Program-made: the position numbers and the translations under genes
Part shown: positions 1-64,000 of the stretch, piece by piece
Layout: each line of letters begins with the position of its first letter
Numbering within the stretch: position 1 is the stretch's first letter
Notes under the pieces: generated by a model
The model's database searches: none
Told to the model about the DNA's origin: nothing
The model's input: the letters and a program-made list of their open reading frames with translations, nothing else
Origin: Ruminococcaceae bacterium BL-6
Lineage (GTDB): Bacteria > Bacillota > Clostridia > Oscillospirales > Acutalibacteraceae
Assembly (NCBI GenBank): GCA_902810075.1
Contig: LR778135.1
Span: 3,286,001 to 3,350,000 of the forward strand
Length of the DNA stretch: 64,000 bases
Reading direction: 5' to 3'

Positions 1-1817
1 TCGTAATACTCTTTCGACCGGAATTTGCAGAGGGCGGCGAACATGGAGCCGTCGTTCATATTGTGGCCGTAAAGGATGGAGTGTCTGGCGGAAAAGCCCT
101 CCCGGATCCGGGAATCCATGAAAATCGCGCCGACGATGTTCTTGCTTTTATAAAAAGTATGGTCCAGATAATAGGCGTTGTCTTTTCCCTGCACGACGGG
201 GTAGCTCAATTGGGTATCCGGCAGGCGCACCCAGCCGACCGCGTCGCCGTTCTGGGCGGCCAGCTTCTGATAATCGAAGGAAAACGGCTTTTCCGCAGCG
301 CTTGCGCTCTTCTGCGCCATATCCTTCACGGGGTCGGAAGCCACCGTTTGGGCGGCCTTCTGATATTCCCTGCCGGCGCTTTGATAACGGGCGTATGCCG
401 AATAAAACCTCACGCAGCAGACGGTGAGCACGATCAGGCAGACGGCCGCCGTCACCAGCTTCCAGCGCCGGCGGAGCATCCGCCCCAGCCTTCTGACGGC
501 GGGCAGAAATTTTGCGGCATAGAAGGGTATCGCGGCCCCAAGCGGTCTGCCGCCTTCCGCCGGCGCAAGCGGGGAAAGCGGAATGGCCCCGGGGCCCGCT
601 CCGTCCTGTTGCGCCCCGGGCGGCAGGGCCGGGCCGCTGGTTTCAGCCGCGGCTTCGGCTTCCGTTCCCCGCGCAAAAGCGGGCCGGGCCGGCGCCATGG
701 AGAAGGCGGAGACCGCCGCGACGATTGGGACGGACAGGATGACGCCGAGGCTGCCGGAAAACGCCTGCATGATTTCGATCCCGATCCCGTAGGAATTGAT
801 GATCTGGATATAGGACAGGTCATAGACGTAATTCGACACCAGCATGGTGATGGAGCCGCCCGCAAAAGCCAGAATCAGCGTGGTGGACATGGTGCCCATC
901 ATGTCGCGCCCGACGTTGATGCCCGACGCGAACAGCTCCCGCCTGCTCAGGGAAGGATTCTTCTCGTGGATCTCGTTGATCGTGGAGGCGACGGACATCG
1001 CCACATCCATCGCGGCGCCGAGGGAGGCGATCAGCAGCCCGGAAAAGAGCAGGCCCCCCACCTGTATTTTGCTGCTCTCCGCCAGAAACAGCAGGTTTTC
1101 GATGTCGGACACGTTGTATCCGGAAATTCCGGAAAAGTACCCGAAGCCGGTCGCCGCCGCGCCCGCGATGACGACGGCCGCAACCGTGCCGATGATCGAG
1201 CAGGCCGTCTTTTTCGACGGGCCGCCGATCAGGTACATCGTCACCAGCGTCGTGACGGCCGCCACGAGCACGGCCGCCCAGAACGGGGAGAATCCCCGGA
1301 GCACCAGGGGCAGATAAAGCCAAAAGATACACGCCAGGGTGAAAATCAGGCTGACGGAGGATTTCAGGCCCTGCTTCCCGGCAATCAGGCAGAGGACCAG
1401 GAAGAACAGGAACACGAAAGCATAGATGACGCCTTCCCGGTCGGCGTTGTAGACCGAGGTGACCGAAATATCCCCGGAAACGCTCTGGATCGCGATCACC
1501 TTCATGCCGGGCTTGCAGCCCGCGCCGAACAGATATCCGGCCGCGCTGGTGGCGTCGACCGTCTGTCCCTTTTTGGGGCCGGTGAGCATGAGCAGGCGCA
1601 CCTGCTGCTCGCCGTAGCGGCGGCCGTCCTCCTGAATGTTGTCCTTCACGACCTCCACCACCCTGGCGCGCTCGAACGTGCGCCCCACGGAGGTGACCAG
1701 CTCGGGCTTCTGCACCTGGTTGATAAAATACAGGAAAACGAAAAATCCCGCCGCCAGAAGGGCGATGACCGCCCTTCGCCGGTTTGCCTTTTTATCTCCG
1801 AACAGTCTCGTCATCAT
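1..1817 (-). CDS. YibE/F-like membrane protein fused to a class B-type sortase (partial, C-terminus beyond window)
   Basis: The frame is open from an ATG at 1817 (a second ATG follows directly) to the left edge, about 605 codons. Residues 1-370 form a polytopic membrane region resembling YibE/F proteins: an N-terminal membrane segment, an extracytoplasmic beta-rich stretch, then about seven hydrophobic helices. A low-complexity Ala/Pro/Gly linker (about 370-430) and a basic stretch lead to another membrane helix (about 453-471). From about residue 500 the sequence reads as a sortase: GWVRLPDTQLSYPVVQG, then YYLDHTF, then the LYGHNM motif with the family's catalytic His at about residue 585. 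The catalytic Cys and Arg lie outside the window. I followed the frame codon by codon through the linker and found no stop or frameshift. The upstream neighbour on the same strand encodes a protein with a sortase-type signal. The fusion architecture is unfamiliar to me; class B is inferred from the His motif. Confidence 0.85.
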   Translation of the reverse strand, partial: MMTRLFGDKKANRRRAVIALLAAGFFVFLYFINQVQKPELVTSVGRTFERARVVEVVKDNIQEDGRRYGEQQVRLLMLTGPKKGQTVDATSAAGYLFGAGCKPGMKVIAIQSVSGDISVTSVYNADREGVIYAFVFLFFLVLCLIAGKQGLKSSVSLIFTLACIFWLYLPLVLRGFSPFWAAVLVAAVTTLVTMYLIGGPSKKTACSIIGTVAAVVIAGAAATGFGYFSGISGYNVSDIENLLFLAESSKIQVGGLLFSGLLIASLGAAMDVAMSVASTINEIHEKNPSLSRRELFASGINVGRDMMGTMSTTLILAFAGGSITMLVSNYVYDLSYIQIINSYGIGIEIMQAFSGSLGVILSVPIVAAVSAFSMAPARPAFARGTEAEAAAETSGPALPPGAQQDGAGPGAIPLSPLAPAEGGRPLGAAIPFYAAKFLPAVRRLGRMLRRRWKLVTAAVCLIVLTVCCVRFYSAYARYQSAGREYQKAAQTVASDPVKDMAQKSASAAEKPFSFDYQKLAAQNGDAVGWVRLPDTQLSYPVVQGKDNAYYLDHTFYKSKNIVGAIFMDSRIREGFSARHSILYGHNMNDGSMFAALCKFRSKEYY

Positions 1818-1878
1818 GTGCGTATCCTCATGGTTCCTTTCCTTTTTTATGTGAAGCGGGCCGCGGCATTCGATGCCA

Positions 1879-1910
1879 AAGGGGCGGAAAGCTTTCACTT
1901 TACGCCCCTT
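1879..1910 (-). terminator. Hairpin between phosphatase and sortase-fusion genes
   Basis: AAGGGGCG and CGCCCCTT are complementary and separated by about 17 nt that also pair partly. No long T-run follows on the minus strand, so this could be a weak terminator or attenuator reducing, rather than ending, read-through from the phosphatase gene into the sortase gene. Confidence 0.4.
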
Positions 1911-1945
1911 GAAACGGCTGCAGAAAATCGGATTGCCGTCTTTCT

Positions 1946-3694
1946 TTATTTGCTGGCTCTGCTTCTTTTCTCTTTCAAAGCGGCAAGGCCGACTGCGGCA
2001 AGGCCAAGCGCGGAAATCGCCGCAAGAATTCCGGTAGCGGTCAGATCGGTATTGTCCCCGGTCTGCGGAGCGCCGTCATTTCCCGCACCGTTCTGGGTGT
2101 TTTTCGCCGCCGTATTGGCAACCTTCGGCGTGCGGTCCACCGTCTTTTCGATGGTGAAGGTGGTGTCGATCTGGCTCGTTTTCCCGTCGACGATGCTGTA
2201 GGTGGAGATGCTGAAATTCTGATTGTCAACGGAAATCACCGAGTAGCTCGGGTGCCAGTTCTGGTTCCGGTAAGCGATGAAGTCCTGCTGCTGGGGAATC
2301 AGCTCGTAGAACTTGCTGCCGCTGGCGGAGTTCGCGGTCATGTACAGGGTGCCCTGCGGGTTCACGACCTTCGCCGATTTGTTGCCGGTGATGGCATAGG
2401 CCTCGTTCCCCTTCAGAAATTCCTTGTTGGCGGCGACGGCGGCCGCGTCACCCTCTTTGGGATAATACGGAGACACCTTCCCGGTGGATTTATCGACCAC
2501 GTTGTCCCAGTCGAACGTGCCGTCGGCCAGCTTGTGCGCGTCATAGGCGGGGTGCGTCTTGCCGTCGCCCTGAAGCAGATAGCTGCGGGAGTAGCTGTGG
2601 TCGTGGCCCTGAAGCACCACATCCACATCGTACTTGTCGAGGATGGGGGTCAGCTGCGTGCGCAGCACCATGCCGTCCGATTCCGAATGATCCGCGCCGC
2701 TGCCGTAAATGTCCTGGTGGAACATCACGATCCTCCAGCGGGTGTTGGGGTTCGCTGCGACCGCTTTTTTCAGAAGGGCCTCATGGTCGGCGCAGTTGTA
2801 GTTGTTGGTGTTCAGCACCACGAACAGCGCGTTCCCGTAAGTGTAGTAATACCCGTTCCCCGCAGGCGAGGGGCTGGTTTCCTCAGTGAAGGGGTTGGGG
2901 TTGTTGAAATGGAACGAATAGCTCTTGTTGGTGGCGTCGTGGTTGCCGATCGTCGTCGCGACCGGCAGGGACTTGAGGGCCGACGGATACAGGTAGCCGG
3001 CATATTCCATTTCGTTCCCGGCGTCGAGCCCGTCGACATTTTTGTTGATCTGGTCGCCCGCGGAAAGCGCGAAGCTGACTTCCGGATGGTTTTTCAGGGC
3101 GATGTTCAGCGTGGTGTTCCAGTTGAACGCGTCGTTTCTCGCGGCGGTGTTCAAGGCCGTTTTGTTTTCCAGGGTGTCCCCGGTGGAGACCTTCTGGCCT
3201 TTGGAAGCCCCGATCTGCGGGTCGCCGAAATACAGCATCTTAAAGCTGGAAAAGCTTTTCGTGGTGTATTTCGCCGGCTGGCTGTCCGCCCCGTTGACCC
3301 GGTAGGTGTAATAATAAGTCGTGTTCTCCTTGAGCCCCGTGGCGGTCGCTTTGTTGGAGTAATAGCCGGAGATGGCGGGCGAAGCGGAGCCGTTAAAGGT
3401 TTTCGCATCGCTCATGTCCGCCTTTGTCGCAAGCCGCACCACCGGGGTGGCCGTCGCGCCGGCTTTCGAATACCAGCCGAAGTTCAGTTCGCTCGCGTTT
3501 CTTCCCGGAGTCAGCGAAACCTGTTCGTAATCGGCACTGACGGACGTTGCCCATTGCTGGGTCCAGCTGGACCACGCCGAATCCTTGGTCGCGTCGGAAA
3601 AGTGCTCCGTTGCCGCAAAAGCACCGGTCGCGGACGACGCTGCCAGGCCGGCTGCCAGAACGCCGCATAAGACCATTCTGGTTCTTTTTTTCAT
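1946..3694 (-). CDS. Cell-wall-anchored purple-acid-phosphatase-type metallophosphoesterase
   Basis: The 582-residue exported protein begins with a Sec signal peptide (MKKRTRMVLCGVLAAGLAAS, cleavage near AFA-A, residue 27). A purple-acid-phosphatase N-terminal fibronectin-like domain follows, then a calcineurin-type metallophosphatase domain. The metal-ligand motifs appear in order: GDPQIG (about 158), GDQINKN, GNHD (about 251), FHQD (about 325) and GHDHS (about 363). The C-terminus carries a sorting signal: APQTGD (about 541), a hydrophobic helix and a basic KEKRSRASK tail. The ATG at 3694 was chosen because a strong AGGAGG site precedes it and the signal peptide starts there, although the frame is open further upstream. 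It should hydrolyse phosphomonoesters outside the cell while covalently attached to peptidoglycan. The sortase fusion gene follows on the same strand, which suggests an enzyme-substrate pair. Confidence 0.9.
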   Translation of the reverse strand: MKKRTRMVLCGVLAAGLAASSATGAFAATEHFSDATKDSAWSSWTQQWATSVSADYEQVSLTPGRNASELNFGWYSKAGATATPVVRLATKADMSDAKTFNGSASPAISGYYSNKATATGLKENTTYYYTYRVNGADSQPAKYTTKSFSSFKMLYFGDPQIGASKGQKVSTGDTLENKTALNTAARNDAFNWNTTLNIALKNHPEVSFALSAGDQINKNVDGLDAGNEMEYAGYLYPSALKSLPVATTIGNHDATNKSYSFHFNNPNPFTEETSPSPAGNGYYYTYGNALFVVLNTNNYNCADHEALLKKAVAANPNTRWRIVMFHQDIYGSGADHSESDGMVLRTQLTPILDKYDVDVVLQGHDHSYSRSYLLQGDGKTHPAYDAHKLADGTFDWDNVVDKSTGKVSPYYPKEGDAAAVAANKEFLKGNEAYAITGNKSAKVVNPQGTLYMTANSASGSKFYELIPQQQDFIAYRNQNWHPSYSVISVDNQNFSISTYSIVDGKTSQIDTTFTIEKTVDRTPKVANTAAKNTQNGAGNDGAPQTGDNTDLTATGILAAISALGLAAVGLAALKEKRSRASK

Positions 3695-3742
3695 GTTGTC
3701 CTCCTTCAAATCTTTCCGTTTTTTTGTCTTTCGTACAGTTTC

Positions 3743-3771
3743 AGTATAAAAAAGGCAGGAATCGATTGCAA
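3743..3771 (-). promoter_or_regulatory. Sigma-A-type promoter of the phosphatase gene
   Basis: On the minus strand TTGCAA (3766-3771) and TATACT (3743-3748) are separated by exactly 17 bp, about 50 nt upstream of the phosphatase start codon. Confidence 0.6.
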
Positions 3772-3785
3772 GGAATTCACAGAAT

Positions 3786-3802
3786 CTTAAATCAAGTTTA
3801 AG
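3786..3802. promoter_or_regulatory. Inverted repeat upstream of the phosphatase -35 box
   Basis: CTTAAA-N5-TTTAAG is a perfect 6-bp inverted repeat ending about 15 bp upstream of the -35 hexamer. The position fits an activator or repressor site. The binding protein is not identifiable from the sequence. Confidence 0.35.
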
Positions 3803-3925
3803 CTGGATTTTACATTCGCTTTTCCGCCCGCGGCAATTCCGTTTCAAACGGCCGGCCTCCCTACCTGACGCGGGAAGGGCCGGCGAAGCTGTTTGCGATC
3901 CCATTGAAATGCCGGAAATAAAAAT

Positions 3926-5305
3926 TTAGAGCGTCTTTTCCGCAAGCCTTGCGAGCGGGCTGCGCTCCACCTGGCTCAGCGTCACATGCCCGGTCAGGGG
4001 TGATTCCTTCAGCCGCTCCACCAAATACACCAGCCCGTTGGAGCGGGAGTCGACCAGCGCGTTGTCGATCTGGTTGTCGGTGGGGTCGCCGATGAAGATG
4101 AATTTCGAGTTCTGCCCGGCCCTTGTCAGCATCAGCTTCGCGATGTGCGGCGTCGTTTCCTGCGCCTCATCCACGATTACGATCGCGTCGGAAAGCGTCC
4201 GGCCGCGCATATAGGTAAAGGTCTTCATGTCGATGACGCCGCTGCTCTTGAAGTTTTCGATGATGGAATCGACCGAAACGTTATCCTCCGAGCAGTTCTT
4301 TCTCGGCTTCCGGTTGTACCCGCAGTACATCAGGCTTTCAAACGCGTCGTAGAAGCTGCCCATCCAGGGGCGCAGCTTTTCCTCCTCGTTTCCGGGGAGG
4401 AACCCGATGTCGTCGCCCGCGGGGACGACCGGGCGGACGAAGACGATTTTGCGGTACGCGCGCTGTTCGATCACCTTTTCCAGCGCGACGGCGGTCGCGA
4501 GGATGGTTTTGCCCGAGCCCGCGCCGCCCGTGACGGAGACGAATTTGACGGCGTCGTCCATCATGAGCTCGAACGCCATTTTCTGCTCCAGGTTCAGGGG
4601 ATGCAGGCCCCACGCGGACCGGTTCTCGAACTGCAGCGGCTCCAGCTTTTCCCCGTTGAACCGGACGAGGGACGAGCGCGCCGGGTCGTCTTTCGCGTGG
4701 ATCAGCAGGAACTGGTTCGGGTAAAGCTTGATCCTTTTCGGGCAGGGCAGCCCGCCGTCGTCATATATTTTGTCGATGTCCTTCGACGGCAGCGTGGCCT
4801 GCGCATGGCCCCGGTACAGATCGTCGAGGACGATGCGGTCGTTCTCGTAATCCTCCGTCTGAAGGCCGAGCGCCTCCGCCTTCAGGCGCATGCAGATATC
4901 TTTGGAAACGAGGATCGTCGCGCTTTCCGGCTCCCGTTTCCGGATGCTGAGCGTGGTGAGAAGGATCCGGTTGTCGTTTTTCTTCAGGTCCAGTTCGTCG
5001 GCGAATTCCGGCATGTTATGATAGCCGTTCAGCTCGATCTTCAAAAGGATGTTTTTCGTGAGCGCGATCCCATCCTGAATGCTCTGCTGCGCTTTCCCCT
5101 CTACGATCTTCGAAAGCTCGCGCACCGCCTGCCGGGCCTGGCAGCCGCACAGCCCTTCCCTCGATTTCAGGGAATCGAGCTCTTCCAGAACAACCATGGG
5201 CAAAATCACGTTGTTCCCTTTAAAGCTGTAAATGCACACCGGGTCGTGCAGCAATACGTTGGTATCCAGCACATAATTTTTTCTGTTTTCTGTTTTCTGC
5301 TGCAT
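3926..5305 (-). CDS. PhoH-family ATPase with N-terminal PIN domain
   Basis: The 459-residue cytoplasmic protein has an N-terminal PIN nuclease-like domain (YVLDTNVLLHDP at 11-22) and a C-terminal PhoH-type P-loop domain. The Walker A motif GGAGSGKT is at about 257-264 and the Walker B-like VDEAQE at about 377. This is the YlaK/PhoH2 arrangement, for which ATP-dependent RNA unwinding coupled to RNA cleavage has been reported. The start at 5305 gives the usual family N-terminus. The frame continues upstream, but that extension is rich in non-conserved residues. The ribosome site is weak (GGGGG about 9 nt before the ATG). The gene is transcribed towards the phosphatase gene, with about 230 bp between them. 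The cellular role of the family in Clostridia is poorly defined. Confidence 0.9.
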   Translation of the reverse strand: MQQKTENRKNYVLDTNVLLHDPVCIYSFKGNNVILPMVVLEELDSLKSREGLCGCQARQAVRELSKIVEGKAQQSIQDGIALTKNILLKIELNGYHNMPEFADELDLKKNDNRILLTTLSIRKREPESATILVSKDICMRLKAEALGLQTEDYENDRIVLDDLYRGHAQATLPSKDIDKIYDDGGLPCPKRIKLYPNQFLLIHAKDDPARSSLVRFNGEKLEPLQFENRSAWGLHPLNLEQKMAFELMMDDAVKFVSVTGGAGSGKTILATAVALEKVIEQRAYRKIVFVRPVVPAGDDIGFLPGNEEEKLRPWMGSFYDAFESLMYCGYNRKPRKNCSEDNVSVDSIIENFKSSGVIDMKTFTYMRGRTLSDAIVIVDEAQETTPHIAKLMLTRAGQNSKFIFIGDPTDNQIDNALVDSRSNGLVYLVERLKESPLTGHVTLSQVERSPLARLAEKTL

Positions 5306-5434
5306 GGAACAGCCCCCAAAATCACAAATTTTTTGATGGTCCCGCCCGGCGGGAAAAATCTTCCCAACCCGAACGGCGCGGAAATCCCTTTTGCCGAAAA
5401 ACAAAATGACACCACATCGGTTCCGGATGCAATG

Positions 5435-5662
5435 TCATTTCATGGGAAGGCTCTTTTGCAGGGTCTGCAGGTCGGTTTCCAGGCCCCGGATCGCTTTTTC
5501 CAGAAAAACGATCTCCGGGCTGTCCCCGCTTTTTCCGGACTGCAGCCGGAAATCCTTCGCCCTGCGGAATTCGTCCAGCAGTTTTTCGGTTTTTTCCATG
5601 GTATGCCGGGAAGGATCCACACCGATGATCCCTCTCTCCGACTGAGCGGTCCAATATCCCAT
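5435..5662 (-). CDS. Small hypothetical protein, predicted coiled coil
   Basis: A 75-residue soluble protein begins MGYWTAQSERGIIGVDPS and continues with a charged, heptad-like helix (EKTEKLLDEFRRAKDF and ETDLQTLQKSL). The start at 5662 is favoured because GAGGTGAT lies about 6 nt upstream; in-frame starts at 5668 and 5671 overlap that ribosome site. I do not recognise a family. It lies 130 bp upstream of the PhoH gene on the same strand and could be co-transcribed with it. No membrane segment or signal peptide is present. Confidence 0.6.
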   Translation of the reverse strand: MGYWTAQSERGIIGVDPSRHTMEKTEKLLDEFRRAKDFRLQSGKSGDSPEIVFLEKAIRGLETDLQTLQKSLPMK

Positions 5663-5779
5663 AGCCATCACCTCAGAATCAGAATATAGAATCTGTGTTC
5701 ACTCTATGTTAGAAAAGGTTTAAAACCTCGTTATATCAAAATTTTACAGGAGACGGAACCGTCCCGAAGATTATCCCTT

Positions 5780-5995
5780 TCTGTCGCCTGGGCGGGAATT
5801 CTTTCCGGATTCCGAGCATTTTTGACACCGGACGGCGCAATTTCAGCCGAAACAGGCTGTTCCCTTGATTTTTCAAACGAGGCCTACAGCAATTCCTCTT
5901 ATGATTGCGAACCGGGATTTGTTCCTCTCCCGCCTTCGGCGGGAGAGGAACAAAAACAAATTTTTACATCTTAGCTGAAAATGTTATAAAGCAGA
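5780..5995 (-). repeat. Composite dispersed intergenic repeat, copy A
   Basis: Read on the minus strand, this gene-free stretch starts with CAGCTAAGATGTA, runs through AATTTGTTTTTGTTCCTC and forms a perfect hairpin of CCCGCC and GGCGGG extended by GTTCCTCT and AGAGGAAC. It continues with GGTTCGCAATC and GGAATTGCTGTA. A second module follows, containing GGCCTCGTTTGAAAAATCAA and CTCGGAATCCGGAAAG. The first module recurs at 17.9-18.1 kb, 28.1 kb, 47.4 kb and 61.6 kb; the second recurs at 22.6 kb. The hairpin could also act as a terminator between the two flanking genes. Confidence 0.75.
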
Positions 5996-6017
5996 ACCGC
6001 CAAGATTTAACCGCGAT

Positions 6018-6620
6018 TTAACCGTATTTTGTACTGGCGCGGACCCTGTTTCCCCTCAAGATTCGGAAAGCGTTTCCCGATATATCATATGGAACGTTCC
6101 AATCCCAAAAATCCGGCTTGTCCGTGAAGTCGACGGCTTTGCCGTAGGTGACGAGCATCTCCCGGTCCTCCCCGCGAAGGGAAGCGGGGTCTTTTCTCCT
6201 TGTCATCCGGCAAAGCATCGCCATCATGGATCTGTGGACCGGGCTGAGACGGGAATAATCGATCGCTCCCCGCAGATGGAATACTTTGATTCTTTCCCGC
6301 ATCCGGCCGGTAAAAACGCGATTCAGGCCCTTTCCGATATGGTCGGTGTTGTCCTTGTCCGCGGGGTCGGCCAGTCCGCAGGTAAACAGGATCAGGTTCT
6401 TGCCGTGGAACCGGTCGAAATTTTTCGTCAGGAAATCGATCCCGTTCACCCCGCCGGCATAAAGCCCGCCGCCGTAAAGGATCGTGTCGTACGGCTCCAG
6501 TTCGGCCCGGTTCACCTTCTTCCGCTCAAACAGATCGCACGACAGCTCCTCCGCGATCCACCCGGCATATTTTCTGGTCGCGCCGTATTTCGACTGGAAC
6601 ACAACCGCGGTTTTTTTCAT
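6018..6620 (-). CDS. Flavodoxin-domain protein
   Basis: The 200-residue cytoplasmic protein starts MKKTAVVFQSKYGATRKYA, which is the flavodoxin FMN-phosphate loop (S-K-Y-G-A-T-R-K). The second FMN-binding region is YGGGLYAGGVNG at about 49-60. The middle matches flavodoxin-domain proteins related to HemG-type protoporphyrinogen oxidase, but the C-terminal 60 residues (FTDKPDFWDWNVPYDISG) are not diagnostic. A menaquinone- or FMN-dependent electron-transfer role is likely; the partner is unknown. An AAGGAGG-like site precedes the ATG. It stands alone between the repeat region and the ABC transporter operon, which is transcribed in the same direction with a 223-bp gap. Confidence 0.8.
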   Translation of the reverse strand: MKKTAVVFQSKYGATRKYAGWIAEELSCDLFERKKVNRAELEPYDTILYGGGLYAGGVNGIDFLTKNFDRFHGKNLILFTCGLADPADKDNTDHIGKGLNRVFTGRMRERIKVFHLRGAIDYSRLSPVHRSMMAMLCRMTRRKDPASLRGEDREMLVTYGKAVDFTDKPDFWDWNVPYDISGNAFRILRGNRVRASTKYG

Positions 6621-6843
6621 CCCGGCCCCTCCTTCTCTCGTCTGCCCTTACCATACCATAAAACAATCAAAAACGAAAGGGCTGAACCCGTACGGATTTC
6701 AGTCCTTTTCTTTCCATTTTTCCCGCCATCAGAAAACGTTTTGAAAATTATGCCCCAAAAAGCAGGGATCCCGGCGAAATCCGCATCCTCTGGCGCCTGC
6801 CGGAAGGATTCACGGGAAGTCAGCCTTCCCCACGCTCTTTCTC

Positions 6844-8946
6844 TCATTTTATCTTCAGCATCCTGCACACCCGGCGCAGGGTAAACCGATAAAACGCCCA
6901 CAGAACGATGCTCAGCCCCAGAACGATGCCGGCGCAGACGGCGAGCGCGGAGAACTCTTCCCGGGTGATCTGACTGTCGTTCATGAACAGGATCATGACA
7001 AAATAGGCAAAGATCAGAACGGTCCCGATCAGGCCGGGCGCGCCGAAGGTTTTGGAAACCTGCCCCTTGACCGAGCGGAAAAGATAGCCCGGGGCGGCCC
7101 CGAGGTGCCTTAAATCGTCGTAGACCCGCCGGTTGTTCACCGCGATCGTCACGCATCTCGTATAACCGATGAGCAGCACGGCGGCGAAGCAGATGATCGA
7201 AATGAAAGGGAACACCATGAAATATACCGCGTATTCCCTGACCATATCGTTCCTGTCGAGGACGCGGAATTTCGGCATGTATTTCCACCCGATCCGGAAC
7301 TGCGAGGAATCCGGCTGGTCATAGCTGACTTTCATTATCTCGGGATGTTCGTCTCCCCACCACGCTTTCCCAGCTTCGTTCGCCGCGATTTTCGCGACAC
7401 GGTCATAATCCTCATCGACCTCACATTCCGGGCCGGAACGATTTACGATCTCATGAAAGAGCTCCTTTGCAAAATCGTAGGTCTGAAGCTCGTCCTTCAC
7501 ATTGAAATAGACGAGCCTCTCGCACCATTCTTCCGCAAGGCCGGCGGTGATTTTCGCGTAGTCCGCGTCATCCAGAACATAATAGGATGGGGATGCCATC
7601 ATGCCGAAGTGCAGAGATCGCTGAAACCCGAAGCTCATCGATTTTCTCGTGGTCATGTTGGTCAGCAGCGTCTTGTCATCCGAATCCATTTTCCCGGCGG
7701 ATTCCTCCGACATCACCGCAGCGAACCGGCCCGGCTGAACGTCGGCGGCTTTTCCGGTCATTTTCCGGTATTCGCTTTCGGAAATGCAGCTGCATTCTCC
7801 CCCGAGCTTCCGGTATTCAAAATGGAATTTTCCGCCCCCGTCACTGACTTCCTCCCTGCCGTCGCTTCCCAGAACGGCCGTCTCCGCGTCCTTCCAGCCC
7901 GTGACGGCGACCTTGTCTTTGGCAGCCATCGCCTCGATTTCGGAACGCGACGGCAGATTCTGGTCGGCGCGGTAATGAAAGGCATAGTCGACCGGCCGGT
8001 TTTCCATTTCCATTATTTGGGCCGTACCCATCATGGGGGTATTGAAGGTGGCGAAATACGCCCCCGCGATCAAAACGGTCAGAACCAGCATATTGTTGAC
8101 CGTCTGCCTGCCCTGAAATTTCATCATGCTGCGCGGGACGATGTTCCGATACCGGCTTTTCCCCTGCCTCCAGCCATGCACGACCGTATGGATCAGCACC
8201 ATATAAAGGCCGACGAAGAACGGCAGGTAAAACAGCTTGGTCCATCCGGTTTGATATGTGTGAAGCATGCGGACCACGATCGTGGGCGCGAGATACCCCG
8301 CGAACCCGCCGGCGGCCATCAGGACGATGCCCAGGGGCCCGAACCACGGCTTCACGTCATGGACCGGCTCGCTTTTGTGCTGCTGGTTGACGATGTCGAT
8401 GAGATTGGTGCGCCGGATAAAGGCGCGCCCCATGAGAAACAGCGCGGCAAGGATCCCTGCCGTGAACGCCAGGGCGATCAGGTATGCCTGCGGGTCGAAG
8501 GAAAGCTTCATTTCCTGCGTGTCCACAAGAAAGGCCCGGAAAAGCTGCCAGATGCACCACGCGAGCGGCGTGCCCAAAAGCGCGCCGGCAAGGCACGAGC
8601 CGGCCGCGGTCAGCATCACCTCTTTGAAAAGCTGTTTCGAGATCCGGCTGCGGGATGCGCCGAGCATCAGGAAAATTCCCGCTTCGCGCGACTTGTACCG
8701 GAAAAAGAGGGACGCGGAGTAAATCGAGAAGACGCCGCATCCGACCGCCGCAAGCGCAAAGATCATCATGACCATCTTGCGGGAATCCCCCCCTTCCGGC
8801 AAGATATCCAGCACGGTCGGGGAACGCATGATCGAGACATACGCGGTGATGAGCAGGACGGAAAAAAAGAGGCAGGCCGACAGCAGCGTGTACTGCTTCC
8901 TGTTTCTGCGGCGAAGCTCCGCGCCGATCTTTCCCAGATTCTTCAT
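6844..8946 (-). CDS. FtsX-like ABC transporter permease, BceB-type topology
   Basis: The 700-residue membrane protein has a first helix at about 21-41 and two FtsX-type modules. The N-terminal part has about seven helices (to about residue 300). A large extracytoplasmic domain follows (about 300-560), then three C-terminal helices. This 7+3 arrangement with a domain of about 250 residues is that of BceB-type permeases that sense or remove cell-wall-targeting peptides. Its ATG overlaps the stop codon of the ATPase gene (ATGA), indicating translational coupling. A divergent LytTR/GHKL two-component system lies next door and may control it. Specificity for a given antibiotic or peptide cannot be read from the sequence. 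Confidence 0.85.
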   Translation of the reverse strand: MKNLGKIGAELRRRNRKQYTLLSACLFFSVLLITAYVSIMRSPTVLDILPEGGDSRKMVMMIFALAAVGCGVFSIYSASLFFRYKSREAGIFLMLGASRSRISKQLFKEVMLTAAGSCLAGALLGTPLAWCIWQLFRAFLVDTQEMKLSFDPQAYLIALAFTAGILAALFLMGRAFIRRTNLIDIVNQQHKSEPVHDVKPWFGPLGIVLMAAGGFAGYLAPTIVVRMLHTYQTGWTKLFYLPFFVGLYMVLIHTVVHGWRQGKSRYRNIVPRSMMKFQGRQTVNNMLVLTVLIAGAYFATFNTPMMGTAQIMEMENRPVDYAFHYRADQNLPSRSEIEAMAAKDKVAVTGWKDAETAVLGSDGREEVSDGGGKFHFEYRKLGGECSCISESEYRKMTGKAADVQPGRFAAVMSEESAGKMDSDDKTLLTNMTTRKSMSFGFQRSLHFGMMASPSYYVLDDADYAKITAGLAEEWCERLVYFNVKDELQTYDFAKELFHEIVNRSGPECEVDEDYDRVAKIAANEAGKAWWGDEHPEIMKVSYDQPDSSQFRIGWKYMPKFRVLDRNDMVREYAVYFMVFPFISIICFAAVLLIGYTRCVTIAVNNRRVYDDLRHLGAAPGYLFRSVKGQVSKTFGAPGLIGTVLIFAYFVMILFMNDSQITREEFSALAVCAGIVLGLSIVLWAFYRFTLRRVCRMLKIK

Positions 8947-9692
8947 GCCGCATCACCGTTCATTTCCTTGATCTTCTCGAGCAGCTCATCCTGAAATCCG
9001 CCGCGCTCCTTTCCCTTCCGCTCCAGCGTTCCGTACACCGTCCCGTCCTTCAGCAGGATAACCCGGTCGCAGAAAGAGGCGGCGAAACTGTCGTGCGTCA
9101 CCATCAGAACCGTCGCGGACAATTTGTTCCGCGCTTCCTCGAACGAAGAGATGACCGCCCGGCTGGATTTGGAATCGAGGTTCCCGGTCGGCTCATCCGC
9201 AAGGATCAGCAGCGGGTCGTTGATGAGGGCACGCGCAACGGCCGTGCGCTGCTTTTCGCCCCCCGAGATGTCCGCCGGGTATTTGCCCTTGATCTGCCCG
9301 ATACCGAAAAAATCGCACAGCCTGTTTCCGCGCTGTTCCATGGCCGTACCCGTATTCCCGCCTATGATGGCCGGCAGCAGGATATTGTCCAGGACGCTGA
9401 GGCCGTCCAGCAACATGAAATCCTGAAAAACGAAGCCCAGCTTCCGGTTGCGCACCTCCGCGAGGGATTTCTCATCCAGATCTTTCAGTTCCTGCCCGCC
9501 CAGCGTGATTTCCCCTTTGTCGAACGGGATGTAGCAGGAGATACAGTTCAATAATGTTGTTTTTCCGGAGCCCGAAGGCCCCATGACGGCGACGAATTCC
9601 CCCTGGGCCACCGCCAGATTCACCCCTTTCAAAATTTCGTACGTCTTTTTTCCTGCGCGATAGGATTTGCGCAGGTTTTTTACCTGAAGCAT
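8943..9692 (-). CDS. ABC transporter ATP-binding protein (LolD/BceA type)
   Basis: The 249-residue ATPase has Walker A GPSGSGKTT (about 38-46), a Q-loop in FVFQDFMLLD, signature SGGEKQR, Walker B LILADEPTGNLDS and switch His in MVTHD. The TGNLDS form after Walker B is typical of the MacB/LolD/BceA class that partners FtsX-like permeases. The ATG at 9692 was chosen because AAAGGTGG precedes it and the domain starts at once (MLQVKNLRKSY). A longer in-frame start at 9722 adds residues with no homology. It forms an operon with the overlapping permease gene downstream. Confidence 0.9.
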   Translation of the reverse strand: MLQVKNLRKSYRAGKKTYEILKGVNLAVAQGEFVAVMGPSGSGKTTLLNCISCYIPFDKGEITLGGQELKDLDEKSLAEVRNRKLGFVFQDFMLLDGLSVLDNILLPAIIGGNTGTAMEQRGNRLCDFFGIGQIKGKYPADISGGEKQRTAVARALINDPLLILADEPTGNLDSKSSRAVISSFEEARNKLSATVLMVTHDSFAASFCDRVILLKDGTVYGTLERKGKERGGFQDELLEKIKEMNGDAA

Positions 9693-9812
9693 CAAAAGAC
9701 CACCTTTCCGCCGCAATTCCATCGACGATTGGCCCGAAGCCTGTTCTCCCCTTTCATAGTCTGTTTCTCTTCTTTTCGGCAGGGATGGGTATCTTCCCCG
9801 GAATTGCGGTCA

Positions 9813-9827
9813 GGATTACTATAATCC
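9813..9827. promoter_or_regulatory. Inverted repeat in the divergent region between ABC operon and two-component system
   Basis: GGATTA-CTA-TAATCC is a perfect 6-bp inverted repeat with a 3-bp spacer, roughly midway between the divergent genes. It could be a regulator site for the transporter operon; no binding protein can be assigned. Confidence 0.3.
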
Positions 9828-9959
9828 GGAAAGGCGGCCGCCTGTTTTCCCTACGAAACAGCCTGCCGGTCTTTTGTCATCTTTTGCACCGGCCCGGCTG
9901 GCCTGTCAAGTTTTGCGTTTTGATTGTAATAAAACGCGGGCTTTTTCGGTTTTCCCGTT

Positions 9960-9987
9960 TTGATCCGGCCCGCTTCTGTGTTAAGAT
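9960..9987 (+). promoter_or_regulatory. Probable promoter of the LytTR response regulator gene
   Basis: TTGATC (9960-9965) and TAAGAT (9982-9987) are 16 bp apart, about 20 nt upstream of a GGGAGGTGA ribosome site and the start codon at 10009. Confidence 0.45.
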
Positions 9988-10008
9988 AAGAAATCGGGAG
10001 GTGACGCC

Positions 10009-10728
10009 ATGCTTCGGATCGGAATCTGCGACGACGAAATCGGCGCGCGGGATGCTCTTCGGCTTTCGCTGGAGCGTCTGCTCCGGGAAGACGACGGAAG
10101 GGTGTTTTACGATTTTTCTTCCGGCGAGGGCGTCGCCGGCTGGCTCGCAAAGCATCCCGGCGAACTGGACCTTCTTTTTCTGGATGTGGAGCTCGGCGGG
10201 GCGTCCGGCATGGAAACCGCGCGGCAGATCAGGCGGCGCGACCGGAACCTGATGCTCGTGTTCGTGACGGGATACGCCGACTTCGTGTTCGACGGATACG
10301 CCGTCGGCGCGATGGACTACCTCGTCAAGCCGGTGAACGGGGAGAAGCTCCGGCAGGTGCTCCGCCGCGCGATGGAGCTTCTGAAAGAGCGGCGGCCGCA
10401 GACGTTTACCGTGCGGAACGCGGAGGGGATGTACCGCATCGCGAAAGAGGACATCCGCTATCTGTACAGCGACCGCCGCCTGGTGAAAGTGGTGACGGCG
10501 GCCAGGGAATATTCCTATTACGGCAGGCTGGATGACGCGCAGGCCGCCCTCGGCCCGGGCTTTGTGCGCATCCATCAGCGCTATCTCGTCCGCGCGGGGG
10601 CCGTTTCGAAAATCGAGGGGAGCCGCGTCGCGGTCGCGGGCGTCAGCCTGTCCGTCAGCCGCGCCCTGCGCCGGGAAGCCATGGCCGCGCTGGCCCGCGA
10701 TATGATCGGAGGGAGGGAACAGCCGTGA
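10009..10728 (+). CDS. LytTR-family response regulator (AgrA-like)
   Basis: The 239-residue protein has an N-terminal receiver domain with acidic pair D8/D9, phospho-acceptor D59 in LLFLDVE, T87 in FVTGYA and K107 in YLVKPV. A C-terminal LytTR DNA-binding domain follows (about 135-235; IRYLYSDRRLVKVVT, FVRIHQRYLVR). LytTR proteins bind paired direct repeats upstream of target promoters. The gene precedes and overlaps the sensor kinase gene (its stop shares bases with the kinase GTG), so the two are translationally coupled. The divergent BceAB-like ABC operon is the likely target. BceAB systems normally pair with OmpR-type regulators, so the LytTR partner is less usual. Confidence 0.92.
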   Translation: MLRIGICDDEIGARDALRLSLERLLREDDGRVFYDFSSGEGVAGWLAKHPGELDLLFLDVELGGASGMETARQIRRRDRNLMLVFVTGYADFVFDGYAVGAMDYLVKPVNGEKLRQVLRRAMELLKERRPQTFTVRNAEGMYRIAKEDIRYLYSDRRLVKVVTAAREYSYYGRLDDAQAALGPGFVRIHQRYLVRAGAVSKIEGSRVAVAGVSLSVSRALRREAMAALARDMIGGREQP

Positions 10729-12014
10729 GCTTTGAAAAAATTCCAGTCGCTGTTTTCAACATCATGGATTCTATCAGCGGCTTTGCCGCCGCTCCCTACG
10801 TTGGGTTCCTCGTTTTGCGGCTCTTTCTGCCGGTCCGGGAAAAGCGCTGGGCCAGGCCGCTTTTATACGCCGGATGCGCCCTGCTGGCGCAGCAGGCCAT
10901 CTATGTGGGCGATCCCGTGAACATACTCGGCATTCTTCCGGCATTCTTTTTCATCGTTTTCCTCTGCTGCGGGGGCGCTTTTCTTCAGCGGCTTTCGGTC
11001 TCTCTGATCTTCTCCGGCTTCAGCCTGTCGTTCAGCGCCCTGGTCGACAGCTTTCTCCACGACAATCCGGCTCTCTGGATGGCTGTGGGCTCCTTCATGA
11101 AGTGGGGCTTTCTTCGTCTGGCCGTCTGGCTCGCTGTGTATTTTGCGCTCAAACGCTTCGCGCCGGAGCCGGAGTACGGCCTGCCGCCAAAGCTGTGGGC
11201 GCTTGTGGACGTGCTGACGCTCGCTCCGTTCGCCGCCACGCTGATCACCGTCGCTCTGGGGGACATGGAAGCGCGGGGCGTCGGCGACTTTCTTCTGCTG
11301 CTGGTGGCGCTGCTGACTTCCTTCGGCCTGCTGTGGGCGGTAACCGTCCTTGCGCGTCAGCAGAAGCTGGAACAGGAAAAGAGCTTTTACGAAATGAACC
11401 GGATGTATTATCGGAATCTGGAGCAGGAGCAGTTTCAGGTGCGGCGCCTGCGGCACGACATGGCGAACCATCTTCAGGCCATGTCGGCGCTCCCCGGGCC
11501 GGAGCTCCGCGCCTACCTCGATGATCTGATCCGTTCGCCCGCCATGGAGCATATGCGCAGATACAGTGAAAACCGTGTCGTCAACATCGTCCTTTCCTCA
11601 AAAGAGGCGGTGATGGAGCAGAAAAAAATCGCCGCGGAGATCGAGACATCGGTGCCGCAGAAGCTGCCGGTACACGACGCGGACCTGTGCGCGCTTTTTG
11701 CGAACAGTATCGACAACGCGATCGAAGCCTGTGAAAAGCTGCCGGAAAACCGGCGGAAGGTCTCGGTCAGGGCAAGAGCGGACAAGGGTTTGTTCGTCCT
11801 GCAGGTGCAGAATTCTGCGGGCGGGAAATCCTCCTGGAAAAACGGCCTTCCCGCCACCACGAAACAGGAGCCGCAGGCCCACGGCTTCGGCCTTGCCGGC
11901 ATCCGCGAGATCGCCGCGCGGTACGGCGGCTCGATGGAAATCACCGAGGATGGGGCACAGTTCACGCTGCTCGTCTATTTCCCTTTGGAAGAGGAAACCG
12001 GCAAAACCCGATAA
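10725..12014 (+). CDS. GHKL-type sensor histidine kinase (AgrC-like)
   Basis: The 429-residue membrane kinase has about six N-terminal hydrophobic helices (up to about residue 215), then a coiled linker. The H-box is RHDMANHLQAM (His at about 244), the N-box LFANSIDNAIEACE (about 325-340) and the G-box HGFGLAGIREIA. The H-box form R-H-D-x-x-N-H is that of the HPK10 (AgrC/ComD) class, which usually senses peptides through the membrane domain. Translation begins at a GTG overlapping the regulator stop codon. No autoinducer peptide gene is visible nearby, so the ligand may be an external peptide or the transporter's state. Confidence 0.9.
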   Translation: MSFEKIPVAVFNIMDSISGFAAAPYVGFLVLRLFLPVREKRWARPLLYAGCALLAQQAIYVGDPVNILGILPAFFFIVFLCCGGAFLQRLSVSLIFSGFSLSFSALVDSFLHDNPALWMAVGSFMKWGFLRLAVWLAVYFALKRFAPEPEYGLPPKLWALVDVLTLAPFAATLITVALGDMEARGVGDFLLLLVALLTSFGLLWAVTVLARQQKLEQEKSFYEMNRMYYRNLEQEQFQVRRLRHDMANHLQAMSALPGPELRAYLDDLIRSPAMEHMRRYSENRVVNIVLSSKEAVMEQKKIAAEIETSVPQKLPVHDADLCALFANSIDNAIEACEKLPENRRKVSVRARADKGLFVLQVQNSAGGKSSWKNGLPATTKQEPQAHGFGLAGIREIAARYGGSMEITEDGAQFTLLVYFPLEEETGKTR

Positions 12015-12040
12015 GCCCCCTTTTCCGCCGCATGAACGAC

Positions 12041-12069
12041 AAAAAGCGCGTCCACAAAGCTGTGAACGC
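12041..12069 (-). terminator. Terminator downstream of hsp20
   Basis: On the minus strand GCG-TT-CACA pairs with TGTG-GA-CGC around an AGCT-containing loop, followed by GCTTTTTG. It lies 28 nt after the hsp20 stop and also separates it from the convergent kinase gene. Confidence 0.55.
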
Positions 12070-12096
12070 GTCGTGTGTGCCGCTATCGGCCAAATT

Positions 12097-12540
12097 TTAC
12101 TGGATCGGGATCCGCTTCGTGTTCGGCCTGGACTCCTGCTTTTTGGGGCAGCGGACGGTCAAAATCCCATTGTTCATTTCCGCCTTGATTTCGTCCGCCT
12201 TGATATTGTCCAGCGGAAAGCTTCTTCTGTAGGAGCCGCTGCGGCGCTCCCTGCGAAGATAGCGCCCGGATTCATCCTTTTCCTCTTTGTGCTCGTCGAC
12301 ATTCGCCGAAATGGTCAGCATATTGTCATCGATATCGATGTTGACATTGTTTTTATCGATTCCGGGCAGCTCCGCATCAATGACATAGGCGTCCTTTTTC
12401 TCCCTGACGTCGACTTTGAAGCCGCCGAAATTAAGGCCGTTCCAAAGGCTGTCGTTGAAAAAGCTGGGGAAAAACCCGCGGGGGAACAGACCGTTTTGGT
12501 CATCATTAAACAGGCTCAAATCGTGGTTGTCGCGGTTCAT
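12097..12540 (-). CDS. Small heat-shock protein, Hsp20/alpha-crystallin family
   Basis: The 147-residue protein has a short Phe-rich N-terminal region (GLFPRGFFPSFFNDSLWNG) and an alpha-crystallin domain (about 42-135) with the conserved AELPGIDKNNVNIDIDDN segment and the GILTVRCPK motif. The C-terminal RIPIQ contains the I-x-I tail that docks into neighbouring subunits. It is an ATP-independent holdase that binds unfolding proteins in the cytoplasm. AAGGAGG precedes the ATG. No CIRCE inverted repeat is visible in the upstream 60 bp, so HrcA control is not supported by sequence. Confidence 0.95.
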   Translation of the reverse strand: MNRDNHDLSLFNDDQNGLFPRGFFPSFFNDSLWNGLNFGGFKVDVREKKDAYVIDAELPGIDKNNVNIDIDDNMLTISANVDEHKEEKDESGRYLRRERRSGSYRRSFPLDNIKADEIKAEMNNGILTVRCPKKQESRPNTKRIPIQ

Positions 12541-12664
12541 GCTGAAAAACCTCCTTAAAATACTTTGTATTTATTTTATGGTGCGAAAACGATATTATAC
12601 TCATTGATATGACAGATCGGCAAATCCCGTGAAAGGCGGAATACTCGAGACCCCGGTGCCATCC

Positions 12665-12853
12665 TTATCCGCTGCGCCGATCCGACTTGCTGCAGGCCTC
12701 TCTTTGAGCCGCAAGGATCGCCAGATTATCGCCGAGCGCGTTGAAAAAATTCGAGAGAAGATTCATCTCATCGGCATCGAGCTTTTCGGACAGCGCGATC
12801 GCGAGCGAGGACGCGAGGGCCACGAATTCGCTTCCCGGCGGACATTGCTGCAT
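12665..12853 (-). CDS. Small uncharacterised protein, possibly DUF6774-like
   Basis: The 62-residue protein reads as two amphipathic helices: SEFVALASSLAIALSEKLD and ADEMNLLSNFFNALGDNLAI. A good GAGGTGAT ribosome site precedes the start. The pattern of an acidic helix turn followed by an L-x-x-F-F-x-x-L-G-D core and an AQRE end resembles small clostridial proteins grouped as DUF6774; this is recalled from memory and not checked. No membrane span or catalytic motif is visible. It stands alone between hsp20 and the XRE regulator. Confidence 0.55.
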   Translation of the reverse strand: MQQCPPGSEFVALASSLAIALSEKLDADEMNLLSNFFNALGDNLAILAAQREACSKSDRRSG

Positions 12854-13138
12854 ATCATATCACCTCAAAGTATATTATGCGGGACGAAGAGCCCGGCGTC
12901 CGCTGCGCCGGGCTCTTCGAGTGCAAAAATTTTCTTTTTTAAAGTTTTACCGCAAAAGGAGCTTCCTTCCCCGCGCATTTTTCGCCGCCGGGCCGGCTTG
13001 GAGCGATTCCGGCCCCGGCGGATTTCCGCTGAAATCAAGGCCGCTCCACAAGCCGATATCAGACGATTCAGCCCAAAGGCTGAATCAACCTTTAAAAGCC
13101 GTAAAAATCTAGTATAAATTAATTTATGTAATATATAC

Positions 13139-13167
13139 TTGACATTTAGTCGCCTTTATTGTATCAT
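13139..13167 (+). promoter_or_regulatory. Strong promoter of the XRE-regulator operon
   Basis: A perfect TTGACA (13139-13144), a 17-bp spacer and TATCAT (13162-13167) lie about 30 nt upstream of the XRE gene. An ATCGATAT palindrome follows the -10 box and may be the regulator's own site. Confidence 0.7.
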
Positions 13168-13195
13168 ACCAATATCGATATGGGGGTGACTGCGA

Positions 13196-13417
13196 ATGGG
13201 GCGAAACATTGCGATAAAAGTGGCGCGCGCCCAGCGGGACATGACGCAGAAAGAGCTTGCCGAAGCGGTCGGAATTTCCAGGCAGACTGTCAACGCCATC
13301 GAGCAGGGGGAATACAACCCGACGATTAAGCTGTGCCGGGCGATTTGCAGGGTTCTGGAAAAAACGCTTGACGATTTATTCTGGGAGGAAAAAGACGATG
13401 AACAGATGGAAAAATAA
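13196..13417 (+). CDS. XRE-family (Cro/CI) helix-turn-helix regulator
   Basis: This 73-residue protein is almost entirely one HTH_3 domain: MTQKELAEAVGISRQTVNAI with the recognition helix SRQTVNAIEQG, then PTIKLCRAICRVLEKTLDDL. It matches the short YvaO/YozG-like regulators that pair with a membrane protein. The downstream membrane-protein gene overlaps it by 20 nt. A GGGGGTGA ribosome site precedes the start. The regulator is likely to repress its own promoter. Confidence 0.92.
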   Translation: MGRNIAIKVARAQRDMTQKELAEAVGISRQTVNAIEQGEYNPTIKLCRAICRVLEKTLDDLFWEEKDDEQMEK

Positions 13418-13877
13418 ATTGGATGAGATGCAGGAACAGAAGCTTTTGAAAATCGAGCACAACGGCGTCTGGCTTGCCTTCTGGGGATTATTTGCGACGA
13501 TTATCATACAAATCATCATCGGAAAAGAGAATATTTTACGAAGCATCGCCGGCGAATGGATTGTGTTCATGCTTCTCTCAGGATATATGCTTGCGGCATG
13601 CATCAAAAACGGAATCTGGGACAGAAGGCTTTCTCCGAACCCAAAGACAAACGCCGCCGTCAGCCTGATCGCCGGTATCGCCACGGGCCTGATTCTTTTT
13701 GCCCTTTTCTATGGAAATTCCCACAGCATAACTCTTTCCGCTGTTTTTGGTCTCTGCTTTTCAGCCGGGACTTTTGCCGTATTGTTCCTTGTCATGTCTA
13801 TTTTATCCTCGCTGTATAAAAGAAGAGTAAATAAACTGGAAGCGGACCCCGGCGAGCCGGGCGGCAGGAAAAAATAA
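13398..13877 (+). CDS. Membrane protein paired with the XRE regulator (DUF6773-like)
   Basis: The 159-residue protein has a charged N-terminus (MNRWKNKLDEMQEQKLLKIE) and four predicted membrane helices: 27-42, 55-72, 87-105 and 115-137. A basic cytoplasmic tail ends in GRKK. The start at 13398 lies inside the end of the XRE gene, preceded by GGGAGGAA, so the two are co-translated. XRE plus small 4-TM protein pairs of this size occur widely in Bacillota; the family name DUF6773 is my recollection. The function is unknown. Confidence 0.8.
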   Translation: MNRWKNKLDEMQEQKLLKIEHNGVWLAFWGLFATIIIQIIIGKENILRSIAGEWIVFMLLSGYMLAACIKNGIWDRRLSPNPKTNAAVSLIAGIATGLILFALFYGNSHSITLSAVFGLCFSAGTFAVLFLVMSILSSLYKRRVNKLEADPGEPGGRKK

Positions 13878-13894
13878 TAAGAAGATGACTGGAA

Positions 13895-13930
13895 GGGGCT
13901 GCTGCAAAACTTTCGTTTTGCAGCAGCCCC
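13895..13930 (+). terminator. Intrinsic terminator after the XRE operon
   Basis: GGGGCTGCTGCAAAAC and its exact complement GTTTTGCAGCAGCCCC form a 16-bp stem with a 4-nt loop, followed by TTTG. It lies 18 nt after the membrane-protein stop codon. Confidence 0.85.
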
Positions 13931-14118
13931 TTTGAAATCTGCACGGGTTCTCTGCCGGCTGCTTCAAATTAAGCGTTTCTCAAGAGTGAATACACATCAT
14001 CCCACTAGGAGAGAAAAACGGGCCGGAGTATCCGGGGAGAATCGATTATTATGTCAGCACAAGCCGCTGGATCGAATTTTCTTTTCCTTAAAAGGAAAGG
14101 GCAATCCGACGGCTCTTT

Positions 14119-15426
14119 TTATTCCAGCCACAGCTTCGGAATGTCGCCGAAGGAGCGGATCGCCATATAGCCCGAGATGGCCACGACCACCCAACCCATG
14201 ACGGTCATCAGCCTGGAATGCTTATAATCTCCGACGATATCTTTTCTGTGCGCGGCAATCAGCATGGCGCCCAAAGCCAGCGGCAGAATCAGCTCGTTCA
14301 AAGTTCCCGAAACAATCATCACTTTTACCGGCTGACCGATAAATTCAAAGAGGATGGTGGAGAGCGCAATAAACGCTACAATGGAGCCTCTTTCATGGCT
14401 GTTGATGGTTTTCGACAGGGTTTTCAGGAAGGATACGGAGGTGTATGCGGCTCCGACCAGGGAATTCAGCGCTTCCGAGAAGATGAGCACGGCGAAAAGA
14501 GTGGCTCCCGCAGGCCCTATTACATAAGAGAAAACCGATGCCGCCGGGTTTTCGGGGTCCAGCTTATACCCTGCCACCACGGCGCTGAGCGCGGCAAGGA
14601 ACAGCATGATTCTGACAATGGTGGTAAGGACGATGGCGAGGGTCGCATATCCGCCGACTTTTCTGAGATTTTTCTGGCCCACGATTCCGGCATCCACAAG
14701 CCGGTGCCCGCCCGAGAAGCAGATGAATCCTCCGACCGTCCCGCCCACGAGCGTGGTGACGGCGATAAAAGGCAGTTCATGCGGCATAAAGGTCGATTTC
14801 AACGCGAGGCCCACCGGCGCATGGCTGGCAAGGCCAAGGTAAAGCAGTGTGACCAGCATGAAAATTCCGGTTACCTCGCAGAATTTATCCACGACCACGC
14901 CGATGCTTTTATATAGAAACACAATGATCCCGATCACCCCGATCACAAGAGAGCCGATCTTGTAATCAAGGCCGAACAGAATGTTCATGGAAAGCGCGGA
15001 TGCGGCGTTATGCGCAAGACAGAATGCCAACCCCCCGAACGACACGAAGAACGCGATCACATTGCCGAGGCCCGGCAGCACCTTGTTCGCCACATCCTGG
15101 GCCCGCAGCCTGCTGGCCGCAATGATCTGCCATATGTTCAGCTGTGCGAAAATAGATAAGAAGGTGACGACCAGAATGACAAATCCAAACGAATCCCGGT
15201 ACTGTTTCGTAAAAGTGGTCGTCTGCATCAGGAAGCCCGGTCCGATCGCCGACGTGAACATCAGGAACGCCGCTCCCAAAAGAGCCGACTGCTGTCCCGT
15301 TCCCAAAAGGCTCTTCACCTTTTCCCATAAGCTTTTGCCACCCGCTTGGGTGCTTTCAGCATCTTGCCCGCTTTCGGCAGGCTGACTGACAACATTGTTT
15401 TCCTGCCCAACTAAATTTTTACTCAT
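14119..15426 (-). CDS. Nramp-family transporter lacking the canonical metal-binding motif
   Basis: The 435-residue protein has about 11 membrane helices after a polar 45-residue N-terminus. The Nramp landmark GPGF is present at 62-65. The canonical DPGN that should follow about seven residues later reads TKQY, and the TM6 MPH motif is replaced by a GGF-type sequence (GTVGGFICFSGGHR). In true Mn/Fe transporters those Asp, Asn and Met residues bind the metal, so this protein probably carries something else. Related Nramp-like proteins occur next to hydrolase genes such as the 5-oxoprolinase cluster. The downstream-facing partner is the DUF6282-type hydrolase gene, transcribed in the same direction 161 bp upstream. 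A divergent LysR gene completes the locus. Confidence 0.85.
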   Translation of the reverse strand: MSKNLVGQENNVVSQPAESGQDAESTQAGGKSLWEKVKSLLGTGQQSALLGAAFLMFTSAIGPGFLMQTTTFTKQYRDSFGFVILVVTFLSIFAQLNIWQIIAASRLRAQDVANKVLPGLGNVIAFFVSFGGLAFCLAHNAASALSMNILFGLDYKIGSLVIGVIGIIVFLYKSIGVVVDKFCEVTGIFMLVTLLYLGLASHAPVGLALKSTFMPHELPFIAVTTLVGGTVGGFICFSGGHRLVDAGIVGQKNLRKVGGYATLAIVLTTIVRIMLFLAALSAVVAGYKLDPENPAASVFSYVIGPAGATLFAVLIFSEALNSLVGAAYTSVSFLKTLSKTINSHERGSIVAFIALSTILFEFIGQPVKVMIVSGTLNELILPLALGAMLIAAHRKDIVGDYKHSRLMTVMGWVVVAISGYMAIRSFGDIPKLWLE

Positions 15427-15587
15427 TTTTTCACCCCTGGCTGTTTTTTTGACTTAATGACCGTCTTTTTTCGCTGTTTTGAAAATGGCCGCCAGTTTCA
15501 CCTCCTCATTTTAAAGGCCCCCCTCTGTTTCAAGCTTTCTTTTTCAGCAGTTTATCAGGCAAAATTTTTACTGCGGATTTTTTTACC

Positions 15588-16442
15588 TCAGTTCAGCAGC
15601 GACTCCGGAACAGAATGGACCATGGTTTTGATCTCCTGATCGGAAAACCCGTTTTTCAGCAGCAGCCCGATAAAACGAAGCATCCCTTCCCGCGGGGTTT
15701 CTTTTCCCATTTGTCCTCTGTCCGTTGCGAGAAACACGTGCTCGCATCCCGTAAGGCGGATGTTATGTATCATGTCTTCCGCGGGATAATTGCCATCCGC
15801 GATATTGTTCCAGTCCTTTTCAATCACCACCCCCAATTGTGCCAGCTGCGCCTGAATCTCGCCGGGTACGGTGGTGCGTTTCCATTCCGGGTGCGTCAGA
15901 ACCGTGCGCACATCCATCTGACGCGCAGCCCTGCACGCAATCACCGATTCCTTGGGGCTGACATGCCCGGTCGCGAATACGGCGTGATACCGCCGGACCA
16001 CCTCCAGCACCTCGTAAACCGCCGGAAGAAGCTTTCCGTCTTCATCCAGGATTTCGATTCCCGGCCGGTCGAAAAAATCCCCTTCCATATTTCCATACGC
16101 CAGGCAATTGGCCGCATCCCGTGTGGGCAGCCATACAAAACTGGCCCCCAGCCGAAGCGCGCTTTCGGCGGCGTACGGATTCAGGCCCCCCGCCGGCCAG
16201 TTCAGCACGACCCCGCCATAGGCTTTGGTCGAAAGCCCGCTTCGCTTATTCAGCAGCGCCGCCCGCGCGGCGGTGGACTCATAGTGGTTTTTGATCAGAA
16301 CCCCGGCCATTTTTGCCTCGTTCGCCTGCTGCAATACCTCCACGTCATCCAGTCTTCGTTTCATATGAGAAGGAAAGCTGTGAACATGAAGGTCGTAGCC
16401 TCCCTCCAATAATTCCGCAGCTTTCTGCTGTTCTTGTTCCAT
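15588..16442 (-). CDS. DUF6282-type putative metal-dependent hydrolase
   Basis: The 284-residue cytoplasmic protein has an amidohydrolase/PHP-like start, GYDLHVHSFPSHMKRR, with an H-x-H metal pair. Later candidate ligands are NHYEST, TGHVSPKE, LTHPEW and ATDRGQ. This order (HxH, H, H, D) fits a TIM-barrel metal hydrolase of the DUF6282 group. The start at 16442 was chosen because GGGGG lies about 7 nt upstream; a GTG seven codons earlier is possible. It is presumably co-transcribed with the Nramp-like transporter and may process the imported compound. The substrate is unknown. Confidence 0.75.
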   Translation of the reverse strand: MEQEQQKAAELLEGGYDLHVHSFPSHMKRRLDDVEVLQQANEAKMAGVLIKNHYESTAARAALLNKRSGLSTKAYGGVVLNWPAGGLNPYAAESALRLGASFVWLPTRDAANCLAYGNMEGDFFDRPGIEILDEDGKLLPAVYEVLEVVRRYHAVFATGHVSPKESVIACRAARQMDVRTVLTHPEWKRTTVPGEIQAQLAQLGVVIEKDWNNIADGNYPAEDMIHNIRLTGCEHVFLATDRGQMGKETPREGMLRFIGLLLKNGFSDQEIKTMVHSVPESLLN

Positions 16443-16620
16443 AAAAAAAGCCCCCGATACCACAATTTTATGTCCAATTCGTGAAGCTCCACTGGTTAAA
16501 ATTGTAGCACGGTGCCGGCCTTTTGAAAAACAAGTATTTCTACACTGAAATGAAAGACCGGGCTTGTGTAAAAATTGAAAAAATCAAAAAATTTGTTTTT
16601 TGAAAGAAATTCGGAACGTC

Positions 16621-16649
16621 TTGAAACGTCTGAAATTTCAGACTATAAT
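16621..16649 (+). promoter_or_regulatory. LysR-gene promoter with a palindromic operator filling its spacer
   Basis: TTGAAA (16621-16626) and TATAAT (16644-16649) are 17 bp apart. The spacer contains the perfect 16-bp palindrome GTCTGAAATTTCAGAC (16628-16643). A protein bound there would block polymerase, consistent with autorepression of the LysR gene that starts at 16783. Confidence 0.65.
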
Positions 16650-16782
16650 AGTAATAATTTACAGAAAAAGTTTTCCCACAGTGACGTTATTATGAAAAAT
16701 TAAAACAAGTAAAATCTATATGGAAACAAGTTTTCACTTGTTTGAGATGCCGGCCCGCGGCCGGCGGGGAGGAAAGCCGGAA

Positions 16783-17733
16783 ATGAAGCAGAGCTTTAAG
16801 ATTTTTTTGCTTACGGCGGAGGAAATGAGCATCAGCCGCGCGGCAAAGCGCGCCTATGTCACGCAGCAGTGTGTCAGCGACCACATCAAACGGCTCGAGG
16901 ACGAATACGGGGTCGCCCTGTTTGAAAGGAAGCCCAGGCTGCGCCTGACGGAGGCGGGCGAAACCATGCTCCGCTCCCTGCGAAGCGTGCATATTCTGGA
17001 AAACAACATGGAACGCAACATCCGCGAGATCGCCGACGGACAAAGAGGCTCCTTTACCGTGGGAATGAGCACCTCTCGCGCGCAGATCATTCTTCCGCTG
17101 ATGCTCAAGCGCTATTATGAGCATTTCCCCAAGGTGGACGTTTCCTTTTATGTCAACGACACCGTCGTGCTGGAAGAAAAGCTGCTGGACGGCACCATCG
17201 ACCTGTTCCTGGGGGCCAATGCTTCTTTAAACCCGGTGTTTCACACCATGCCGCTGGCGGTCGACCGGATGTACCTGATTATCAGCGAGAGCCTTCTTCA
17301 ACAGCATTTCGGCAGCAGGGAGATCAAGGAATTTGAGCAGGGGGCGGATCTTGCGCGCTTTTCAGACGTTCCCTTTTCCCTGTATTACGAAACGGGGGCC
17401 GTCAACCTGATCGTTCAGCAGCATTTGAAGGATTATGGAATTTACCTGAAAAACACCCCTTACCATATCAGCGACTGCGACACGCACATCTTTCTGTGCG
17501 CTTCGGGGCTGTGCGCCGCCCTGATCCCGGAAATGCTGTCTTTACGGATTTACGAGCACAACGCCAAGTGCGACCCGGACAAATACATCCATATTTTCCC
17601 TGTGAAGAATTTTCATTATCCTCTGCGGATCGAATTGATCTGGCATAAGGATACCCAGCAGCCCTTCTATATCAAAGCATTCTGTGAAATGCTGCAGGAG
17701 GAAGTCAACAAGCTGGTGAAAAATCACGAATGA
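16783..17733 (+). CDS. LysR-family transcriptional regulator
   Basis: The 316-residue protein has an N-terminal winged HTH (FKIFLLTAEEMSISRAAKRA, then QQCVSDHIKRLEDEYG) and a C-terminal periplasmic-binding-like effector domain. The start at 16783 was chosen because GGGAGGAAAG lies just upstream; an earlier in-frame ATG at 16720 has no ribosome site. It is divergent from the DUF6282/Nramp genes, the usual layout for a LysR activator and its target. The HTH differs from the commonest LysR form in having QQCVSDHI where SQPALSxxI is typical. It is clearly paralogous to the regulator at 38.7 kb, which has HQCVSEHI and a similar KPRLxLTxxGE segment. Confidence 0.92.
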   Translation: MKQSFKIFLLTAEEMSISRAAKRAYVTQQCVSDHIKRLEDEYGVALFERKPRLRLTEAGETMLRSLRSVHILENNMERNIREIADGQRGSFTVGMSTSRAQIILPLMLKRYYEHFPKVDVSFYVNDTVVLEEKLLDGTIDLFLGANASLNPVFHTMPLAVDRMYLIISESLLQQHFGSREIKEFEQGADLARFSDVPFSLYYETGAVNLIVQQHLKDYGIYLKNTPYHISDCDTHIFLCASGLCAALIPEMLSLRIYEHNAKCDPDKYIHIFPVKNFHYPLRIELIWHKDTQQPFYIKAFCEMLQEEVNKLVKNHE

Positions 17734-17901
17734 CCGCCGCCTTTGGGAGCGGCGGCCATCCGGCTGCACAAAAAGCCTTCGGATAAAAGGCCGCTGCAAA
17801 AACAAAGGACCCACCCAACGCGTTAAGCGAAGGATGGGTTCCGACAGAAGTATGTAATTTGATCGTTCAGATCGTATCCGCAGCTAAATTTTGAAAGCAA
17901 A

Positions 17902-17941
17902 AAAGCCGGGGCACCTTTCTCGTGCACGCTTCGGCTCTTTT
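17902..17941 (+). terminator. Hairpin downstream of the LysR gene
   Basis: AGCCG-GGG-GCAC pairs with GTGC-ACGCTT-CGGCT, followed by CTTTT. A second, GC-rich hairpin (CCGCCGC and GCGGCGG) lies directly after the LysR stop at 17734-17755 but lacks a T-run. Confidence 0.5.
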
Positions 17942-18057
17942 CAGCCTTTTGCGATATCCCTTTTCTATCGCATTTCCAGCTAAGATGTAGAATTTGTTTT
18001 TGTTCCTCCCCGCCTTCGACGGGGGGAGGGAGGAACAAATCCGGGTTCGCAATCCTA
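17942..18057 (+). repeat. Dispersed intergenic repeat, copy B (left part, split by IS)
   Basis: This segment contains TATCGCATTTCCAGCTAAGA, TGTAGAATTTGTTTTTGTTC, a CCCCGCC/GGGGGG hairpin flanked by GTTCCTC and GAGGAAC, and GGGTTCGCAATCCTA, after which an IS begins. The expected continuation of the repeat, AAGTGGAATCGCTGTA, is found 1.5 kb away at 19568, directly after the second IS copy. Confidence 0.75.
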
Positions 18058-18718
18058 GAGTGTGTATGCAAACCATCAAGATAACCAAAGCAGAGCTGCG
18101 GCAAGGAGAGTAACAGCAAGAAAAGAGGCCGCTCGCTTCTCGTATCTTGTTGCAAAACGGCGATGGTTCTTGAGTTTCAAGAATAAATTTTCGGCCAAAT
18201 GCCGTTCATTGTAAATGAGCCGGTCAATAGTTCGCGGGTGCTTCGCGATAACACGGCTGGGAATTACAACCATACCGCCGCGTTTTTCAATCCAGCGAAC
18301 AAATTTATCGCTGTCATAGCCTTTATCAGCAAGAATCAGTTTGCCCCGCAAATCAAATGGTTCCAGTAAGGTTTTCGCAAGACAAATATCGTTACGGTTT
18401 CCACTTGAGAGAATAAACCGCAAAGGGTTTCCAAGACCGTCAACCACAGCATCGGCGAAATCGGCTATAGACACTGCTCCACGACCCAAAACGTTCCGGC
18501 AAGTCTCTCCACGGAATCCCAGTGTTTAGCCAATAAATTATGCCATTGAGCATTAACCGGTTGTCTTTTGCCGGTCGGCCTCCCTGCGGTTTCTTTTCCA
18601 GTGGCAGCAATTTCTTAATTTTATTCCATTGTTCTTCGCTTAACTCATGTCGTCTCATGTCTTTAATTTTACCATATTATGCACTTTTACTACAACCTTT
18701 AGGTTTGCATACACGCTC
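18058..18718 (-). mobile_element. IS5-family (IS427-like) element, internally deleted copy
   Basis: The 661-bp element is bounded by terminal inverted repeats GAGTGTGTATGCAAACC and GAGCGTGTATGCAAACC and flanked by TA on both sides. It matches the adjacent full copy except for a 184-bp internal deletion and two visible base differences. The deletion ends coincide with a CAT trinucleotide present at both edges in the full copy (19113 and 19297), so slippage or end-joining at short homology is likely. Both termini are intact, so the full copy could mobilise it in trans. Confidence 0.88.
18076..18658 (-). pseudogene. Transposase remnant of the deleted IS copy
   Basis: The N-terminal part (MRRHELSEEQWNKIKKLL up to YSRFRR) is joined out of frame to the C-terminal part (VVDGLGNPLRF to the end). 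The lost 184 bp encoded the first catalytic Asp (MLDSTTIKVH) and the frameshift site, so no active DDE enzyme can be made. The C-terminal segment still shows LADKGYDSD and the NERHLxEN Glu region. Confidence 0.88.
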
Positions 18719-18720
18719 TA

Positions 18721-19565
18721 GAGTGTGTATGCAAACCATCAAGATAACCAAAGCAGAGCTGCGGCAAGGAGAGTAACAGCAAGAAAAGAGGCCGCTCGCT
18801 TCTCGTATCTTGTTGCAAAACGGCGATGGTTCTTGAGTTTCAAGAATAAATTTTCGACCAAATGCCGTTCATTGTAAATGAGCCGGTCAATAGTTCGCGG
18901 GTGCTTCGCGATAACACGGCTGGGAATTACAACCATACCGCCGCGTTTTTCAATCCAGCGAACAAATTTATCGCTGTCATAGCCTTTATCAGCAAGAATC
19001 AGTTTGCCCCGCAAATCAAATGGTTCCAGTAAGGTTTTCGCAAGACAAATATCGTTACGGTTTCCACTCGAGAGAATAAACCGCAAAGGGTTTCCAAGAC
19101 CGTCAACCACAGCATGGACCTTCGTAGTCAGTCCACCCCGGCTTCGTCCGGTTTCCTCTTCGTGGAGCCCTTTTTTAAACCGCTGCCGTGCTGGTGCACC
19201 TTAATGGTAGTGCTGTCCAGCATGAGTGCGGTTTCGTCCACAATATCCTGCTCAACAAGAGCGGTAAACAGTTTTTCCCAAACTCCTTGTTGTGTCCATC
19301 GGCGAAATCGGCTATAGACACTGCTCCACGACCCAAAACGTTCCGGCAAGTCTCTCCACGGAATCCCAGTGTTTAGCCAATAAATTATGCCATTGAGCAT
19401 TAACCGGTTGTCTTTTGCCGGTCGGCCTCCCTGCGGTTTCTTTTCCAGTGGCAGCAATTTCTTAATTTTATTCCATTGTTCTTCGCTTAACTCATGTCGT
19501 CTCATGTCTTTAATTTTACCATATTATGCACTTTTACTACAACCTTTAGGTTTGCATACACGCTC
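18721..19565 (-). mobile_element. IS5-family (IS427-like) element, full copy
   Basis: The 845-bp element has 17-bp imperfect terminal repeats and TA at both ends; the left TA is shared with the tandem deleted copy. Two overlapping reading frames are joined by a slippery site. The flanking genomic sequence is the interior of dispersed repeat copy B, so the insertion disrupted that repeat. Confidence 0.9.
18739..19505 (-). CDS. IS5/IS427-group transposase made by -1 frameshifting
   Basis: The first frame (125 codons, from the ATG at 19505) encodes the helical N-terminal domain and first catalytic Asp (ALMLDSTTIKVHQH). The second frame continues GLHEEETGRSRGGLTTKVHA and carries the second Asp (LADKGYDSD) and Glu (NERHLVEN). 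The switch point is an A-AAA-AAG heptamer (complement of 19170-19176), read TTA-AAA-AAG in the first frame: the classic -1 slippery sequence of this IS group. The complete transposase should bind the terminal repeats and transpose into TA sites. Confidence 0.88.
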
Positions 19566-19567
19566 TA

Positions 19568-19595
19568 AAGTGGAATCGCTGTAAAATTAAAATTT
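19568..19595 (+). repeat. Dispersed intergenic repeat, copy B (right part)
   Basis: AAGTGGAATCGCTGTAAAA matches the tail of copy C (AAGTGGAATTGCTGTAAAA at 28161) and follows directly on the left part once the two IS copies and one TA are removed. Confidence 0.7.
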
Positions 19596-19598
19596 TAA

Positions 19599-20424
19599 GA
19601 AGTTGTATTCACAAGCGAAGATATGATAAAATGAGCATATGAAAAAAGATGAAAAGCGAAGGCAGGGATACCCAAGCGACCTGACCGACAAACAATGGGC
19701 AGAGATAGAACCACTATATTCTGGGTTAAGAGAATATAAGTGGTCAAAACGCGAGTTGACGGATGCCGTTTTGTATTTTGTCAAAACAGGCTGTCAATGG
19801 CGTCATTTACCGCATGACTTTCCACCCTATTCAACAGTACACAGTTTCTATCGGCGCGCTCGGATCAGCGGCCTTTGGAATAGAATATTGCAACATATGG
19901 TGGTAAAGACGCGTGAAGATGCGGGCCGAAAAGCAGAACCGAGCTATGGAATTATCGACTCTCAAAGTGTCAAGACTGTAGCCGCAAGCGAGAAACGCGG
20001 TATTGACGGAGGGAAAAAACGAAAGGACGCAAGCGGCACATCGTCGTAGACGTGATGGGAAATCTGCTTGCAGTCGTCGTCCATGCGGCGAATATTCATG
20101 ACACGAAGTCGGGCATTGAACCGGCAAAACTTGCTTTTAAGCGCTACTCATCCATCCAAAGATTCTGCGCTGACGCGGGATATCGCGGTACTTTTGTTCT
20201 TGATGTGGATAAGGCCCTTGGCCTTGGCGTGGACATTTCGGAAAAAATCAAACCGCACCAGTGGGAAAAGCTTCCCTGGCGTTGGGTGGTTGAGCGTACC
20301 TTTAGTTGGCTGAATAACTCCCGTCGTCTCAGCAAGGATTATGAAATTACTACCGATTCTGCTGAAACTATCGTTAAAATCTCTCACTTTCATACACTGC
20401 TTAAACGCTTGTGAATACAGGCTC
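19599..20424 (+). mobile_element. IS5-family (ISL2-like) element
   Basis: The 826-bp element has ends GAAGTTGTATTCACAAGCG and GAGCCTGTATTCACAAGCG (the latter on the minus strand), flanked by a TAA direct repeat (19596-19598 and 20425-20427). The 3-bp TNA target duplication and GAGCCTGTATTCAC terminus are typical of the ISL2 group. The right end abuts the stop codon of the cytidylate-kinase-like gene. Confidence 0.88.
19639..20414 (+). CDS. IS5-family transposase, frameshifted at a poly-A run
   Basis: The N-terminal part (MKKDEKRRQGYPSDLTDKQW, then the first catalytic Asp in IIDSQSVKT) ends 130 codons on. The rest continues in the -1 frame as TKGRKRHIVVDVMGN, with the second Asp in CADAGYRG and Glu in VVERTFSWLN. 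The switch lies at A6 (20014-20019). It may be a programmed slip, as in some IS5 relatives, or a single-base loss in an otherwise intact copy; the sequence alone does not decide. Confidence 0.82.
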
Positions 20425-21086
20425 TAAAATACGGAAGCGGAAGGAAACGCTTTTTTGCAGTCTTCGCCGAATTTGATCCACAGCGCCTGCTGAATGAGAT
20501 CCATGCATTGTTCCATGCTTAAGCGGCCGCTGTTCAGCGTCATATCATAGTTTACCGGGTTCGTCCAGTAGTTGCCGTGAGTGTAATATTTATAGTATTC
20601 GGCCCGGTATTTATCGGTTTTTGAAATCAGGGTATGCGCTTCGCTCTCCGATACATTCATGCGGCTCATCACCCTCTGGACGCAGACGGCCCGGGGAGCC
20701 TCCACATACACGCTCAGCACGTTGTCAAAATTCTTCAGCACAGAATCGGCGCATTTCCCGACGACGATGCAGCTTTCCGTGCGGGCCAGCTCCTGGATGA
20801 TTTTGACCTGAAACTCAAACAGGCGGTCGTCCGACTCGAACTTGCGGGTTTCCGGAAGAGGGGTCAGCCTTTTCTGCAAAGACATCAGCTGCTGGCGCAG
20901 GTATCCGTCCCTCAGGCGCTCATCCACCTCGACAAAATCGTGCTCGTCCCTGCCGCTGTATTGGGACGCGAGCGTCAGAATCCGGTTGGCGTAGCTGTGA
21001 ATCCCCAGACGGTCGGCAAGCTTTGAGGCAATCTCGCGGCCGCCCGTCCCAAAGCCCCGGGCAATCGTAATCACAACATGATCCAT
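20424..21086 (-). CDS. Cytidylate-kinase-like family protein
   Basis: The 220-residue cytoplasmic protein starts MDHVVITIARGFGTGGREIA, the P-loop-like form of the cytidylate-kinase-like family (G-x-G-T-G-G-R-E-I). IVVGKCADSVL (about 116-126) and an arginine-rich lid (QRVMSRMNVSESEAHTLI) follow. The family is kin to CMP kinase but its substrate is not established. An ISL2-type element inserted exactly at the stop codon. The original TAA is inferred from the flanks; the present TAG takes its G from the IS end, leaving the protein unchanged. The gene lies 40 bp downstream of the AbgB-like gene on the same strand. Confidence 0.85.
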   Translation of the reverse strand: MDHVVITIARGFGTGGREIASKLADRLGIHSYANRILTLASQYSGRDEHDFVEVDERLRDGYLRQQLMSLQKRLTPLPETRKFESDDRLFEFQVKIIQELARTESCIVVGKCADSVLKNFDNVLSVYVEAPRAVCVQRVMSRMNVSESEAHTLISKTDKYRAEYYKYYTHGNYWTNPVNYDMTLNSGRLSMEQCMDLIQQALWIKFGEDCKKAFPSASVF

Positions 21087-21126
21087 CGTTCCACTCTCCC
21101 TTTCCTTCGATCTGCGCTCCGGGCGG

Positions 21127-22590
21127 CTATTTCACGCTTCCGAGGGGCACCGGATGAATCTCGCCGGGGATGGGGATATAGGTCTGTCCCTTCAGCGCCA
21201 GCCTGTGCTCCTCCCCAGCCCGCTCCAGAAGCCCGGGGTCCCGCATCAGGCGCATTGCGGTGAGGGCGAGCGCCTTTCCCGCAAACAGCATTCCCTTATG
21301 CGCGTAAGAGGATTTTCCCTGCGAGACCACCTGCCACGAATGCCCCGGCGTACCGGGCGCCCAGGTGGCGGCGTAAAGCTGAACGGTCGGGCACATCCAG
21401 CTGACATCCCCCACATCGGTGGAGCCGGCCTCAACGCGTACCAGGTGCATCGGCTCATAGGGAACGATAAAGTCGTAAAAAGGATCGCTCTTTTTATTCA
21501 GAAGGAGCTTCTGATTCTCCGGATTCAGCCTTTCTTCCACGGCGTCCGTGTAGCCGCGGCCCGCGCCCGCGGGCGCGGTATCGGCATAGCGGCGGGCCAG
21601 CCCGTATTCCTCGGGGGAATACTTCGGCGTACCGAGCTCCCTCATGGAGTCGTACAGCACCTGCTCCATCACCCGGTTCGAAATCATGTTCGCGCAGGAC
21701 TTCAGCAGCCGGTGCTCCACCGTGGTTTCCGTCATCATCGCCGCGCCCGCGGCAATCTTTTCCACCCGTTTGGAAAGCTCCAGCGCCTGCCCCTGCTTCG
21801 GCGCGCGCACCAGATAAATGCCCTTTGCCAGATTCTGCACCACATTCGGGGAATATCCGCCGGTATTCGTGATTGCATAATGGACACGGGCTTTTCCCAG
21901 CATATGTTCGCGCAAAAAGTTTATCCCTACGTTCATCAGCTCCAGCGCGTCCAGCGCGCTGCGGCCCATTTCGGGGCTGCCGGCGGCATGGGCGCTGACG
22001 CCGTGAAAGGTATACTGCAGCTGGAAATTTGCCAGAGAGGTATTCTGATACACCATGTTCAGGGTGGAAGGGTGCCAGGCCAGCGCGCAGTCCAGATTTG
22101 AAAAAGCGCCGCTTCTGGCCATAAACGCCTTGCCGGAGCCGCCTTCCTCGCCGGGGCAGCCGTAATAGACGACCGTACCGGGGAATCCGCTCTGAATATA
22201 TTTTTTCACCGCCAGCGCCGCCGCAACGGAGCCGACCCCCAAAAGATTGTGGCCGCATCCGTGGCCGTTCGCCCCGGGATTTTCCGATTCCTTCCGGGTC
22301 GCCCCCGACGTCTGGTTCAGGCCGGACAGCGCATCGAATTCGCCCAGGATCCCGATCCTGGGGCCGTCCGTTCCAAAGGTTCCGGTAAACGCGGTCGGGA
22401 TGCCATATGCACCGCGCTCCACCGAAAAGCCATCCCGCTCCAGAAAAGCGGCGAGCGCTTCCGCCGACTGAAATTCTTCAAACGCGGTTTCGGCGTATTC
22501 CCATATCCGGTCGCTCAGCGCGCAGAGCGGCTTTCCTTTTTCATCGATTTCCGCAAGGCAGCTTCGCGGGTCTATGTCATCGTGTTTCAT
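21127..22590 (-). CDS. M20-family amidohydrolase, AbgB-like
   Basis: The 487-residue cytoplasmic enzyme resembles the B subunit of p-aminobenzoyl-glutamate hydrolase. Visible features are GILGEFDAL, GHGCGHNLLG (His/Cys zinc region at about 109-118), CPGEEGGSGK (catalytic and ligand Glu) and the dimerisation-domain segment HGVSAHAAGSPEMGRSALDA. No A subunit gene is nearby, and M20D enzymes of this kind also act alone on N-acyl or peptide substrates. AGGAGG precedes the ATG. Together with the M20 gene upstream and the peptide transporter it suggests uptake and intracellular hydrolysis of peptides or acyl-amino acids. Confidence 0.88.
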   Translation of the reverse strand: MKHDDIDPRSCLAEIDEKGKPLCALSDRIWEYAETAFEEFQSAEALAAFLERDGFSVERGAYGIPTAFTGTFGTDGPRIGILGEFDALSGLNQTSGATRKESENPGANGHGCGHNLLGVGSVAAALAVKKYIQSGFPGTVVYYGCPGEEGGSGKAFMARSGAFSNLDCALAWHPSTLNMVYQNTSLANFQLQYTFHGVSAHAAGSPEMGRSALDALELMNVGINFLREHMLGKARVHYAITNTGGYSPNVVQNLAKGIYLVRAPKQGQALELSKRVEKIAAGAAMMTETTVEHRLLKSCANMISNRVMEQVLYDSMRELGTPKYSPEEYGLARRYADTAPAGAGRGYTDAVEERLNPENQKLLLNKKSDPFYDFIVPYEPMHLVRVEAGSTDVGDVSWMCPTVQLYAATWAPGTPGHSWQVVSQGKSSYAHKGMLFAGKALALTAMRLMRDPGLLERAGEEHRLALKGQTYIPIPGEIHPVPLGSVK

Positions 22591-22599
22591 ATGTCCTCC

Positions 22600-22952
22600 T
22601 GGTTTCCGGGCCTCGTTTGAAAAATCAAGGAACTAGTCTGTTTCGGCTAAAATTGCGCCGCTCTGCGTCAAAAACACTCGGAATCCGGAAAGGATTCCTA
22701 CGCTTTTTTCCTTGTTCGGCATAATTTTATACTATTCTCATATTAAAATGCGGATTAGCCCGCATTTTAATACCTGACGCTTTGCGGTAGGCTGCGGCGT
22801 ATGCCGCCATGAGAGCCGTTCCATACATATCTCGCAAAAACATGGCATATTTTTGCACGCCGCTTAAAGCGGCGTTAAAAAATGATAAAATCATTTTTTA
22901 GTAGAGATCAGTATGATCGAAAATCCGTCGTCTTTTATTTCTCAAACAAGGC
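22600..22952. repeat. Gene-free stretch with dispersed-repeat module and several hairpins
   Basis: GGCCTCGTTTGAAAAATCAA (22610 on), CTGTTTCGGCTAAAATTGCG and CTCGGAATCCGGAAAGGATT match the second module of copy A at 5.8 kb. Perfect or near-perfect inverted repeats follow: ATTAAAATGCGG with CCGCATTTTAAT (about 22743-22772), CGCCGCTTAAAGCGGCG (about 22859-22875) and TAAAAAATGAT with ATCATTTTTTA (about 22875-22901). The last is a possible terminator between the two M20 genes. No coding sequence is apparent. Confidence 0.6.
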
Positions 22953-24098
22953 CTAACTGAAATAATCCAATATGCTTTCCAGCGCGACCCGATATCCGAG
23001 CGGCAAAGAATCGATTTCCACATATTCCTCCCGCGTGTGGGCGCCGTCGCCGTAATAGGTGCCGTAGCACACGCTCGGGATTCCCTGGGAAAGCGGAATA
23101 TTGCAGTCGCAGGAGGAAGAGGCGGTGCCCGGGCGTTTCCCCGTGGCCTGCTCGATCAGATCGGCCGCCCTTTGTACCATGCGCTCCCGTTTCGCCTCCG
23201 CCGCCGGGCCCAGGTTTTCGCCCGGACGGTCGCCGACCACTTCCACCCTGATCTTCACGCCCTCTTTTTGATGCGTGGAGAATATCTTGTCGAACTGGTC
23301 CTCCATATACCGAATACCCCTGGGATCATCCGACCGGTACTCGCACAGCATTTCCGCGTTTTGGGCAATGGTGTTGACGGAAGTTCCGCCCGAGATCGTG
23401 CCGACGTTGCAGGTCGTTTTGCCGAAGTCCGGGATTCTGATCCGGTACAGGTCCGTGACGATTTCCGCCAGCCGGGCGACCGCGTTCGGGCGGCCGAAAT
23501 CCATGAATGAGTGCCCGCCCTTCGTGCTCACGAGCACCCGGAAACGCCGCGAGCCCACCGAGCGATTCATCACATGGGTCAGGGGCCCGTCAAAGCTGCA
23601 GAAGGCCTGAATACGGCCCTGATAATCCTCGCATATCTTGCGGGAGCCCTTCAGGTTCCCCATCCCCTCTTCCCCCGAAATGCAGACCAGCAGCACGCCC
23701 AGGCCGTCCTTCGGCGTAAGCCGCTCGCGCAGGATATACTTTGCCGCCATCATCAGCGCGGCCAGGTTGGCCGTGTCGTCGCCCACCCCGGGCGCCCAGA
23801 GCCGGCCCGCGTGCTCCCGCACGGGCAGCGGCCCGGTATCCGGGAACACCACGTCGGTATGGGCGCAGAACACCACGACGGGGTTGCTTTCGGCAACCCC
23901 GACGGGGCACACCACGTTGAGCGCGCCGTCGGTGTACACCCCTTCGGCCCCGCACGAGGCGAGCCATTCCCTGCAAAACTCCATCCGCTGTTCTTCGTGA
24001 TTTGACGGGGATGGAATCGCCGCCAACGCCTTCAATAATTGATACGCTTCTTCGCCGCAGCAGCTTAAATAGTCCTGCGCCTTCTGTGTCAGTGCCAC
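22953..24098 (-). CDS. M20/M25/M40-family metallopeptidase (PepT-like)
   Basis: The 381-residue cytoplasmic peptidase starts at GTG 24098, preceded by AGGAGGGG; the frame is open further upstream but without a ribosome site. Zinc-site motifs appear in order: VVFCAHTDVVF (His), GVGDDTANLAALM (bridging Asp), ISGEEGMGNLKG (catalytic Glu-Glu) and the dimerisation segment STKGGHSFMDFGRPNA. C-terminally SSSCDCNIPLSQGIPSVCYG and GAHTREEYV supply the last His. It likely trims di- or tripeptides delivered by the ABC transporter encoded immediately upstream (59-bp gap, same strand). Confidence 0.9.
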   Translation of the reverse strand: MALTQKAQDYLSCCGEEAYQLLKALAAIPSPSNHEEQRMEFCREWLASCGAEGVYTDGALNVVCPVGVAESNPVVVFCAHTDVVFPDTGPLPVREHAGRLWAPGVGDDTANLAALMMAAKYILRERLTPKDGLGVLLVCISGEEGMGNLKGSRKICEDYQGRIQAFCSFDGPLTHVMNRSVGSRRFRVLVSTKGGHSFMDFGRPNAVARLAEIVTDLYRIRIPDFGKTTCNVGTISGGTSVNTIAQNAEMLCEYRSDDPRGIRYMEDQFDKIFSTHQKEGVKIRVEVVGDRPGENLGPAAEAKRERMVQRAADLIEQATGKRPGTASSSCDCNIPLSQGIPSVCYGTYYGDGAHTREEYVEIDSLPLGYRVALESILDYFS

Positions 24099-24157
24099 TG
24101 TATTTCCCCTCCTGCTGATCTGAAGCCCCGCCGTGCGGACCGGGGGCTTTTTGCGTT

Positions 24158-25156
24158 TTAATTCCGTCCCGTCCATCCCTCTTCGTACATCAGGCAGGCG
24201 ACCCGGTGCCCGGGGCATACCTCCCGCAGATGCGGCGCGCACACGGAGCACCGCTCCGTGGCATACTGGCAGCGCGTATGGAACACACAGCCGGAAGGCA
24301 GATTGATGGGGGACGGCAGATCCCCTTTCAGGACGATCCTCTCTTTTTTGGTATGCGGAGACGGATTCGGCACGGCGGAGAGCAGCGCGTTCGCATAAGG
24401 ATGCAGCGTGTTGCGGAACAGTTCCTCCGTTTCGGCCTCTTCCATGATATGGCCCAGATACATGACGCCCACTCTGTCGGATACATATTTTACCACGCTC
24501 ATGTCATGGGCGATGAACAGAAAGGAAATCTGATCCTTTTCGCGCAGATCCTGCAGCAGGTTGATGATCTGGGCCTGGATGGAAACATCCAGCGCCGAAA
24601 CCGGCTCGTCGCAGATGATGATTTTGGGATTCAGGATCAGTGCCCTCGCCAGGCCGACCCTCTGCCTTTGCCCGCCGGAAAATTCGTGGGGATAGCGGTA
24701 GAAATGCTCGAGCCTCAGCCCCACCTTTTCCATGATCTCCAAAGCGGTGTCCATGCGCGACTCACGGGTGCCGATCTTATGGATCTTCAGCGCTTCCGTC
24801 AGGATGTCCCCCACCCTCTGCTTCGGGTCCAGCGAGGTGTAGGGGTCCTGAAAAACCATCTGGATCTGACGCCGCATTTCGACCAGCCGGCGGGGCTTCA
24901 TCACCGTCATGTCCTGATCCAGCACCTCCACCGAACCGCCCGTCGGCTCGGTCAGGTAGGCCAGCGTGCGCCCCAGCGTGCTTTTGCCGCAGCCGGTTTC
25001 GCCCACAAGGCCGTAAATCTCGCCTTCGTGCAGGGAAATATCGACGCCGTCGACCGCCTTTACCTTCTTTTTTGCCCTGCCCAGAACGGAGCTGCGCACC
25101 GGAAAATATTTCTTTACCTGAGTGCCCCGCAGAACCACTTTCGAAGTATCTGTCAT
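24158..25156 (-). CDS. Oligopeptide ABC transporter ATP-binding protein (DppF/OppF type)
   Basis: The 332-residue ATPase has Walker A GETGCGKST, Q-loop VFQDPYTSLDPKQ, signature SGGQRQR and Walker [13 protein letters not shown]. The C-terminal oligopeptide-type extension carries the Cys cluster CVFHTRCQYATERC (and a later Cys), which in this family can bind an iron-sulfur cluster. The start at 25156 follows a GGGGGGA site. It is the last transporter gene of the SBP-B-C-D-F operon, with 13 nt to the DppD gene. Confidence 0.93.
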   Translation of the reverse strand: MTDTSKVVLRGTQVKKYFPVRSSVLGRAKKKVKAVDGVDISLHEGEIYGLVGETGCGKSTLGRTLAYLTEPTGGSVEVLDQDMTVMKPRRLVEMRRQIQMVFQDPYTSLDPKQRVGDILTEALKIHKIGTRESRMDTALEIMEKVGLRLEHFYRYPHEFSGGQRQRVGLARALILNPKIIICDEPVSALDVSIQAQIINLLQDLREKDQISFLFIAHDMSVVKYVSDRVGVMYLGHIMEEAETEELFRNTLHPYANALLSAVPNPSPHTKKERIVLKGDLPSPINLPSGCVFHTRCQYATERCSVCAPHLREVCPGHRVACLMYEEGWTGRN

Positions 25157-25169
25157 TTTGGCTCCCCCC

Positions 25170-26183
25170 TTAACCCGCTTTGCAGCCGGCCCCTTGCTGA
25201 TACAGGCCGCTCCGCTCGTTTCTGTAATGGCAGCGCACCCCCTGGGTGTCGGACACCCGCGAAAACTCCGGCATTTCCTTCCTGCACAGATCGGTGGCAT
25301 ACGGACACCTGGGCGCGAAACGGCAGCCGGCCGGGATCTGGCTGAGCAGCGGGACCGTTCCGCTGATCTGATACAGGCGGGTGCCCTTGGCGGTGTCGAG
25401 CTTTGGGATCGAGTTCATCAGCCCGACGGTGTAAGGGTGCATGGGGTGGTCGAAAATATCGTCCACCCCGCCTTCCTCCACGATCTGGCCAAGGTACATG
25501 ACGATCACCCTGTCGCACGTTTCCGCCACGACTGCCAGATCGTGGGTGATCAGCATGACGGCCATATCGAGCTTTTTGTTCATGTCGACGATCAGGTCCA
25601 TGATCTGCGCCTGAATGGTCACGTCCAGCGCGGTGGTCGGCTCGTCGGCGATCAGCAGCTGCGGGCGGCAGGCAAGCGCCACCGCGATCATCACCCTCTG
25701 GCGCATGCCGCCGGAAAGCTCGAACGGATACTGGTAAAAGCGCCGGGCAGGGTCCGGGATGCCGACGAGATTCAGCATTTCGACGGCCTGATTTTTCGCC
25801 TCCGCCTTGGTTTTTTTCTGGTGGATTAGAATTGCTTCCGTGATCTGATTGCCCACGGTGAACACGGGGTTCAGCGAGCTGAGCGCATCCTGAAACACCA
25901 TTGAAATTTTGGCGCCGCGCACGTTCTCCATCTCTTTTTCGGAAAGGGAAAACAGGCTCTCGCCATGAAAGAGGACATCGCCGGTGTAGCGCACAAACGA
26001 CTTTTCATCGTACAAGCGCAGGATCGACTGGGACGTGACGCTTTTCCCGCAGCCCGATTCGCCGACGATGCCGAGCATCTCGCCTTCGTTCACCTCAAAA
26101 CTGACGCCGTCGACCGCTTTGAGCATCCCGCGCTCCGTCTTAAATTCGGTGCATAGATTCTGCACCTCCAGCACTTTTCTCAT
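25170..26183 (-). CDS. Oligopeptide ABC transporter ATP-binding protein (DppD/OppD type)
   Basis: The 337-residue ATPase has Walker [11 protein letters not shown]-loop [13 protein letters not shown], signature SGGMRQR and Walker [13 protein letters not shown], the form typical of the D subunit. The C-terminal extension has [14 protein letters not shown]. It forms a heterodimer with the F-type ATPase encoded 13 nt downstream and powers the B/C permease. Confidence 0.94.
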
Positions 26184-26195
26184 ATCGGCAGCCTC

Positions 26196-27119
26196 CTAGC
26201 TGTTTCTGGGGTCCATCAGGTCGCGCACGCCGTCGCCCAGAAGGTTCAGCCCCAGAACCGTCAGCGCGGTGAAGATGCCGGGGAACAGGATCATCCACCA
26301 CGCGGTGTAGATCACGTCCTTGCCCTCTTTCAGGATATTGCCCCAGCTCGGGGCTGGGGCCGGAACCCCGGCGCCCAGAAAGCTGAGGGCCGCCTCCGTG
26401 ATGATGGCGCTGGCAAACACGAAGGTCATCTGAACGATCATCGGCGACAGGATATTCGGCACGACATGCGCCCATAAGATCCGCTTCCGGGAAGAGCCCA
26501 GGCACCGCATGGCTTCGATGTATGTCTGCTCCCTCACCACCAGCGCCTGGCTGCGGGCCAGGCGGGCCATGTTCGGAATATTCACCACGATCAGGCTGAT
26601 GATGACGTTCTTGATATCGGCGCCCAGCACCGCCATCATCGTGATGGCGAGCAGGGTGCTGGGAATCGCCTTCAGTCCGTCGCAGATCCGCATCAGGATA
26701 TTGTCCGCCACTTGATTGGTGCTGGCATACAGGCCGATGATCAGCCCCAGCAGCCCCGAGGTGATGCCCACGGTAAAGCCGACGGTGAGAGAAATCCTCG
26801 CGCCGTACAGCACGCGGGAGAAAACGTCGCGGCCCATGTTGTCGGTGCCGAACCAATGCTGCGCGCTGATCCCCTGCAGCCGGTCGGCCGTATTCATCGC
26901 CAGCGGGTCGTGCATGGCGATCACCGGGGCGAAAACCGCCAGAAGCACCACCAGCGTCACCACGGCAAGCCCAAACACCGAAGCCCGGTTGCGGGTGAAT
27001 TTTTTCAGCCGGATCTCCGCCTGCTCATGGGCCAGCTTTTTCCTCTGCAGGTTCAGGTCGTTCTGAGCGGCGGGATACGTCATGGCCCCCTCCGCCCCGG
27101 TTCCGTTTGTATTCAGCAT
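26196..27119 (-). CDS. Oligopeptide ABC transporter permease (DppC/OppC type)
   Basis: The 307-residue membrane protein has an N-terminal OppC_N segment (FTRNRASVFGLAVVTLVVLL), the HWFGTDNMGRDVFSRVLYGAR motif region of C-type permeases, five further helices and the EAMRCLGSSRKRILWAHVVP EAA loop that contacts the ATPases. It lies 12 nt upstream of the DppD gene and 15 nt downstream of the DppB gene. Confidence 0.94.
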   Translation of the reverse strand: MLNTNGTGAEGAMTYPAAQNDLNLQRKKLAHEQAEIRLKKFTRNRASVFGLAVVTLVVLLAVFAPVIAMHDPLAMNTADRLQGISAQHWFGTDNMGRDVFSRVLYGARISLTVGFTVGITSGLLGLIIGLYASTNQVADNILMRICDGLKAIPSTLLAITMMAVLGADIKNVIISLIVVNIPNMARLARSQALVVREQTYIEAMRCLGSSRKRILWAHVVPNILSPMIVQMTFVFASAIITEAALSFLGAGVPAPAPSWGNILKEGKDVIYTAWWMILFPGIFTALTVLGLNLLGDGVRDLMDPRNS

Positions 27120-27134
27120 TTCATTTTCCCCCTT

Positions 27135-28079
27135 TCAGGCTGCTCTGACTCTGGGATCCGCCACGCCGTACAGCAGATCGACCACGATGTTGATCAGCAC
27201 GTTGAACAGCGCGATCAGCAGCACGATCGCCTGGATCACATAATAATCGCGGCGGCCGATGGAATTGACCATGAGCTGCCCGAGCCCGGGAATCGCGAAC
27301 AGGCTTTCGACCACCGCGGCTCCGGCCAGCATCTGCACGGCGCTCTGCCCGATCATGGTGATAATCGTGACCAGGGAATTTTTCAGGGCATGCTTTGCAA
27401 CAAGCGCCACGTTCCGCACCCCCTTGGCCTTGGCCATCCTGATATAGTCGCTGCCCAGAACCTCCAGCAGGGTGGAACGGGTCATCCTCATCATCAGCGC
27501 CGCGTTCATAAAGCCAAGGGCGATGGCCGGCAGGGTCAGCGACCGGATGTGCGGCCACAGCCCCCGGCTCATCTCCACATACCCGGACACCGGGAAAAGG
27601 CACAGCTTTACGGCGAAGATCAGCATAAGGAACAGGCCGAACAGAAAGCTGGGCAGCGAAATGCCCGCCAAGGACACGACCGTAGCGGCGTGGTCCGCGC
27701 CGGTCCCTTTTTTCCTGGCCGCCAGCATCCCCATCGGAATCGCGATGACCGTGGCGATCACCAAGGCGTAAAGCGTCAGGGAAATCGTGGGCTTTACATG
27801 GCTGAACACCACGGAGGCGACCGTTTCGTTCCCGACCACGCTCATGCCGAAATCGCCGTGAAGCATATTGCCGATCCATATGAAGTACTGCTCCACCAGC
27901 GGCCGGTCCAGGCCCATTTTCGCTTCCAGCGCCGCGATGTCATCCGCTGTGGCCAAGTCGCCCAGCATGGCGGCCGCGGGGCTGCCGGGAACCATCTTCA
28001 GCAATGTGAAGATAACGACCGACACCACGAACACGACCGGAATGACGGACAACAGCCGTCTTGCTATAAATTTCTGCAT
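27135..28079 (-). CDS. Oligopeptide ABC transporter permease (DppB/OppB type)
   Basis: The 314-residue membrane protein begins MQKFIARRLLSVIPVVFVVS, the usual start of B-type permeases, preceded by GGGGGGAAAAG. The loop PLVEQYFIWIGNMLHGDFGM and the EAA-type loop DYIRMAKAKGVRNVALVAKH are canonical. A longer in-frame start adds residues that do not fit the family. A 135-bp gap containing repeat copy C separates it from the binding-protein gene. Confidence 0.94.
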   Translation of the reverse strand: MQKFIARRLLSVIPVVFVVSVVIFTLLKMVPGSPAAAMLGDLATADDIAALEAKMGLDRPLVEQYFIWIGNMLHGDFGMSVVGNETVASVVFSHVKPTISLTLYALVIATVIAIPMGMLAARKKGTGADHAATVVSLAGISLPSFLFGLFLMLIFAVKLCLFPVSGYVEMSRGLWPHIRSLTLPAIALGFMNAALMMRMTRSTLLEVLGSDYIRMAKAKGVRNVALVAKHALKNSLVTIITMIGQSAVQMLAGAAVVESLFAIPGLGQLMVNSIGRRDYYVIQAIVLLIALFNVLINIVVDLLYGVADPRVRAA

Positions 28080-28104
28080 CACTTTTCCCCCCACAACCAA
28101 AAGG

Positions 28105-28180
28105 ATCTGTCGCATTTCCACCCCCGCCTCCGGCGGAGCAGATCCGCGTTCGCAACCCTAAGTGGAATTGCTGTAAAACA
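28105..28180 (+). repeat. Dispersed intergenic repeat, copy C
   Basis: This copy reads GATCTGTCGCATTTCC, a short CCCCCGCC/GGCGGAG hairpin, CAGATCCGCGTTCGCAACCC and TAAGTGGAATTGCTGTA. It shares the outer parts of copies A and B but has a shorter central stem. It sits inside the peptide-transporter operon between the binding-protein and permease genes, where its stem could reduce downstream expression relative to the binding protein. Confidence 0.7.
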
Positions 28181-28214
28181 TCAAACAGCGGGAATTCCGT
28201 TCAGGCTTTCCGTA

Positions 28215-29810
28215 TCAGGATTCCACGATCCCGGCATTCCAGAATTTCGGCCCGCCGCTGTACATGTTGACTCCGGTCAGGTTCTTCTGCCACGCGAACA
28301 TGCCCATGTAGTGGCCGGGCATCATGATCGGCAGGTACTCCCAGGAATAACCCTGCAGCTCATCCCACTTGGTTTTTGCCTCTTCCAGCGTGGGGGCGGA
28401 GGTCATCCCTTTAAACAGCTTCGACAGCTTTTCATCGTCGGACCAGCCGGGATATTTCGGGCCGAAGTACAGCTTCAGGGAAGGAACCGGGACCTCTGCA
28501 AACGAGGTGATGTACATGTCGAACTTGGCCGGGTCTTTGCGGTAGTCGGTCAGGGTCGCCCAGTCCACAACCGTCAGCTTCACGGGGATTCCGATCTTTT
28601 CGAGCTGGGATTTGATGGCGATTCCCATGTTGTCCATCTTGTTCAGCGTGGCGACGAGGATGGTGAAGGTCTCTCCCTTATACCCGTTGTCCGCAAGGAT
28701 CTTCTTGGCCTTTTCGGGGTCCTTCTGATTGTAGTTTTCAGAGCCCGCGTCGGATTTCCAGAAAGGCTGGCCGGCATCCATGTAAGAGGAGCCGAGCTCA
28801 TAGCCCTTGCCGAAGGTGGCGGCCAGAAGCTCGTCGTAATCCAATGCGGTATTGACCGCGGTGCGGAACCACTGCTTGGAAGCGATGCCCTGCTTGTGGT
28901 TCGGGATCAACGCGACGGTGCCCATCTGCGAGCTGACGGTGGTCAGGTTCGGGTTGCTTTGCAGCCGGGCGAAATCATCGTAGGGCACGTTGAACGCGGC
29001 GTCATACTGTCCGGCTTCCAGCCCGGCGGACTCGGTAGCCTGATCCGCCACGATATCGAATTCCAGGACCTTGGTGGGGGCCGCCTTGTAGCCGCTCCAG
29101 CCGTCCATCTCCTTGCCCTTTGTGCCGTAGGCGGAATATTTGTCAAAACGCTCCAGCTTGATGTACTGATCCTGCTTCCACTCTACAAAACGGTAGGGGC
29201 CCGTGCCGATGTAATCCTTCAAAAATCCGTTGGCGTCTTCGTTTTTGCACGCTTCCGCCGTCGTGATCGAGGCGGGCTGCGCCGCTCCGGCGATCATGGC
29301 GGGCAGCAGGATCAGCGAGCTTGCGCCGTCGATTTTCACCGTATGGTCATCCACCTTGACAAACCGGGCGTCGCCCACCATCTCCCCGGCGGAGCTGAAG
29401 CCTTCGATCCAGCGGTTCATGGAGGCCACTACGTCGTCGGCCGTCATTTCGCTGCCGTCGTGGAACAGCACGCCTTTTCTCAGCGTGAAGGTAAGAGTCT
29501 TGCCGTCGTTGGTCGCCTCGTACTTTTCCGCCAGTTCCGGCACCGCTTCCGCCTTGGAATTCAGCGTGACCAGCTTTTCCCAGACAGTGCCGTCACAAAT
29601 CTGCCTTGCAATCAGGGAACTGTTTTTATGCAAATCCAAAGAAGGGGCCTGCTGCGTAACGGCGATGTGCAGCGTTTCTCTGTACTTCGCATTTTCCGCC
29701 GGGGCGCTGCCCGCAGAGCTTTCCGTTCCGGAAGGGCTCGAACAGGCCGACAGAAGCAGCGCGGCCGATAGAGCCAGGGCAAGGAATCGTTTGAGCTTCT
29801 TCGATTTCAT
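28215..29810 (-). CDS. Peptide ABC transporter substrate-binding lipoprotein (family 5)
   Basis: The 531-residue lipoprotein has a signal peptide with lipobox LLSACSS (Cys at about 22), so it is anchored outside the membrane. SBP family 5 features are VTQQAPSLDLHKNS near the N-terminus, TFTLRKGVLFHDGSEMTADD and IGTGPYRFVEWKQDQYIKLE. It delivers peptides, or other ligands of this versatile family, to the B/C permease encoded downstream. A large hairpin lies in its untranslated leader. Confidence 0.94.
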   Translation of the reverse strand: MKSKKLKRFLALALSAALLLSACSSPSGTESSAGSAPAENAKYRETLHIAVTQQAPSLDLHKNSSLIARQICDGTVWEKLVTLNSKAEAVPELAEKYEATNDGKTLTFTLRKGVLFHDGSEMTADDVVASMNRWIEGFSSAGEMVGDARFVKVDDHTVKIDGASSLILLPAMIAGAAQPASITTAEACKNEDANGFLKDYIGTGPYRFVEWKQDQYIKLERFDKYSAYGTKGKEMDGWSGYKAAPTKVLEFDIVADQATESAGLEAGQYDAAFNVPYDDFARLQSNPNLTTVSSQMGTVALIPNHKQGIASKQWFRTAVNTALDYDELLAATFGKGYELGSSYMDAGQPFWKSDAGSENYNQKDPEKAKKILADNGYKGETFTILVATLNKMDNMGIAIKSQLEKIGIPVKLTVVDWATLTDYRKDPAKFDMYITSFAEVPVPSLKLYFGPKYPGWSDDEKLSKLFKGMTSAPTLEEAKTKWDELQGYSWEYLPIMMPGHYMGMFAWQKNLTGVNMYSGGPKFWNAGIVES

Positions 29811-29855
29811 GTGATTAGTACCCTCCTAACAAACGTTTCAATTCGCGTTATAAAA

Positions 29856-29895
29856 CAAAGGGGCACGCGAATTCGGGAATTCGCGTGCCCCTTTG
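29856..29895 (-). terminator. 19-bp perfect hairpin in the leader of the binding-protein gene
   Basis: CAAAGGGGCACGCGAATTC pairs exactly with GAATTCGCGTGCCCCTTTG around a 2-nt loop. On the minus strand it is followed by TTTTAT and ends 45 nt before the start codon. It either ends transcription from the upstream LysR gene or attenuates the peptide operon. Confidence 0.7.
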
Positions 29896-29899
29896 CATG

Positions 29900-30310
29900 C
29901 CGACATCAGCCAGGTGATGTATTGCTATGAATTATACGTCTGCCAAAAGGAATTTGTCAATAGTAAAAAAATCGATTTTGCAAGTTCCATTCTTTCAAAA
30001 GTCATATTCTGCGATTTTAATCCATTTTACTACCCCTTTTAAAGCCATGATTTCGTCTTGATATATGGGCAGAATTCCTATATTCTTCCCACAATACCAA
30101 TTATTAAAGTAGGACTTCACAAACTTTTATCGGGGTTTTGGGCTTTAGAAACTTGCACAAAATTTGCAAAATCAGATTCGCCGCGATAGGCGTGATTCAA
30201 CAAAAGCAGCCGTCGGATCCCCTGGGGCCGACACCCGCTCCTGATTTTCTCGCCCCTTCAGCCGATCGGGGCGGCGGACCCCGGCACAGCTGACTCTGAA
30301 AATAAAATCT
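29900..30310. other. Intergenic region between LysR gene and peptide operon
   Basis: About 400 bp, AT-rich at 29940-30180, with no coding sequence that I can support. Several T-N11-A-like stretches are present, as expected for LysR binding, but none stands out. Promoters for the peptide operon probably lie here. Confidence 0.4.
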
Positions 30311-31261
30311 TTATTGAAGCTTTACGGGGGTGTTATTTCTGATGGAGTCCTTATAATATTTCCGAACGCTCTCCATCAGGTCGAGGGTCATGGGGGACAG
30401 GTAGCTGTTGCTTTTATAAAGCAGAGAGAGCGGTATGGACAAGTCGGAGGACCGCAGGTCGAAAAAAATGAGATTCGGAAGCTGAGAAGCGCTTTTCAGA
30501 CCTGTCTCGACCAGAAAGCAAAAGCCCATTCCGGCGTTTACCAGCCTCAGGGCGGTGGAATTGTTTGTTGTATGCAGCCTGTTCCCGCAGGACAGCTTGT
30601 TCTTTTCTAAAAAATTGCTGACATGCCGTCCTACGGGGAGGGTCTGGTCGAGCGAGATAAAACGCTCCTGCTCCAACAGGCGCAGATCGACCGCCTTATC
30701 CGTATTCCGCATGTGAATCAGCTTCTGCGTGACGGGATCTTCGCGGTGCATCACCAGCAGGATGCGTTCATAGGTGATCGTTTCGTTCACCAGGTTCGGC
30801 AGCTGGGAAAGCTCCGTGTTTTTCACGGCAAAATCCGCCATCCCATCCCGCACCAAAGCGTCGAGCTCGCTTACGGGATATTCATACAGATTTGCGCGGG
30901 CCTGAGGGTATGCTTTTAAAAACATCGGCAGGATCTCCGGGAATAGAATAGACCCTCTCCAGGTTCCGATCCCCAAATTGACCGTCTGGCTGCGGCCCGA
31001 ATTGAAATCGGCCAATTCTGCCTGAAACTTTTTGTAGATATAGGTATTGCTCTCCAGATAATTGCGGTACAGCGCGCCCGCTTCCGTCAGCGCAATCGGG
31101 TTTTGCGACCGGTCGAACAGCTGCACCTTCAGCTTCTCCTCAAGCTTGGCAATATGCTGGCTCAGGGATGACTGCGAAATATAAAGCTTTTCCGCAGCGT
31201 GAGAAATGTTTCGCTCGCGCACGACAGTCAGGAAATACTCGGGGTTTCGATCTACAAACAT
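30311..31261 (-). CDS. LysR-family transcriptional regulator
   Basis: The 316-residue protein has an HTH with the classical form (YFLTVVRERNISHAAEKLYI, then QSSLSQHIAKLEEKLKVQLF) and a C-terminal effector domain (VNLGIGTWRGS; DFAVKNTELS). The start at 31261 is supported by AGGAGAG upstream; the frame is open 129 nt further without a ribosome site. It is encoded upstream of, and in the same direction as, the peptide-transporter/M20 operon and downstream of the TRAP permease genes, so either could be its target. It is of a different LysR subtype from the regulators at 16.8 and 38.7 kb. Confidence 0.92.
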   Translation of the reverse strand: MFVDRNPEYFLTVVRERNISHAAEKLYISQSSLSQHIAKLEEKLKVQLFDRSQNPIALTEAGALYRNYLESNTYIYKKFQAELADFNSGRSQTVNLGIGTWRGSILFPEILPMFLKAYPQARANLYEYPVSELDALVRDGMADFAVKNTELSQLPNLVNETITYERILLVMHREDPVTQKLIHMRNTDKAVDLRLLEQERFISLDQTLPVGRHVSNFLEKNKLSCGNRLHTTNNSTALRLVNAGMGFCFLVETGLKSASQLPNLIFFDLRSSDLSIPLSLLYKSNSYLSPMTLDLMESVRKYYKDSIRNNTPVKLQ

Positions 31262-31428
31262 GGTATCTCTCCTCGCATAAAACGGTGTACGGATTTTCCC
31301 GGCAGACTTTAAACTCTGTTGAATCATATTACAAGGTGACGAAGTCAGGTTTTTCTTTTTACTTCCGTCTTGAAACACAAAAAGTGACAACGCCTGTTCC
31401 TACGTTGTCACTTTCGCTTTTGGCCTTT

Positions 31429-31671
31429 TTAAGATGTTTTCTGATCCGATTCGGATTTACGCAGGTAGAGCAGGATAAATGCCGCTATGGCTGCCACGGC
31501 GGAGATCGCGCCCGCGATCGGCTCCGTAAAGGCAAGCGCGGATGAGGACAGCGGGCCGTTCAGCGTAACCAGCGAGACACACTGGACCGCCACCATGGCC
31601 ACCATCATAAAAATGAAAACGACCGTGCAGATGATAAACAGGACATCCAGGATTTTGACAATCAATTTCAT
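31429..31671 (-). CDS. Small two-helix membrane protein next to TRAP-type permease
   Basis: The 80-residue protein has helices at about 7-31 and 49-69 and a charged tail (RKSESDQKTS). The start at 31671 has GGGGGTGC upstream and lies 11 nt after the permease stop codon, so the two are co-transcribed. TRAP transporters have a small 4-helix DctQ subunit of about 160 residues; this is half that size. It may be a reduced small subunit or an unrelated accessory protein. I do not recognise a family. Confidence 0.65.
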   Translation of the reverse strand: MKLIVKILDVLFIICTVVFIFMMVAMVAVQCVSLVTLNGPLSSSALAFTEPIAGAISAVAAIAAFILLYLRKSESDQKTS

Positions 31672-31682
31672 GGAAGCACCCC

Positions 31683-33050
31683 CTATTTGGCAATGGGAAG
31701 AATTCCCAATGCGATTAATGCGCCGATACATACGACTGGAATCACGTAATGGAAGATCAGAGGCTTAAAGGTTTTTTGCACGTCTTCCACACCCGCCAGG
31801 CCGCAGGACATAAAGATGGGGGAAGAGCTCGGCGGGGATGCCCCTTCGGTCGACATCCAGATCAGGAACGCCGCAACCGCGGCAATGGGGGAAACGCCGA
31901 TTCCCGTCAGGACGCTGTATGTGACCGGGCCCATCGCAACGGTGGTGGCGACCCCGCTCAACGGCCCCGCGACCAGAGCCACGACAATGCCGATGAGGAA
32001 GACCACGGCGGCTTTGGGCAGAGAAAGATTCTGGATCAGAGCATTCAGGTCGTCTCCGAAGCCGACCTTGGAAAGCACGTTGCTTCCGGCCAGCGCAAAC
32101 AGAAAGATGCCCCCCACCGTAGCGATGTTTCCCTGAGTTTCTTTCAGAAGGGAAATCCATCCCTTTCCGCTTTTTGGAAGATATTTGCGGCCCTGGATCA
32201 GGCAGATGATGCACATCAGAATCGGGACCCACACGATGATGCTGATGGATTTCACGCCCTTTTTGCCGAAGGACGATGCCTCCAGAACGGAAGAAAGCGG
32301 GCTCAGCGTCAGGATCAGCGGCACCGCAATGCTGACAAACATCAGCAGGGAAGGCCAGTTCTCGCGGAACGCTTTCCCCTTCGGTTCAATCTGATCCGAG
32401 GAAATGGCCTGAACGTGGTATTTCCCGACATAATAACGCACAATCAAAAGCCGGTAGAGCACGCACCATAAACCGGCGGTAAGCATTGCAAAATAGAAAT
32501 TCTTAATGGTGACGGCCGCGGCGACCTGCGGAAGCCCCAGCATCAGGAACATGGCGGAGCTGGCGGGAAAGGACTGGCCCGAGCCGGAATTTCCGGTATT
32601 GATGGTAGCCGCCATTTCCTTGGACCAGCCCGATTTGATCATCCACGGAATCGTTATGGTGCCGACTGTTGCGGCGTTTGCAACGGAATTGCCCGAGATC
32701 ACGCCGAATAAGGCGCTTCCCAGCGTGGATACATAAGCGGAGCCGCCCTTTACCCTCCCGATCAGGGAATTGAGGATGGTGACGAGCTGCTTGATGATAT
32801 CGGTTTTCGACATGACGGCCGCCATCACCACAAACAGCATCGTGGCAACGAATATTTCCTGCGTGGCCGCGTCCTGGATCGCCGCACCCAGGGTCTGCGC
32901 GTAGTTGCCGATGCCGTTGAATAAGGATACTACCAGAAGCCCGAGAAGCATCGCTTCCGTCATGCTGCGCTTTACTGCGCTGCTCCAGACGATGACAATC
33001 GCCAGATAAACGACGAACGCCCATATTCCTATCATCGGCATACCCAGCAC
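31683..33050 (-). CDS. TRAP-type transporter large permease (DctM-like)
   Basis: The 455-residue protein has about 12 membrane helices. The signature region LFGVISGNSVANAATVGTIT and its symmetric partner VALVAGPLSGVATTVAMGPV resemble the paired substrate/Na-binding loops of DctM/TRAP-fused and related ion-transporter-superfamily permeases. GNSGSGQSFPASSAMFLMLG is the first-repeat hairpin loop. No TRAP binding protein (DctP or TAXI) is encoded nearby. The gene is divergent, across 540 bp, from the dehydrogenase/FAH/SDR operon, so it probably imports the organic acid those enzymes process. A binding-protein-independent carrier of the wider superfamily is the alternative. Confidence 0.75.
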   Translation of the reverse strand: MLGMPMIGIWAFVVYLAIVIVWSSAVKRSMTEAMLLGLLVVSLFNGIGNYAQTLGAAIQDAATQEIFVATMLFVVMAAVMSKTDIIKQLVTILNSLIGRVKGGSAYVSTLGSALFGVISGNSVANAATVGTITIPWMIKSGWSKEMAATINTGNSGSGQSFPASSAMFLMLGLPQVAAAVTIKNFYFAMLTAGLWCVLYRLLIVRYYVGKYHVQAISSDQIEPKGKAFRENWPSLLMFVSIAVPLILTLSPLSSVLEASSFGKKGVKSISIIVWVPILMCIICLIQGRKYLPKSGKGWISLLKETQGNIATVGGIFLFALAGSNVLSKVGFGDDLNALIQNLSLPKAAVVFLIGIVVALVAGPLSGVATTVAMGPVTYSVLTGIGVSPIAAVAAFLIWMSTEGASPPSSSPIFMSCGLAGVEDVQKTFKPLIFHYVIPVVCIGALIALGILPIAK

Positions 33051-33591
33051 CCCTTACTTTTTCGATCGAACATTGAATCTTTCCTCCCTTTCAAACTTCA
33101 CACCAATTTCACACGAATGTGCACTGCTGAAACACACAAAGAAACAGGATGGCACTCGCCCTGAAACACCCCCACAAGGTTTTCCCATACCCAATATAAA
33201 CATAGAACAGAGGGAAAGTCTAAACGAAAAATAGGCATAATGGTATAATCATAATCTAATACTTAGATGGGTTTGCTAAAAATCCTGTTCTAAAATTATT
33301 AAAAAAATAGGAGAAAAGAAAGATAAATCTATAATTTTATTAGAATTTGTAGAATAATATTGTAAATAATTTATGATGTTGTTTCCTGTTGCTTTTTGGA
33401 CCTCAAAGCTTGGGTATTACCAACTGCTTATACCTTCATTATGAAAGAAGTTTTGCAAATCGCCGTGTATCGTGCTATCTTAAAATCGACACAGAAAGAA
33501 ACAGTTCCCATAAAGCAAGGCGATGATTTCGCCAAATCATCGCTTCCCCCACGCAATATCCTCACATATAAAAGGAGAGAAAAAAGCGTTT
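33051..33591. other. AT-rich divergent intergenic region
   Basis: About 540 bp, much richer in A+T than its surroundings (especially 33230-33380), separating the TRAP permease genes from the catabolic operon. No gene is supported. It must hold the divergent promoters and probably LysR sites; several TATAAT-like boxes occur (for example near 33243) but none with a convincing -35 partner. Confidence 0.5.
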
Positions 33592-34530
33592 ATGGCAAAT
33601 ATCTTAATCACAGAGCAAATCGATCCGGTGGGTCCCGCTTTGCTGGAACAGGCAGGTCATACCATTACATGGATGAAGACCCGCACGCCGGAGGAGCTTG
33701 CTGAGAAATCGAAGGATGCCGAAGCGATCGTCGTGAGGATCCTCGATATTCCGGCTGAAATAATCCGGAACGCGCCGAAGCTCAAACTGATTTCCAAGCA
33801 TGGAGTGGGCCTCGACAATATCGACCTCGGCGCTGCGAAGAAATCCGGGGTCGCCGTCACCATCACTCCCGGTGCCAACAGCCTTTCCGTGGCGGAGCAT
33901 TCCGTTGCCATGCTGCTTTCGCTGGCAAAAAGCCTGCCGTATGTGACGGAACAGTATCAGACAAAGGGCTTCTCTGCAAAAAACAGTCCGCCCGGAGTCG
34001 AGGTGTCGGGCAAAACCCTGGGCATTATCGGTTGCGGCCGGATCGGAAGCCAGGTAGCGAAAATCGCGGCCGACGGATTTTCCATGCGTGTCCTTGCTTA
34101 CGACCCCTATCTTACCGAGGCGCCGAAGGGTGTGGAGCTGGTTTCCGACCGCGACCGCATTTTCCGGGAATCTGATTTCATCACGCTTCATCCTGTTCTC
34201 AATCAAGAGACGCATCACAGCGTCGGGGAGCATGAGTTTCAGCTGATGAAACCGACGGCGTTCCTGATCAACTGCGGGCGCGGCCCTCTGATCGACGAGC
34301 CGGTTATGATCCAGGCTCTGCAGAGCGGGAAAATCGCCGGAGCGGGGCTGGATGTGACGGAAAAGGAACCGTGCGATCCGGAAAGCCCCCTGTTCCGGAT
34401 GCCCAACGTGATCCTTACGCCCCATTTTGCCCCGACTACGCACGAAGCCGGTTCGCGCGTTTCCAAAATCGCGGCGGAAAATGTGATCAACTTCTTTGCC
34501 GGGAACGAGGTAGTCGGCAGAATCGTGTGA
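33592..34530 (+). CDS. D-isomer-specific 2-hydroxyacid dehydrogenase
   Basis: The 312-residue NAD(P)-dependent enzyme has the split fold of the SerA/D-lactate dehydrogenase family. The nucleotide-binding motif is LGIIGCGRIGSQVAKIA, the substrate-binding stretch SKHGVGLDNIDL, and the catalytic Arg/Glu/His appear in LINCGRGPLID, LDVTEKEP and LTPHFAPTT. It interconverts a 2-hydroxy acid and a 2-keto acid; a 3-phosphoglycerate role is less likely given the missing ACT domain and the catabolic neighbours. The start at 33592 follows AAAGGAGAG. It is the first gene of a three-gene operon with the FAH and SDR genes. Confidence 0.92.
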   Translation: MANILITEQIDPVGPALLEQAGHTITWMKTRTPEELAEKSKDAEAIVVRILDIPAEIIRNAPKLKLISKHGVGLDNIDLGAAKKSGVAVTITPGANSLSVAEHSVAMLLSLAKSLPYVTEQYQTKGFSAKNSPPGVEVSGKTLGIIGCGRIGSQVAKIAADGFSMRVLAYDPYLTEAPKGVELVSDRDRIFRESDFITLHPVLNQETHHSVGEHEFQLMKPTAFLINCGRGPLIDEPVMIQALQSGKIAGAGLDVTEKEPCDPESPLFRMPNVILTPHFAPTTHEAGSRVSKIAAENVINFFAGNEVVGRIV

Positions 34531-34612
34531 TTGCTTTCATTCCGGAGAGATAAGACAAATTCTGCATCTTAATTCTTGAAATTGGATGAATCGAAAGGAA
34601 GGAGTTTTTACT

Positions 34613-35518
34613 ATGAGATTTGCAACGATCAAAAAAGACGGAAGAGAAATTGCGGGAATCCTGACGAAGAAAGGCGTCTATCCGGTAGAAGCGCTGAACG
34701 CCGCGAAAGGCACGGCATGGAAAACCGAACTGTACGACCTGATTCTGGCGGAACAGATTCCCGGCCTTACCGCATGGTACAATGCCGGCGGCAAAGAAGA
34801 ACTGGAGACCCTGCCCGGCCTGGTGCCCATGGAGCAGGTCGTTTACGGACCTTTGTACCGGAATCCGCAGCGGATCTTCGGCATCGGCCTGAATTATGTC
34901 GATCACGCGGGGGATCTGGGCGAGAGCGCCCCGGTCGGCTTCCCCGGCAGCTTCTATAAACCGGCATCCTCCATTGTGGGACCCAACGACAACGTCTGCA
35001 TCCCGGCGCTCCCCGAGGCGCAGAAAACGACCGGAGAGGCCGAACTGGGCATCATCATGGGAAAAAAGTGCAAGTTCATTGAAGAGAAAGACTGGATGAA
35101 TTACATCGTGGGCTACACGACCATACTCGATATGACGGAAGAATCTATTCTCCGTCAAAATCCGCGGTTCCTTACGCTGGTAAAGGGGTTCGACACCTTC
35201 TTCAGCTTCGGCCCGCAGCTGGTGACCCCCGACGAGGTGGATGACGTGCTGCAGCTCGAGGTTCAGACCGTCCACAACAGTGAGGTCCACGCGAAGAACA
35301 CGGTCAGCAATATGACCCACAAGCCGGCGCGTCTGGTCTCCCTGATTTCGCAGATGCAGGGCTGGCTCCCCGGAGACATCCTTTCGACCGGCACGCCGCG
35401 CGCCGTCCATATCGAGGACGGAGACACCGTCGAGTGCCGCATCTACGGCCCCGGCGGATTCTCCATGGAGCCCCTTGTGAATCCGGTGGTGGATTTGAAA
35501 AAGCATCCGAACCGTTGA
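34613..35518 (+). CDS. Fumarylacetoacetate hydrolase (FAH)-family protein
   Basis: The 301-residue enzyme has an N-terminal cap (MRFATIKKDGREIAGILTKK) and the FAH catalytic domain: IFGIGLNYVDHAGD with the catalytic His, then PGSFYKPASSIVGPND, EAELGIIMGKKC (metal-binding Glu pair) and GDILSTGTPRAV. Family members hydrolyse or isomerise 2,4-diketo acids, including 2,4-diketo-3-deoxy sugar acids. In this operon, with an SDR and a nearby IlvD-type dehydratase, it is a candidate diketo-hydrolase that yields pyruvate. The start follows AAGGAAGGAG. Confidence 0.93.
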   Translation: MRFATIKKDGREIAGILTKKGVYPVEALNAAKGTAWKTELYDLILAEQIPGLTAWYNAGGKEELETLPGLVPMEQVVYGPLYRNPQRIFGIGLNYVDHAGDLGESAPVGFPGSFYKPASSIVGPNDNVCIPALPEAQKTTGEAELGIIMGKKCKFIEEKDWMNYIVGYTTILDMTEESILRQNPRFLTLVKGFDTFFSFGPQLVTPDEVDDVLQLEVQTVHNSEVHAKNTVSNMTHKPARLVSLISQMQGWLPGDILSTGTPRAVHIEDGDTVECRIYGPGGFSMEPLVNPVVDLKKHPNR

Positions 35519-35559
35519 AAGAAAACATAGAATTTTAATTCCAGATAGGAGGATCTGTT

Positions 35560-36348
35560 ATGGAACTCGGTTTAAAAGGAAAAAGTGCGCTGGTTATGGC
35601 TTCCAGCAGCGGGCTGGGCAAAGCCATCGGCTGTGAGCTGGCGCGTGAAGGCGCCAAGGTCATGCTGTTCAGCCCTTTTGAGGATCAGCTGAAGGAGGCC
35701 CAGGCGGACATTGAGAAAGAGACGGGCAACCGCCCCGAATTTTTCGTGGGCAGCATCACGGAGCCCAACGATATCAAGTCTCTGGTGAAGAAAACGGCGG
35801 AAACCTGCGGCCCCATCTATGCTCTTGTCAACAACACGGGCGGCCCGAAGCCCGGAACGTTCGACGCTTTTTCAGACGAGGACTGGCAGGGAGCCTATGA
35901 GCTTTGCCTGCTGTCCTATATCCGCACGATCCGGGAGGCGCTGCCCTACATGCGGGAGAACGGAGGCGGCCGCATCGTCTGCTCCACCTCCTCATCCGTA
36001 AAGGCCGTGCTTGACAATCTGATTCTTTCCAACACCTTCCGCATGGGCGTGATGGGGTTGGCGAAGACCCTCTCCCAGGAACTGGGGAAGGACAACATCC
36101 TGGTCAACGTGATCGGCCCGGGACGCATCGGAACCGCCCGCATCGATCAGCTGGATAAGATCCGCGCGGAAAAACAGGGAATCACCGTGGAACAGCTTCA
36201 GAAGCAGGCGTTCAAGAACATCCCTCTGGGCCGCTACGGCAAGCCGGAAGAATATGGCCGGCTTGCGACTTTCCTGTGCAGCGCAGCCAACACCTTCATT
36301 ACCGGCCAGACCATCCTTCTGGACGGCGGCATGGTGAAGGCATTCTGA
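35560..36348 (+). CDS. Atypical short-chain dehydrogenase/reductase (Y-x-x-x-K replaced)
   Basis: The 262-residue protein has a Rossmann fold with a modified coenzyme motif (MASSSGLGKAIG at 13-24), VNNTGG (NNAG-equivalent) at 90-95 and Ser residues at 142-146. At the active-site position the usual Tyr and Lys are S157 and R161 (LSNTFRMGVMGLAK). The end, GQTILLDGGMVKAF, is standard. An SDR subgroup with this S-N-x-x-R pattern exists, so it may use another proton donor or act non-redox. It is the last gene of the operon, 41 nt after the FAH gene. Confidence 0.9.
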   Translation: MELGLKGKSALVMASSSGLGKAIGCELAREGAKVMLFSPFEDQLKEAQADIEKETGNRPEFFVGSITEPNDIKSLVKKTAETCGPIYALVNNTGGPKPGTFDAFSDEDWQGAYELCLLSYIRTIREALPYMRENGGGRIVCSTSSSVKAVLDNLILSNTFRMGVMGLAKTLSQELGKDNILVNVIGPGRIGTARIDQLDKIRAEKQGITVEQLQKQAFKNIPLGRYGKPEEYGRLATFLCSAANTFITGQTILLDGGMVKAF

Positions 36349-36402
36349 TCCTGAGGGTTTTCCATAACCTGATTACATCTATTCATTTGCTCCTACAATG
36401 GG

Positions 36403-36437
36403 AAGCCGGCTGTCTCAGGAAAGAGACAGCCGGTTTC
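36403..36437 (+). terminator. Intrinsic terminator after the SDR gene
   Basis: CCGGCTGTCTC and GAGACAGCCGG form an 11-bp stem with a 6-nt loop, followed by TTTCTATTTATT, 55 nt after the SDR stop. Confidence 0.85.
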
Positions 36438-36439
36438 TA

Positions 36440-36808
36440 TTTATTTAAAGCTTCTCCGGTTTTAAGATGCCGGGGGCGGCGAAGATTCCGGGCTGTGTTT
36501 GCCTTTCCCCGTAAGGAAGCAGGGAGCAGTCCCGTGCTGTCCATTTCTTATCCGTGAAGTTCGGTGGAATCGGGCGGAAAGGCCCTTTTCCATCGCTCAA
36601 GCTCAAGGCCGTGGATAGCGCGCCGGCTTCTATTGGCGCGAAAACAGCAGCCCATCTTCTCGGTAGGGCTGCCGTTATAATAGCGCAGAATAGATTTTCT
36701 GTGGTTTCGACTGGATCTTTTCGCTGAAAGCATGGGGGCACGCAAAGCCGATTGCATCTCATGCTGCCCGGATATGGAAAAAATCAAAACGGGACTTCTG
36801 AACGTCGG
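36440..36808. other. Convergent intergenic region without a supported gene
   Basis: About 370 bp between the SDR terminator and the end of the IlvD-type gene. Short open frames exist on the minus strand, but none has a ribosome site or a recognisable protein. It may be degraded coding sequence; I see no IS ends. Confidence 0.4.
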
Positions 36809-38473
36809 TCAATCCTGATACAGCCAGAGCGCACCTTCCTCGGCTCCGCCCACGCCGCTGCGGTACTGCTTCAGGATTTTTTCCGCGTGGTGGTCGGCGG
36901 GCCGGTGGAAATGCTTCAGCCGTTCCCGGATGACCTCGTCGGGGACATCCATATTCAGCGTGCGGTTTTCCAAGTCTATCGTGATGATGTCCCCGTTCTC
37001 CACCGCGGCCAGGGGGCCGCCTTCCCAGGCCTCCGGGGAAATATGGCCGACACAGGGCCCGCGGGTCGCTCCCGAAAAGCGGCCGTCGGTGATCATGGCG
37101 ACGGAGGTGTGAAGCCCCATCCCCACCAGCATGGCTGCCGGAAGGGAAAGCTCCCGCATTCCGGGGCCACCCTTGGGGCCTTCGTAGCGGACGACGAGAA
37201 CGCTTCCGGGCTCGACCTTTCCGTGCTGAAGGTGATCGCGCACCTCCTCTTCCGAATCGAATACCACTGCCGGCCCGCTGTGATGATACATCACCGGCTC
37301 CACGCCGCTTTGTTTGACCACCGCCCCGTTGGGCGCGAGGTTGCCGTACAGCACAGCAAAGCATCCGTGGGGGAAGAAGGGATCATCCGGCGTATGTATG
37401 ATCTCGTGATTGATCGGAAAATCGTACCGGTCAAGGTACTGCCCCAGAGTCCCCCCGGAAACCAGGGGCACGTCGGGATCGAGGTAGCCACGGATCATTT
37501 TGAGCGTCGCGCCCACTCCGCCGGCCAGATCCCAGTCGGTCAGATTATATTGGGACGACGGCTTGAACTTGGCGATCAAAGGGACATCCTTCTGGATGTC
37601 GTCAAAGCCCTTCAGATTCAGATCGTGCCCCAGAACCTTCGAGATGGCCATAACATGCATCACGGCGTTCGTGGAGCCGCCGGTGGCGGAAATGTGCCGG
37701 ATGCCGTTGCGGATGGCGGCGGGCGTCATGAATTCGCGGGCGGTGCGCCCTTCCCTGGTCAGCTCCACAATCCGCTCGCCGACCGACCTTGCCTGCTTTT
37801 CTTTCGCGGCGGAAGCGGAAAGCATGGTGGTGCTGCCGATCGGGGCCAGCCCGATCACCTCGCAGAAGACCCCCATGGTATTGGCGGTCCCGTACATGGA
37901 ACAGGTTCCGCACGAGGCGCACATATTGCTTTTGTACCGTTCAAAGGTGGGCGGGTCGATCTTCCCCGAAATCACCCTGCCCATGGCCTCTTTCAAATCG
38001 CAGGTGACGTAGGTCACGGACTCATAAGGATCCTGATAAGGCAGCATCGCGCCGGCGGTGATAAAAATCGAGGGTTTGTCCAGCGCGGCGGCGGCCATGA
38101 GCATACCGGGCACAATTTTATCACAGGAGCACATGAAAACCAGCCCATCGTAGCCCTGGGAATTGACCATTGCCTCAATAGAAGCGGCAATCAAATCGCG
38201 CTGCGGCAGAATATAGTGCATCCCATAGCCCTGGGCGTTGCTGTCGCAGGGGCTCGGGACCGTAAACTCCACCGGTGTTCCTCCTGCCGCCCACACCCCC
38301 GCTTTCACGCTTTCCGCCATCGTTTTAAACGGTTTATGGCCGGGATTCCCGTCGCTCCAGGAATTGACGATGCCGATGACCGGCTTCCCCAGATCCTTGT
38401 CCCGATAGCCGCAGGATTCCATGACGCCCACATAATATGCCTCGGTAACCTCATCTTTTCTGTCTGCTCTCAT
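36809..38473 (-). CDS. IlvD/Edd-family dehydratase
   Basis: The 554-residue enzyme has the family's iron-sulfur Cys motifs: [27 protein letters not shown] and [63 protein letters not shown] and a C-terminal GDII segment follow. It dehydrates a 2,3-dihydroxy acid to a 2-keto acid. It could be IlvD itself, since no other ilvD is visible with the ilvB-ilvH-ilvC genes at 62-64 kb. The [13 protein letters not shown] form and the surrounding FAH/SDR/TRAP genes favour a sugar-acid dehydratase. The start at 38473 has AAAGGGG about 14 nt upstream; an ATG 20 codons earlier lacks a ribosome site. Confidence 0.85.
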
Positions 38474-38559
38474 ATTGCCGTTGCAACCCCTTTCTTCCAA
38501 GTTGTTGAATGAATCTCTTTCCGAATATTCCATGATTGGTTTTGCATATATTCACTAAA

Positions 38560-38591
38560 TTAAGTATAATTTATCTTAACTTTTATGTCAA
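38560..38591 (-). promoter_or_regulatory. Promoter and inverted repeat of the IlvD/Edd-family gene
   Basis: On the minus strand a perfect TTGACA (38586-38591), a 17-bp spacer and TATACT (38563-38568) are present. TTAAG and CTTAA (38560-38579) form an inverted repeat overlapping the -10 box, a likely site for the divergent LysR protein. Confidence 0.65.
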
Positions 38592-38687
38592 GAAAGTAAA
38601 TGATTGAGGACATGCAAGAAAAATATTGCGCAGAAATAAAAAAGCCGGGCTTTGCCCGGGAAAAATAATAAAAAGGAGGAATGACCC

Positions 38688-39677
38688 GTGGATCAGCGGT
38701 TTCAGGCCTTTATTCTGGCTGCCGAGACATTGAACATGAGCAAGGCCGCCCAGCTGTTATTCGTATCGCACCAATGCGTCAGCGAACATATCAGAAGCCT
38801 GGAAAAAGAGTACGGGATAAAACTGTTCACGCGCAAACCGCGCCTGGAGCTCACGGCGGAAGGAGAAAAGCTGCTGGAAACCCTTTATGAGATCCGGATA
38901 TTGGAAAACAATATTCAATCCTCTCTCAAAGGCTCGCATGAAAAAATCCTCGGCAAGGTATCCCTGGGGCTGCCCATGTCGCGCTATACGGTTATGGCCT
39001 GCCCGATCGTCGCGGCGTTTCAGAAAGAGTTTCCAAATGTGAAACTGGAAATATTCAGCGACTTCAGCTCTTCCCTGCAACGGCGTCTGGAGCGCGGGGG
39101 CCTGGATATGGCGATTACCGTCCAGCAGGAAAAAAATCAGGCGCTGCAAACAACGGCTTTGATGGATGAGACCTTTTTATGTCTGGCGCCGGATCGTCTG
39201 CTGCGGCAGTATTTTCCCCTTTCGTATCCGGAATGTATTTCCAGGTTCAAGTCCGGAATCGAGCTGGAGGATATCTCGCGGCTTCCATTGGTGCAGTGTC
39301 CCCCCGCCAGCCGCCTGAGATGCGCGATGGATCGATACAGCGACCGATACGGGGCCCACTTTTCCACCGTATTTGAATCGAACCGCATAGAAGCCTTCGA
39401 TTCTCTCACAAGGCGGCTGCCGGCCGCCGGCCTGATCCCGCCCATGATGTATCCCCTTACGGAGCGGGAAAACCGCACGGCAACCCCTGACGACTATGTG
39501 CATGTTTTTCCCGCGAATCTTGCCCCGCTCGACATTTCGCTGAATCTTTCGCTCGTATATCATAAGTCCGCCTTTTTACCGGACTATAAAAAGTATCTTT
39601 TTCAGGTCATCCGGGATCTTTTTGAGCAGTATCGGCAAATTGCGGATGCGTTTCTCCCGGTAGCGAGCCGGGGCTGA
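38688..39677 (+). CDS. LysR-family transcriptional regulator
   Basis: The 329-residue protein starts at GTG 38688, 8 nt after AAGGAGG. The HTH reads FILAAETLNMSKAAQLLFVS then HQCVSEHIRSLEKEYG, and the effector domain begins GKVSLGLPMSRYTV. It is divergent from the IlvD/Edd-family gene with a shared 214-bp control region and is probably its regulator. It is a close paralogue of the LysR at 16.8 kb (shared QCVSxHI, FxRKPRLxLTxxGE, ILENN), so the two may respond to related compounds. Confidence 0.92.
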   Translation: MDQRFQAFILAAETLNMSKAAQLLFVSHQCVSEHIRSLEKEYGIKLFTRKPRLELTAEGEKLLETLYEIRILENNIQSSLKGSHEKILGKVSLGLPMSRYTVMACPIVAAFQKEFPNVKLEIFSDFSSSLQRRLERGGLDMAITVQQEKNQALQTTALMDETFLCLAPDRLLRQYFPLSYPECISRFKSGIELEDISRLPLVQCPPASRLRCAMDRYSDRYGAHFSTVFESNRIEAFDSLTRRLPAAGLIPPMMYPLTERENRTATPDDYVHVFPANLAPLDISLNLSLVYHKSAFLPDYKKYLFQVIRDLFEQYRQIADAFLPVASRG

Positions 39678-39863
39678 TCCCGTCCGCCGGGATAGAGAGG
39701 AACCGTATGATTTTTATCATGCGGGGATAAAAATTCGTTCGTCGTTTCTTTGGCCGATCGACTTTGGTAATGACGAAGATCGAGTATATGGGCTTCAAAG
39801 CGGTATGGCGATGCGGCAAAGGAACGCTCATCAGAGCCACTGTTTCAGCGCCGCATGAAAAGA

Positions 39864-39900
39864 GCCGGTTTCCTCCGAAAAGGGGAAGCCGGCCCATTTT
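39864..39900 (+). terminator. Terminator downstream of the LysR gene
   Basis: GCCGGTTTCC pairs with GGGGAAGCCGGC, followed by CCATTTTTAT. It lies about 190 bp after the LysR stop; the sequence between holds no supported gene. Confidence 0.6.
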
Positions 39901-39938
39901 TATCTGTGAAACGCTGCGTTTTGGGTGAAAGCCGAACA

Positions 39939-39977
39939 GAAAAAACGGGCGCCGAAAAAAATGCGGCGCCCGTTTTC
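39939..39977 (-). terminator. Terminator of the feo operon
   Basis: AAACGGGCGCCG and CGGCGCCCGTTT form a 12-bp stem. On the minus strand a TTTTTT run follows. It lies 15 nt after the stop codon of the 78-residue gene. Confidence 0.85.
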
Positions 39978-39992
39978 AAGCAAGCCGGCAGC

Positions 39993-40229
39993 TTAAAGCT
40001 CGATCTCTCCGTTTCTGACTTTCAGGCCTAATTCGGTGATCATATATTGATCTTCTCCGATTTCTCCGTCCCTGATTTTTGAGATCAGATTTTTGGAAAG
40101 AAGCTCCTGAATCCCCTTTTCACTTGCTTCCTCAACAACGGGATCCCTCTTGGATAAAAGGAAATTGTGCCCCGTCGCTTTTCCCACTTCAAATAAATTT
40201 AAAAGCCGCCCGGTTTCTCCGTTTTTCAT
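39993..40229 (-). CDS. Small protein downstream of feoAB, possible winged-helix fold
   Basis: The 78-residue soluble protein is preceded by an excellent GAGGTGAT site. The C-terminal half (GIQELLSKNLISKIRDGEIG, then QYMITELGLKVRNGEI) resembles the recognition helix and wing of a small winged-helix protein. It follows the feoAB fusion gene on the same strand by about 160 bp and shares its terminator. By position it could be an analogue of FeoC, but no Cys cluster is present and I do not recognise the family. Confidence 0.6.
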   Translation of the reverse strand: MKNGETGRLLNLFEVGKATGHNFLLSKRDPVVEEASEKGIQELLSKNLISKIRDGEIGEDQYMITELGLKVRNGEIEL

Positions 40230-40392
40230 ATTATCACCTCATCCAGCATTATTTCCAGGCGGTTTTTTAATATTCAAACGACCACCGTTAACACAGGGGA
40301 AGCGACTATGAAAAGCAAGGAGGAAAGTAAAAAAAATTGCCCAATTTAGATGCAGGCCGCAGTGCCGCGCAGCAATTAGCCGCCTTTTTCGC

Positions 40393-42756
40393 TCACACCA
40401 TTCTGATCAGCAAGCCGATCATCCTGGTAAGAAACGCGCAGATCCAGGCAATGACACATTGCCCGATCACAATGTTCGTTGCCCATTTACCGCCAAGCTC
40501 CCGCTTAATGGAAGCAATCGCCGCGATACAGGGCGTATAGAGCAGGCAAAATACGAGCAGTGCGGCGACCGAAAGCGGGGAAAGAGCTGCCAATACATGG
40601 TCTATGCTGCCAAAAAGCACGGAAAGAGTCGATACGACGCTTTCCTTTGCCATAAAGCCGGCAACCAGAGATGTCACGATGCGCCAATCGCCGAATCCAA
40701 GCGGGCTGAAGGCCGGCGCGATGTATCCGGCAATCATGGCAAGAATGCTGTTTTTTGAGTCTGTGACGATGTTCAGCCGGAAATCGAAGGTTTGCAGAAA
40801 CCATACGATGATTGTCGCAATAAAAATAACGGTAAACGCCCTTTGCAGGAAATCTCTTGCCTTATCCCACAGAAGACGTACCACATTCCTGGCACCCGGC
40901 ATACGATAATTCGGCAATTCCATCACGAAAGGCACGGCTTCGCCTTTGAATATCGTTTTTTTGGATAACAGGGCAACGAGGATGCCGACAACAATCCCGA
41001 GAAAATAAAGCCCAACCATAATAAGGCCGCTGTATTTCGGGAAAAAGGCCGCTGTGAAAAATCCGTAAATCGGCAGCTTCGCCGTACAGCTCATAAAAGG
41101 CGTGAGCATAATGGTCATTTTACGGTCACGCTCCGAAGGAAGCGTACGGCTTGCCATAACACCCGGCACCGTGCAGCCGAATCCGATCAGCATCGGTACG
41201 ATGCTTCTGCCGGAAAGGCCTATTTTTCTGAGCAGCTTGTCCATAACAAATGCCACGCGGGCCATATAACCGGTGTCCTCCAAAATGGAAAGGAAGAAAA
41301 ACAGGGTGACGATGATTGGAATAAAGCTCAAGACGCTCCCAATTCCGTTGAAGATACCGTTTATGACGAGAGAATGAAGGACCTCGTTAACATTGGCCGC
41401 CGTAAGAGCCCAATCCACAGCTCCGGTCAGCCAGTCGATCCCGGATTTCAGCAGCCCCTGCAAAAATGCGCCGATCACATTAAATGTCAAATAAAATACC
41501 AGCATCATGATCCCGATGAAGGCAGGAATGGCGGTAAATTTGCCGGTGAGAAACCGATCAATTTTTCTGCTTCTTTTATGCTCTTTGCTTTCTTTTGGTT
41601 TTACAACCGCTTTGTCGCAGAGCGCCTTAATGAAAGCAAAGCGCATATCGGCAATCGCCGCCGCACGGTCAAGTCCGCTTTCTTTTTCCATCTGGAGAAT
41701 AATATGCGTCAGCGTCTCTTTCTCATTTTGTGATAGCTTTAAGGCATCGAGGACAATAGGATCGCCCTCCACCAGTTTCGTCGCGGCAAACCGCAGCGGT
41801 ATTTTGGCGGCCTCGGCGTGATCCTCAATCAAATGCATAATACTGTGCAGCGTTCTGTGAACGGCGCCGCCTCTTTCGTCCTTGTCACAAAAATCCGTTC
41901 TGCCCGGCCGCTCCTGATATTTTGCAATGTGAATCGCATGCTTGACCAGTTCATCCACGCCTTCGTTTTTTGCCGCTGAAATCGGAACGACAGGGATCCC
42001 GAGTATTTCCTCCATCGTGTTGATATTTACGGTACCGCCGTTGCCCCGCACCTCATCCATCATATTCAGCGCCAGTACGATCGGCGTATCAAGCTCCATT
42101 AGCTGCAGGGTAAGATACAGATTGCGCTCAATATTGGTAGCGTCGACAATATCGATGATGCCCGTCGGCTTTTCGTCTAAAATGAATTGTCTTGACACGA
42201 TTTCTTCACTGCTGTATGGAGAAAGGGAGTAGATTCCCGGCAGATCGGTCACAAGCGTTTCCGGATGGCCTTTGATCGGCCCGCTTTTCCGATCGACCGT
42301 AACGCCGGGAAAGTTTCCGACATGCTGATTGGAGCCGGTCAATTGATTGAACAGAGTGGTTTTCCCGCAGTTCTGATTCCCCGCCAATGCGAAGGTGAGC
42401 TTCGTGCCTTTCGGCAACGGGTTTTCACCTGCTTTGACGTGGTATTTCCCGCCCTCGCCAAAACCGGGATGCTCGAGTGTGCTTTCCTGGAGCGTTGCTT
42501 TCCTTTTCGCGGCCTGACGCTTTCCGGATGAGGCGACCGGGGCAACCTCTATTTTTTCAGCATCGGCAAGGCGCAGCGTCAGTTCATACCCCTGGACCCG
42601 CAATTCCATCGGATCGCCCATCGGGGCAAATTTCATCAGCGTGATTTCCGTACCCGGAATTACGCCCATATCCAGAAAATGCTGCCTGAGCGAGCCTTTG
42701 CCGCCGACCGAGGTTATAACCGCCGTTTTTCCGGGCTCTAGATTTCTTAGCGTCAT
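40393..42756 (-). CDS. feoB: Ferrous iron transporter, FeoA-FeoB fusion
   Basis: The 787-residue protein starts with a FeoA/SH3-like domain (MTLRNLEPGKTAVITSVGGK to about residue 75) and a basic linker. The FeoB G-domain follows: G1 GNQNCGKTT (about 127-135), G2 GNFPGVTV, G3 DLPG, G4 NMMD, G5 SAAK. The membrane domain holds two Gate repeats with the Cys-containing GFGCTVPGVMASR segment. It imports Fe(II) driven or gated by GTP hydrolysis. The ATG at 42756 gives the normal FeoA N-terminus; an upstream in-frame TTG is less likely. FeoA-FeoB fusions are known in some anaerobes. A palindromic operator lies upstream. Confidence 0.95.
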   Translation of the reverse strand: MTLRNLEPGKTAVITSVGGKGSLRQHFLDMGVIPGTEITLMKFAPMGDPMELRVQGYELTLRLADAEKIEVAPVASSGKRQAAKRKATLQESTLEHPGFGEGGKYHVKAGENPLPKGTKLTFALAGNQNCGKTTLFNQLTGSNQHVGNFPGVTVDRKSGPIKGHPETLVTDLPGIYSLSPYSSEEIVSRQFILDEKPTGIIDIVDATNIERNLYLTLQLMELDTPIVLALNMMDEVRGNGGTVNINTMEEILGIPVVPISAAKNEGVDELVKHAIHIAKYQERPGRTDFCDKDERGGAVHRTLHSIMHLIEDHAEAAKIPLRFAATKLVEGDPIVLDALKLSQNEKETLTHIILQMEKESGLDRAAAIADMRFAFIKALCDKAVVKPKESKEHKRSRKIDRFLTGKFTAIPAFIGIMMLVFYLTFNVIGAFLQGLLKSGIDWLTGAVDWALTAANVNEVLHSLVINGIFNGIGSVLSFIPIIVTLFFFLSILEDTGYMARVAFVMDKLLRKIGLSGRSIVPMLIGFGCTVPGVMASRTLPSERDRKMTIMLTPFMSCTAKLPIYGFFTAAFFPKYSGLIMVGLYFLGIVVGILVALLSKKTIFKGEAVPFVMELPNYRMPGARNVVRLLWDKARDFLQRAFTVIFIATIIVWFLQTFDFRLNIVTDSKNSILAMIAGYIAPAFSPLGFGDWRIVTSLVAGFMAKESVVSTLSVLFGSIDHVLAALSPLSVAALLVFCLLYTPCIAAIASIKRELGGKWATNIVIGQCVIAWICAFLTRMIGLLIRMV

Positions 42757-42788
42757 AAATCCTTTCAATTCCTTCCTTTTCCGGCCTT

Positions 42789-42810
42789 CTGCAAAAAGAT
42801 CTTTTTGCAG
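42789..42810. repeat. Perfect 22-bp palindrome upstream of feoAB
   Basis: CTGCAAAAAGATCTTTTTGCAG (10 bp of it, CTGCAAAAAG, is repeated inverted around AT-containing centre) lies about 35 bp before the feoAB start codon, in the probable leader. It could be a hairpin in the mRNA. Confidence 0.6.
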
Positions 42811-42813
42811 AAG

Positions 42814-42827
42814 TTAGCGGCTGCTAA
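42814..42827. promoter_or_regulatory. Candidate metal-repressor (DtxR/MntR-like) operator
   Basis: TTAGC-GGCT-GCTAA is a perfect 5-bp inverted repeat. A second half-site, CGCTAAC at 42840-42846, completes a larger GTTAGCG...CGCTAAC repeat. The TTAGC/GCTAA form is reminiscent of DtxR/IdeR boxes and fits iron-dependent control of feoAB; the assignment is inferred. Confidence 0.5.
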
Positions 42828-43067
42828 TTATGTATGCTACGCTAACCGCCGCTATTTGTCAAGTGATTCCTCCGCCGCTCATGCAATCCTTTCCGACAGC
42901 TTTTCATGCGTCTGATGCCTTAACAGATTCCAAAATTGATTGGCACTTGCAAGTACTTCTATGCCCGCCGTCTCGTATCGTTGAAAATCTGAAAAGCCGG
43001 ACGAAAAGCAAAGGCGGCGCGGCCGACAGAAGCCGCATATCGGCCGGACGCAGAAATAATGATAAAA

Positions 43068-43114
43068 AAGAGGGCGGAGCACCGAAAAATCGATTCGGTT
43101 CTCCGCCCTTTCTT
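43068..43114. terminator. Bidirectional hairpin between tRNA and feoAB
   Basis: AGGGCGGAG-ACCGAA pairs with TTCGGT-CTCCGCCCT (one bulge on each side). T-rich tails occur on both strands (TTTCTTTG on plus, CTTTTTTATC on minus). Confidence 0.7.
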
Positions 43115-43171
43115 TGTGTTATTGGTATATCTTCCCCAACCTGCGCTCGGGTTCTCACCCAGCAGAGCCAG

Positions 43172-43212
43172 CCAAAAAAGCAGGACAAGGCTTTTGCCTT
43201 GTCCTGTTTTTT
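43172..43212 (-). terminator. Terminator of the tRNA-Arg gene
   Basis: CAGGACAAGGC and GCCTTGTCCTG form an 11-bp stem with a 4-nt loop. CTTTTTTGG follows on the minus strand, directly after the tRNA 3' end; a T7 run on the other strand could serve plus-strand transcripts. Confidence 0.8.
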
Positions 43213-43289
43213 TGGTCCGCCCGGAGGGATTCGAACCCCCGGCCTTCAGAATCGGAATCTGCTGCGATATCCAGCTTCGCCACGGGCGG
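43213..43289 (-). tRNA. tRNA-Arg (anticodon CCG)
   Basis: The 77-nt gene folds as a cloverleaf: 7-bp acceptor CCGCCCG with CGGGCGG, D arm GCGA...UCGC, anticodon loop UUCCGAU with anticodon CCG, and T arm with GGGGGUUCGAAUCCC. The CCA end is encoded. One G-A mismatch is seen at the top of the anticodon stem. It reads CGG arginine codons. Confidence 0.93.
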
Positions 43290-43484
43290 AAATAAGGTGT
43301 CGGAAGCTTTGCTTCCGTTTACGCTGTGAAATTATTATACCACATTAAATTCGGATATTCAATGCCGATTCCTCAATTTTCCGCTCTTTTCGGGCTTTCT
43401 CCCATTTCTAAAAAACCCCGGAGAGGGGCGGGGTTTTCCCCTGCCCTTCTCCGGGAATTCCGATTTTTGAAGCCCAGCAGCGGC

Positions 43485-44483
43485 TCACGCCGGCGCGGCG
43501 GCGGCCTGTTCCTGGTCGAACAGGCGGCACGAAACAAAGTGGCCGGGCGTGATTTCGCGCAGGGTGGGATTTTCTCTGTCGCATCCCTCGAACCGCCTAA
43601 AGCAGCGGCTGCAGAAGCGGCATCCATCCGGCGGGTTGATGGGGCTGGGCACGTCGCCCTCCAGAATGATCCTCTTCTTCCTGCGGTTGGGGTCGATGAC
43701 CGGAATCGCGGAAAGAAGCGCCTGGGTATAGGGGTGAAGCGGATTCCGGTACAGCTCCTTTTCGGGGGCGATCTCCATCATCTTCCCCAGATACATCACG
43801 CCGACGCGGTCGCTGATGTGTTTTACGACATTCAGGCCGTGCGCGATGAACAGGTAAGTCAGGCCGAATTCATCCTTCAGGTCGTCCAACAGGTTCAGCA
43901 CCTGCGCCTGAATCGAAACATCCAGCGCGGAAACCGGCTCGTCGCAGACAATCAGCTTCGGCTCCACGGCAAGCGCGCGGGCGATCCCGACGCGCTGCCG
44001 CTGCCCGCCCGAAAACTCATAGGGGTAGCGGTTGCGGTGGTGGTTGGCCAGCCCGACGCAGTTCAGCAGATACGTCACCCGGTCCTCGATCTTATCCTTC
44101 GGAAGAAGCTTGTTGATCTTGATCGGCTCCGCAATGATATCGCCGACCGTCATCCGGGGGTTCAGCGAGGCATACGGGTCCTGAAAAATGAGCTGGATGT
44201 CCTTACAGAACGCCCGGCGCTTGGATTCGGAAAGCGCGGTCAGCTCGGTGCCCTCGAAAAAGATCTGCCCCTTGGTCGGGCGGTACAGATCCACCAGCAT
44301 TTTGCCGATCGTCGTTTTTCCGCAGCCGGATTCGCCCACAAGGCCGAACGCCTCGCCGCGGTGGATCTGGAACGACACGTCGTCCACCGCTTTCAGAACA
44401 GCGGTCGGGCGCCCGAAAAAGTCGTTTTCCATACCAAAATATTTCGCAAGGTGTCTGACTTCCACCAGCACTTCATCACTCAT
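43485..44483 (-). CDS. Oligopeptide ABC transporter ATP-binding protein (DppF/OppF type), second operon
   Basis: The 332-residue ATPase has Walker [11 protein letters not shown]-loop [12 protein letters not shown], signature SGGQRQR, Walker [13 protein letters not shown] and the C-terminal Cys cluster [14 protein letters not shown]. The switch region reads [11 protein letters not shown]: the residue after the switch His is Gly rather than the usual Asp (the first operon has IAHDMSVV). The start at 44483 overlaps the end of the DppD gene by 8 nt. It ends the five-gene operon. An Ala-rich tail (QEQAAAAPA) is a small oddity. Confidence 0.93.
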
Positions 44484-45459
44484 CTGTTTTCGCCTCCCCT
44501 TCCCCGTCATACAGGAAGCAGCGGACCAAATGGCCGCCGATGTCCCTGATCTGCGGCTCTTCCCTGGTGCAGCGTTCCATGCACCGGTCGCACCGGTCGG
44601 AAAACGCGCATCCCTTCGGCATGTGCAAGGGATTCGGCACCATTCCGGGAATCATGAACAGCCGCTTTTCCCCGTTGTCGTCCAGCCCGGGGATCGACTT
44701 CATCAGCCCGTTTGTATACGGGTGCAGGGGATTCGTGAAAAGCTCCTTCACATCCGCCTGCTCCACGATTTTGCCGCAGTACATGACGACGACGCGGTCG
44801 GCCGCCTCGCACACGACGCCCAGGTCGTGCGTGATCAGCAGGACCGCCATGTTGAACTTTTCCCGCATCTGATAAAGCAGGTCGAGGATTTGCGCCTGAA
44901 TCGTCACATCCAGCGCGGTGGTCGGCTCGTCGGCGATCAGAAGCTCCGGGCTGCACGACAGCGCCATCGCGATCATCACCCGCTGGCGCATGCCGCCGCT
45001 CATCTGGTGCGGATAATCGTTCGCGCGCTCCGCGGGCGATGGGATGCCGACCACTTCAAGCATCTTCACCGCGCGCTCGAGCGCCTCTTTTTTGGAAAGC
45101 TTCATATGGGTCACGATGCTCTCCATAATCTGGTCCTTCACCCGGTACACGGGATTCAATGAGGTCATCGGCTCCTGGAAAATCATGGAGATCTGGTCGC
45201 CGCGGATCTTCTGCATTTCCTCTTCGCTTTTTTTCAGCAGGTCCTCGCCTTTAAAAAGGATCTCGCCCTGCGCGATCTTTCCGGGGTCCTGCACCAGGCG
45301 CATGATCGAAAGCGAGGTGACGCTTTTTCCCGAGCCGGATTCCCCCACGATCGCGAGGATCTCCCCTTTTTCCACCTGAAAGCTGACCCCGTCGACCGCG
45401 TTCACGATTCCGTGCTTCAGCCTGAATTCGGTTTTTAAGTTTTTTACTTCTAGCAACAT
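44476..45459 (-). CDS. Oligopeptide ABC transporter ATP-binding protein (DppD/OppD type), second operon
   Basis: The 327-residue ATPase has Walker [11 protein letters not shown]-loop [13 protein letters not shown], signature SGGMRQR, Walker [13 protein letters not shown] and the C-terminal [14 protein letters not shown] cluster. It is encoded 15 nt downstream of the DppC gene and overlaps the DppF gene, so the two ATPases are translationally coupled. Confidence 0.94.
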
Positions 45460-45474
45460 AACCGTTTACCGCCT

Positions 45475-46374
45475 TTAAATTTTTCTTGACTTGGGGTCAA
45501 GCGCATCCCGCAGCCCGTCGCCGAGCAGGTTGAACGCGAGCACCGTCAAAGTGATGGCAACGCCCGGGAACAGAAGCGTGTACGGGGCCGAAAAGATAAA
45601 GCCCCTGGCGCGGCCCAGCATATCGCCCCACTCCGCTGCCGGCGGCTGCACGCCAAGGCCCAGAAAGCCCAGCGCCGCCGTATCCAGCACCGCGGTGGAG
45701 ATCCCCAGCGTGGCCCTGACGACGATGGATGAGAGGACGTTCGGAAGAACGTGGTGGAAGATGATGCGGCGGTCCCGGTTGCCGATGACCCTCGCCGCCT
45801 GGACGAAATCGTTCTCTTTGACGGAGAGGATGCAGCCGCGCACGATGCGGGCGTATTCCGGAATGGAAACGAGCCCGATCGCGATGACCGCCTTGTCGAG
45901 CCCCTTGCCCAGCGCCGCCATGAAGGCGATCGCGAGCAGGATCGAAGGAATGGCGAGCATCATATCCATCAGGCGCATAACGATGGTATCCGCGGCGCCG
46001 CCGTAATACCCGGCGATCGAGCCGAGGATCACGCCGATGGTCAGCGAAATGGCGACGGCGGTGATGCCGACGGTGAGCGAGATCTTCGTCCCGGAAATGA
46101 TCCGGCTGAAAATGTCGCGGCCGAGCTGGTCGGTGCCGAACCAATGCTCCGCACAGGGCGGGATAAAGGTTTGGGTCATATCCTGAAGGTTCGGGTCATA
46201 GGGCATCAGCCACCGGCCGAAAATCGCGACCAGCGCGAGAAACACGATGACAATCAGCCCGGCGAGAGCGGCCTTGTCGGCGGACAGCGACTCCCACATC
46301 ACCCGGATCTGGGATTCCGGCTTTTCGATGTATTCGGCAGCCTGGTTTTCTGCCGTGTCTTTTTTCGTATTCAT
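45475..46374 (-). CDS. Oligopeptide ABC transporter permease (DppC/OppC type), second operon
   Basis: The 299-residue membrane protein has an OppC_N helix (DKAALAGLIVIVFLALVAIF), the EHWFGTDQLGRDIFSRIISG segment, five further helices and the EAA loop VQAARVIGNRDRRIIFHHVL. The start at 46374 gives the usual cytoplasmic N-terminus; the frame continues upstream without support. It lies 5 nt after the DppB gene. Confidence 0.94.
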   Translation of the reverse strand: MNTKKDTAENQAAEYIEKPESQIRVMWESLSADKAALAGLIVIVFLALVAIFGRWLMPYDPNLQDMTQTFIPPCAEHWFGTDQLGRDIFSRIISGTKISLTVGITAVAISLTIGVILGSIAGYYGGAADTIVMRLMDMMLAIPSILLAIAFMAALGKGLDKAVIAIGLVSIPEYARIVRGCILSVKENDFVQAARVIGNRDRRIIFHHVLPNVLSSIVVRATLGISTAVLDTAALGFLGLGVQPPAAEWGDMLGRARGFIFSAPYTLLFPGVAITLTVLAFNLLGDGLRDALDPKSRKI

Positions 46375-46379
46375 ACAGG

Positions 46380-47396
46380 CTACCCTTCCTTCTTGGAGAA
46401 TTTGATGCGGGGATCGAGGAACGCGTAAAGGATATCCACCGCAAGGTTGATCAGCACGAAGAGGAACGCGACGAGAAGCACGACGCCCTGCACGACGGGG
46501 AAGTCCGACTTCAGAATACACTGAACGGTGTAATTCCCGATGCCGGGCCACGAGAAAACCGTTTCGGTCAGCACCGCGCCGCCCAAAAGCGAGCCGAGCT
46601 GCAGGCCGATGACCGTCGTGACGGGGATCATGGCGTTGCGCAGCGCATGCTTGCGGATGACCTTGCCCTTGGAAATCCCCTTCGCGCGTGCCGTGCGTAT
46701 GTAGTCCTGGTTCAGCGTTTCCAGCATGCTGGAACGGGTCATCCGCGCGATGATGGCCATCGAATACATGCCGAGCGCGAGCGAAGGAAGGATCAGGTGC
46801 CTTACCGTATCCCAGAACGCCTCCATATCGCCCGAAGCGAGCGTGTCGATCAGGTAGAACCCGGTGCCGCCCATCGGCTGCAGCAGCGGGTCGATCCGCG
46901 TGCCGGAAGGCAGGATCTGCAGCACGCCGGAAAACAGGATGATCAGCAGGATGCCGAGCCAGAAGATCGGCATGGAAACGCCGACGAGCGCCAGCACCAT
47001 TCCGGCGTGGTCAAAGAGCGAATTCTTCTTCACAGCGGACACGGCGCCGATCAGCACGCCGAAAATGGCGGCGAAAATAATAGCGCAGATTGCAAGCTCG
47101 ATGGTGGCGGGAAACCGCGAAAAGATCTCGGACGTCACCGGCGTCTTTGTAAAGTAAGAGGTTCCTAGGTCCCCCGTCAGGGCGCCCTTGAGGAACTTGA
47201 AATACTGAAGATAGATCGGGTCGTTCAGGCCGTTGGCTTCACGCCACGCGTTGGCGCTCTCCACAGTTGCATGCTGCCCCAAAACGATCGGCGCCGGGTC
47301 TGGAGAGAACACTCTCATGATTAAAAACACAATGACGGAGACCCCCAGCAACACGGGGATCAGCATCAGAATGCGTTTTACAATATATTTGAACAT
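46380..47396 (-). CDS. Oligopeptide ABC transporter permease (DppB/OppB type), second operon
   Basis: The 338-residue membrane protein starts MFKYIVKRILMLIPVLLGVS, the canonical B-type N-terminus. It has the loop NDPIYLQYFKFLKGALTGDL, six helices and the EAA-type loop DYIRTARAKGISKGKVIRKH. A 182-bp gap with repeat copy D separates it from the binding-protein gene. Confidence 0.94.
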   Translation of the reverse strand: MFKYIVKRILMLIPVLLGVSVIVFLIMRVFSPDPAPIVLGQHATVESANAWREANGLNDPIYLQYFKFLKGALTGDLGTSYFTKTPVTSEIFSRFPATIELAICAIIFAAIFGVLIGAVSAVKKNSLFDHAGMVLALVGVSMPIFWLGILLIILFSGVLQILPSGTRIDPLLQPMGGTGFYLIDTLASGDMEAFWDTVRHLILPSLALGMYSMAIIARMTRSSMLETLNQDYIRTARAKGISKGKVIRKHALRNAMIPVTTVIGLQLGSLLGGAVLTETVFSWPGIGNYTVQCILKSDFPVVQGVVLLVAFLFVLINLAVDILYAFLDPRIKFSKKEG

Positions 47397-47419
47397 GGTG
47401 AAACAACCTTTCGTTGCAG

Positions 47420-47498
47420 GCTTATCGCATTTTCAGATCAGATGCGGAATCCATCCGGCTCCGCAATCATCAGTGGAATTGCCGTATTTTGACGGAGA
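47420..47498 (+). repeat. Dispersed intergenic repeat, copy D
   Basis: TTATCGCATTTTCAGATCAG, GCGGAATCCATCCGGCTCCG and CAATCATCAGTGGAATTGCC match the framework of copies A-C (ATCGCATTTYCAG start, GCAATC...AGTGGAATTGC end) with a shortened centre. As with copy C, it lies between the binding-protein and permease genes of a Dpp operon. Confidence 0.6.
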
Positions 47499-47578
47499 CC
47501 GGGAAAGCGCCCGGGAAAAGCGACTGCCGGAAACCGCGTTTGCAGTTTCCGGCACAAAGCTGCCGCATTTTTAAAAGA

Positions 47579-49153
47579 TCAGCCTTTCGTCGCCTGTGAC
47601 AGGAAGATGACGCCCGTCATATGGTAGACGAAGCCTTTCACGTTGGGCCGGTAGGCGATCAGGTTCGTCGCGTGGGAGATCGGCACCCAAACCGCGTCGG
47701 CCGCCGCCATCTTTTCAAGATCAGTGTAAGCTTTGCTGCGCTCGTCGCCCTCCGGCATCGCAACCGCCTTCTGAATGCCCTCGTTGAACTTGGAGTTGTT
47801 GTAGCGCGCGACGTTCATCGTCGGGTCCTGGTCGGACAGCAGGTTCATGAAGTTGTCCGGGTCGCCGTTGTCGCCGATCCAGCCGTAGAAGCAGACGTCG
47901 TAATCGCCGGCCTTGATCTTTTCCTTGTAGGTCGCCCAATCGTAGGAATCGAGCTGGCACTTCACGCCCACCTTGTCAAGGTACCCCATGACTGCCTCGG
48001 CAAGCGCCTGGCCGTTCGCGGGGTTGTAAGGCCTCGGGTTGGTGTAGGTGATCATATGCAGGGAAGTGATGCCTTTTGCCGCGAAGGCCTTCTTCGCCGC
48101 ATCCGGGTCGTAGGCCACCTGCGAAATGCTCTTGTCATAGCCCGCCATAAAGGTCGGAAGAATGGAGGTCGCCGTCTCGGCATAGCCCTTGTAAAGGCTC
48201 TTCACCAGCTCGGGCACGTTGATCGCCTGGGCAATCGCCTTGCGGACCTCGACATCCTTGGTCGGGCTTTTCGTGACGTTGCTCGCAAGGTAGTTTGTGC
48301 TCATGCCGGGCGACTGGAAAATCTGTCCGCCGCCCTGCTTGATCTGGTCGACGACCGTGGAATCGATCCCGTCGATCAGGTCCGCTTCGCCGTTATTCAG
48401 GGCAACCACCCTGGCGGAGTTGTCGGGGATAAACTTGAAGATGACGTTCTTGATCTTGGCCTTATCGCCCCAGTAATTGTCGTTGCGGGTCAGGACGACG
48501 TTCTGGCTCTTGGTCCAGCTGACAAAGGTGTACGGGCCGGTGCCCACGGGGTGCTCGTTGACGTTGTTGTTATATTTCTTCAGCGCCGTGGGGCTGATGA
48601 TCGGCGCGGCCATGCACATGGCAAGATTGTTCAGGAACGGGGTGGAAGGCGTTTTCAGGTTGATTTTCACGGTGTTTTCGTCGACAACCTCAACATCCTT
48701 CACCGCGCCGTACACAAATCCCGCGTAGCTCATGTCCTCGGTGGCTTTGTCGGGGAGCTGGCGGTCGATGTTGTATTTCACCGCCTCGGCGTTGAAATCG
48801 GTCCCATCCTGGAACTTGACGCCCTTTCTCAGGTGGAAGGTGTAAGAAAGGCCATCCTTGCTGACATCCCAGCTTTCCGCAAGGCTTGGCTCCACCTTGG
48901 TGGAATCTTTGTTATACTTTAAAAGGCCCTCGTAGATGTTCACGATGATTTTTCCGGATTCGCCGTCATCCACCAAAGCCGGGTCGAGTCCTCTCGGGTC
49001 CGCGCCCTGGGCATAGATAATCGTGTCGCTCGCCGCGGTTTTGCCGTTTTCCTTCCCCGACGACGCGGTTTTCCCGCCGGAGCACGAAGCCAGCGGGACA
49101 ACGGCCATCACAGCCGCCAGAACGGCGGCAAGGATCCTCTTGCTTTTCATCAT
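47579..49153 (-). CDS. Peptide ABC transporter substrate-binding lipoprotein (family 5), second operon
   Basis: The 524-residue lipoprotein has signal peptide MMKSKRILAAVLAAVMAVVP and lipobox LASCSGG. SBP family 5 features include YAQGADPRGLDPALVDDGES, YTFHLRKGVKFQDGTDFNAE and HPVGTGPYTFVSWTKSQN. It resembles DppA/GsiB-like dipeptide or glutathione binders more than the SBP at 28-30 kb. It is the first gene of the second Dpp operon, with a GAGGAGAG site before the start. Confidence 0.94.
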   Translation of the reverse strand: MMKSKRILAAVLAAVMAVVPLASCSGGKTASSGKENGKTAASDTIIYAQGADPRGLDPALVDDGESGKIIVNIYEGLLKYNKDSTKVEPSLAESWDVSKDGLSYTFHLRKGVKFQDGTDFNAEAVKYNIDRQLPDKATEDMSYAGFVYGAVKDVEVVDENTVKINLKTPSTPFLNNLAMCMAAPIISPTALKKYNNNVNEHPVGTGPYTFVSWTKSQNVVLTRNDNYWGDKAKIKNVIFKFIPDNSARVVALNNGEADLIDGIDSTVVDQIKQGGGQIFQSPGMSTNYLASNVTKSPTKDVEVRKAIAQAINVPELVKSLYKGYAETATSILPTFMAGYDKSISQVAYDPDAAKKAFAAKGITSLHMITYTNPRPYNPANGQALAEAVMGYLDKVGVKCQLDSYDWATYKEKIKAGDYDVCFYGWIGDNGDPDNFMNLLSDQDPTMNVARYNNSKFNEGIQKAVAMPEGDERSKAYTDLEKMAAADAVWVPISHATNLIAYRPNVKGFVYHMTGVIFLSQATKG

Positions 49154-49592
49154 TATGATCTCTCCTCTTCTTCCATTTCAGAATTTTTCCTGCAGAGCTC
49201 TCCCTTTTTCATAGAAATGAAATATTGATGTCCTGCCGTGCTTGCTTTTGCAGACTTCAATGTTTCATCCTTCATTTTCCAACTGCAGAACAAAAAATGG
49301 GCGAATATGTAAAAACAGGCGCTTCCGGCTCCCGCCGAGCGCCTTTCCTGAATGTTTACAATAATATCACCAACTTTCCCATTATACAATTGTCAAATTA
49401 CCCAACATTTTTGAATTTTTCAGCTTTTTTGTATTCATAGAGGCTACTTATGTGTTTCGCACAGATACAATGGGTAAAATATACCCTTGTCCCAAGGCGC
49501 GGGCCATGATAAAATAAAAACAGAAAATTCACGAATTTGCAGGAATTCCGCCGCCGAAATCCAAGGCGGCGGGAACGGAAAGGAAGCCGAAC
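49154..49592. other. Divergent intergenic region
   Basis: About 440 bp with no supported gene. On the plus strand TTGTCC (49487-49492), 17 bp and TAAAAT (49510-49515) form a plausible promoter for the decarboxylase-like gene, overlapped by a GGGT...ACCC inverted repeat (49472-49485). On the minus strand TTGACAATTGTATAAT near 49380-49395 marks an AT-rich promoter area for the Dpp operon. Confidence 0.45.
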
Positions 49593-50918
49593 ATGACGCC
49601 GCTTTATACCGCCCTTCTGGAGCACAAACGGAAAAACCGCTCCCCGTTTCATACGCCGGGCCACAAAAGCTCGCCGCTGGCGCTGCCCCCCGATCTTCTG
49701 TCGCTGGACTACACCGAGCTGCCGGACACTGACAGCCTGTATGAGGCGGATGGCCCCATCCTCGCCGCCGAACAGGCGGCGGCGCGCCTGTTCGGGGTCC
49801 CGCGCACTTTGTTTTCCGCGGGGGGATGCACGCTCTGCATCCAGGCCATGCTCCGCCTGGCGGCCCCGTACGGCGGAAAGGTGGTCTTCGGCAGGGTCCT
49901 CCACCGAAGCGCCGTTTCCGCCATGGCCCTGCTGGGCCTCGACCCCGTGTGGGTGACGCCGCGCGCCGACGCCGGCGACGGCCTTCCTGGCAGGATCGCG
50001 GCGGATGACGTCGAGGGTGCCCTTCGCCGGAACCCGGACGCAAAGGCCGTTTTTCTGACCAGCCCGGACTATTACGGCGTGCTTTCCGACATCCGGGCGA
50101 TTTCCGCCGTCTGCCGCGCGCACGGCGTTCCCCTGCTCGTGGACAACGCGCACGGAACGCACCTGCGCTTTCTGAAGCGGGACCTTCACCCCGTCTCGCT
50201 GGGGGCCTCCGCCAGCGCCTGCTCCGCGCACAAGACCCTGCCGGTGCTCACCGGCGGCGCATGGCTCAACCTGGCGGACCGCTCCCTCATCCCGGGCGCA
50301 AAGGAAGCGATGGCACTGTTCGGCTCCACCAGCCCGTCGTACCCCGTCATGGCGTCGCTCGACCTTTGCCGCGCATGGCTGGAAAAGCACGGCCGCGCGG
50401 CTTTCTCCGCCCTGGAGGAACGGGTCGGCCGAGTGCGGCGGCTGGCGGAGCAGAGCGGCTTTCCCTCCCCCGAAGGGCCGTGCGACCCGGTGCGCCTCAC
50501 CCTCCGCACGGCGAAAGCCGGAATCCGCGGGACGGATGCCGCCGAACAGCTGCGCGAACGCGGCGTGGAACCCGAATTTGCGGATGCGGCCCAGGTGGTG
50601 CTGATCCCTTCCCCTTTCAATACGGAGGGGGATTTTGCCCGTCTGGAACGCGCTCTGCCCGCCCTGCGGCGCGGCGGGGAGCTTCCGGTGCCCGCCGCCC
50701 TTCCGCCGCTGCCGGAAGCCGCCGTTTCCCCGCGCGAAGCCGTTTTCGCGCCGCACGAGGAAATTTCCCTTTCGCGGGCGGTCGGCCGGGTCGCGGCGGA
50801 CATCGCGTGCCCCTGCCCTCCCGGAGTCCCGGCCGTGATGCCGGGCGAAAAAATCACCGCCGCGGCCGCGGAGTTTTTAAGCGGGTATGGCTTTTTTACG
50901 GTAAAAGTGATAAAATAA
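49593..50918 (+). CDS. Orn/Lys/Arg decarboxylase-family PLP protein (YaaO-like)
   Basis: The 441-residue protein has the fold-type I decarboxylase core: HTPGHKSSPL near the N-terminus, TLFSAGGCTLCIQAM, VDNAHGTHLRF with the cofactor-binding Asp and His, and the PLP Lys in CSAHKTLPVLTGG. It is about the size of B. subtilis YaaO/SpeA-like enzymes rather than the 700-residue inducible decarboxylases. The substrate (arginine or lysine) cannot be told. It stands where yaaO stands in Bacillus, before the darA-holB-ricT genes, but the tmk gene that normally follows is absent. The coding sequence is notably GC-rich. Confidence 0.88.
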   Translation: MTPLYTALLEHKRKNRSPFHTPGHKSSPLALPPDLLSLDYTELPDTDSLYEADGPILAAEQAAARLFGVPRTLFSAGGCTLCIQAMLRLAAPYGGKVVFGRVLHRSAVSAMALLGLDPVWVTPRADAGDGLPGRIAADDVEGALRRNPDAKAVFLTSPDYYGVLSDIRAISAVCRAHGVPLLVDNAHGTHLRFLKRDLHPVSLGASASACSAHKTLPVLTGGAWLNLADRSLIPGAKEAMALFGSTSPSYPVMASLDLCRAWLEKHGRAAFSALEERVGRVRRLAEQSGFPSPEGPCDPVRLTLRTAKAGIRGTDAAEQLRERGVEPEFADAAQVVLIPSPFNTEGDFARLERALPALRRGGELPVPAALPPLPEAAVSPREAVFAPHEEISLSRAVGRVAADIACPCPPGVPAVMPGEKITAAAAEFLSGYGFFTVKVIK

Positions 50919-50992
50919 GAAAGATAAAAAACCCGCGCCCGCTTTTTCTCAGCCGGCGGGCCGGGCGGAATTAAAGGAGGGATACCCCGATT

Positions 50993-51316
50993 ATGAAACT
51001 GATTCTTGCGATCGTCAGCAGCGACGACAGCTCCACCGTACAGTCGGCCCTGACGAAAAAGAAATTCCCCGTGACCAGGCTCGCCACCACCGGCGGCTTT
51101 CTGAAGGCCGGGAACACCACGTTCATCGTGGGAGTGAACGACGACAAGGTTGACGAAGTGATCGCCGAAATATCCAAGCACAGCAGCCGCCGGACGCAGA
51201 TCGTGCCAAGCACCACCACAATGGACACGGGCCTGTATTCCTCCTTCCCCGTGGAAGTGACGGTGGGCGGCTCCACCATTTTTGTCCTGAACGTGGACCG
51301 ATTTGAGAAGGTATGA
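50993..51316 (+). CDS. darA: Cyclic-di-AMP receptor DarA (PstA/YaaQ)
   Basis: The 107-residue PII-like protein starts MKLILAIVSSDDSSTVQSAL and has the family's flexible loop (TTGGFLKAGNTTFIVGVNDD) and ETVEVTVGG-like strand (FPVEVTVGGSTIFVLNV). It binds c-di-AMP as a trimer; the downstream effect is not settled. The stop codon overlaps the holB start by 4 nt. An AAGGAGGGA site precedes the ATG. Confidence 0.95.
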   Translation: MKLILAIVSSDDSSTVQSALTKKKFPVTRLATTGGFLKAGNTTFIVGVNDDKVDEVIAEISKHSSRRTQIVPSTTTMDTGLYSSFPVEVTVGGSTIFVLNVDRFEKV

Positions 51317-52182
51317 TTTTTGAGGATTTTGATGGAAACGATAAGGTAAAGGACCGGCTTTCCCGCGCGTTCGCGCAGGGCCGCATCCCGCACGCCATCA
51401 TTCTGGATGGCCCGCCCGGGAGCGGGAAGCGCACGCTGGCGGGGATCCTCGCAAAAGCGGCGGTCTGCACCGCCGCGGGGGAGCGCCCGTGCGGCGTGTG
51501 CGCGGGATGCATCAAGGCGAAGGCGGGCTCACACCCGGATATCGCGGCGGTGGGCGGCGGCGCGGCGGCAAGATCAATCCATGTGGAAGCGATCCGCCGC
51601 ATCCGCAGCGACGCCTATATCCGCCCGAACGAGGCGGAGCACAAGGTCTACTGTCTGTTTTCGGCGGAAACCATGTCGGAACAGGCGCAGAACGCGCTGC
51701 TGAAGGTGCTGGAGGAGCCGCCTGCCGGGGTGCTGTTCATCCTCACCTGCGTTTCGGCATCCGCCCTTCTCGCGACGATCCGCTCGCGTGCTTCGATCTT
51801 CACGCTGGAGCCTCCCCGCGGGGAGGCGGCCGACCAAAAAGCCGCGGCGCTGGCCGCCGAAATCGTGCGGAACATCACCGCGCCGGGCGAAATGGAGCTT
51901 CTGATCTCGACCGCTCCCCTCGTCAGGGACAAGGACCTGTTCCGCTCCGTGCTGGACTGCCTGTCCCTTCTGATGCGCGACGCCTGCGTGCTGCGGGCCG
52001 GCGGCACGGCCGCCGCCGGGGAGCCCGCAGCGGAAGGCCTCGCGGCGGCGCTGACGAGGGACCGGCTTCTTTCCCTGAACGGGCTGTGCGCCGAAACGCG
52101 GCGGCGGCTCGAACAAAACGCAAACTCAGCCCTGCTCGTCACCGCGTTCTGCGCGGACCTTCGCGCGGCGGCAGGGCGCTGA
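51313..52182 (+). CDS. holB: DNA polymerase III delta' subunit
   Basis: The 289-residue clamp-loader subunit has a P-loop-derived GPPGSGKRTL (33-42), the zinc-binding Cys set CTAAGERPCGVCAGC, SEQAQNALLKVLEEPP and a sensor region LLATIRSRASIFTL, where delta' usually has SRC. It is an AAA+ subunit of the clamp loader that opens the beta ring. Its position between darA and ricT is conserved in Bacillota. Confidence 0.93.
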   Translation: MIFEDFDGNDKVKDRLSRAFAQGRIPHAIILDGPPGSGKRTLAGILAKAAVCTAAGERPCGVCAGCIKAKAGSHPDIAAVGGGAAARSIHVEAIRRIRSDAYIRPNEAEHKVYCLFSAETMSEQAQNALLKVLEEPPAGVLFILTCVSASALLATIRSRASIFTLEPPRGEAADQKAAALAAEIVRNITAPGEMELLISTAPLVRDKDLFRSVLDCLSLLMRDACVLRAGGTAAAGEPAAEGLAAALTRDRLLSLNGLCAETRRRLEQNANSALLVTAFCADLRAAAGR

Positions 52183-52208
52183 TTTTATAGTAGGATTGGA
52201 GGAACCAT

Positions 52209-53078
52209 ATGGCAGAAGTGATCGGCGTCCGATTCAAGAACGTCGGAAAAGTCTATTATTTCGATCCCGACGGCACCGCCCTGAAAAAGGGCGACAAGGT
52301 CATCGTGGAAACCACGCGCGGCGTGGAGTGCGGCGAGGTCGCGATGGAGAACCGCGAAATCAGTGACGAAAACATCGTTCAGCCGCTGAAAAAGCTGATC
52401 CGCGCCGCCACGAAGGACGACCTGAAAAAGCTGGCGGAAAACCACCTGCGCGAAAAAAGCGCGTTCCATATCTGCTGCAAGAAAATCGCCGACCACAAGC
52501 TGGAAATGAAGCTTGTGGATGTGGAATACACGTTCGACAACAGCAAAATCCTGTTTTATTTCACCGCGGACGGACGCGTCGACTTCCGCGAGCTGGTCAA
52601 GGACCTCGCCTCCGTTTTCCGCACCCGCATCGAGCTGCGCCAGATCGGCGTGCGGGACGAGGCCAAAATGCTGGGCGGGCTCGGCATCTGCGGGCGCCCG
52701 TTCTGCTGCGCCACGTTTCTCGGCGGGTTTCAGCCCGTTTCGATCAAAATGGCGAAGGAGCAGGGGCTTTCGCTGAACCCGGTGAAAATTTCCGGCACCT
52801 GCGGGCGGCTGATGTGCTGCCTGAAATACGAGCAGGAGGCTTACAGCGACCTGCTGCGCACCACGCCCAAGGTGAACGCCGTCGTCTCCACGCCCGAAGG
52901 GCGCGGCACCGTGATCAGCCAGAACCTGCTGACCGGGATCCTTCAGGTCCGCCTGGACAAGGCCCCGGACGCCGCCCCGCGGACGTTCCACGCAAAGGAT
53001 GTCAAGGTGATCCGGGACAGCCAGATCCGCGTGAACAAAGAGGAGCTGGACCAGCTGAAATCCCTGGAAAAAGAATAA
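52209..53078 (+). CDS. ricT: PSP1-domain protein RicT (YaaT)
   Basis: The 289-residue protein carries the PSP1 C-terminal domain: GVRFKNVGKVYYFDP, GVECGEVAMENREI, LGGLGICGRPFCCATFLGG and SGTCGRLMCCLKYEQEAY. The CGRPFCC and CGRLMCC Cys pairs are those implicated in the iron-sulfur clusters of the RicA-RicF-RicT (Y-complex), which promotes mRNA processing by RNase Y. It lies 26 nt after holB. Confidence 0.94.
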   Translation: MAEVIGVRFKNVGKVYYFDPDGTALKKGDKVIVETTRGVECGEVAMENREISDENIVQPLKKLIRAATKDDLKKLAENHLREKSAFHICCKKIADHKLEMKLVDVEYTFDNSKILFYFTADGRVDFRELVKDLASVFRTRIELRQIGVRDEAKMLGGLGICGRPFCCATFLGGFQPVSIKMAKEQGLSLNPVKISGTCGRLMCCLKYEQEAYSDLLRTTPKVNAVVSTPEGRGTVISQNLLTGILQVRLDKAPDAAPRTFHAKDVKVIRDSQIRVNKEELDQLKSLEKE

Positions 53079-53129
53079 TTTTCCGAAAGAAAAACAGGCT
53101 CGATATTTCGGGGATTGCGGAAGAAACAG

Positions 53130-53157
53130 TTGCAATTCTGCCGCGATATGTTAAAAT
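53130..53157 (+). promoter_or_regulatory. Promoter of the ferredoxin gene
   Basis: TTGCAA (53130-53135), a 16-bp spacer and TAAAAT (53152-53157) lie just upstream of the GGAGGTG ribosome site of the ferredoxin gene, so it can be expressed separately from ricT. Confidence 0.55.
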
Positions 53158-53192
53158 AGGGGTTGTAAAATCTTACTGGAGGTGTTTTTAGC

Positions 53193-53366
53193 ATGGCATA
53201 TGTAATCAGCAGTGACTGTATCGCCTGCGGCGCCTGCGCCGCAGAGTGTCCCGTAAACGCGATTTCCGACGGCGGGGACAAGTACGTAATCGACCCGAAT
53301 CTGTGCACCGAGTGCGGCGCCTGCGCAAGCGTGTGCCCCGTAGGGGCTCCGAATCCGGAGAAATAA
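53193..53366 (+). CDS. 2[4Fe-4S] ferredoxin
   Basis: The 57-residue protein is a clostridial-type ferredoxin. The first cluster ligands are C9, C12, C15 with C48, and the second C38, C41, C44 with C19, in the repeated pattern CIACGACAAECP and CTECGACASVCP. It is a low-potential electron carrier. It has its own promoter and terminator and sits between ricT and trmN6, where Bacillus has yabA. Confidence 0.97.
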   Translation: MAYVISSDCIACGACAAECPVNAISDGGDKYVIDPNLCTECGACASVCPVGAPNPEK

Positions 53367-53382
53367 GGAACGGCCATTCCAG

Positions 53383-53418
53383 AATTTAAGGCGGAGCGTC
53401 TGCTCCGCCTTAAATTTT
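53383..53418 (+). terminator. Terminator of the ferredoxin gene
   Basis: AATTTAAGGCGGAGC pairs exactly with GCTCCGCCTTAAATT around a 4-nt loop, followed by TTGG, 16 nt after the stop codon. Confidence 0.85.
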
Positions 53419-53472
53419 GGACAAACCCGCCGCCCGAAAAGGGCGCGGGCGGCCTGACCAGGGAGGGCTTCC

Positions 53473-54234
53473 ATGCTGAACGAACACCTCGAACCGCTTT
53501 CCAAAGCCGTTTCCGTCTTTGTTTCGGACGAATATCATTTCAACACCGACACCATTCTTCTCGCGCATTTTTCCCTGCCGCGCCGCGGCGAGCGATGCGC
53601 GGATTTCGGGACCGGGTGCGGCGCGATCCCGCTGCTGTGGATGACCCGTGCCCGCCCGGAAAGCGTCTGCGCCCTCGAGCTTCAGCCGCGGGCGTGCGAG
53701 CTCGCTCGCCGCTCCGTCCTGCGGGGCGGCTTCGGCGGCGTCATCACGGTGCGGGAGATGGATGTGCGCGAGGTCCCGGAGGCTGCGAAACGCGACCCGC
53801 TGCTGCACCACCTGGATCTGGTCGCGTGCAATCCCCCGTACAAGACGGCGGGGTCGGGCGGCGCGAGCCCCCGCGCCTTCCGCCGCATCGCCCGGAGCGA
53901 AGCGGAATGCACCCTCCCGGACATCGCGCGGGCGGGAGCCGCCGCGCTCCGGTTCGGGGGCCGGTTCTGCCTGTGCCAGCGGCCGGAGCGGCTGTGCGAA
54001 GTGCTTCTGCAGCTCAAAGCGCACGGGCTGGAACCGAAGCGCCTGCGGTTCGTCCAGCAGCGGCCCGGCGCCGCGCCGGGCCTGTTCCTTGTGCAGGCGC
54101 GCCGGGGCGGCCGCCCCGGCGGCCTTGCCGTGGAGCCGCCGCTTCTGATCGAGGACGGCTGCGGGAACTTTTCCCGGGAAATGACGGAAATCTACGGAGA
54201 GTATCGGGAGGGCTGCGCATGTCCGGAAAACTGA
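53473..54234 (+). CDS. tRNA1(Val) (adenine37-N6)-methyltransferase-like protein (YabB/TrmN6)
   Basis: The 253-residue SAM-dependent enzyme has the SAM motif DFGTGCGAIPLL (42-53), the acidic residue in VCALELQPRA and the catalytic N6-adenine motif CNPPYKTAGSG. It is the YfiC/YabB type. It lies upstream of and overlaps rsmI by 16 nt, as in Bacillus (yabB...yabC). The GGAGGG site precedes the ATG. Confidence 0.92.
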   Translation: MLNEHLEPLSKAVSVFVSDEYHFNTDTILLAHFSLPRRGERCADFGTGCGAIPLLWMTRARPESVCALELQPRACELARRSVLRGGFGGVITVREMDVREVPEAAKRDPLLHHLDLVACNPPYKTAGSGGASPRAFRRIARSEAECTLPDIARAGAAALRFGGRFCLCQRPERLCEVLLQLKAHGLEPKRLRFVQQRPGAAPGLFLVQARRGGRPGGLAVEPPLLIEDGCGNFSREMTEIYGEYREGCACPEN

Positions 54235-55043
54235 TCGTTGTCGGCACGCCGATCGGAAACCTGTCCGATTTTTCGCCGCGTGCCGCCCAGACCCTGTCAC
54301 AGGTGGATTTTATCGCCGCCGAGGACACGAGGGTCACGCAGAAGCTGCTGAACCATCTGAACATCAAAAAGCCGATGATCAGCTATTTTGAGCACAACAA
54401 ATACGAGCGCGGCCGCGTCATCTGCGACCGGATCCTGTCGGGCGAGACCTGCGCGCTCGTCTCGGACGCGGGCATGCCCGCGATTTCCGACCCGGGCGAG
54501 CTTCTGGTCGCGCAGTGCGCCGAGCTCGGCATCCATACGCTGGTGGTCCCGGGGCCGAGCGCGGCGGTCTCCGCGCTGGCGGTATCCGGCCTGCCCACCG
54601 GCCGGTTCACGTTCGAGGGGTTCCTGAGCGTGAACAAAAAGAGCCGCCGGGAGCATCTGGAGGAAGTGAGGGACGAGCCCCGCACAATGATCTTCTACGA
54701 GGCGCCGCACAAGCTCGCGGCGACGCTGCGCGACATGCTGGAAGCGTGGGGCGACCGCCGCATCGCGCTGGTGCGGGAGATCACCAAAATCCATGAAGAG
54801 GTCATCCGCACCACCCTCTCCGGGGCCGCCGAACGCTTCGCCGACGGAAGCGCCCGCGGCGAATTCGTGCTGGTGATCGAAGGCGCCCCGCGCCGCCGCG
54901 AACCGGAATATTCCCCCGAAAGCGCCGTCGCGCTGGCAAAAGAGCTGATGGCGGGCGGGTGCTCCGCCTCCGAAGCCGCGAAACAAGCCGCGCGGGAAAC
55001 GGGCTTCAAAAAAGGCGACCTCTATCAAAAAATTTGCGAATAA
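54219..55043 (+). CDS. rsmI: 16S rRNA (cytidine1402-2'-O)-methyltransferase
   Basis: The 274-residue tetrapyrrole-methylase-fold enzyme has [59 protein letters not shown] and [12 protein letters not shown], the diagnostic RsmI series. It methylates C1402 in the decoding centre. The ATG at 54219 lies inside the end of the trmN6 gene. Confidence 0.96.
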
Positions 55044-55067
55044 TTCTTATTTTTTGCCGTAAAAGTA

Positions 55068-55095
55068 TTGATATTTCTGAATTTGCCTGTATAAT
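55068..55095 (+). promoter_or_regulatory. Promoter of the rubrerythrin gene
   Basis: TTGATA (55068-55073), a 16-bp spacer and consensus TATAAT (55090-55095) precede the gene by about 45 nt. Confidence 0.7.
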
Positions 55096-55141
55096 AGAAA
55101 TCAGAAAGTCCCATTCTAATTTCTGTAAGGAGGAACACAAA

Positions 55142-55681
55142 ATGGAATTAAAAGGAAGCAAAACGGAAGCCAACCTGATGACGGCCCTTTCGGGAGAATC
55201 CCAGGCAAGAAACAAATACACGTTCTACGCCTCCAAGGCCAAAAAAGAAGGCTACGAGCAGATCGCGGCCATTTTTGAAGAAACCGCGGGCAATGAAAAA
55301 GAACATGCCAAGCTGTGGTTCAAAGCCCTGCACGGCGGAGAGATCGGCACCACCGCGGACAATCTGGTAGACGCCGCGGCCGGCGAGCACTATGAATGGA
55401 CGGAAATGTACAAGGGCTTTGCCGATACGGCCGAGCAGGAAGGGTTCACCGAGCTCGCCGCCACGATGCGCCTGATCGCGGGCGTGGAAAAAACCCACGA
55501 GGAGCGCTATCAGAAGCTGCTGAAAAACCTGAAGGAAGACCGCGTGTTCAAGGGCGAAGCGCAGACGGTCTGGGTATGCCGCAACTGCGGATACATCCAC
55601 GTCGGCCCCACGGCGCCGAAGGTATGTCCCGCGTGCAAGCACCCGCAGGCGTTCTTCCAGCGCAAAGCGGAAAATTATTGA
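55142..55681 (+). CDS. rbr: Rubrerythrin
   Basis: The 179-residue protein has an N-terminal ferritin-like diiron domain (Glu ligands in [30 protein letters not shown] and [10 protein letters not shown]) and a C-terminal rubredoxin domain ([25 protein letters not shown]). It reduces hydrogen peroxide in anaerobes using reduced rubredoxin or NADH-linked donors. AAGGAGG precedes the ATG. Confidence 0.97.
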
Positions 55682-55714
55682 CAGAGGATTGTTTTCCCCT
55701 GTAATGCCCTTATG

Positions 55715-55751
55715 AAGACAGCCCGTCCGGCTTTTCCGGACGGGCTGTCTT
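55715..55751 (+). terminator. Terminator of the rubrerythrin gene
   Basis: AAGACAGCCCGTCCGG pairs exactly with CCGGACGGGCTGTCTT (16 bp, 5-nt loop), 33 nt after the stop codon. Confidence 0.85.
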
Positions 55752-56066
55752 GGGCTGCCGAAGAACCCGAATTTAAGACTGAACAAACTTGAAAGTTTTG
55801 ATCAAGCTTTTTCAAAAGCGTGCGGGGTTTGGGGCGGCGCCCCAGAATCTAAAGCGCATCGAAAAACGCAGGAAAGGGAGAAAAAACAGTCCGGTGGACT
55901 GTTTCTGCGCGGGGAAACCCTCGTCGGGGGGTTCCCCGGTACCGCTTTGCGGTACTCTTTTGTGCAACTCAGGCTAACAGCCCGTCCTGTTTATTCTTCC
56001 GGATCGTCGGGTTTGGTCGCTCGGCTTTTCCACAAGGCTTTCCGCCTCGGTGGAAAATCTTCACGC
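55752..56066. other. Gene-free stretch dense in hairpins
   Basis: Between rubrerythrin and ychF there is no supported gene. Successive inverted repeats are visible: TGGGGC-GGC-GCCCCA near 55832, AACAGTCC-GGT-GGACTGTT near 55888, GGGGAACC with GGTTCCCC near 55916-55940 and GTACCGC-TTT-GCGGTAC near 55940. This may be a structured repeat family or stacked terminators for the convergent genes. Confidence 0.5.
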
Positions 56067-57161
56067 TTAGACGTTGAACCGGAACAGGACGACGTCCCCG
56101 TCGCTCATCACATAGTCCTTCCCTTCGGAACGGACGAGCCCCTTTTCTTTTGCGGCCGCCATGGTGCCGCATTTTTTCAGGTCGTCGAACGCGACCACCT
56201 CGGCGCGGATAAACCCGCGCTCAAAATCCGTGTGGATCTTTCCGGCCGCCTGCGGCGCGCGCGTGCCTTCCCGGATCGTCCAGGCGCGCACCTCGGGCTT
56301 TCCGGCGGTCAGGAACGAGATCAGGCCCAGAAGGCCGTAGCACTGCCGGATCAGCCGGTCGAGCCCCGATTCGCTCAGGCCCATGTCGTTCAGGAACATC
56401 TGCTTCTCATCCGGCTCCATGCCCGAAATCTCGGCCTCCGCCTCGGCGCAGATCGGCAGAACGCCCGCGTGCTCCTCGTCCGCGATTTTTTTCACCACGG
56501 AAAAATACGGATTGCTTTCCACGCCGCCCTGAAAATCGTTCTCGCTCATGTTCGCGGCATAGATGATCGGCTTGTTCGTCAAAAGCGACACGGTGGACAG
56601 CAGGGCGGCCTCCTCTTCCGTGCATTCCACGGTGCGCGCGGATTTCCCCGCATCCAGCGCCGCTTTGACCCGCTGGAAAAAATCGTACTCCGCCTGATAT
56701 TTCTTGTCGGCCTTGATCATCTTCTGGGTTTTTTCGATGCGCCTGTCCAGCACTTCCAGATCCGACAGGATCAGCTCCAGATTGATGGTTTCGATATCGC
56801 GCGCGGGGTCGATGCTGCCCTCCACGTGGACGATATCGTCGTTGACGAAGCAGCGCACCACGTGGACGATGGCGTCCACCTCCCGGATATTGGCGAGGAA
56901 CTTGTTGCCCAGGCCCTCGCCCTTGGAAGCGCCGCGCACCAGCCCGGCGATATCGACAAACTCAATGGTGGCGGGCGTGTACTTTTCCGGGTGGTACAGC
57001 CCGGCGAGCCAGTCGAGCCGCCTGTCCGGAACGGCGACGACGCCCACGTTCGGCTCTATCGTGCAAAACGGATAATTCGCGGCCTGAGCGCCCGCGTTGG
57101 TAATCGCGTTGAACAGCGTGCTTTTCCCCACGTTCGGCAGCCCGACGATTCCCAGTTTCAT
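56067..57161 (-). CDS. ychF: Redox-regulated ATPase YchF (Obg-like)
   Basis: The 364-residue protein has G1 GLPNVGKST (7-15), G3 [17 protein letters not shown] and an altered G4 NMSE (N-x-x-E instead of N-K-x-D), the change that gives this family ATP rather than GTP preference. A coiled-coil insertion and a C-terminal TGS domain ([20 protein letters not shown], ending DVVLFRFNV) follow. It associates with ribosomes and influences stress responses. Confidence 0.96.
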
Positions 57162-57291
57162 CTTTATGATCGACCTCTTTCCAAATTGAACAATACGATT
57201 TTTATTATATGCCTTTTCCCCGTCCCGCGCAAGGGAGGCCGCTTTTTGGAGCAGAACCGCGCGGGAGCATCAAATCCCCGAAGCCGCTTTC

Positions 57292-58083
57292 CTACCGGCG
57301 CAGCAGGGAGAGAACGGAGAAGATCAGGTAAGCCGCGCCGTAGATCACCGGCTGGTGAACGAGGTAAACGAGCAGCGCATGGCGGCCCAGAAACGAAAAG
57401 AACGGCGCGCGGGACCGGTAAGCGAACTCCGGCAGCATCCCCTTTGCGGCGAACCTTCCCAGAAACGTCCCCGCAAGGAACACAAACCCCCACGGCAGAA
57501 GCGGGAAATAGTCCGACGAAAAGAAATCCCGGTTGTAGAATCCCAGCGGCGCAAGCCAGTTCGTGGCGGAAAGCCCCGCCGGAAGCGGAACCAGCGCGGC
57601 CGTTCCGAACCCCAGGTATCCGTACGGGATGGGTTTCGTGAAAAAGTACAGGATCAGACAGAGCGCCGGCCACGCCCATGTGAACGGGATACGGCCCAGC
57701 AAAGGCTTGAGCAGGCCGAACAGGATCATGCAAACGGAGAGGAAATGAAGGATCCCGAACCAGATGACCTCATCCGGCACCGCGATCCGCGTCACGGCCG
57801 TCAGCGCCAGCGCCAGCCCGAGCAGCTTCAGCCCGCGCTTCAAGTTGGAGCGCGACAGGTCGGACGACACGCCCGAAATGAGAATGAAAAGCGCGGCGAA
57901 AAAAGGCTCCGCCGGCATAAAGAAATCCAGCAGGACTTCTCCCCAGGCGGCTCCGTACAGATACGCCATGGTATAAAAGGCATGGTAGAACACCATGCAG
58001 AACACCGCGAAGCCGCGAAGCTCATCCATCAGATGAATCCGCCGCGGCGCGGGATTTTTCAAGAATCCGGAACCGTTTCCCAC
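57292..58083 (-). CDS. HGSNAT/DUF1624-type membrane protein
   Basis: The protein is about 263 residues with roughly eight membrane helices. The N-terminal motif RRIHLMDELRGFAVFCMVFY and HLVHQP-like LLVYLVHQPVIYG near the C-terminus are those of the heparan-alpha-glucosaminide N-acetyltransferase-like catalytic family (DUF1624), related to acyltransferase-3 proteins. The substrate is unknown; acetylation of an envelope glycan is plausible. The start is uncertain: GTG at 58083 (chosen, about 8 nt after GGGAGGGG) or TTG codons at 58086 and 58101. Confidence 0.82.
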   Translation of the reverse strand: MGNGSGFLKNPAPRRIHLMDELRGFAVFCMVFYHAFYTMAYLYGAAWGEVLLDFFMPAEPFFAALFILISGVSSDLSRSNLKRGLKLLGLALALTAVTRIAVPDEVIWFGILHFLSVCMILFGLLKPLLGRIPFTWAWPALCLILYFFTKPIPYGYLGFGTAALVPLPAGLSATNWLAPLGFYNRDFFSSDYFPLLPWGFVFLAGTFLGRFAAKGMLPEFAYRSRAPFFSFLGRHALLVYLVHQPVIYGAAYLIFSVLSLLRR

Positions 58084-58101
58084 CAAAATGACCCCTCCCA
58101 A

Positions 58102-58430
58102 AAGACTGCGCTCCCCATCTTACACAAAAACCCGCCGGGTTTCCGGGAATCAATGAGCAAATTACCGCTTCAAAGCCAATGTCCGTCATGTTATAATAAT
58201 TCTAAACGGCATACGCGGAAGCAGAGCTTCGTTCTAAAACGCTGCACCGCGTTGCACATCATGTTATCACAGTTTTAAATAGCATAAGCGGAAGCAAAGC
58301 TTCCGACGCCCGAAAGAACATGGATGAGCGCTCCGCGTGAGTCAGGGCCTTTCGGTCAGGGCATCATACATTCAGGATTTCTTATCCGGCGGTACAGACA
58401 TTATTATAAAGGAAGAAAAGGAGAATTACA
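58102..58430. repeat. Intergenic region with short inverted repeats
   Basis: Two related segments, CGGAAGCAGAGCTTCG (about 58216) and GCGGAAGCAAAGCTTCCGA (about 58285), are near-palindromic. The second recurs on the opposite strand upstream of the tRNA-Arg gene at about 43297-43315 (TCGGAAGCTTTGCTTCCG). ATGTTATAATAATTCTAAA near 58188 and ATGTTATCACAGTTTTAAA near 58260 repeat the surrounding sequence, suggesting a duplicated unit of about 70 bp. No gene is supported. Confidence 0.5.
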
Positions 58431-58826
58431 ATGAAAGAACCGAAAATTGGGCAGACCTCGGAACGTGAACTGACTGTCACGCACGACAAGCTCGCCGTTT
58501 CCGTCAGCAGCGGCAGCGTGGAAGTCCTGGCGACGCCGGTTGTGGCGGCCATGATGGAAGGCGCGGCCGCGGACCTGGCGCAGACCTATCTCGATGATGA
58601 ATTCACCACCGTCGGCGCGGAAATCTGCGTGCAGCACCTCGCCCCTTCGCCCGAGGGCGTAAAAGTAAAGGCAGTGGCCGAGCTGACCGCCGTGGAAGGC
58701 CGGAAATACAGCTTTTCGCTGAAGGCGTTCGACGAGGCCGGCCTGATCGCCACCGGCACCCACCAGCGCGTCGCCGTAAGGCGCGAGAGCTTCGCCAAAA
58801 AAGCCGCCGCGCGCAAGGCGAACTGA
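58431..58826 (+). CDS. FlK-like hotdog-fold thioesterase
   Basis: The 131-residue protein matches the fluoroacetyl-CoA thioesterase (FlK) family. Residues T35 and E43 (SVEVLATPVVAAMMEGAA) and H69 (VGAEICVQHLAPSPEG) correspond to the Thr-Glu-His triad. The C-terminus is basic (KKAAARKAN). In organisms that do not make fluoroacetate, relatives probably clear unwanted acyl-CoAs. AAAGGAG precedes the ATG. It lies 56 nt upstream of the HAD phosphatase gene and may be co-transcribed with it. Confidence 0.88.
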   Translation: MKEPKIGQTSERELTVTHDKLAVSVSSGSVEVLATPVVAAMMEGAAADLAQTYLDDEFTTVGAEICVQHLAPSPEGVKVKAVAELTAVEGRKYSFSLKAFDEAGLIATGTHQRVAVRRESFAKKAAARKAN

Positions 58827-58882
58827 CCGCCAGGCGCAACTTCAAGCTTCTTGATTTTTCAAACGAACCCGGGGAGGATTTC

Positions 58883-59542
58883 ATGAAATCGGTTTACAAG
58901 ATGGTTCTGTTCGACCTTGACGGCACCCTGACCAAATCGGGGCCCGGCATCATAGGCAGTGTCATCCAGACGCTGAACCGGCTGAAGCTTCCGGTTCCGC
59001 CGGAAACGACCCTGCGCCGGTTCATCGGCCCTCCCCTCAGCCAAAGCTTCGCCCGCTACTGCGGCCTTTCCGCGGAGGAAAGCGAGCACGCGGTGGCTGT
59101 TTACCGGGATTTTTACCACAGCGAGGGAATCTTCAACAATTCCCTGTACCCGCACGCCATGGAGCTTCTGCAAGCCCTGCGGGCAAGCGGGGCGAAGGTG
59201 TGCATGGCGACCTCAAAGCCGCAGTCCCAGGCGGACCGGGTCGCCGCACTGTTTCATCTGGATTCGGTGATGGATATGGTTTCCGGCGCGGCGGAAGACG
59301 AGCGCTCCAGCAGCAAGGCCGAGCTGATCCGGAAATGCCTGATCCGTTTCGGTATAGAACCGCGGCGCGCCGTGATGGTCGGCGACACCCTTTACGACGC
59401 CCGCGGGGCGAAAGGGGCCGGAACCGATTTTATCGGGGTGCTTTACGGATACGGCTCGCAGGATGAAATGCTGGCGGAGTTTTCCGCCGCGCGGTTCGCT
59501 TCCGGCTTTCCCGATCTTGAGCGGATGCTCTTGACAAAGTAG
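58883..59542 (+). CDS. HAD-family hydrolase (phosphoglycolate phosphatase-like)
   Basis: The 219-residue enzyme has motif I FDLDGTLTKSG (10-20), a helical cap, motif II CMATSKPQSQA, motif III Lys in SSSKAELI and motif IV MVGDTLYDARGAKGAG. It is a Gph/PpaX-type phosphatase with a substrate that cannot be set from the sequence. The -35 box of the downstream riboswitch transcript lies within its last codons. Confidence 0.92.
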   Translation: MKSVYKMVLFDLDGTLTKSGPGIIGSVIQTLNRLKLPVPPETTLRRFIGPPLSQSFARYCGLSAEESEHAVAVYRDFYHSEGIFNNSLYPHAMELLQALRASGAKVCMATSKPQSQADRVAALFHLDSVMDMVSGAAEDERSSSKAELIRKCLIRFGIEPRRAVMVGDTLYDARGAKGAGTDFIGVLYGYGSQDEMLAEFSAARFASGFPDLERMLLTK

Positions 59543-59559
59543 CCGCGCCGTTATATAGT
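59531..59559 (+). promoter_or_regulatory. Promoter of the TPP riboswitch-thiT transcript
   Basis: A perfect TTGACA (59531-59536), a 17-bp spacer and TATAGT (59554-59559). The -35 box is inside the last codons of the HAD gene (CTC-TTG-ACA-AAG-TAG). Confidence 0.8.
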
Positions 59560-59570
59560 TAAAGACAGAA

Positions 59571-59668
59571 CTGAATATGGGGTGCTGCGTGTCCGCGGCT
59601 GAGATGAAACGAATCGACGTTTCCGTCCCTTAGACCTGATCTGGGTAATGCCAGCGTAGGAAACTTTT
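59571..59668 (+). ncRNA. TPP riboswitch (THI element)
   Basis: The aptamer core is recognisable: GGGGTGCTG, GGCTGAGATGA, CCCTTAGACCTGATCTGG, GTAATGCCAGCGTAGGAAA. These are the conserved THI-box elements that bind the pyrimidine and pyrophosphate of thiamine pyrophosphate. It begins about 12 nt after the -10 box and is followed at once by a terminator hairpin, so ligand binding should stop transcription of thiT. Confidence 0.96.
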
Positions 59669-59675
59669 AACAAGC

Positions 59676-59712
59676 AAAACGCTTTGTGGTATTAGCCGCA
59701 AAGCGTTTTTTT
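59676..59712 (+). terminator. Riboswitch-controlled attenuator terminator
   Basis: CGCTTTGTGG pairs with CCGCAAAGCG (one G-U pair), flanked by AAAA and followed by TTTTTTT. It is placed just after the TPP aptamer and 90 nt before thiT. Confidence 0.9.
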
Positions 59713-59800
59713 GGTACGGAAAGCTTTCGGGGTCGGTTCCAAATTCGGCATTCCGCTGCCGGAAAGCGGACGTGCGTTTTGCGTACGGGAGGGTTCAGAA

Positions 59801-60370
59801 ATGAAGAAATCCAATACCGTTACTCTGGTGGAGTGCGCGATGATGATCGCTCTTTCCACCGTGCTGAGCATGTTTAAAATCTATGAGCTGCCCAACGGCG
59901 GCGCCGTCACCTGCGCCAGCATGGTACCGCTCGTTCTGGTCTCTTACCGGCACGGGCTGAAATGGGGCGTCGGCACCGCGTTCGCCCACAGCCTGCTTCA
60001 GATGCTGCTGCGGTTCGACGCGCCCCCGGCCAAAACCTTTCTGGCGTTCGCGCTCGTCGTGCTGCTCGACTATGTGCTGGCTTTCACGGTTCTGGGCTGC
60101 GCCGCGCTGTTCGGCAAGCCGTTCCATAACCGCGCCGCATCCGTTGCCGTCGGCTCCGCCTGCGCGGTCTTCCTGCGCTTTCTGTGCAGCTTCTTTTCCG
60201 GCATCCTCATCTGGGGCGAATACGCGCCGGAAGGCATGCCCGTGTGGCTGTATTCCCTCACTTACAACGAAAGCTACATGCTTCCCGAGCTGATCATCAC
60301 CGTGCTGGTTTCGCTGGTGCTGATCCGCGCGCTCGACCGCGTCGGCGGAAACACCGCGAAGGCGGCCTGA
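59801..60370 (+). CDS. thiT: Thiamine ECF transporter S component ThiT
   Basis: The 189-residue membrane protein has six predicted helices and the ThiT features near the C-terminus (YNESYMLPELIITVLV) that form the thiamine pocket. It captures thiamine for a shared ECF energising module encoded elsewhere. AGGG precedes the ATG at 59801. Control by the TPP riboswitch upstream confirms the assignment to thiamine uptake. Confidence 0.95.
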   Translation: MKKSNTVTLVECAMMIALSTVLSMFKIYELPNGGAVTCASMVPLVLVSYRHGLKWGVGTAFAHSLLQMLLRFDAPPAKTFLAFALVVLLDYVLAFTVLGCAALFGKPFHNRAASVAVGSACAVFLRFLCSFFSGILIWGEYAPEGMPVWLYSLTYNESYMLPELIITVLVSLVLIRALDRVGGNTAKAA

Positions 60371-60383
60371 TCTTCCATATCGA

Positions 60384-60421
60384 AACGGGGAGGCGGTTTC
60401 AGCCCGTCCCCCTGTTTTTTT
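60384..60421 (+). terminator. Terminator of thiT
   Basis: GGGGAGGCGG and CCCGTCCCC pair (imperfectly) around TTTCAG, followed by CCTGTTTTTTT, 14 nt after the thiT stop. Confidence 0.65.
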
Positions 60422-60717
60422 GCGCGCCGAAAAACATCGCCGGACTGCCCGAAGGCCGGCCGTTCCATGCCCGAAAAGCCCAGGGATTTGGGACATCCCG
60501 TCAACAACGGACGCCCTTTTTCATATTATGAATCAGGCGGTGCTTCTCCCGCATGGTTTCCTGCCGGCAGGCGCCATTTCTCCGCCGGACGAAATCCGGC
60601 GCCGGCCTCCCGCTTTTCTTTCCTTTTTTTCCCGGCCCGTTCCTCCTGTTTTCCCTGGTCTGTTCCTCCTTTTTCACCGCCCGGCAAAAGGCCGGGCCCC
60701 TGCGAATCGCGCAGCGA
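60422..60717. other. Convergent intergenic region
   Basis: About 300 bp between thiT and the DUF975 gene with pyrimidine-rich plus-strand sequence (60600-60680). I see no gene, IS end or strong repeat in it. Confidence 0.4.
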
Positions 60718-60720
60718 AAG

Positions 60721-60750
60721 GGAGCCGGTTTTGATTCCGGCTCCTTTTTG
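60721..60750. terminator. Terminator near the end of the DUF975 gene
   Basis: GGAGCCGG and CCGGCTCC form an 8-bp stem. TTTTTG follows on the plus strand; on the minus strand the tail is CTTTCGC, so it is a better stop for plus-strand transcripts entering the DUF975 gene. Confidence 0.6.
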
Positions 60751-60762
60751 TTTTTCCGTCGA

Positions 60763-61524
60763 TCAGGCCGTCAGATTCAGCTCCGCAGGCTGTACCAGGC
60801 CCGTCTGGATGATGCGGTCGCGCAGGAACACGTACAGCTCGGCGAACGCGGCGCAATAATAGGGAAGCACCAGCAGGATTTCCGCCATGACCACAAAAGG
60901 GATCGCCACGTCCGGGGTCGGCAGGAACGCGAGGAAAATCGCCGTCCCGACCGGCAGGCACAAAAGCAGCCCCAAAAACGACAGCTGCAGCACAAAAATC
61001 GCGCCCTTTTCCCCATCCGTCATCAGGCTGCTGATCTTTCTGGCCCGCGCCCCGTTCAGCCCGGGGTTATCGGACAAAAGATAGGGCACCATGCTGTACT
61101 GAAGCCCCTTGACGACGCCCGGGATAAACAGCAGAAGCGCCCACAGGAAAATCAGCAGGTCCGTGACGAACGACGCCGCCACCGTGTTTCGGTAACCGCT
61201 CTGAAACCCGGTCAACACCGTGCCGAACCGGGTGTTTCCGAACCGGTTTCGGACAAAAAAACGGGCCGAGCCGATGGAAAGAGGGATCTCCACCAGCAGA
61301 AAGAGCAAACCGGCGAGAAGATTTCGCCAGATCAGCTCCGCCAGGTCCGGATAAGCCCTGCCGAAAAGGAGCGCACTGGTCATCTGGTCGTTGACGTCTT
61401 TTGTCAGGAAGCTTTGGACCACCTGGCACGCCGCCACGACGAGAACCACGGCGAACCCGATCCAGAACCGGTTCCCCCGGATCGCCAGCTTCGCATTGCT
61501 TTTCAGGATTTTTCTATCCCACAT
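60763..61524 (-). CDS. DUF975-family membrane protein
   Basis: The 253-residue protein has about five membrane helices. The N-terminus MWDRKILKSNAKLAIRGNRF and the cytoplasmic segment YRNTVAASFVTDLLIFLWAL, then YSMVPYLLSDNPGLNGARAR, with the following I-S-x-L-M-x-G-x-K motif (KISSLMTDGEKG), are typical of DUF975 integral membrane proteins. The function is unknown. The start at 61524 follows AAAGGGGA; the upstream in-frame region lacks a ribosome site. Confidence 0.85.
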   Translation of the reverse strand: MWDRKILKSNAKLAIRGNRFWIGFAVVLVVAACQVVQSFLTKDVNDQMTSALLFGRAYPDLAELIWRNLLAGLLFLLVEIPLSIGSARFFVRNRFGNTRFGTVLTGFQSGYRNTVAASFVTDLLIFLWALLLFIPGVVKGLQYSMVPYLLSDNPGLNGARARKISSLMTDGEKGAIFVLQLSFLGLLLCLPVGTAIFLAFLPTPDVAIPFVVMAEILLVLPYYCAAFAELYVFLRDRIIQTGLVQPAELNLTA

Positions 61525-61544
61525 AAAACCGTTCCCCTTTCTCT

Positions 61545-61620
61545 TATCGCAGTTCCGTCTGAAATGCAGAATTTGTTTCTGTTCCGCAAATGCGAAAAAG
61601 AAACAGATCCGCTTCAAACG
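61545..61620 (+). repeat. Dispersed intergenic repeat, copy E
   Basis: TTATCGCAGTTCCGTCTGAA, ATGCAGAATTTGTTTCTGTT and AAACAGATCCGCTTCAAACG follow the order of copies A and B (ATCGCATTTCC, GATGTAGAATTTGTTTTTGT, GAACAAATCC). The central hairpin is replaced by a short AT-rich loop. It lies between the DUF975 gene and ilvC. Confidence 0.6.
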
Positions 61621-61660
61621 AAACCCGGTTCCTTCTTTCTTTTCTTATGACAAACAAAAC

Positions 61661-61710
61661 GGGAAAAGACCCGCCGCAGCCGAAATTTCGGTCGCAGCGG
61701 GCCTTTTCCC
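61661..61710 (-). terminator. Terminator of the ilv operon
   Basis: GGGAAAAG-CCCGC-GCCGAAA pairs with TTTCGG-GCGGG-CTTTTCCC (with small bulges), followed on the minus strand by GTTTTGTTTG. It lies 60 nt after the ilvC stop. Confidence 0.8.
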
Positions 61711-61772
61711 GCCGGATCCGTCCTTAAAAGGCGGTTCGGCCCTTTGGGGGAACGGCCCATCCTCGCAGGCGC

Positions 61773-63369
<1,597 letters not shown>

Positions 63370-63383
63370 GTTGTTCGGCCCCC

Positions 63384-64000
63384 TTATATCGACGGCAGGT
63401 CCGGATCGACCCTGCACACCAAAAGAAACGCCTTGCTGCTCGAAAGCATCTTCCGGGCAAGCTCCTCGGCCTGCCGGTTATTTTCCGCAAGGGCGGACGG
63501 GATGCCGTACGCTTCGGCGAGGCGGACGAAATCCGGATTCCCATCGAGAACGGTGGCGATATGGCGGCCGCCGTACTGCTTGTCCTGAACCTCGCGGACC
63601 ATGCCGAGGCGGCCGTTCACCATCACGATGATTTTAATGTCGATCTGATGCTGGCACAGCGTGCCCAGCTCGCACATCGACATCTGGAACGAGCCGTCCC
63701 CGCAGACGGCGACCACCTGGCGGCGCGGCTTTGCCAGCTTGGCGCCCAGCGCCGCGGGAAGCGCGTACCCCATGGTGCCCAGCCCGCCGGAGGTGAGGAG
63801 CCGCCCCTCTTTCACGTTGAAATTGTTGACCGACCAGATCTGGTTCTGCCCCACGTCGGCGGTCAGGATCGCGTCGTCCTTCATCATGCCGGAAAGCGCG
63901 CGCACAAACGAGCGCGGCTCCACAAAATCTTCGGAGGGCTCGCCGCGGGGGGCATCATCCCTTTGATACGCGCGGACCTGCTCGATCCACTCCCGCGGAG
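63384..64000 (-). CDS. ilvB: Acetolactate synthase large subunit (C-terminal part; start beyond window)
   Basis: About 204 codons of the C-terminal ThDP domain are present, open to the right edge. Landmarks are ILTADVGQNQIW, TSGGLGTMGYALPAALGAKL, and the ThDP/Mg motif GDGSFQMSMCELGTL reaching to the Asn in IVMVNGRLGMVREVQ. With ilvH and ilvC it forms a branched-chain amino-acid operon; no ilvD is visible beside it. Confidence 0.95.
   Translation of the reverse strand, partial: PREWIEQVRAYQRDDAPRGEPSEDFVEPRSFVRALSGMMKDDAILTADVGQNQIWSVNNFNVKEGRLLTSGGLGTMGYALPAALGAKLAKPRRQVVAVCGDGSFQMSMCELGTLCQHQIDIKIIVMVNGRLGMVREVQDKQYGGRHIATVLDGNPDFVRLAEAYGIPSALAENNRQAEELARKMLSSSKAFLLVCRVDPDLPSI

Follow-up and report, generated by a model that had tools for sequence, protein, structure and literature searches.

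A class B sortase in one chain with a YibE/F membrane protein, next to a probably anchored phosphatase: a possible phosphate-starvation surface system

At the left end of the window, by which we mean the whole stretch of 64,000 nucleotides analysed here (positions 3,286,001-3,350,000 of a genome assembled as one contig of 3,435,529 bases), a polytopic YibE/F membrane domain and a sortase domain are read as one polypeptide. This raises the question of whether such a protein is real and, if so, what its two parts would do together. The original prediction held that YibE/F proteins have no assigned function, which agrees with their placement in class 9, as family 9.B.141, in PMC3924187. It also named the joined architecture as one not known from any described system, and our search of the PubMed Central literature (titles, abstracts and passages) returned no description of it.

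The fusion frame is open without interruption from the ATG at position 1817 to position 1 on the minus strand, and it overruns the left window edge by 277 bases (Table 1). The full frame of 697 residues passes the cut-offs for both domains, in agreement with the first reading of one uninterrupted frame. The YibE_F match scores 262.6 bits against a gathering score of 27.2 (E 4.5e-78) and covers profile positions 1-241 of 241, and the Pfam Sortase match (residues 531-693, 38.2 bits, E 1.4e-09) is likewise over its cut-off. What had been called a class B-like sortase can now be read as class B, since NCBIfam model TIGR03064 matches residues 453-689 at 187.9 bits, above its cut-off of 153.75. The catalytic cysteine and arginine, sought by extending the sequence leftwards, were both found close to the C-terminus, in a stretch beyond the window that reads TLSTC-VSDNRDM-RFVIHAK; the catalytic residues are H585 in LYGHNM, C678 in TLSTC and R686. 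The nearest solved structure by sequence is Lmo2181, followed mostly by chains titled sortase B.

Table 1. Features of the YibE/F-sortase locus (window coordinates)
Feature	Position	Strand	Remarks
YibE/F-sortase B fusion gene	1..1817	-	697 aa; the window holds all but the last 92 codons and the stop, which reach L005:15724
Class B sortase catalytic domain, in-window part	1..263	-	His585 at 63-65; Cys678 and Arg686 outside the window
Sortase membrane anchor helix, residues 453-475	393..461	-	Hydropathy profile and charge counts
Ala/Pro-rich linker, residues 375-452	462..695	-	Predicted cytosolic; 9 K/R in flanks
YibE_F domain (PF07907), residues 131-372	702..1427	-	Pfam; seven predicted membrane helices
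OB-like beta domain, residues 46-125, predicted to be extracellular and set between membrane helices 1 and 2	1443..1682	-	AlphaFold2 model, pLDDT 87.7
Secreted purple-acid-phosphatase-like metallophosphoesterase, 582 aa	1946..3694	-	Pfam Pur_ac_phosph_N and Metallophos
Probable sorting signal at the C-terminus (APQTGD, hydrophobic stretch, KEKRSRASK)	1949..2071	-	P-x-TG, hydrophobic stretch and positive tail all present
Promoter-like site, TTGCAA-17-TATACT	3743..3771	-	Same place in five aligned fusion-bearing sequences
PHO-box-like array, 11-base-spaced repeats	3775..3814	-	Just upstream of the promoter-like site

The topology was taken from an AlphaFold2 model of the YibE/F part alone (134 sequences, pLDDT 87.7, pTM 0.81), the model of the whole fusion being poor (pLDDT 58.7, pTM 0.35). 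In the former, one helix is followed by the extracellular beta domain and then by seven long helices. Foldseek listed OB-fold rows for the domain at residues 46-125, none of which reached significance. Together with hydropathy and charge counts, this model predicts a cytosolic linker and a ninth helix that would put the sortase outside. Residues K203, D271, E282 and D305 are invariant in the YibE/F part, and Met 270, 307 and 310, beside D271 and D305, are nearly so.

A frameshift or assembly error near positions 500-720 was the evident alternative to a genuine fusion. It is ruled out for practical purposes by the same joined frame in 24 listed protein clusters and in four of 398 genomes of the family. 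The architecture search covered 5.8 billion proteins, of which the best 120 of 2509 matches were listed; among these are 24 full-length two-domain fusions (P0004-P0027) of 651-780 residues and 51-99% identity. The three closest (P0004-P0006), 94-99% identical to the query, may be of the same species and were left out of the alignment, which holds the query and the other 21 fusions (54-77% identical to it). Of the 178 columns that do not vary in these 22 rows, 129 belong to YibE/F and 46, among them H585, C678 and R686, to the sortase; region 381-500, where the linker varies in length and sequence, holds three. Because so many columns are invariant the fusion is not a chance frame. Two other proteins of the same list look chimeric by eye, which lends some colour to the idea of an artefact: P0031 has a MutL-like N-terminus, and P0068, a phosphatase and YibE/F in one protein, is joined at a shared NSASG/TSAAG stretch as in an assembly chimera. 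P0068 had at first passed for a second natural fusion, but neither protein was accepted as one or counted as evidence. The source genome is a single contig and the joined frame recurs in four genomes as well as the listed clusters, so that an artefact is extremely improbable. The YibE/F-sortase fusion is a real, conserved protein.

The four carriers in the family are the source genome, two of the three other members of its genus that were drawn, and one member of another genus. In a search of 297 genomes of the order at E <= 1e-60, whose matches do not include the other three carriers, the fusion was seen in the source genome only. When the YibE/F part was searched against 398 genomes of the phylum, 117 had matches at E <= 1e-35, and the sole other match in a frame of more than 600 residues (G635) is YibE_F alone. 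Named carriers are Faecalispora jeddahensis, Clostridium sporosphaeroides DSM 1294 and 'Amazonia massiliensis', the source bacterium being a relative of Faecalispora.

Directly upstream of the fusion gene, at 128 bases and on the same strand, lies the gene of a phosphatase whose Pur_ac_phosph_N and Metallophos matches (45.4 and 53.6 bits) are over the Pfam cut-offs. The expectation that a protein with a sorting signal would adjoin the fusion was borne out by its APQTGD tail. We grade this signal as probable because its Gram_pos_anchor score of 15 bits is under the cut-off of 20; it is nevertheless the best of the 14 matches in the source genome (E <= 10), all of which fall below the Pfam cut-off. 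A phosphatase with a P-x-TG tail (TPKTGD, APLTGD or APQTGD) is the upstream neighbour on the same strand in all five distinct fusion genomes examined. Residues D158, D214, N251, H326, H364 and H366, of metal-ligand type, are invariant in 23 aligned partner phosphatases. The tyrosine of the GDxxY motif is the ligand that gives purple acid phosphatases their purple colour, and in its place the protein reads GDQIN; the label is for this reason kept to 'purple-acid-phosphatase-like'. Directly upstream of the phosphatase is a gene for a protein with PIN and PhoH domains (window 3926-5404, minus strand).

The whole source genome holds two sortases. Among the 14 match sites there is only one other well-built P-x-TG tail, that of a 322-residue GPKTGD protein without a Pfam match, which lies some 14 kb away from the second sortase. 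The latter (L006:5291-6295, minus strand) is also of class B, with 177 bits, and lies among genes that by eye resemble those of type II secretion or type IV pili. Taken together, it is likely that the fused sortase anchors the neighbouring phosphatase to the peptidoglycan.

The pairing of YibE/F with a phosphatase extends beyond the fusion. In 200 genomes of the family, the same draw being used for both searches, a phosphatase lies within 4 kb of YibE/F in 16 of 22 loci (YibE/F at E <= 1e-54), against 0.08 expected (P 3e-36). In the three examined of the remaining six another large surface protein adjoins YibE/F, with a Metallophos match in L130, a weak PHP match in L131 and only a weak DUF3604 match in L134. 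By eye, no phosphatase match adjoins any of the more remote YibE/F matches in these 200 genomes.

We mapped 78 YibE/F frames in 77 loci, taken top down from the match lists (20 of the 31 listed order rows and 20 phylum rows), so that the linked proportion among them is not an unbiased rate. A tree was built of 87 rows, namely 76 locus rows (two duplicates dropped) and 11 listed fusions whose neighbourhood is not known, with partner labels assigned by hand. A partner is present in 54 of the 76 locus rows (five fused, 40 calcineurin-type and nine large PHP/OB-type) and absent in 22. All 54 partnered rows and the 11 listed fusions fall to the same side of a single branch (SH-aLRT 97). There the 16 fusions form one clade (SH-aLRT 94), and two of the four loci adjoining it have a phosphatase with SLH domains. 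The source genome has two further YibE/F copies, and its fused copy, in the phosphoesterase-linked clade, is distinct from both. A Pfam scan of 26 of the 54 partners found Metallophos in 18 and not in eight; the remainder rest on tblastn similarity.

The eight partners without Metallophos (L131, L134, L172, L173, L174, L175, L177 and L188), neighbours of 1.5-2 thousand residues, had been called phosphatase-like by similarity, an identity that we reject. Matches to PHP fall below the curated score in L131, L172, L174 and L175, and Pfam identified no catalytic domain in L134 (a weak DUF3604 row only), L173, L177 and L188. The nine tree labels 'PHP/OB' (L131, L134, L172-L177 and L188, with L176 outside the Pfam scan) are accordingly not counted as phosphatase. 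Seven of these (L131, L134, L172, L174, L175, L177 and L188) make up a second class of YibE/F neighbours, surface proteins of 1.7-2.0 thousand residues with OB-fold (tRNA_anti-codon/DUF5689) rows; chitobiase-C-like repeats occur in five of the seven, weak PHP matches in four, and a sorting-type tail or SLH domains in five. As to unpaired YibE/F genes, some lie near FUR-family regulators (L186, confirmed by Pfam; L189 and L197, by eye) and others near nicotinate phosphoribosyltransferase-like genes (L147, L148 and L150, by eye).

The means of attachment is more variable than the pair. P-x-TG phosphatase tails such as NPTTGD, VPQTGD and NPKTGD are found, while other phosphatases carry SLH domains (L161, L162 and L167) or a cohesin together with a dockerin (L135): the anchor varies and the YibE/F-phosphatase pair stays. 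As many YibE/F-phosphoesterase loci have no fused sortase and use SLH or dockerin anchors instead, the phosphoesterase looks like the steady partner of YibE/F and the sortase like a later addition. For the same reason the proposal that YibE/F energises the sortase or delivers its substrate has become less likely, since YibE/F pairs with a phosphoesterase where no sortase is fused to it; we keep it as a rival.

C. luticellarii encodes the phosphatase, YibE/F and a class B sortase separately, in three genes that follow one another, YibE/F and SrtB lying 9 bases apart; despite the sortase nearby, its phosphatase lacks a P-x-TG tail. Since this SrtB is 30% identical to the fused sortase and this YibE/F falls outside the fusion clade, sortase and pair seem to have come to lie together on more than one occasion. 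A sortase-like gene of 148 bits, just below the 153.75 cut-off, lies divergently beside the pair in L137. It might be argued from C. luticellarii, and from the variable linker with its three invariant columns, that the fusion is passive, two neighbouring operon genes having become one frame whose parts work independently. We regard this as distinctly unlikely: the listed fusions stay joined over a span of 51-99% identity and form one clade, and the same distances in SrtB and YibE/F show that the C. luticellarii arrangement is not simply the ancestor.

The control region suggests when the pair might be expressed. The promoter-like site sits between the preceding PhoH/PIN gene and the phosphatase gene. 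Four-hexamer TGTAAA-like chains in steps of 10-11 bases gave a mean z of 2.11 in 21 upstream regions (six near copies dropped; consensus picked after the sequences had been viewed), 13 of them exceeding 1.5, against a mean z of 0.52, with 16% above 1.5, in 120 upstream regions of other frames at the same loci. TGTAAA, which corresponds to the TTTACA form of the Bacillus PHO box read on the opposite strand, came top among 60 permutations of its letters (2.2 against a median of 0.61). The 10-11 step scored 2.2, steps of 11-12 and 9-10 scored 1.56 and 1.07, and the other five 0.22-0.55. Canonical TT[ACT]A[CT]A pairs occur in three of 25 upstream regions, against 0.24 in shuffles, and Fur box patterns in none of the 23 scanned. 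The upstream regions of pstS, taken as a control, responded weakly (mean z of 1.13 over 16 rows, near copies included), the two pstS copies of the source genome scoring 3.3 and 0.0, and Tandem Repeats Finder reported no repeats in 3600-3960. On this evidence we lean slightly towards induction of the pair by a PhoB/PhoP-type regulator under phosphate shortage.

What YibE/F itself does is the harder part of the question. The 50 rows listed in the structure comparison are pumps of RND/MmpL type, one of them bearing no more than the title 'a membrane protein', and this RND-like fold made kinship a candidate. With the YibE/F model Foldseek gave no row at E <= 0.001; hhalign against 30 ACR_tran halves gave E 0.31, the reversed control giving 0.071; and profile comparisons gave probabilities of 5.9% for SecF and 0.7% for MMPL. 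For lack of a significant row or profile match YibE/F is not filed under RND. An alignment of D271 with what we take to be the RND TM4 acidic motif was also dropped, as its E of 0.44 came from a poor 11-row cut and the alignment was gone with 30 rows.

Our own hypothesis is that the YibE/F part is a transporter taking up the products of the phosphatase, phosphate or a dephosphorylated compound; the chances are a little against it, although we prefer it to the other roles considered. If YibE/F does take up such a product, the fusion would place enzyme and permease side by side. Most known RND relatives export, so a real RND-like arrangement would weaken the import reading. Export would take one of two forms, a metal ion (e.g. 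Mn) loading the secreted metallophosphoesterase, or a phosphorylated compound then hydrolysed by the enzyme. Calcineurin-like, PHP and Exo_endo_phos enzymes need metal, and the partners are of these metal-dependent types (calcineurin-like, weak PHP matches and one with Exo_endo_phos, by Pfam). The pumps in the structural rows, the nearly invariant methionines beside D271 and D305, and the FUR-family genes beside unpaired YibE/F in L186, L189 and L197 also speak for export. Against this, not one Cys or His is invariant in the YibE/F alignment, the FUR genes belong to loci outside the phosphoesterase-linked clade, and the RND kinship is not backed by sequence profiles, which leaves export an unlikely reading, though one of some weight.

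In line with the original energising or delivery proposal, YibE/F might instead be a SecDF-like, ion-driven helper that pulls a surface protein out or hands it to the anchoring system. The fusion to a sortase would suit such a role, as would the topology of helix, extracellular domain and further helices with their RND-like arrangement, and the best SecF profile alignment (P 0.0064) lies at the segment after the extracellular domain. That alignment, however, has the low SecF probability given above and falls on other helices than the structural match; the identified partners are mostly phosphoesterases and not just any large surface protein; and SecD/SecF-family matches occur elsewhere in the source genome. 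We hold a SecDF-like role to be improbable.

Returning to the uptake hypothesis, we propose as best explanation a class B sortase in one chain with YibE/F, in a module that serves as a phosphate-starvation surface system with the anchored phosphatase beside YibE/F. In such a system phosphate shortage would lead a PhoB/PhoP-type regulator to switch on the phosphatase and fusion genes, the fused sortase would fix the phosphatase to peptidoglycan beside YibE/F, and YibE/F would handle, and perhaps import, the phosphate or dephosphorylated compound released. We give this account an even chance. It is weakened by the 22 of 76 locus rows with no phosphoesterase neighbour, some of them near FUR-family or NAPRTase-like genes. 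It is weakened further by the post hoc choice of TGTAAA, the low count of canonical PHO pairs and the weak pstS signal, and by the sub-cut-off sorting signal and the C. luticellarii phosphatase without a P-x-TG tail. It is tempting to go further and suggest that the YibE/F proteins of the whole clade are transporters for the products of surface phosphoesterases under phosphate starvation, the fusion being a self-assembling scavenging station in which the sortase nails the phosphatase over its own permease; this broader idea is doubtful. If true, it would give the orphan YibE/F family a first function and sortases a new use, that of positioning an enzyme over a membrane partner or transporter. 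The YibE/F-phosphoesterase pairing, the PHO-box-like array and the sortase fusion together make the function of this orphan family concretely testable.

Other frames in which a sortase is joined to a further domain were also seen. A class B-like sortase stands at the C-terminus of CinA in single frames of 939-1048 residues (L139:3529-6462, minus; L140:2925-6044, minus; L141:2215-5361, plus; L142:2024-4843, plus), all in relatives of the same family, with the order MoCF_biosynth, CinA_KH, CinA and then Sortase (Pfam in L140 and L142, by eye in L139 and L141); a cytosolic-type enzyme joined to an outside-facing sortase is odd. Beside such genes there is a second sortase-like frame with a SpoIID-like C-terminal domain (L139:1-3350, minus; L142:4889-7522, plus; L146:542-2935, minus; 26-28% identity by tblastn). 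By eye these frames seem to be without TLSTC, and Pfam, run on that of L142 only, gave SpoIID and no Sortase row. L145:3329-5152 (minus) is a single frame that starts at a contig edge and encodes SpaA domains, then a PQTGD tail and its hydrophobic stretch, and after these a sortase domain.

Three known systems can be compared with this locus. The purple acid phosphatases (Fe-Zn, plant; PDB 8brn, 4dhl) share Pur_ac_phosph_N and Metallophos with the fusion partner, but match it with about 32 bits only and differ by the GDxxY to GDQIN change. In RND membrane domains there are six helices per half, whereas YibE/F has eight predicted helices and no significant sequence-profile match to the RND, MmpL or SecDF domains. 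A precedent for the presumed anchoring is C. difficile SrtB (PMC4155245, PMC5569036), which is the single sortase of its genome, has seven or eight predicted substrates, and anchors CD2537, a 5'-nucleotidase/phosphoesterase, via SPKTG. SrtB and CD2537 resemble our locus in the profile match, the His/Cys/Arg residues, the N-terminal membrane helix, and a presumed substrate of phosphoesterase type with a P-x-TG tail. Unlike C. difficile SrtB, the fused sortase forms the C-terminal part of a polytopic membrane protein and has its presumed substrate next door.
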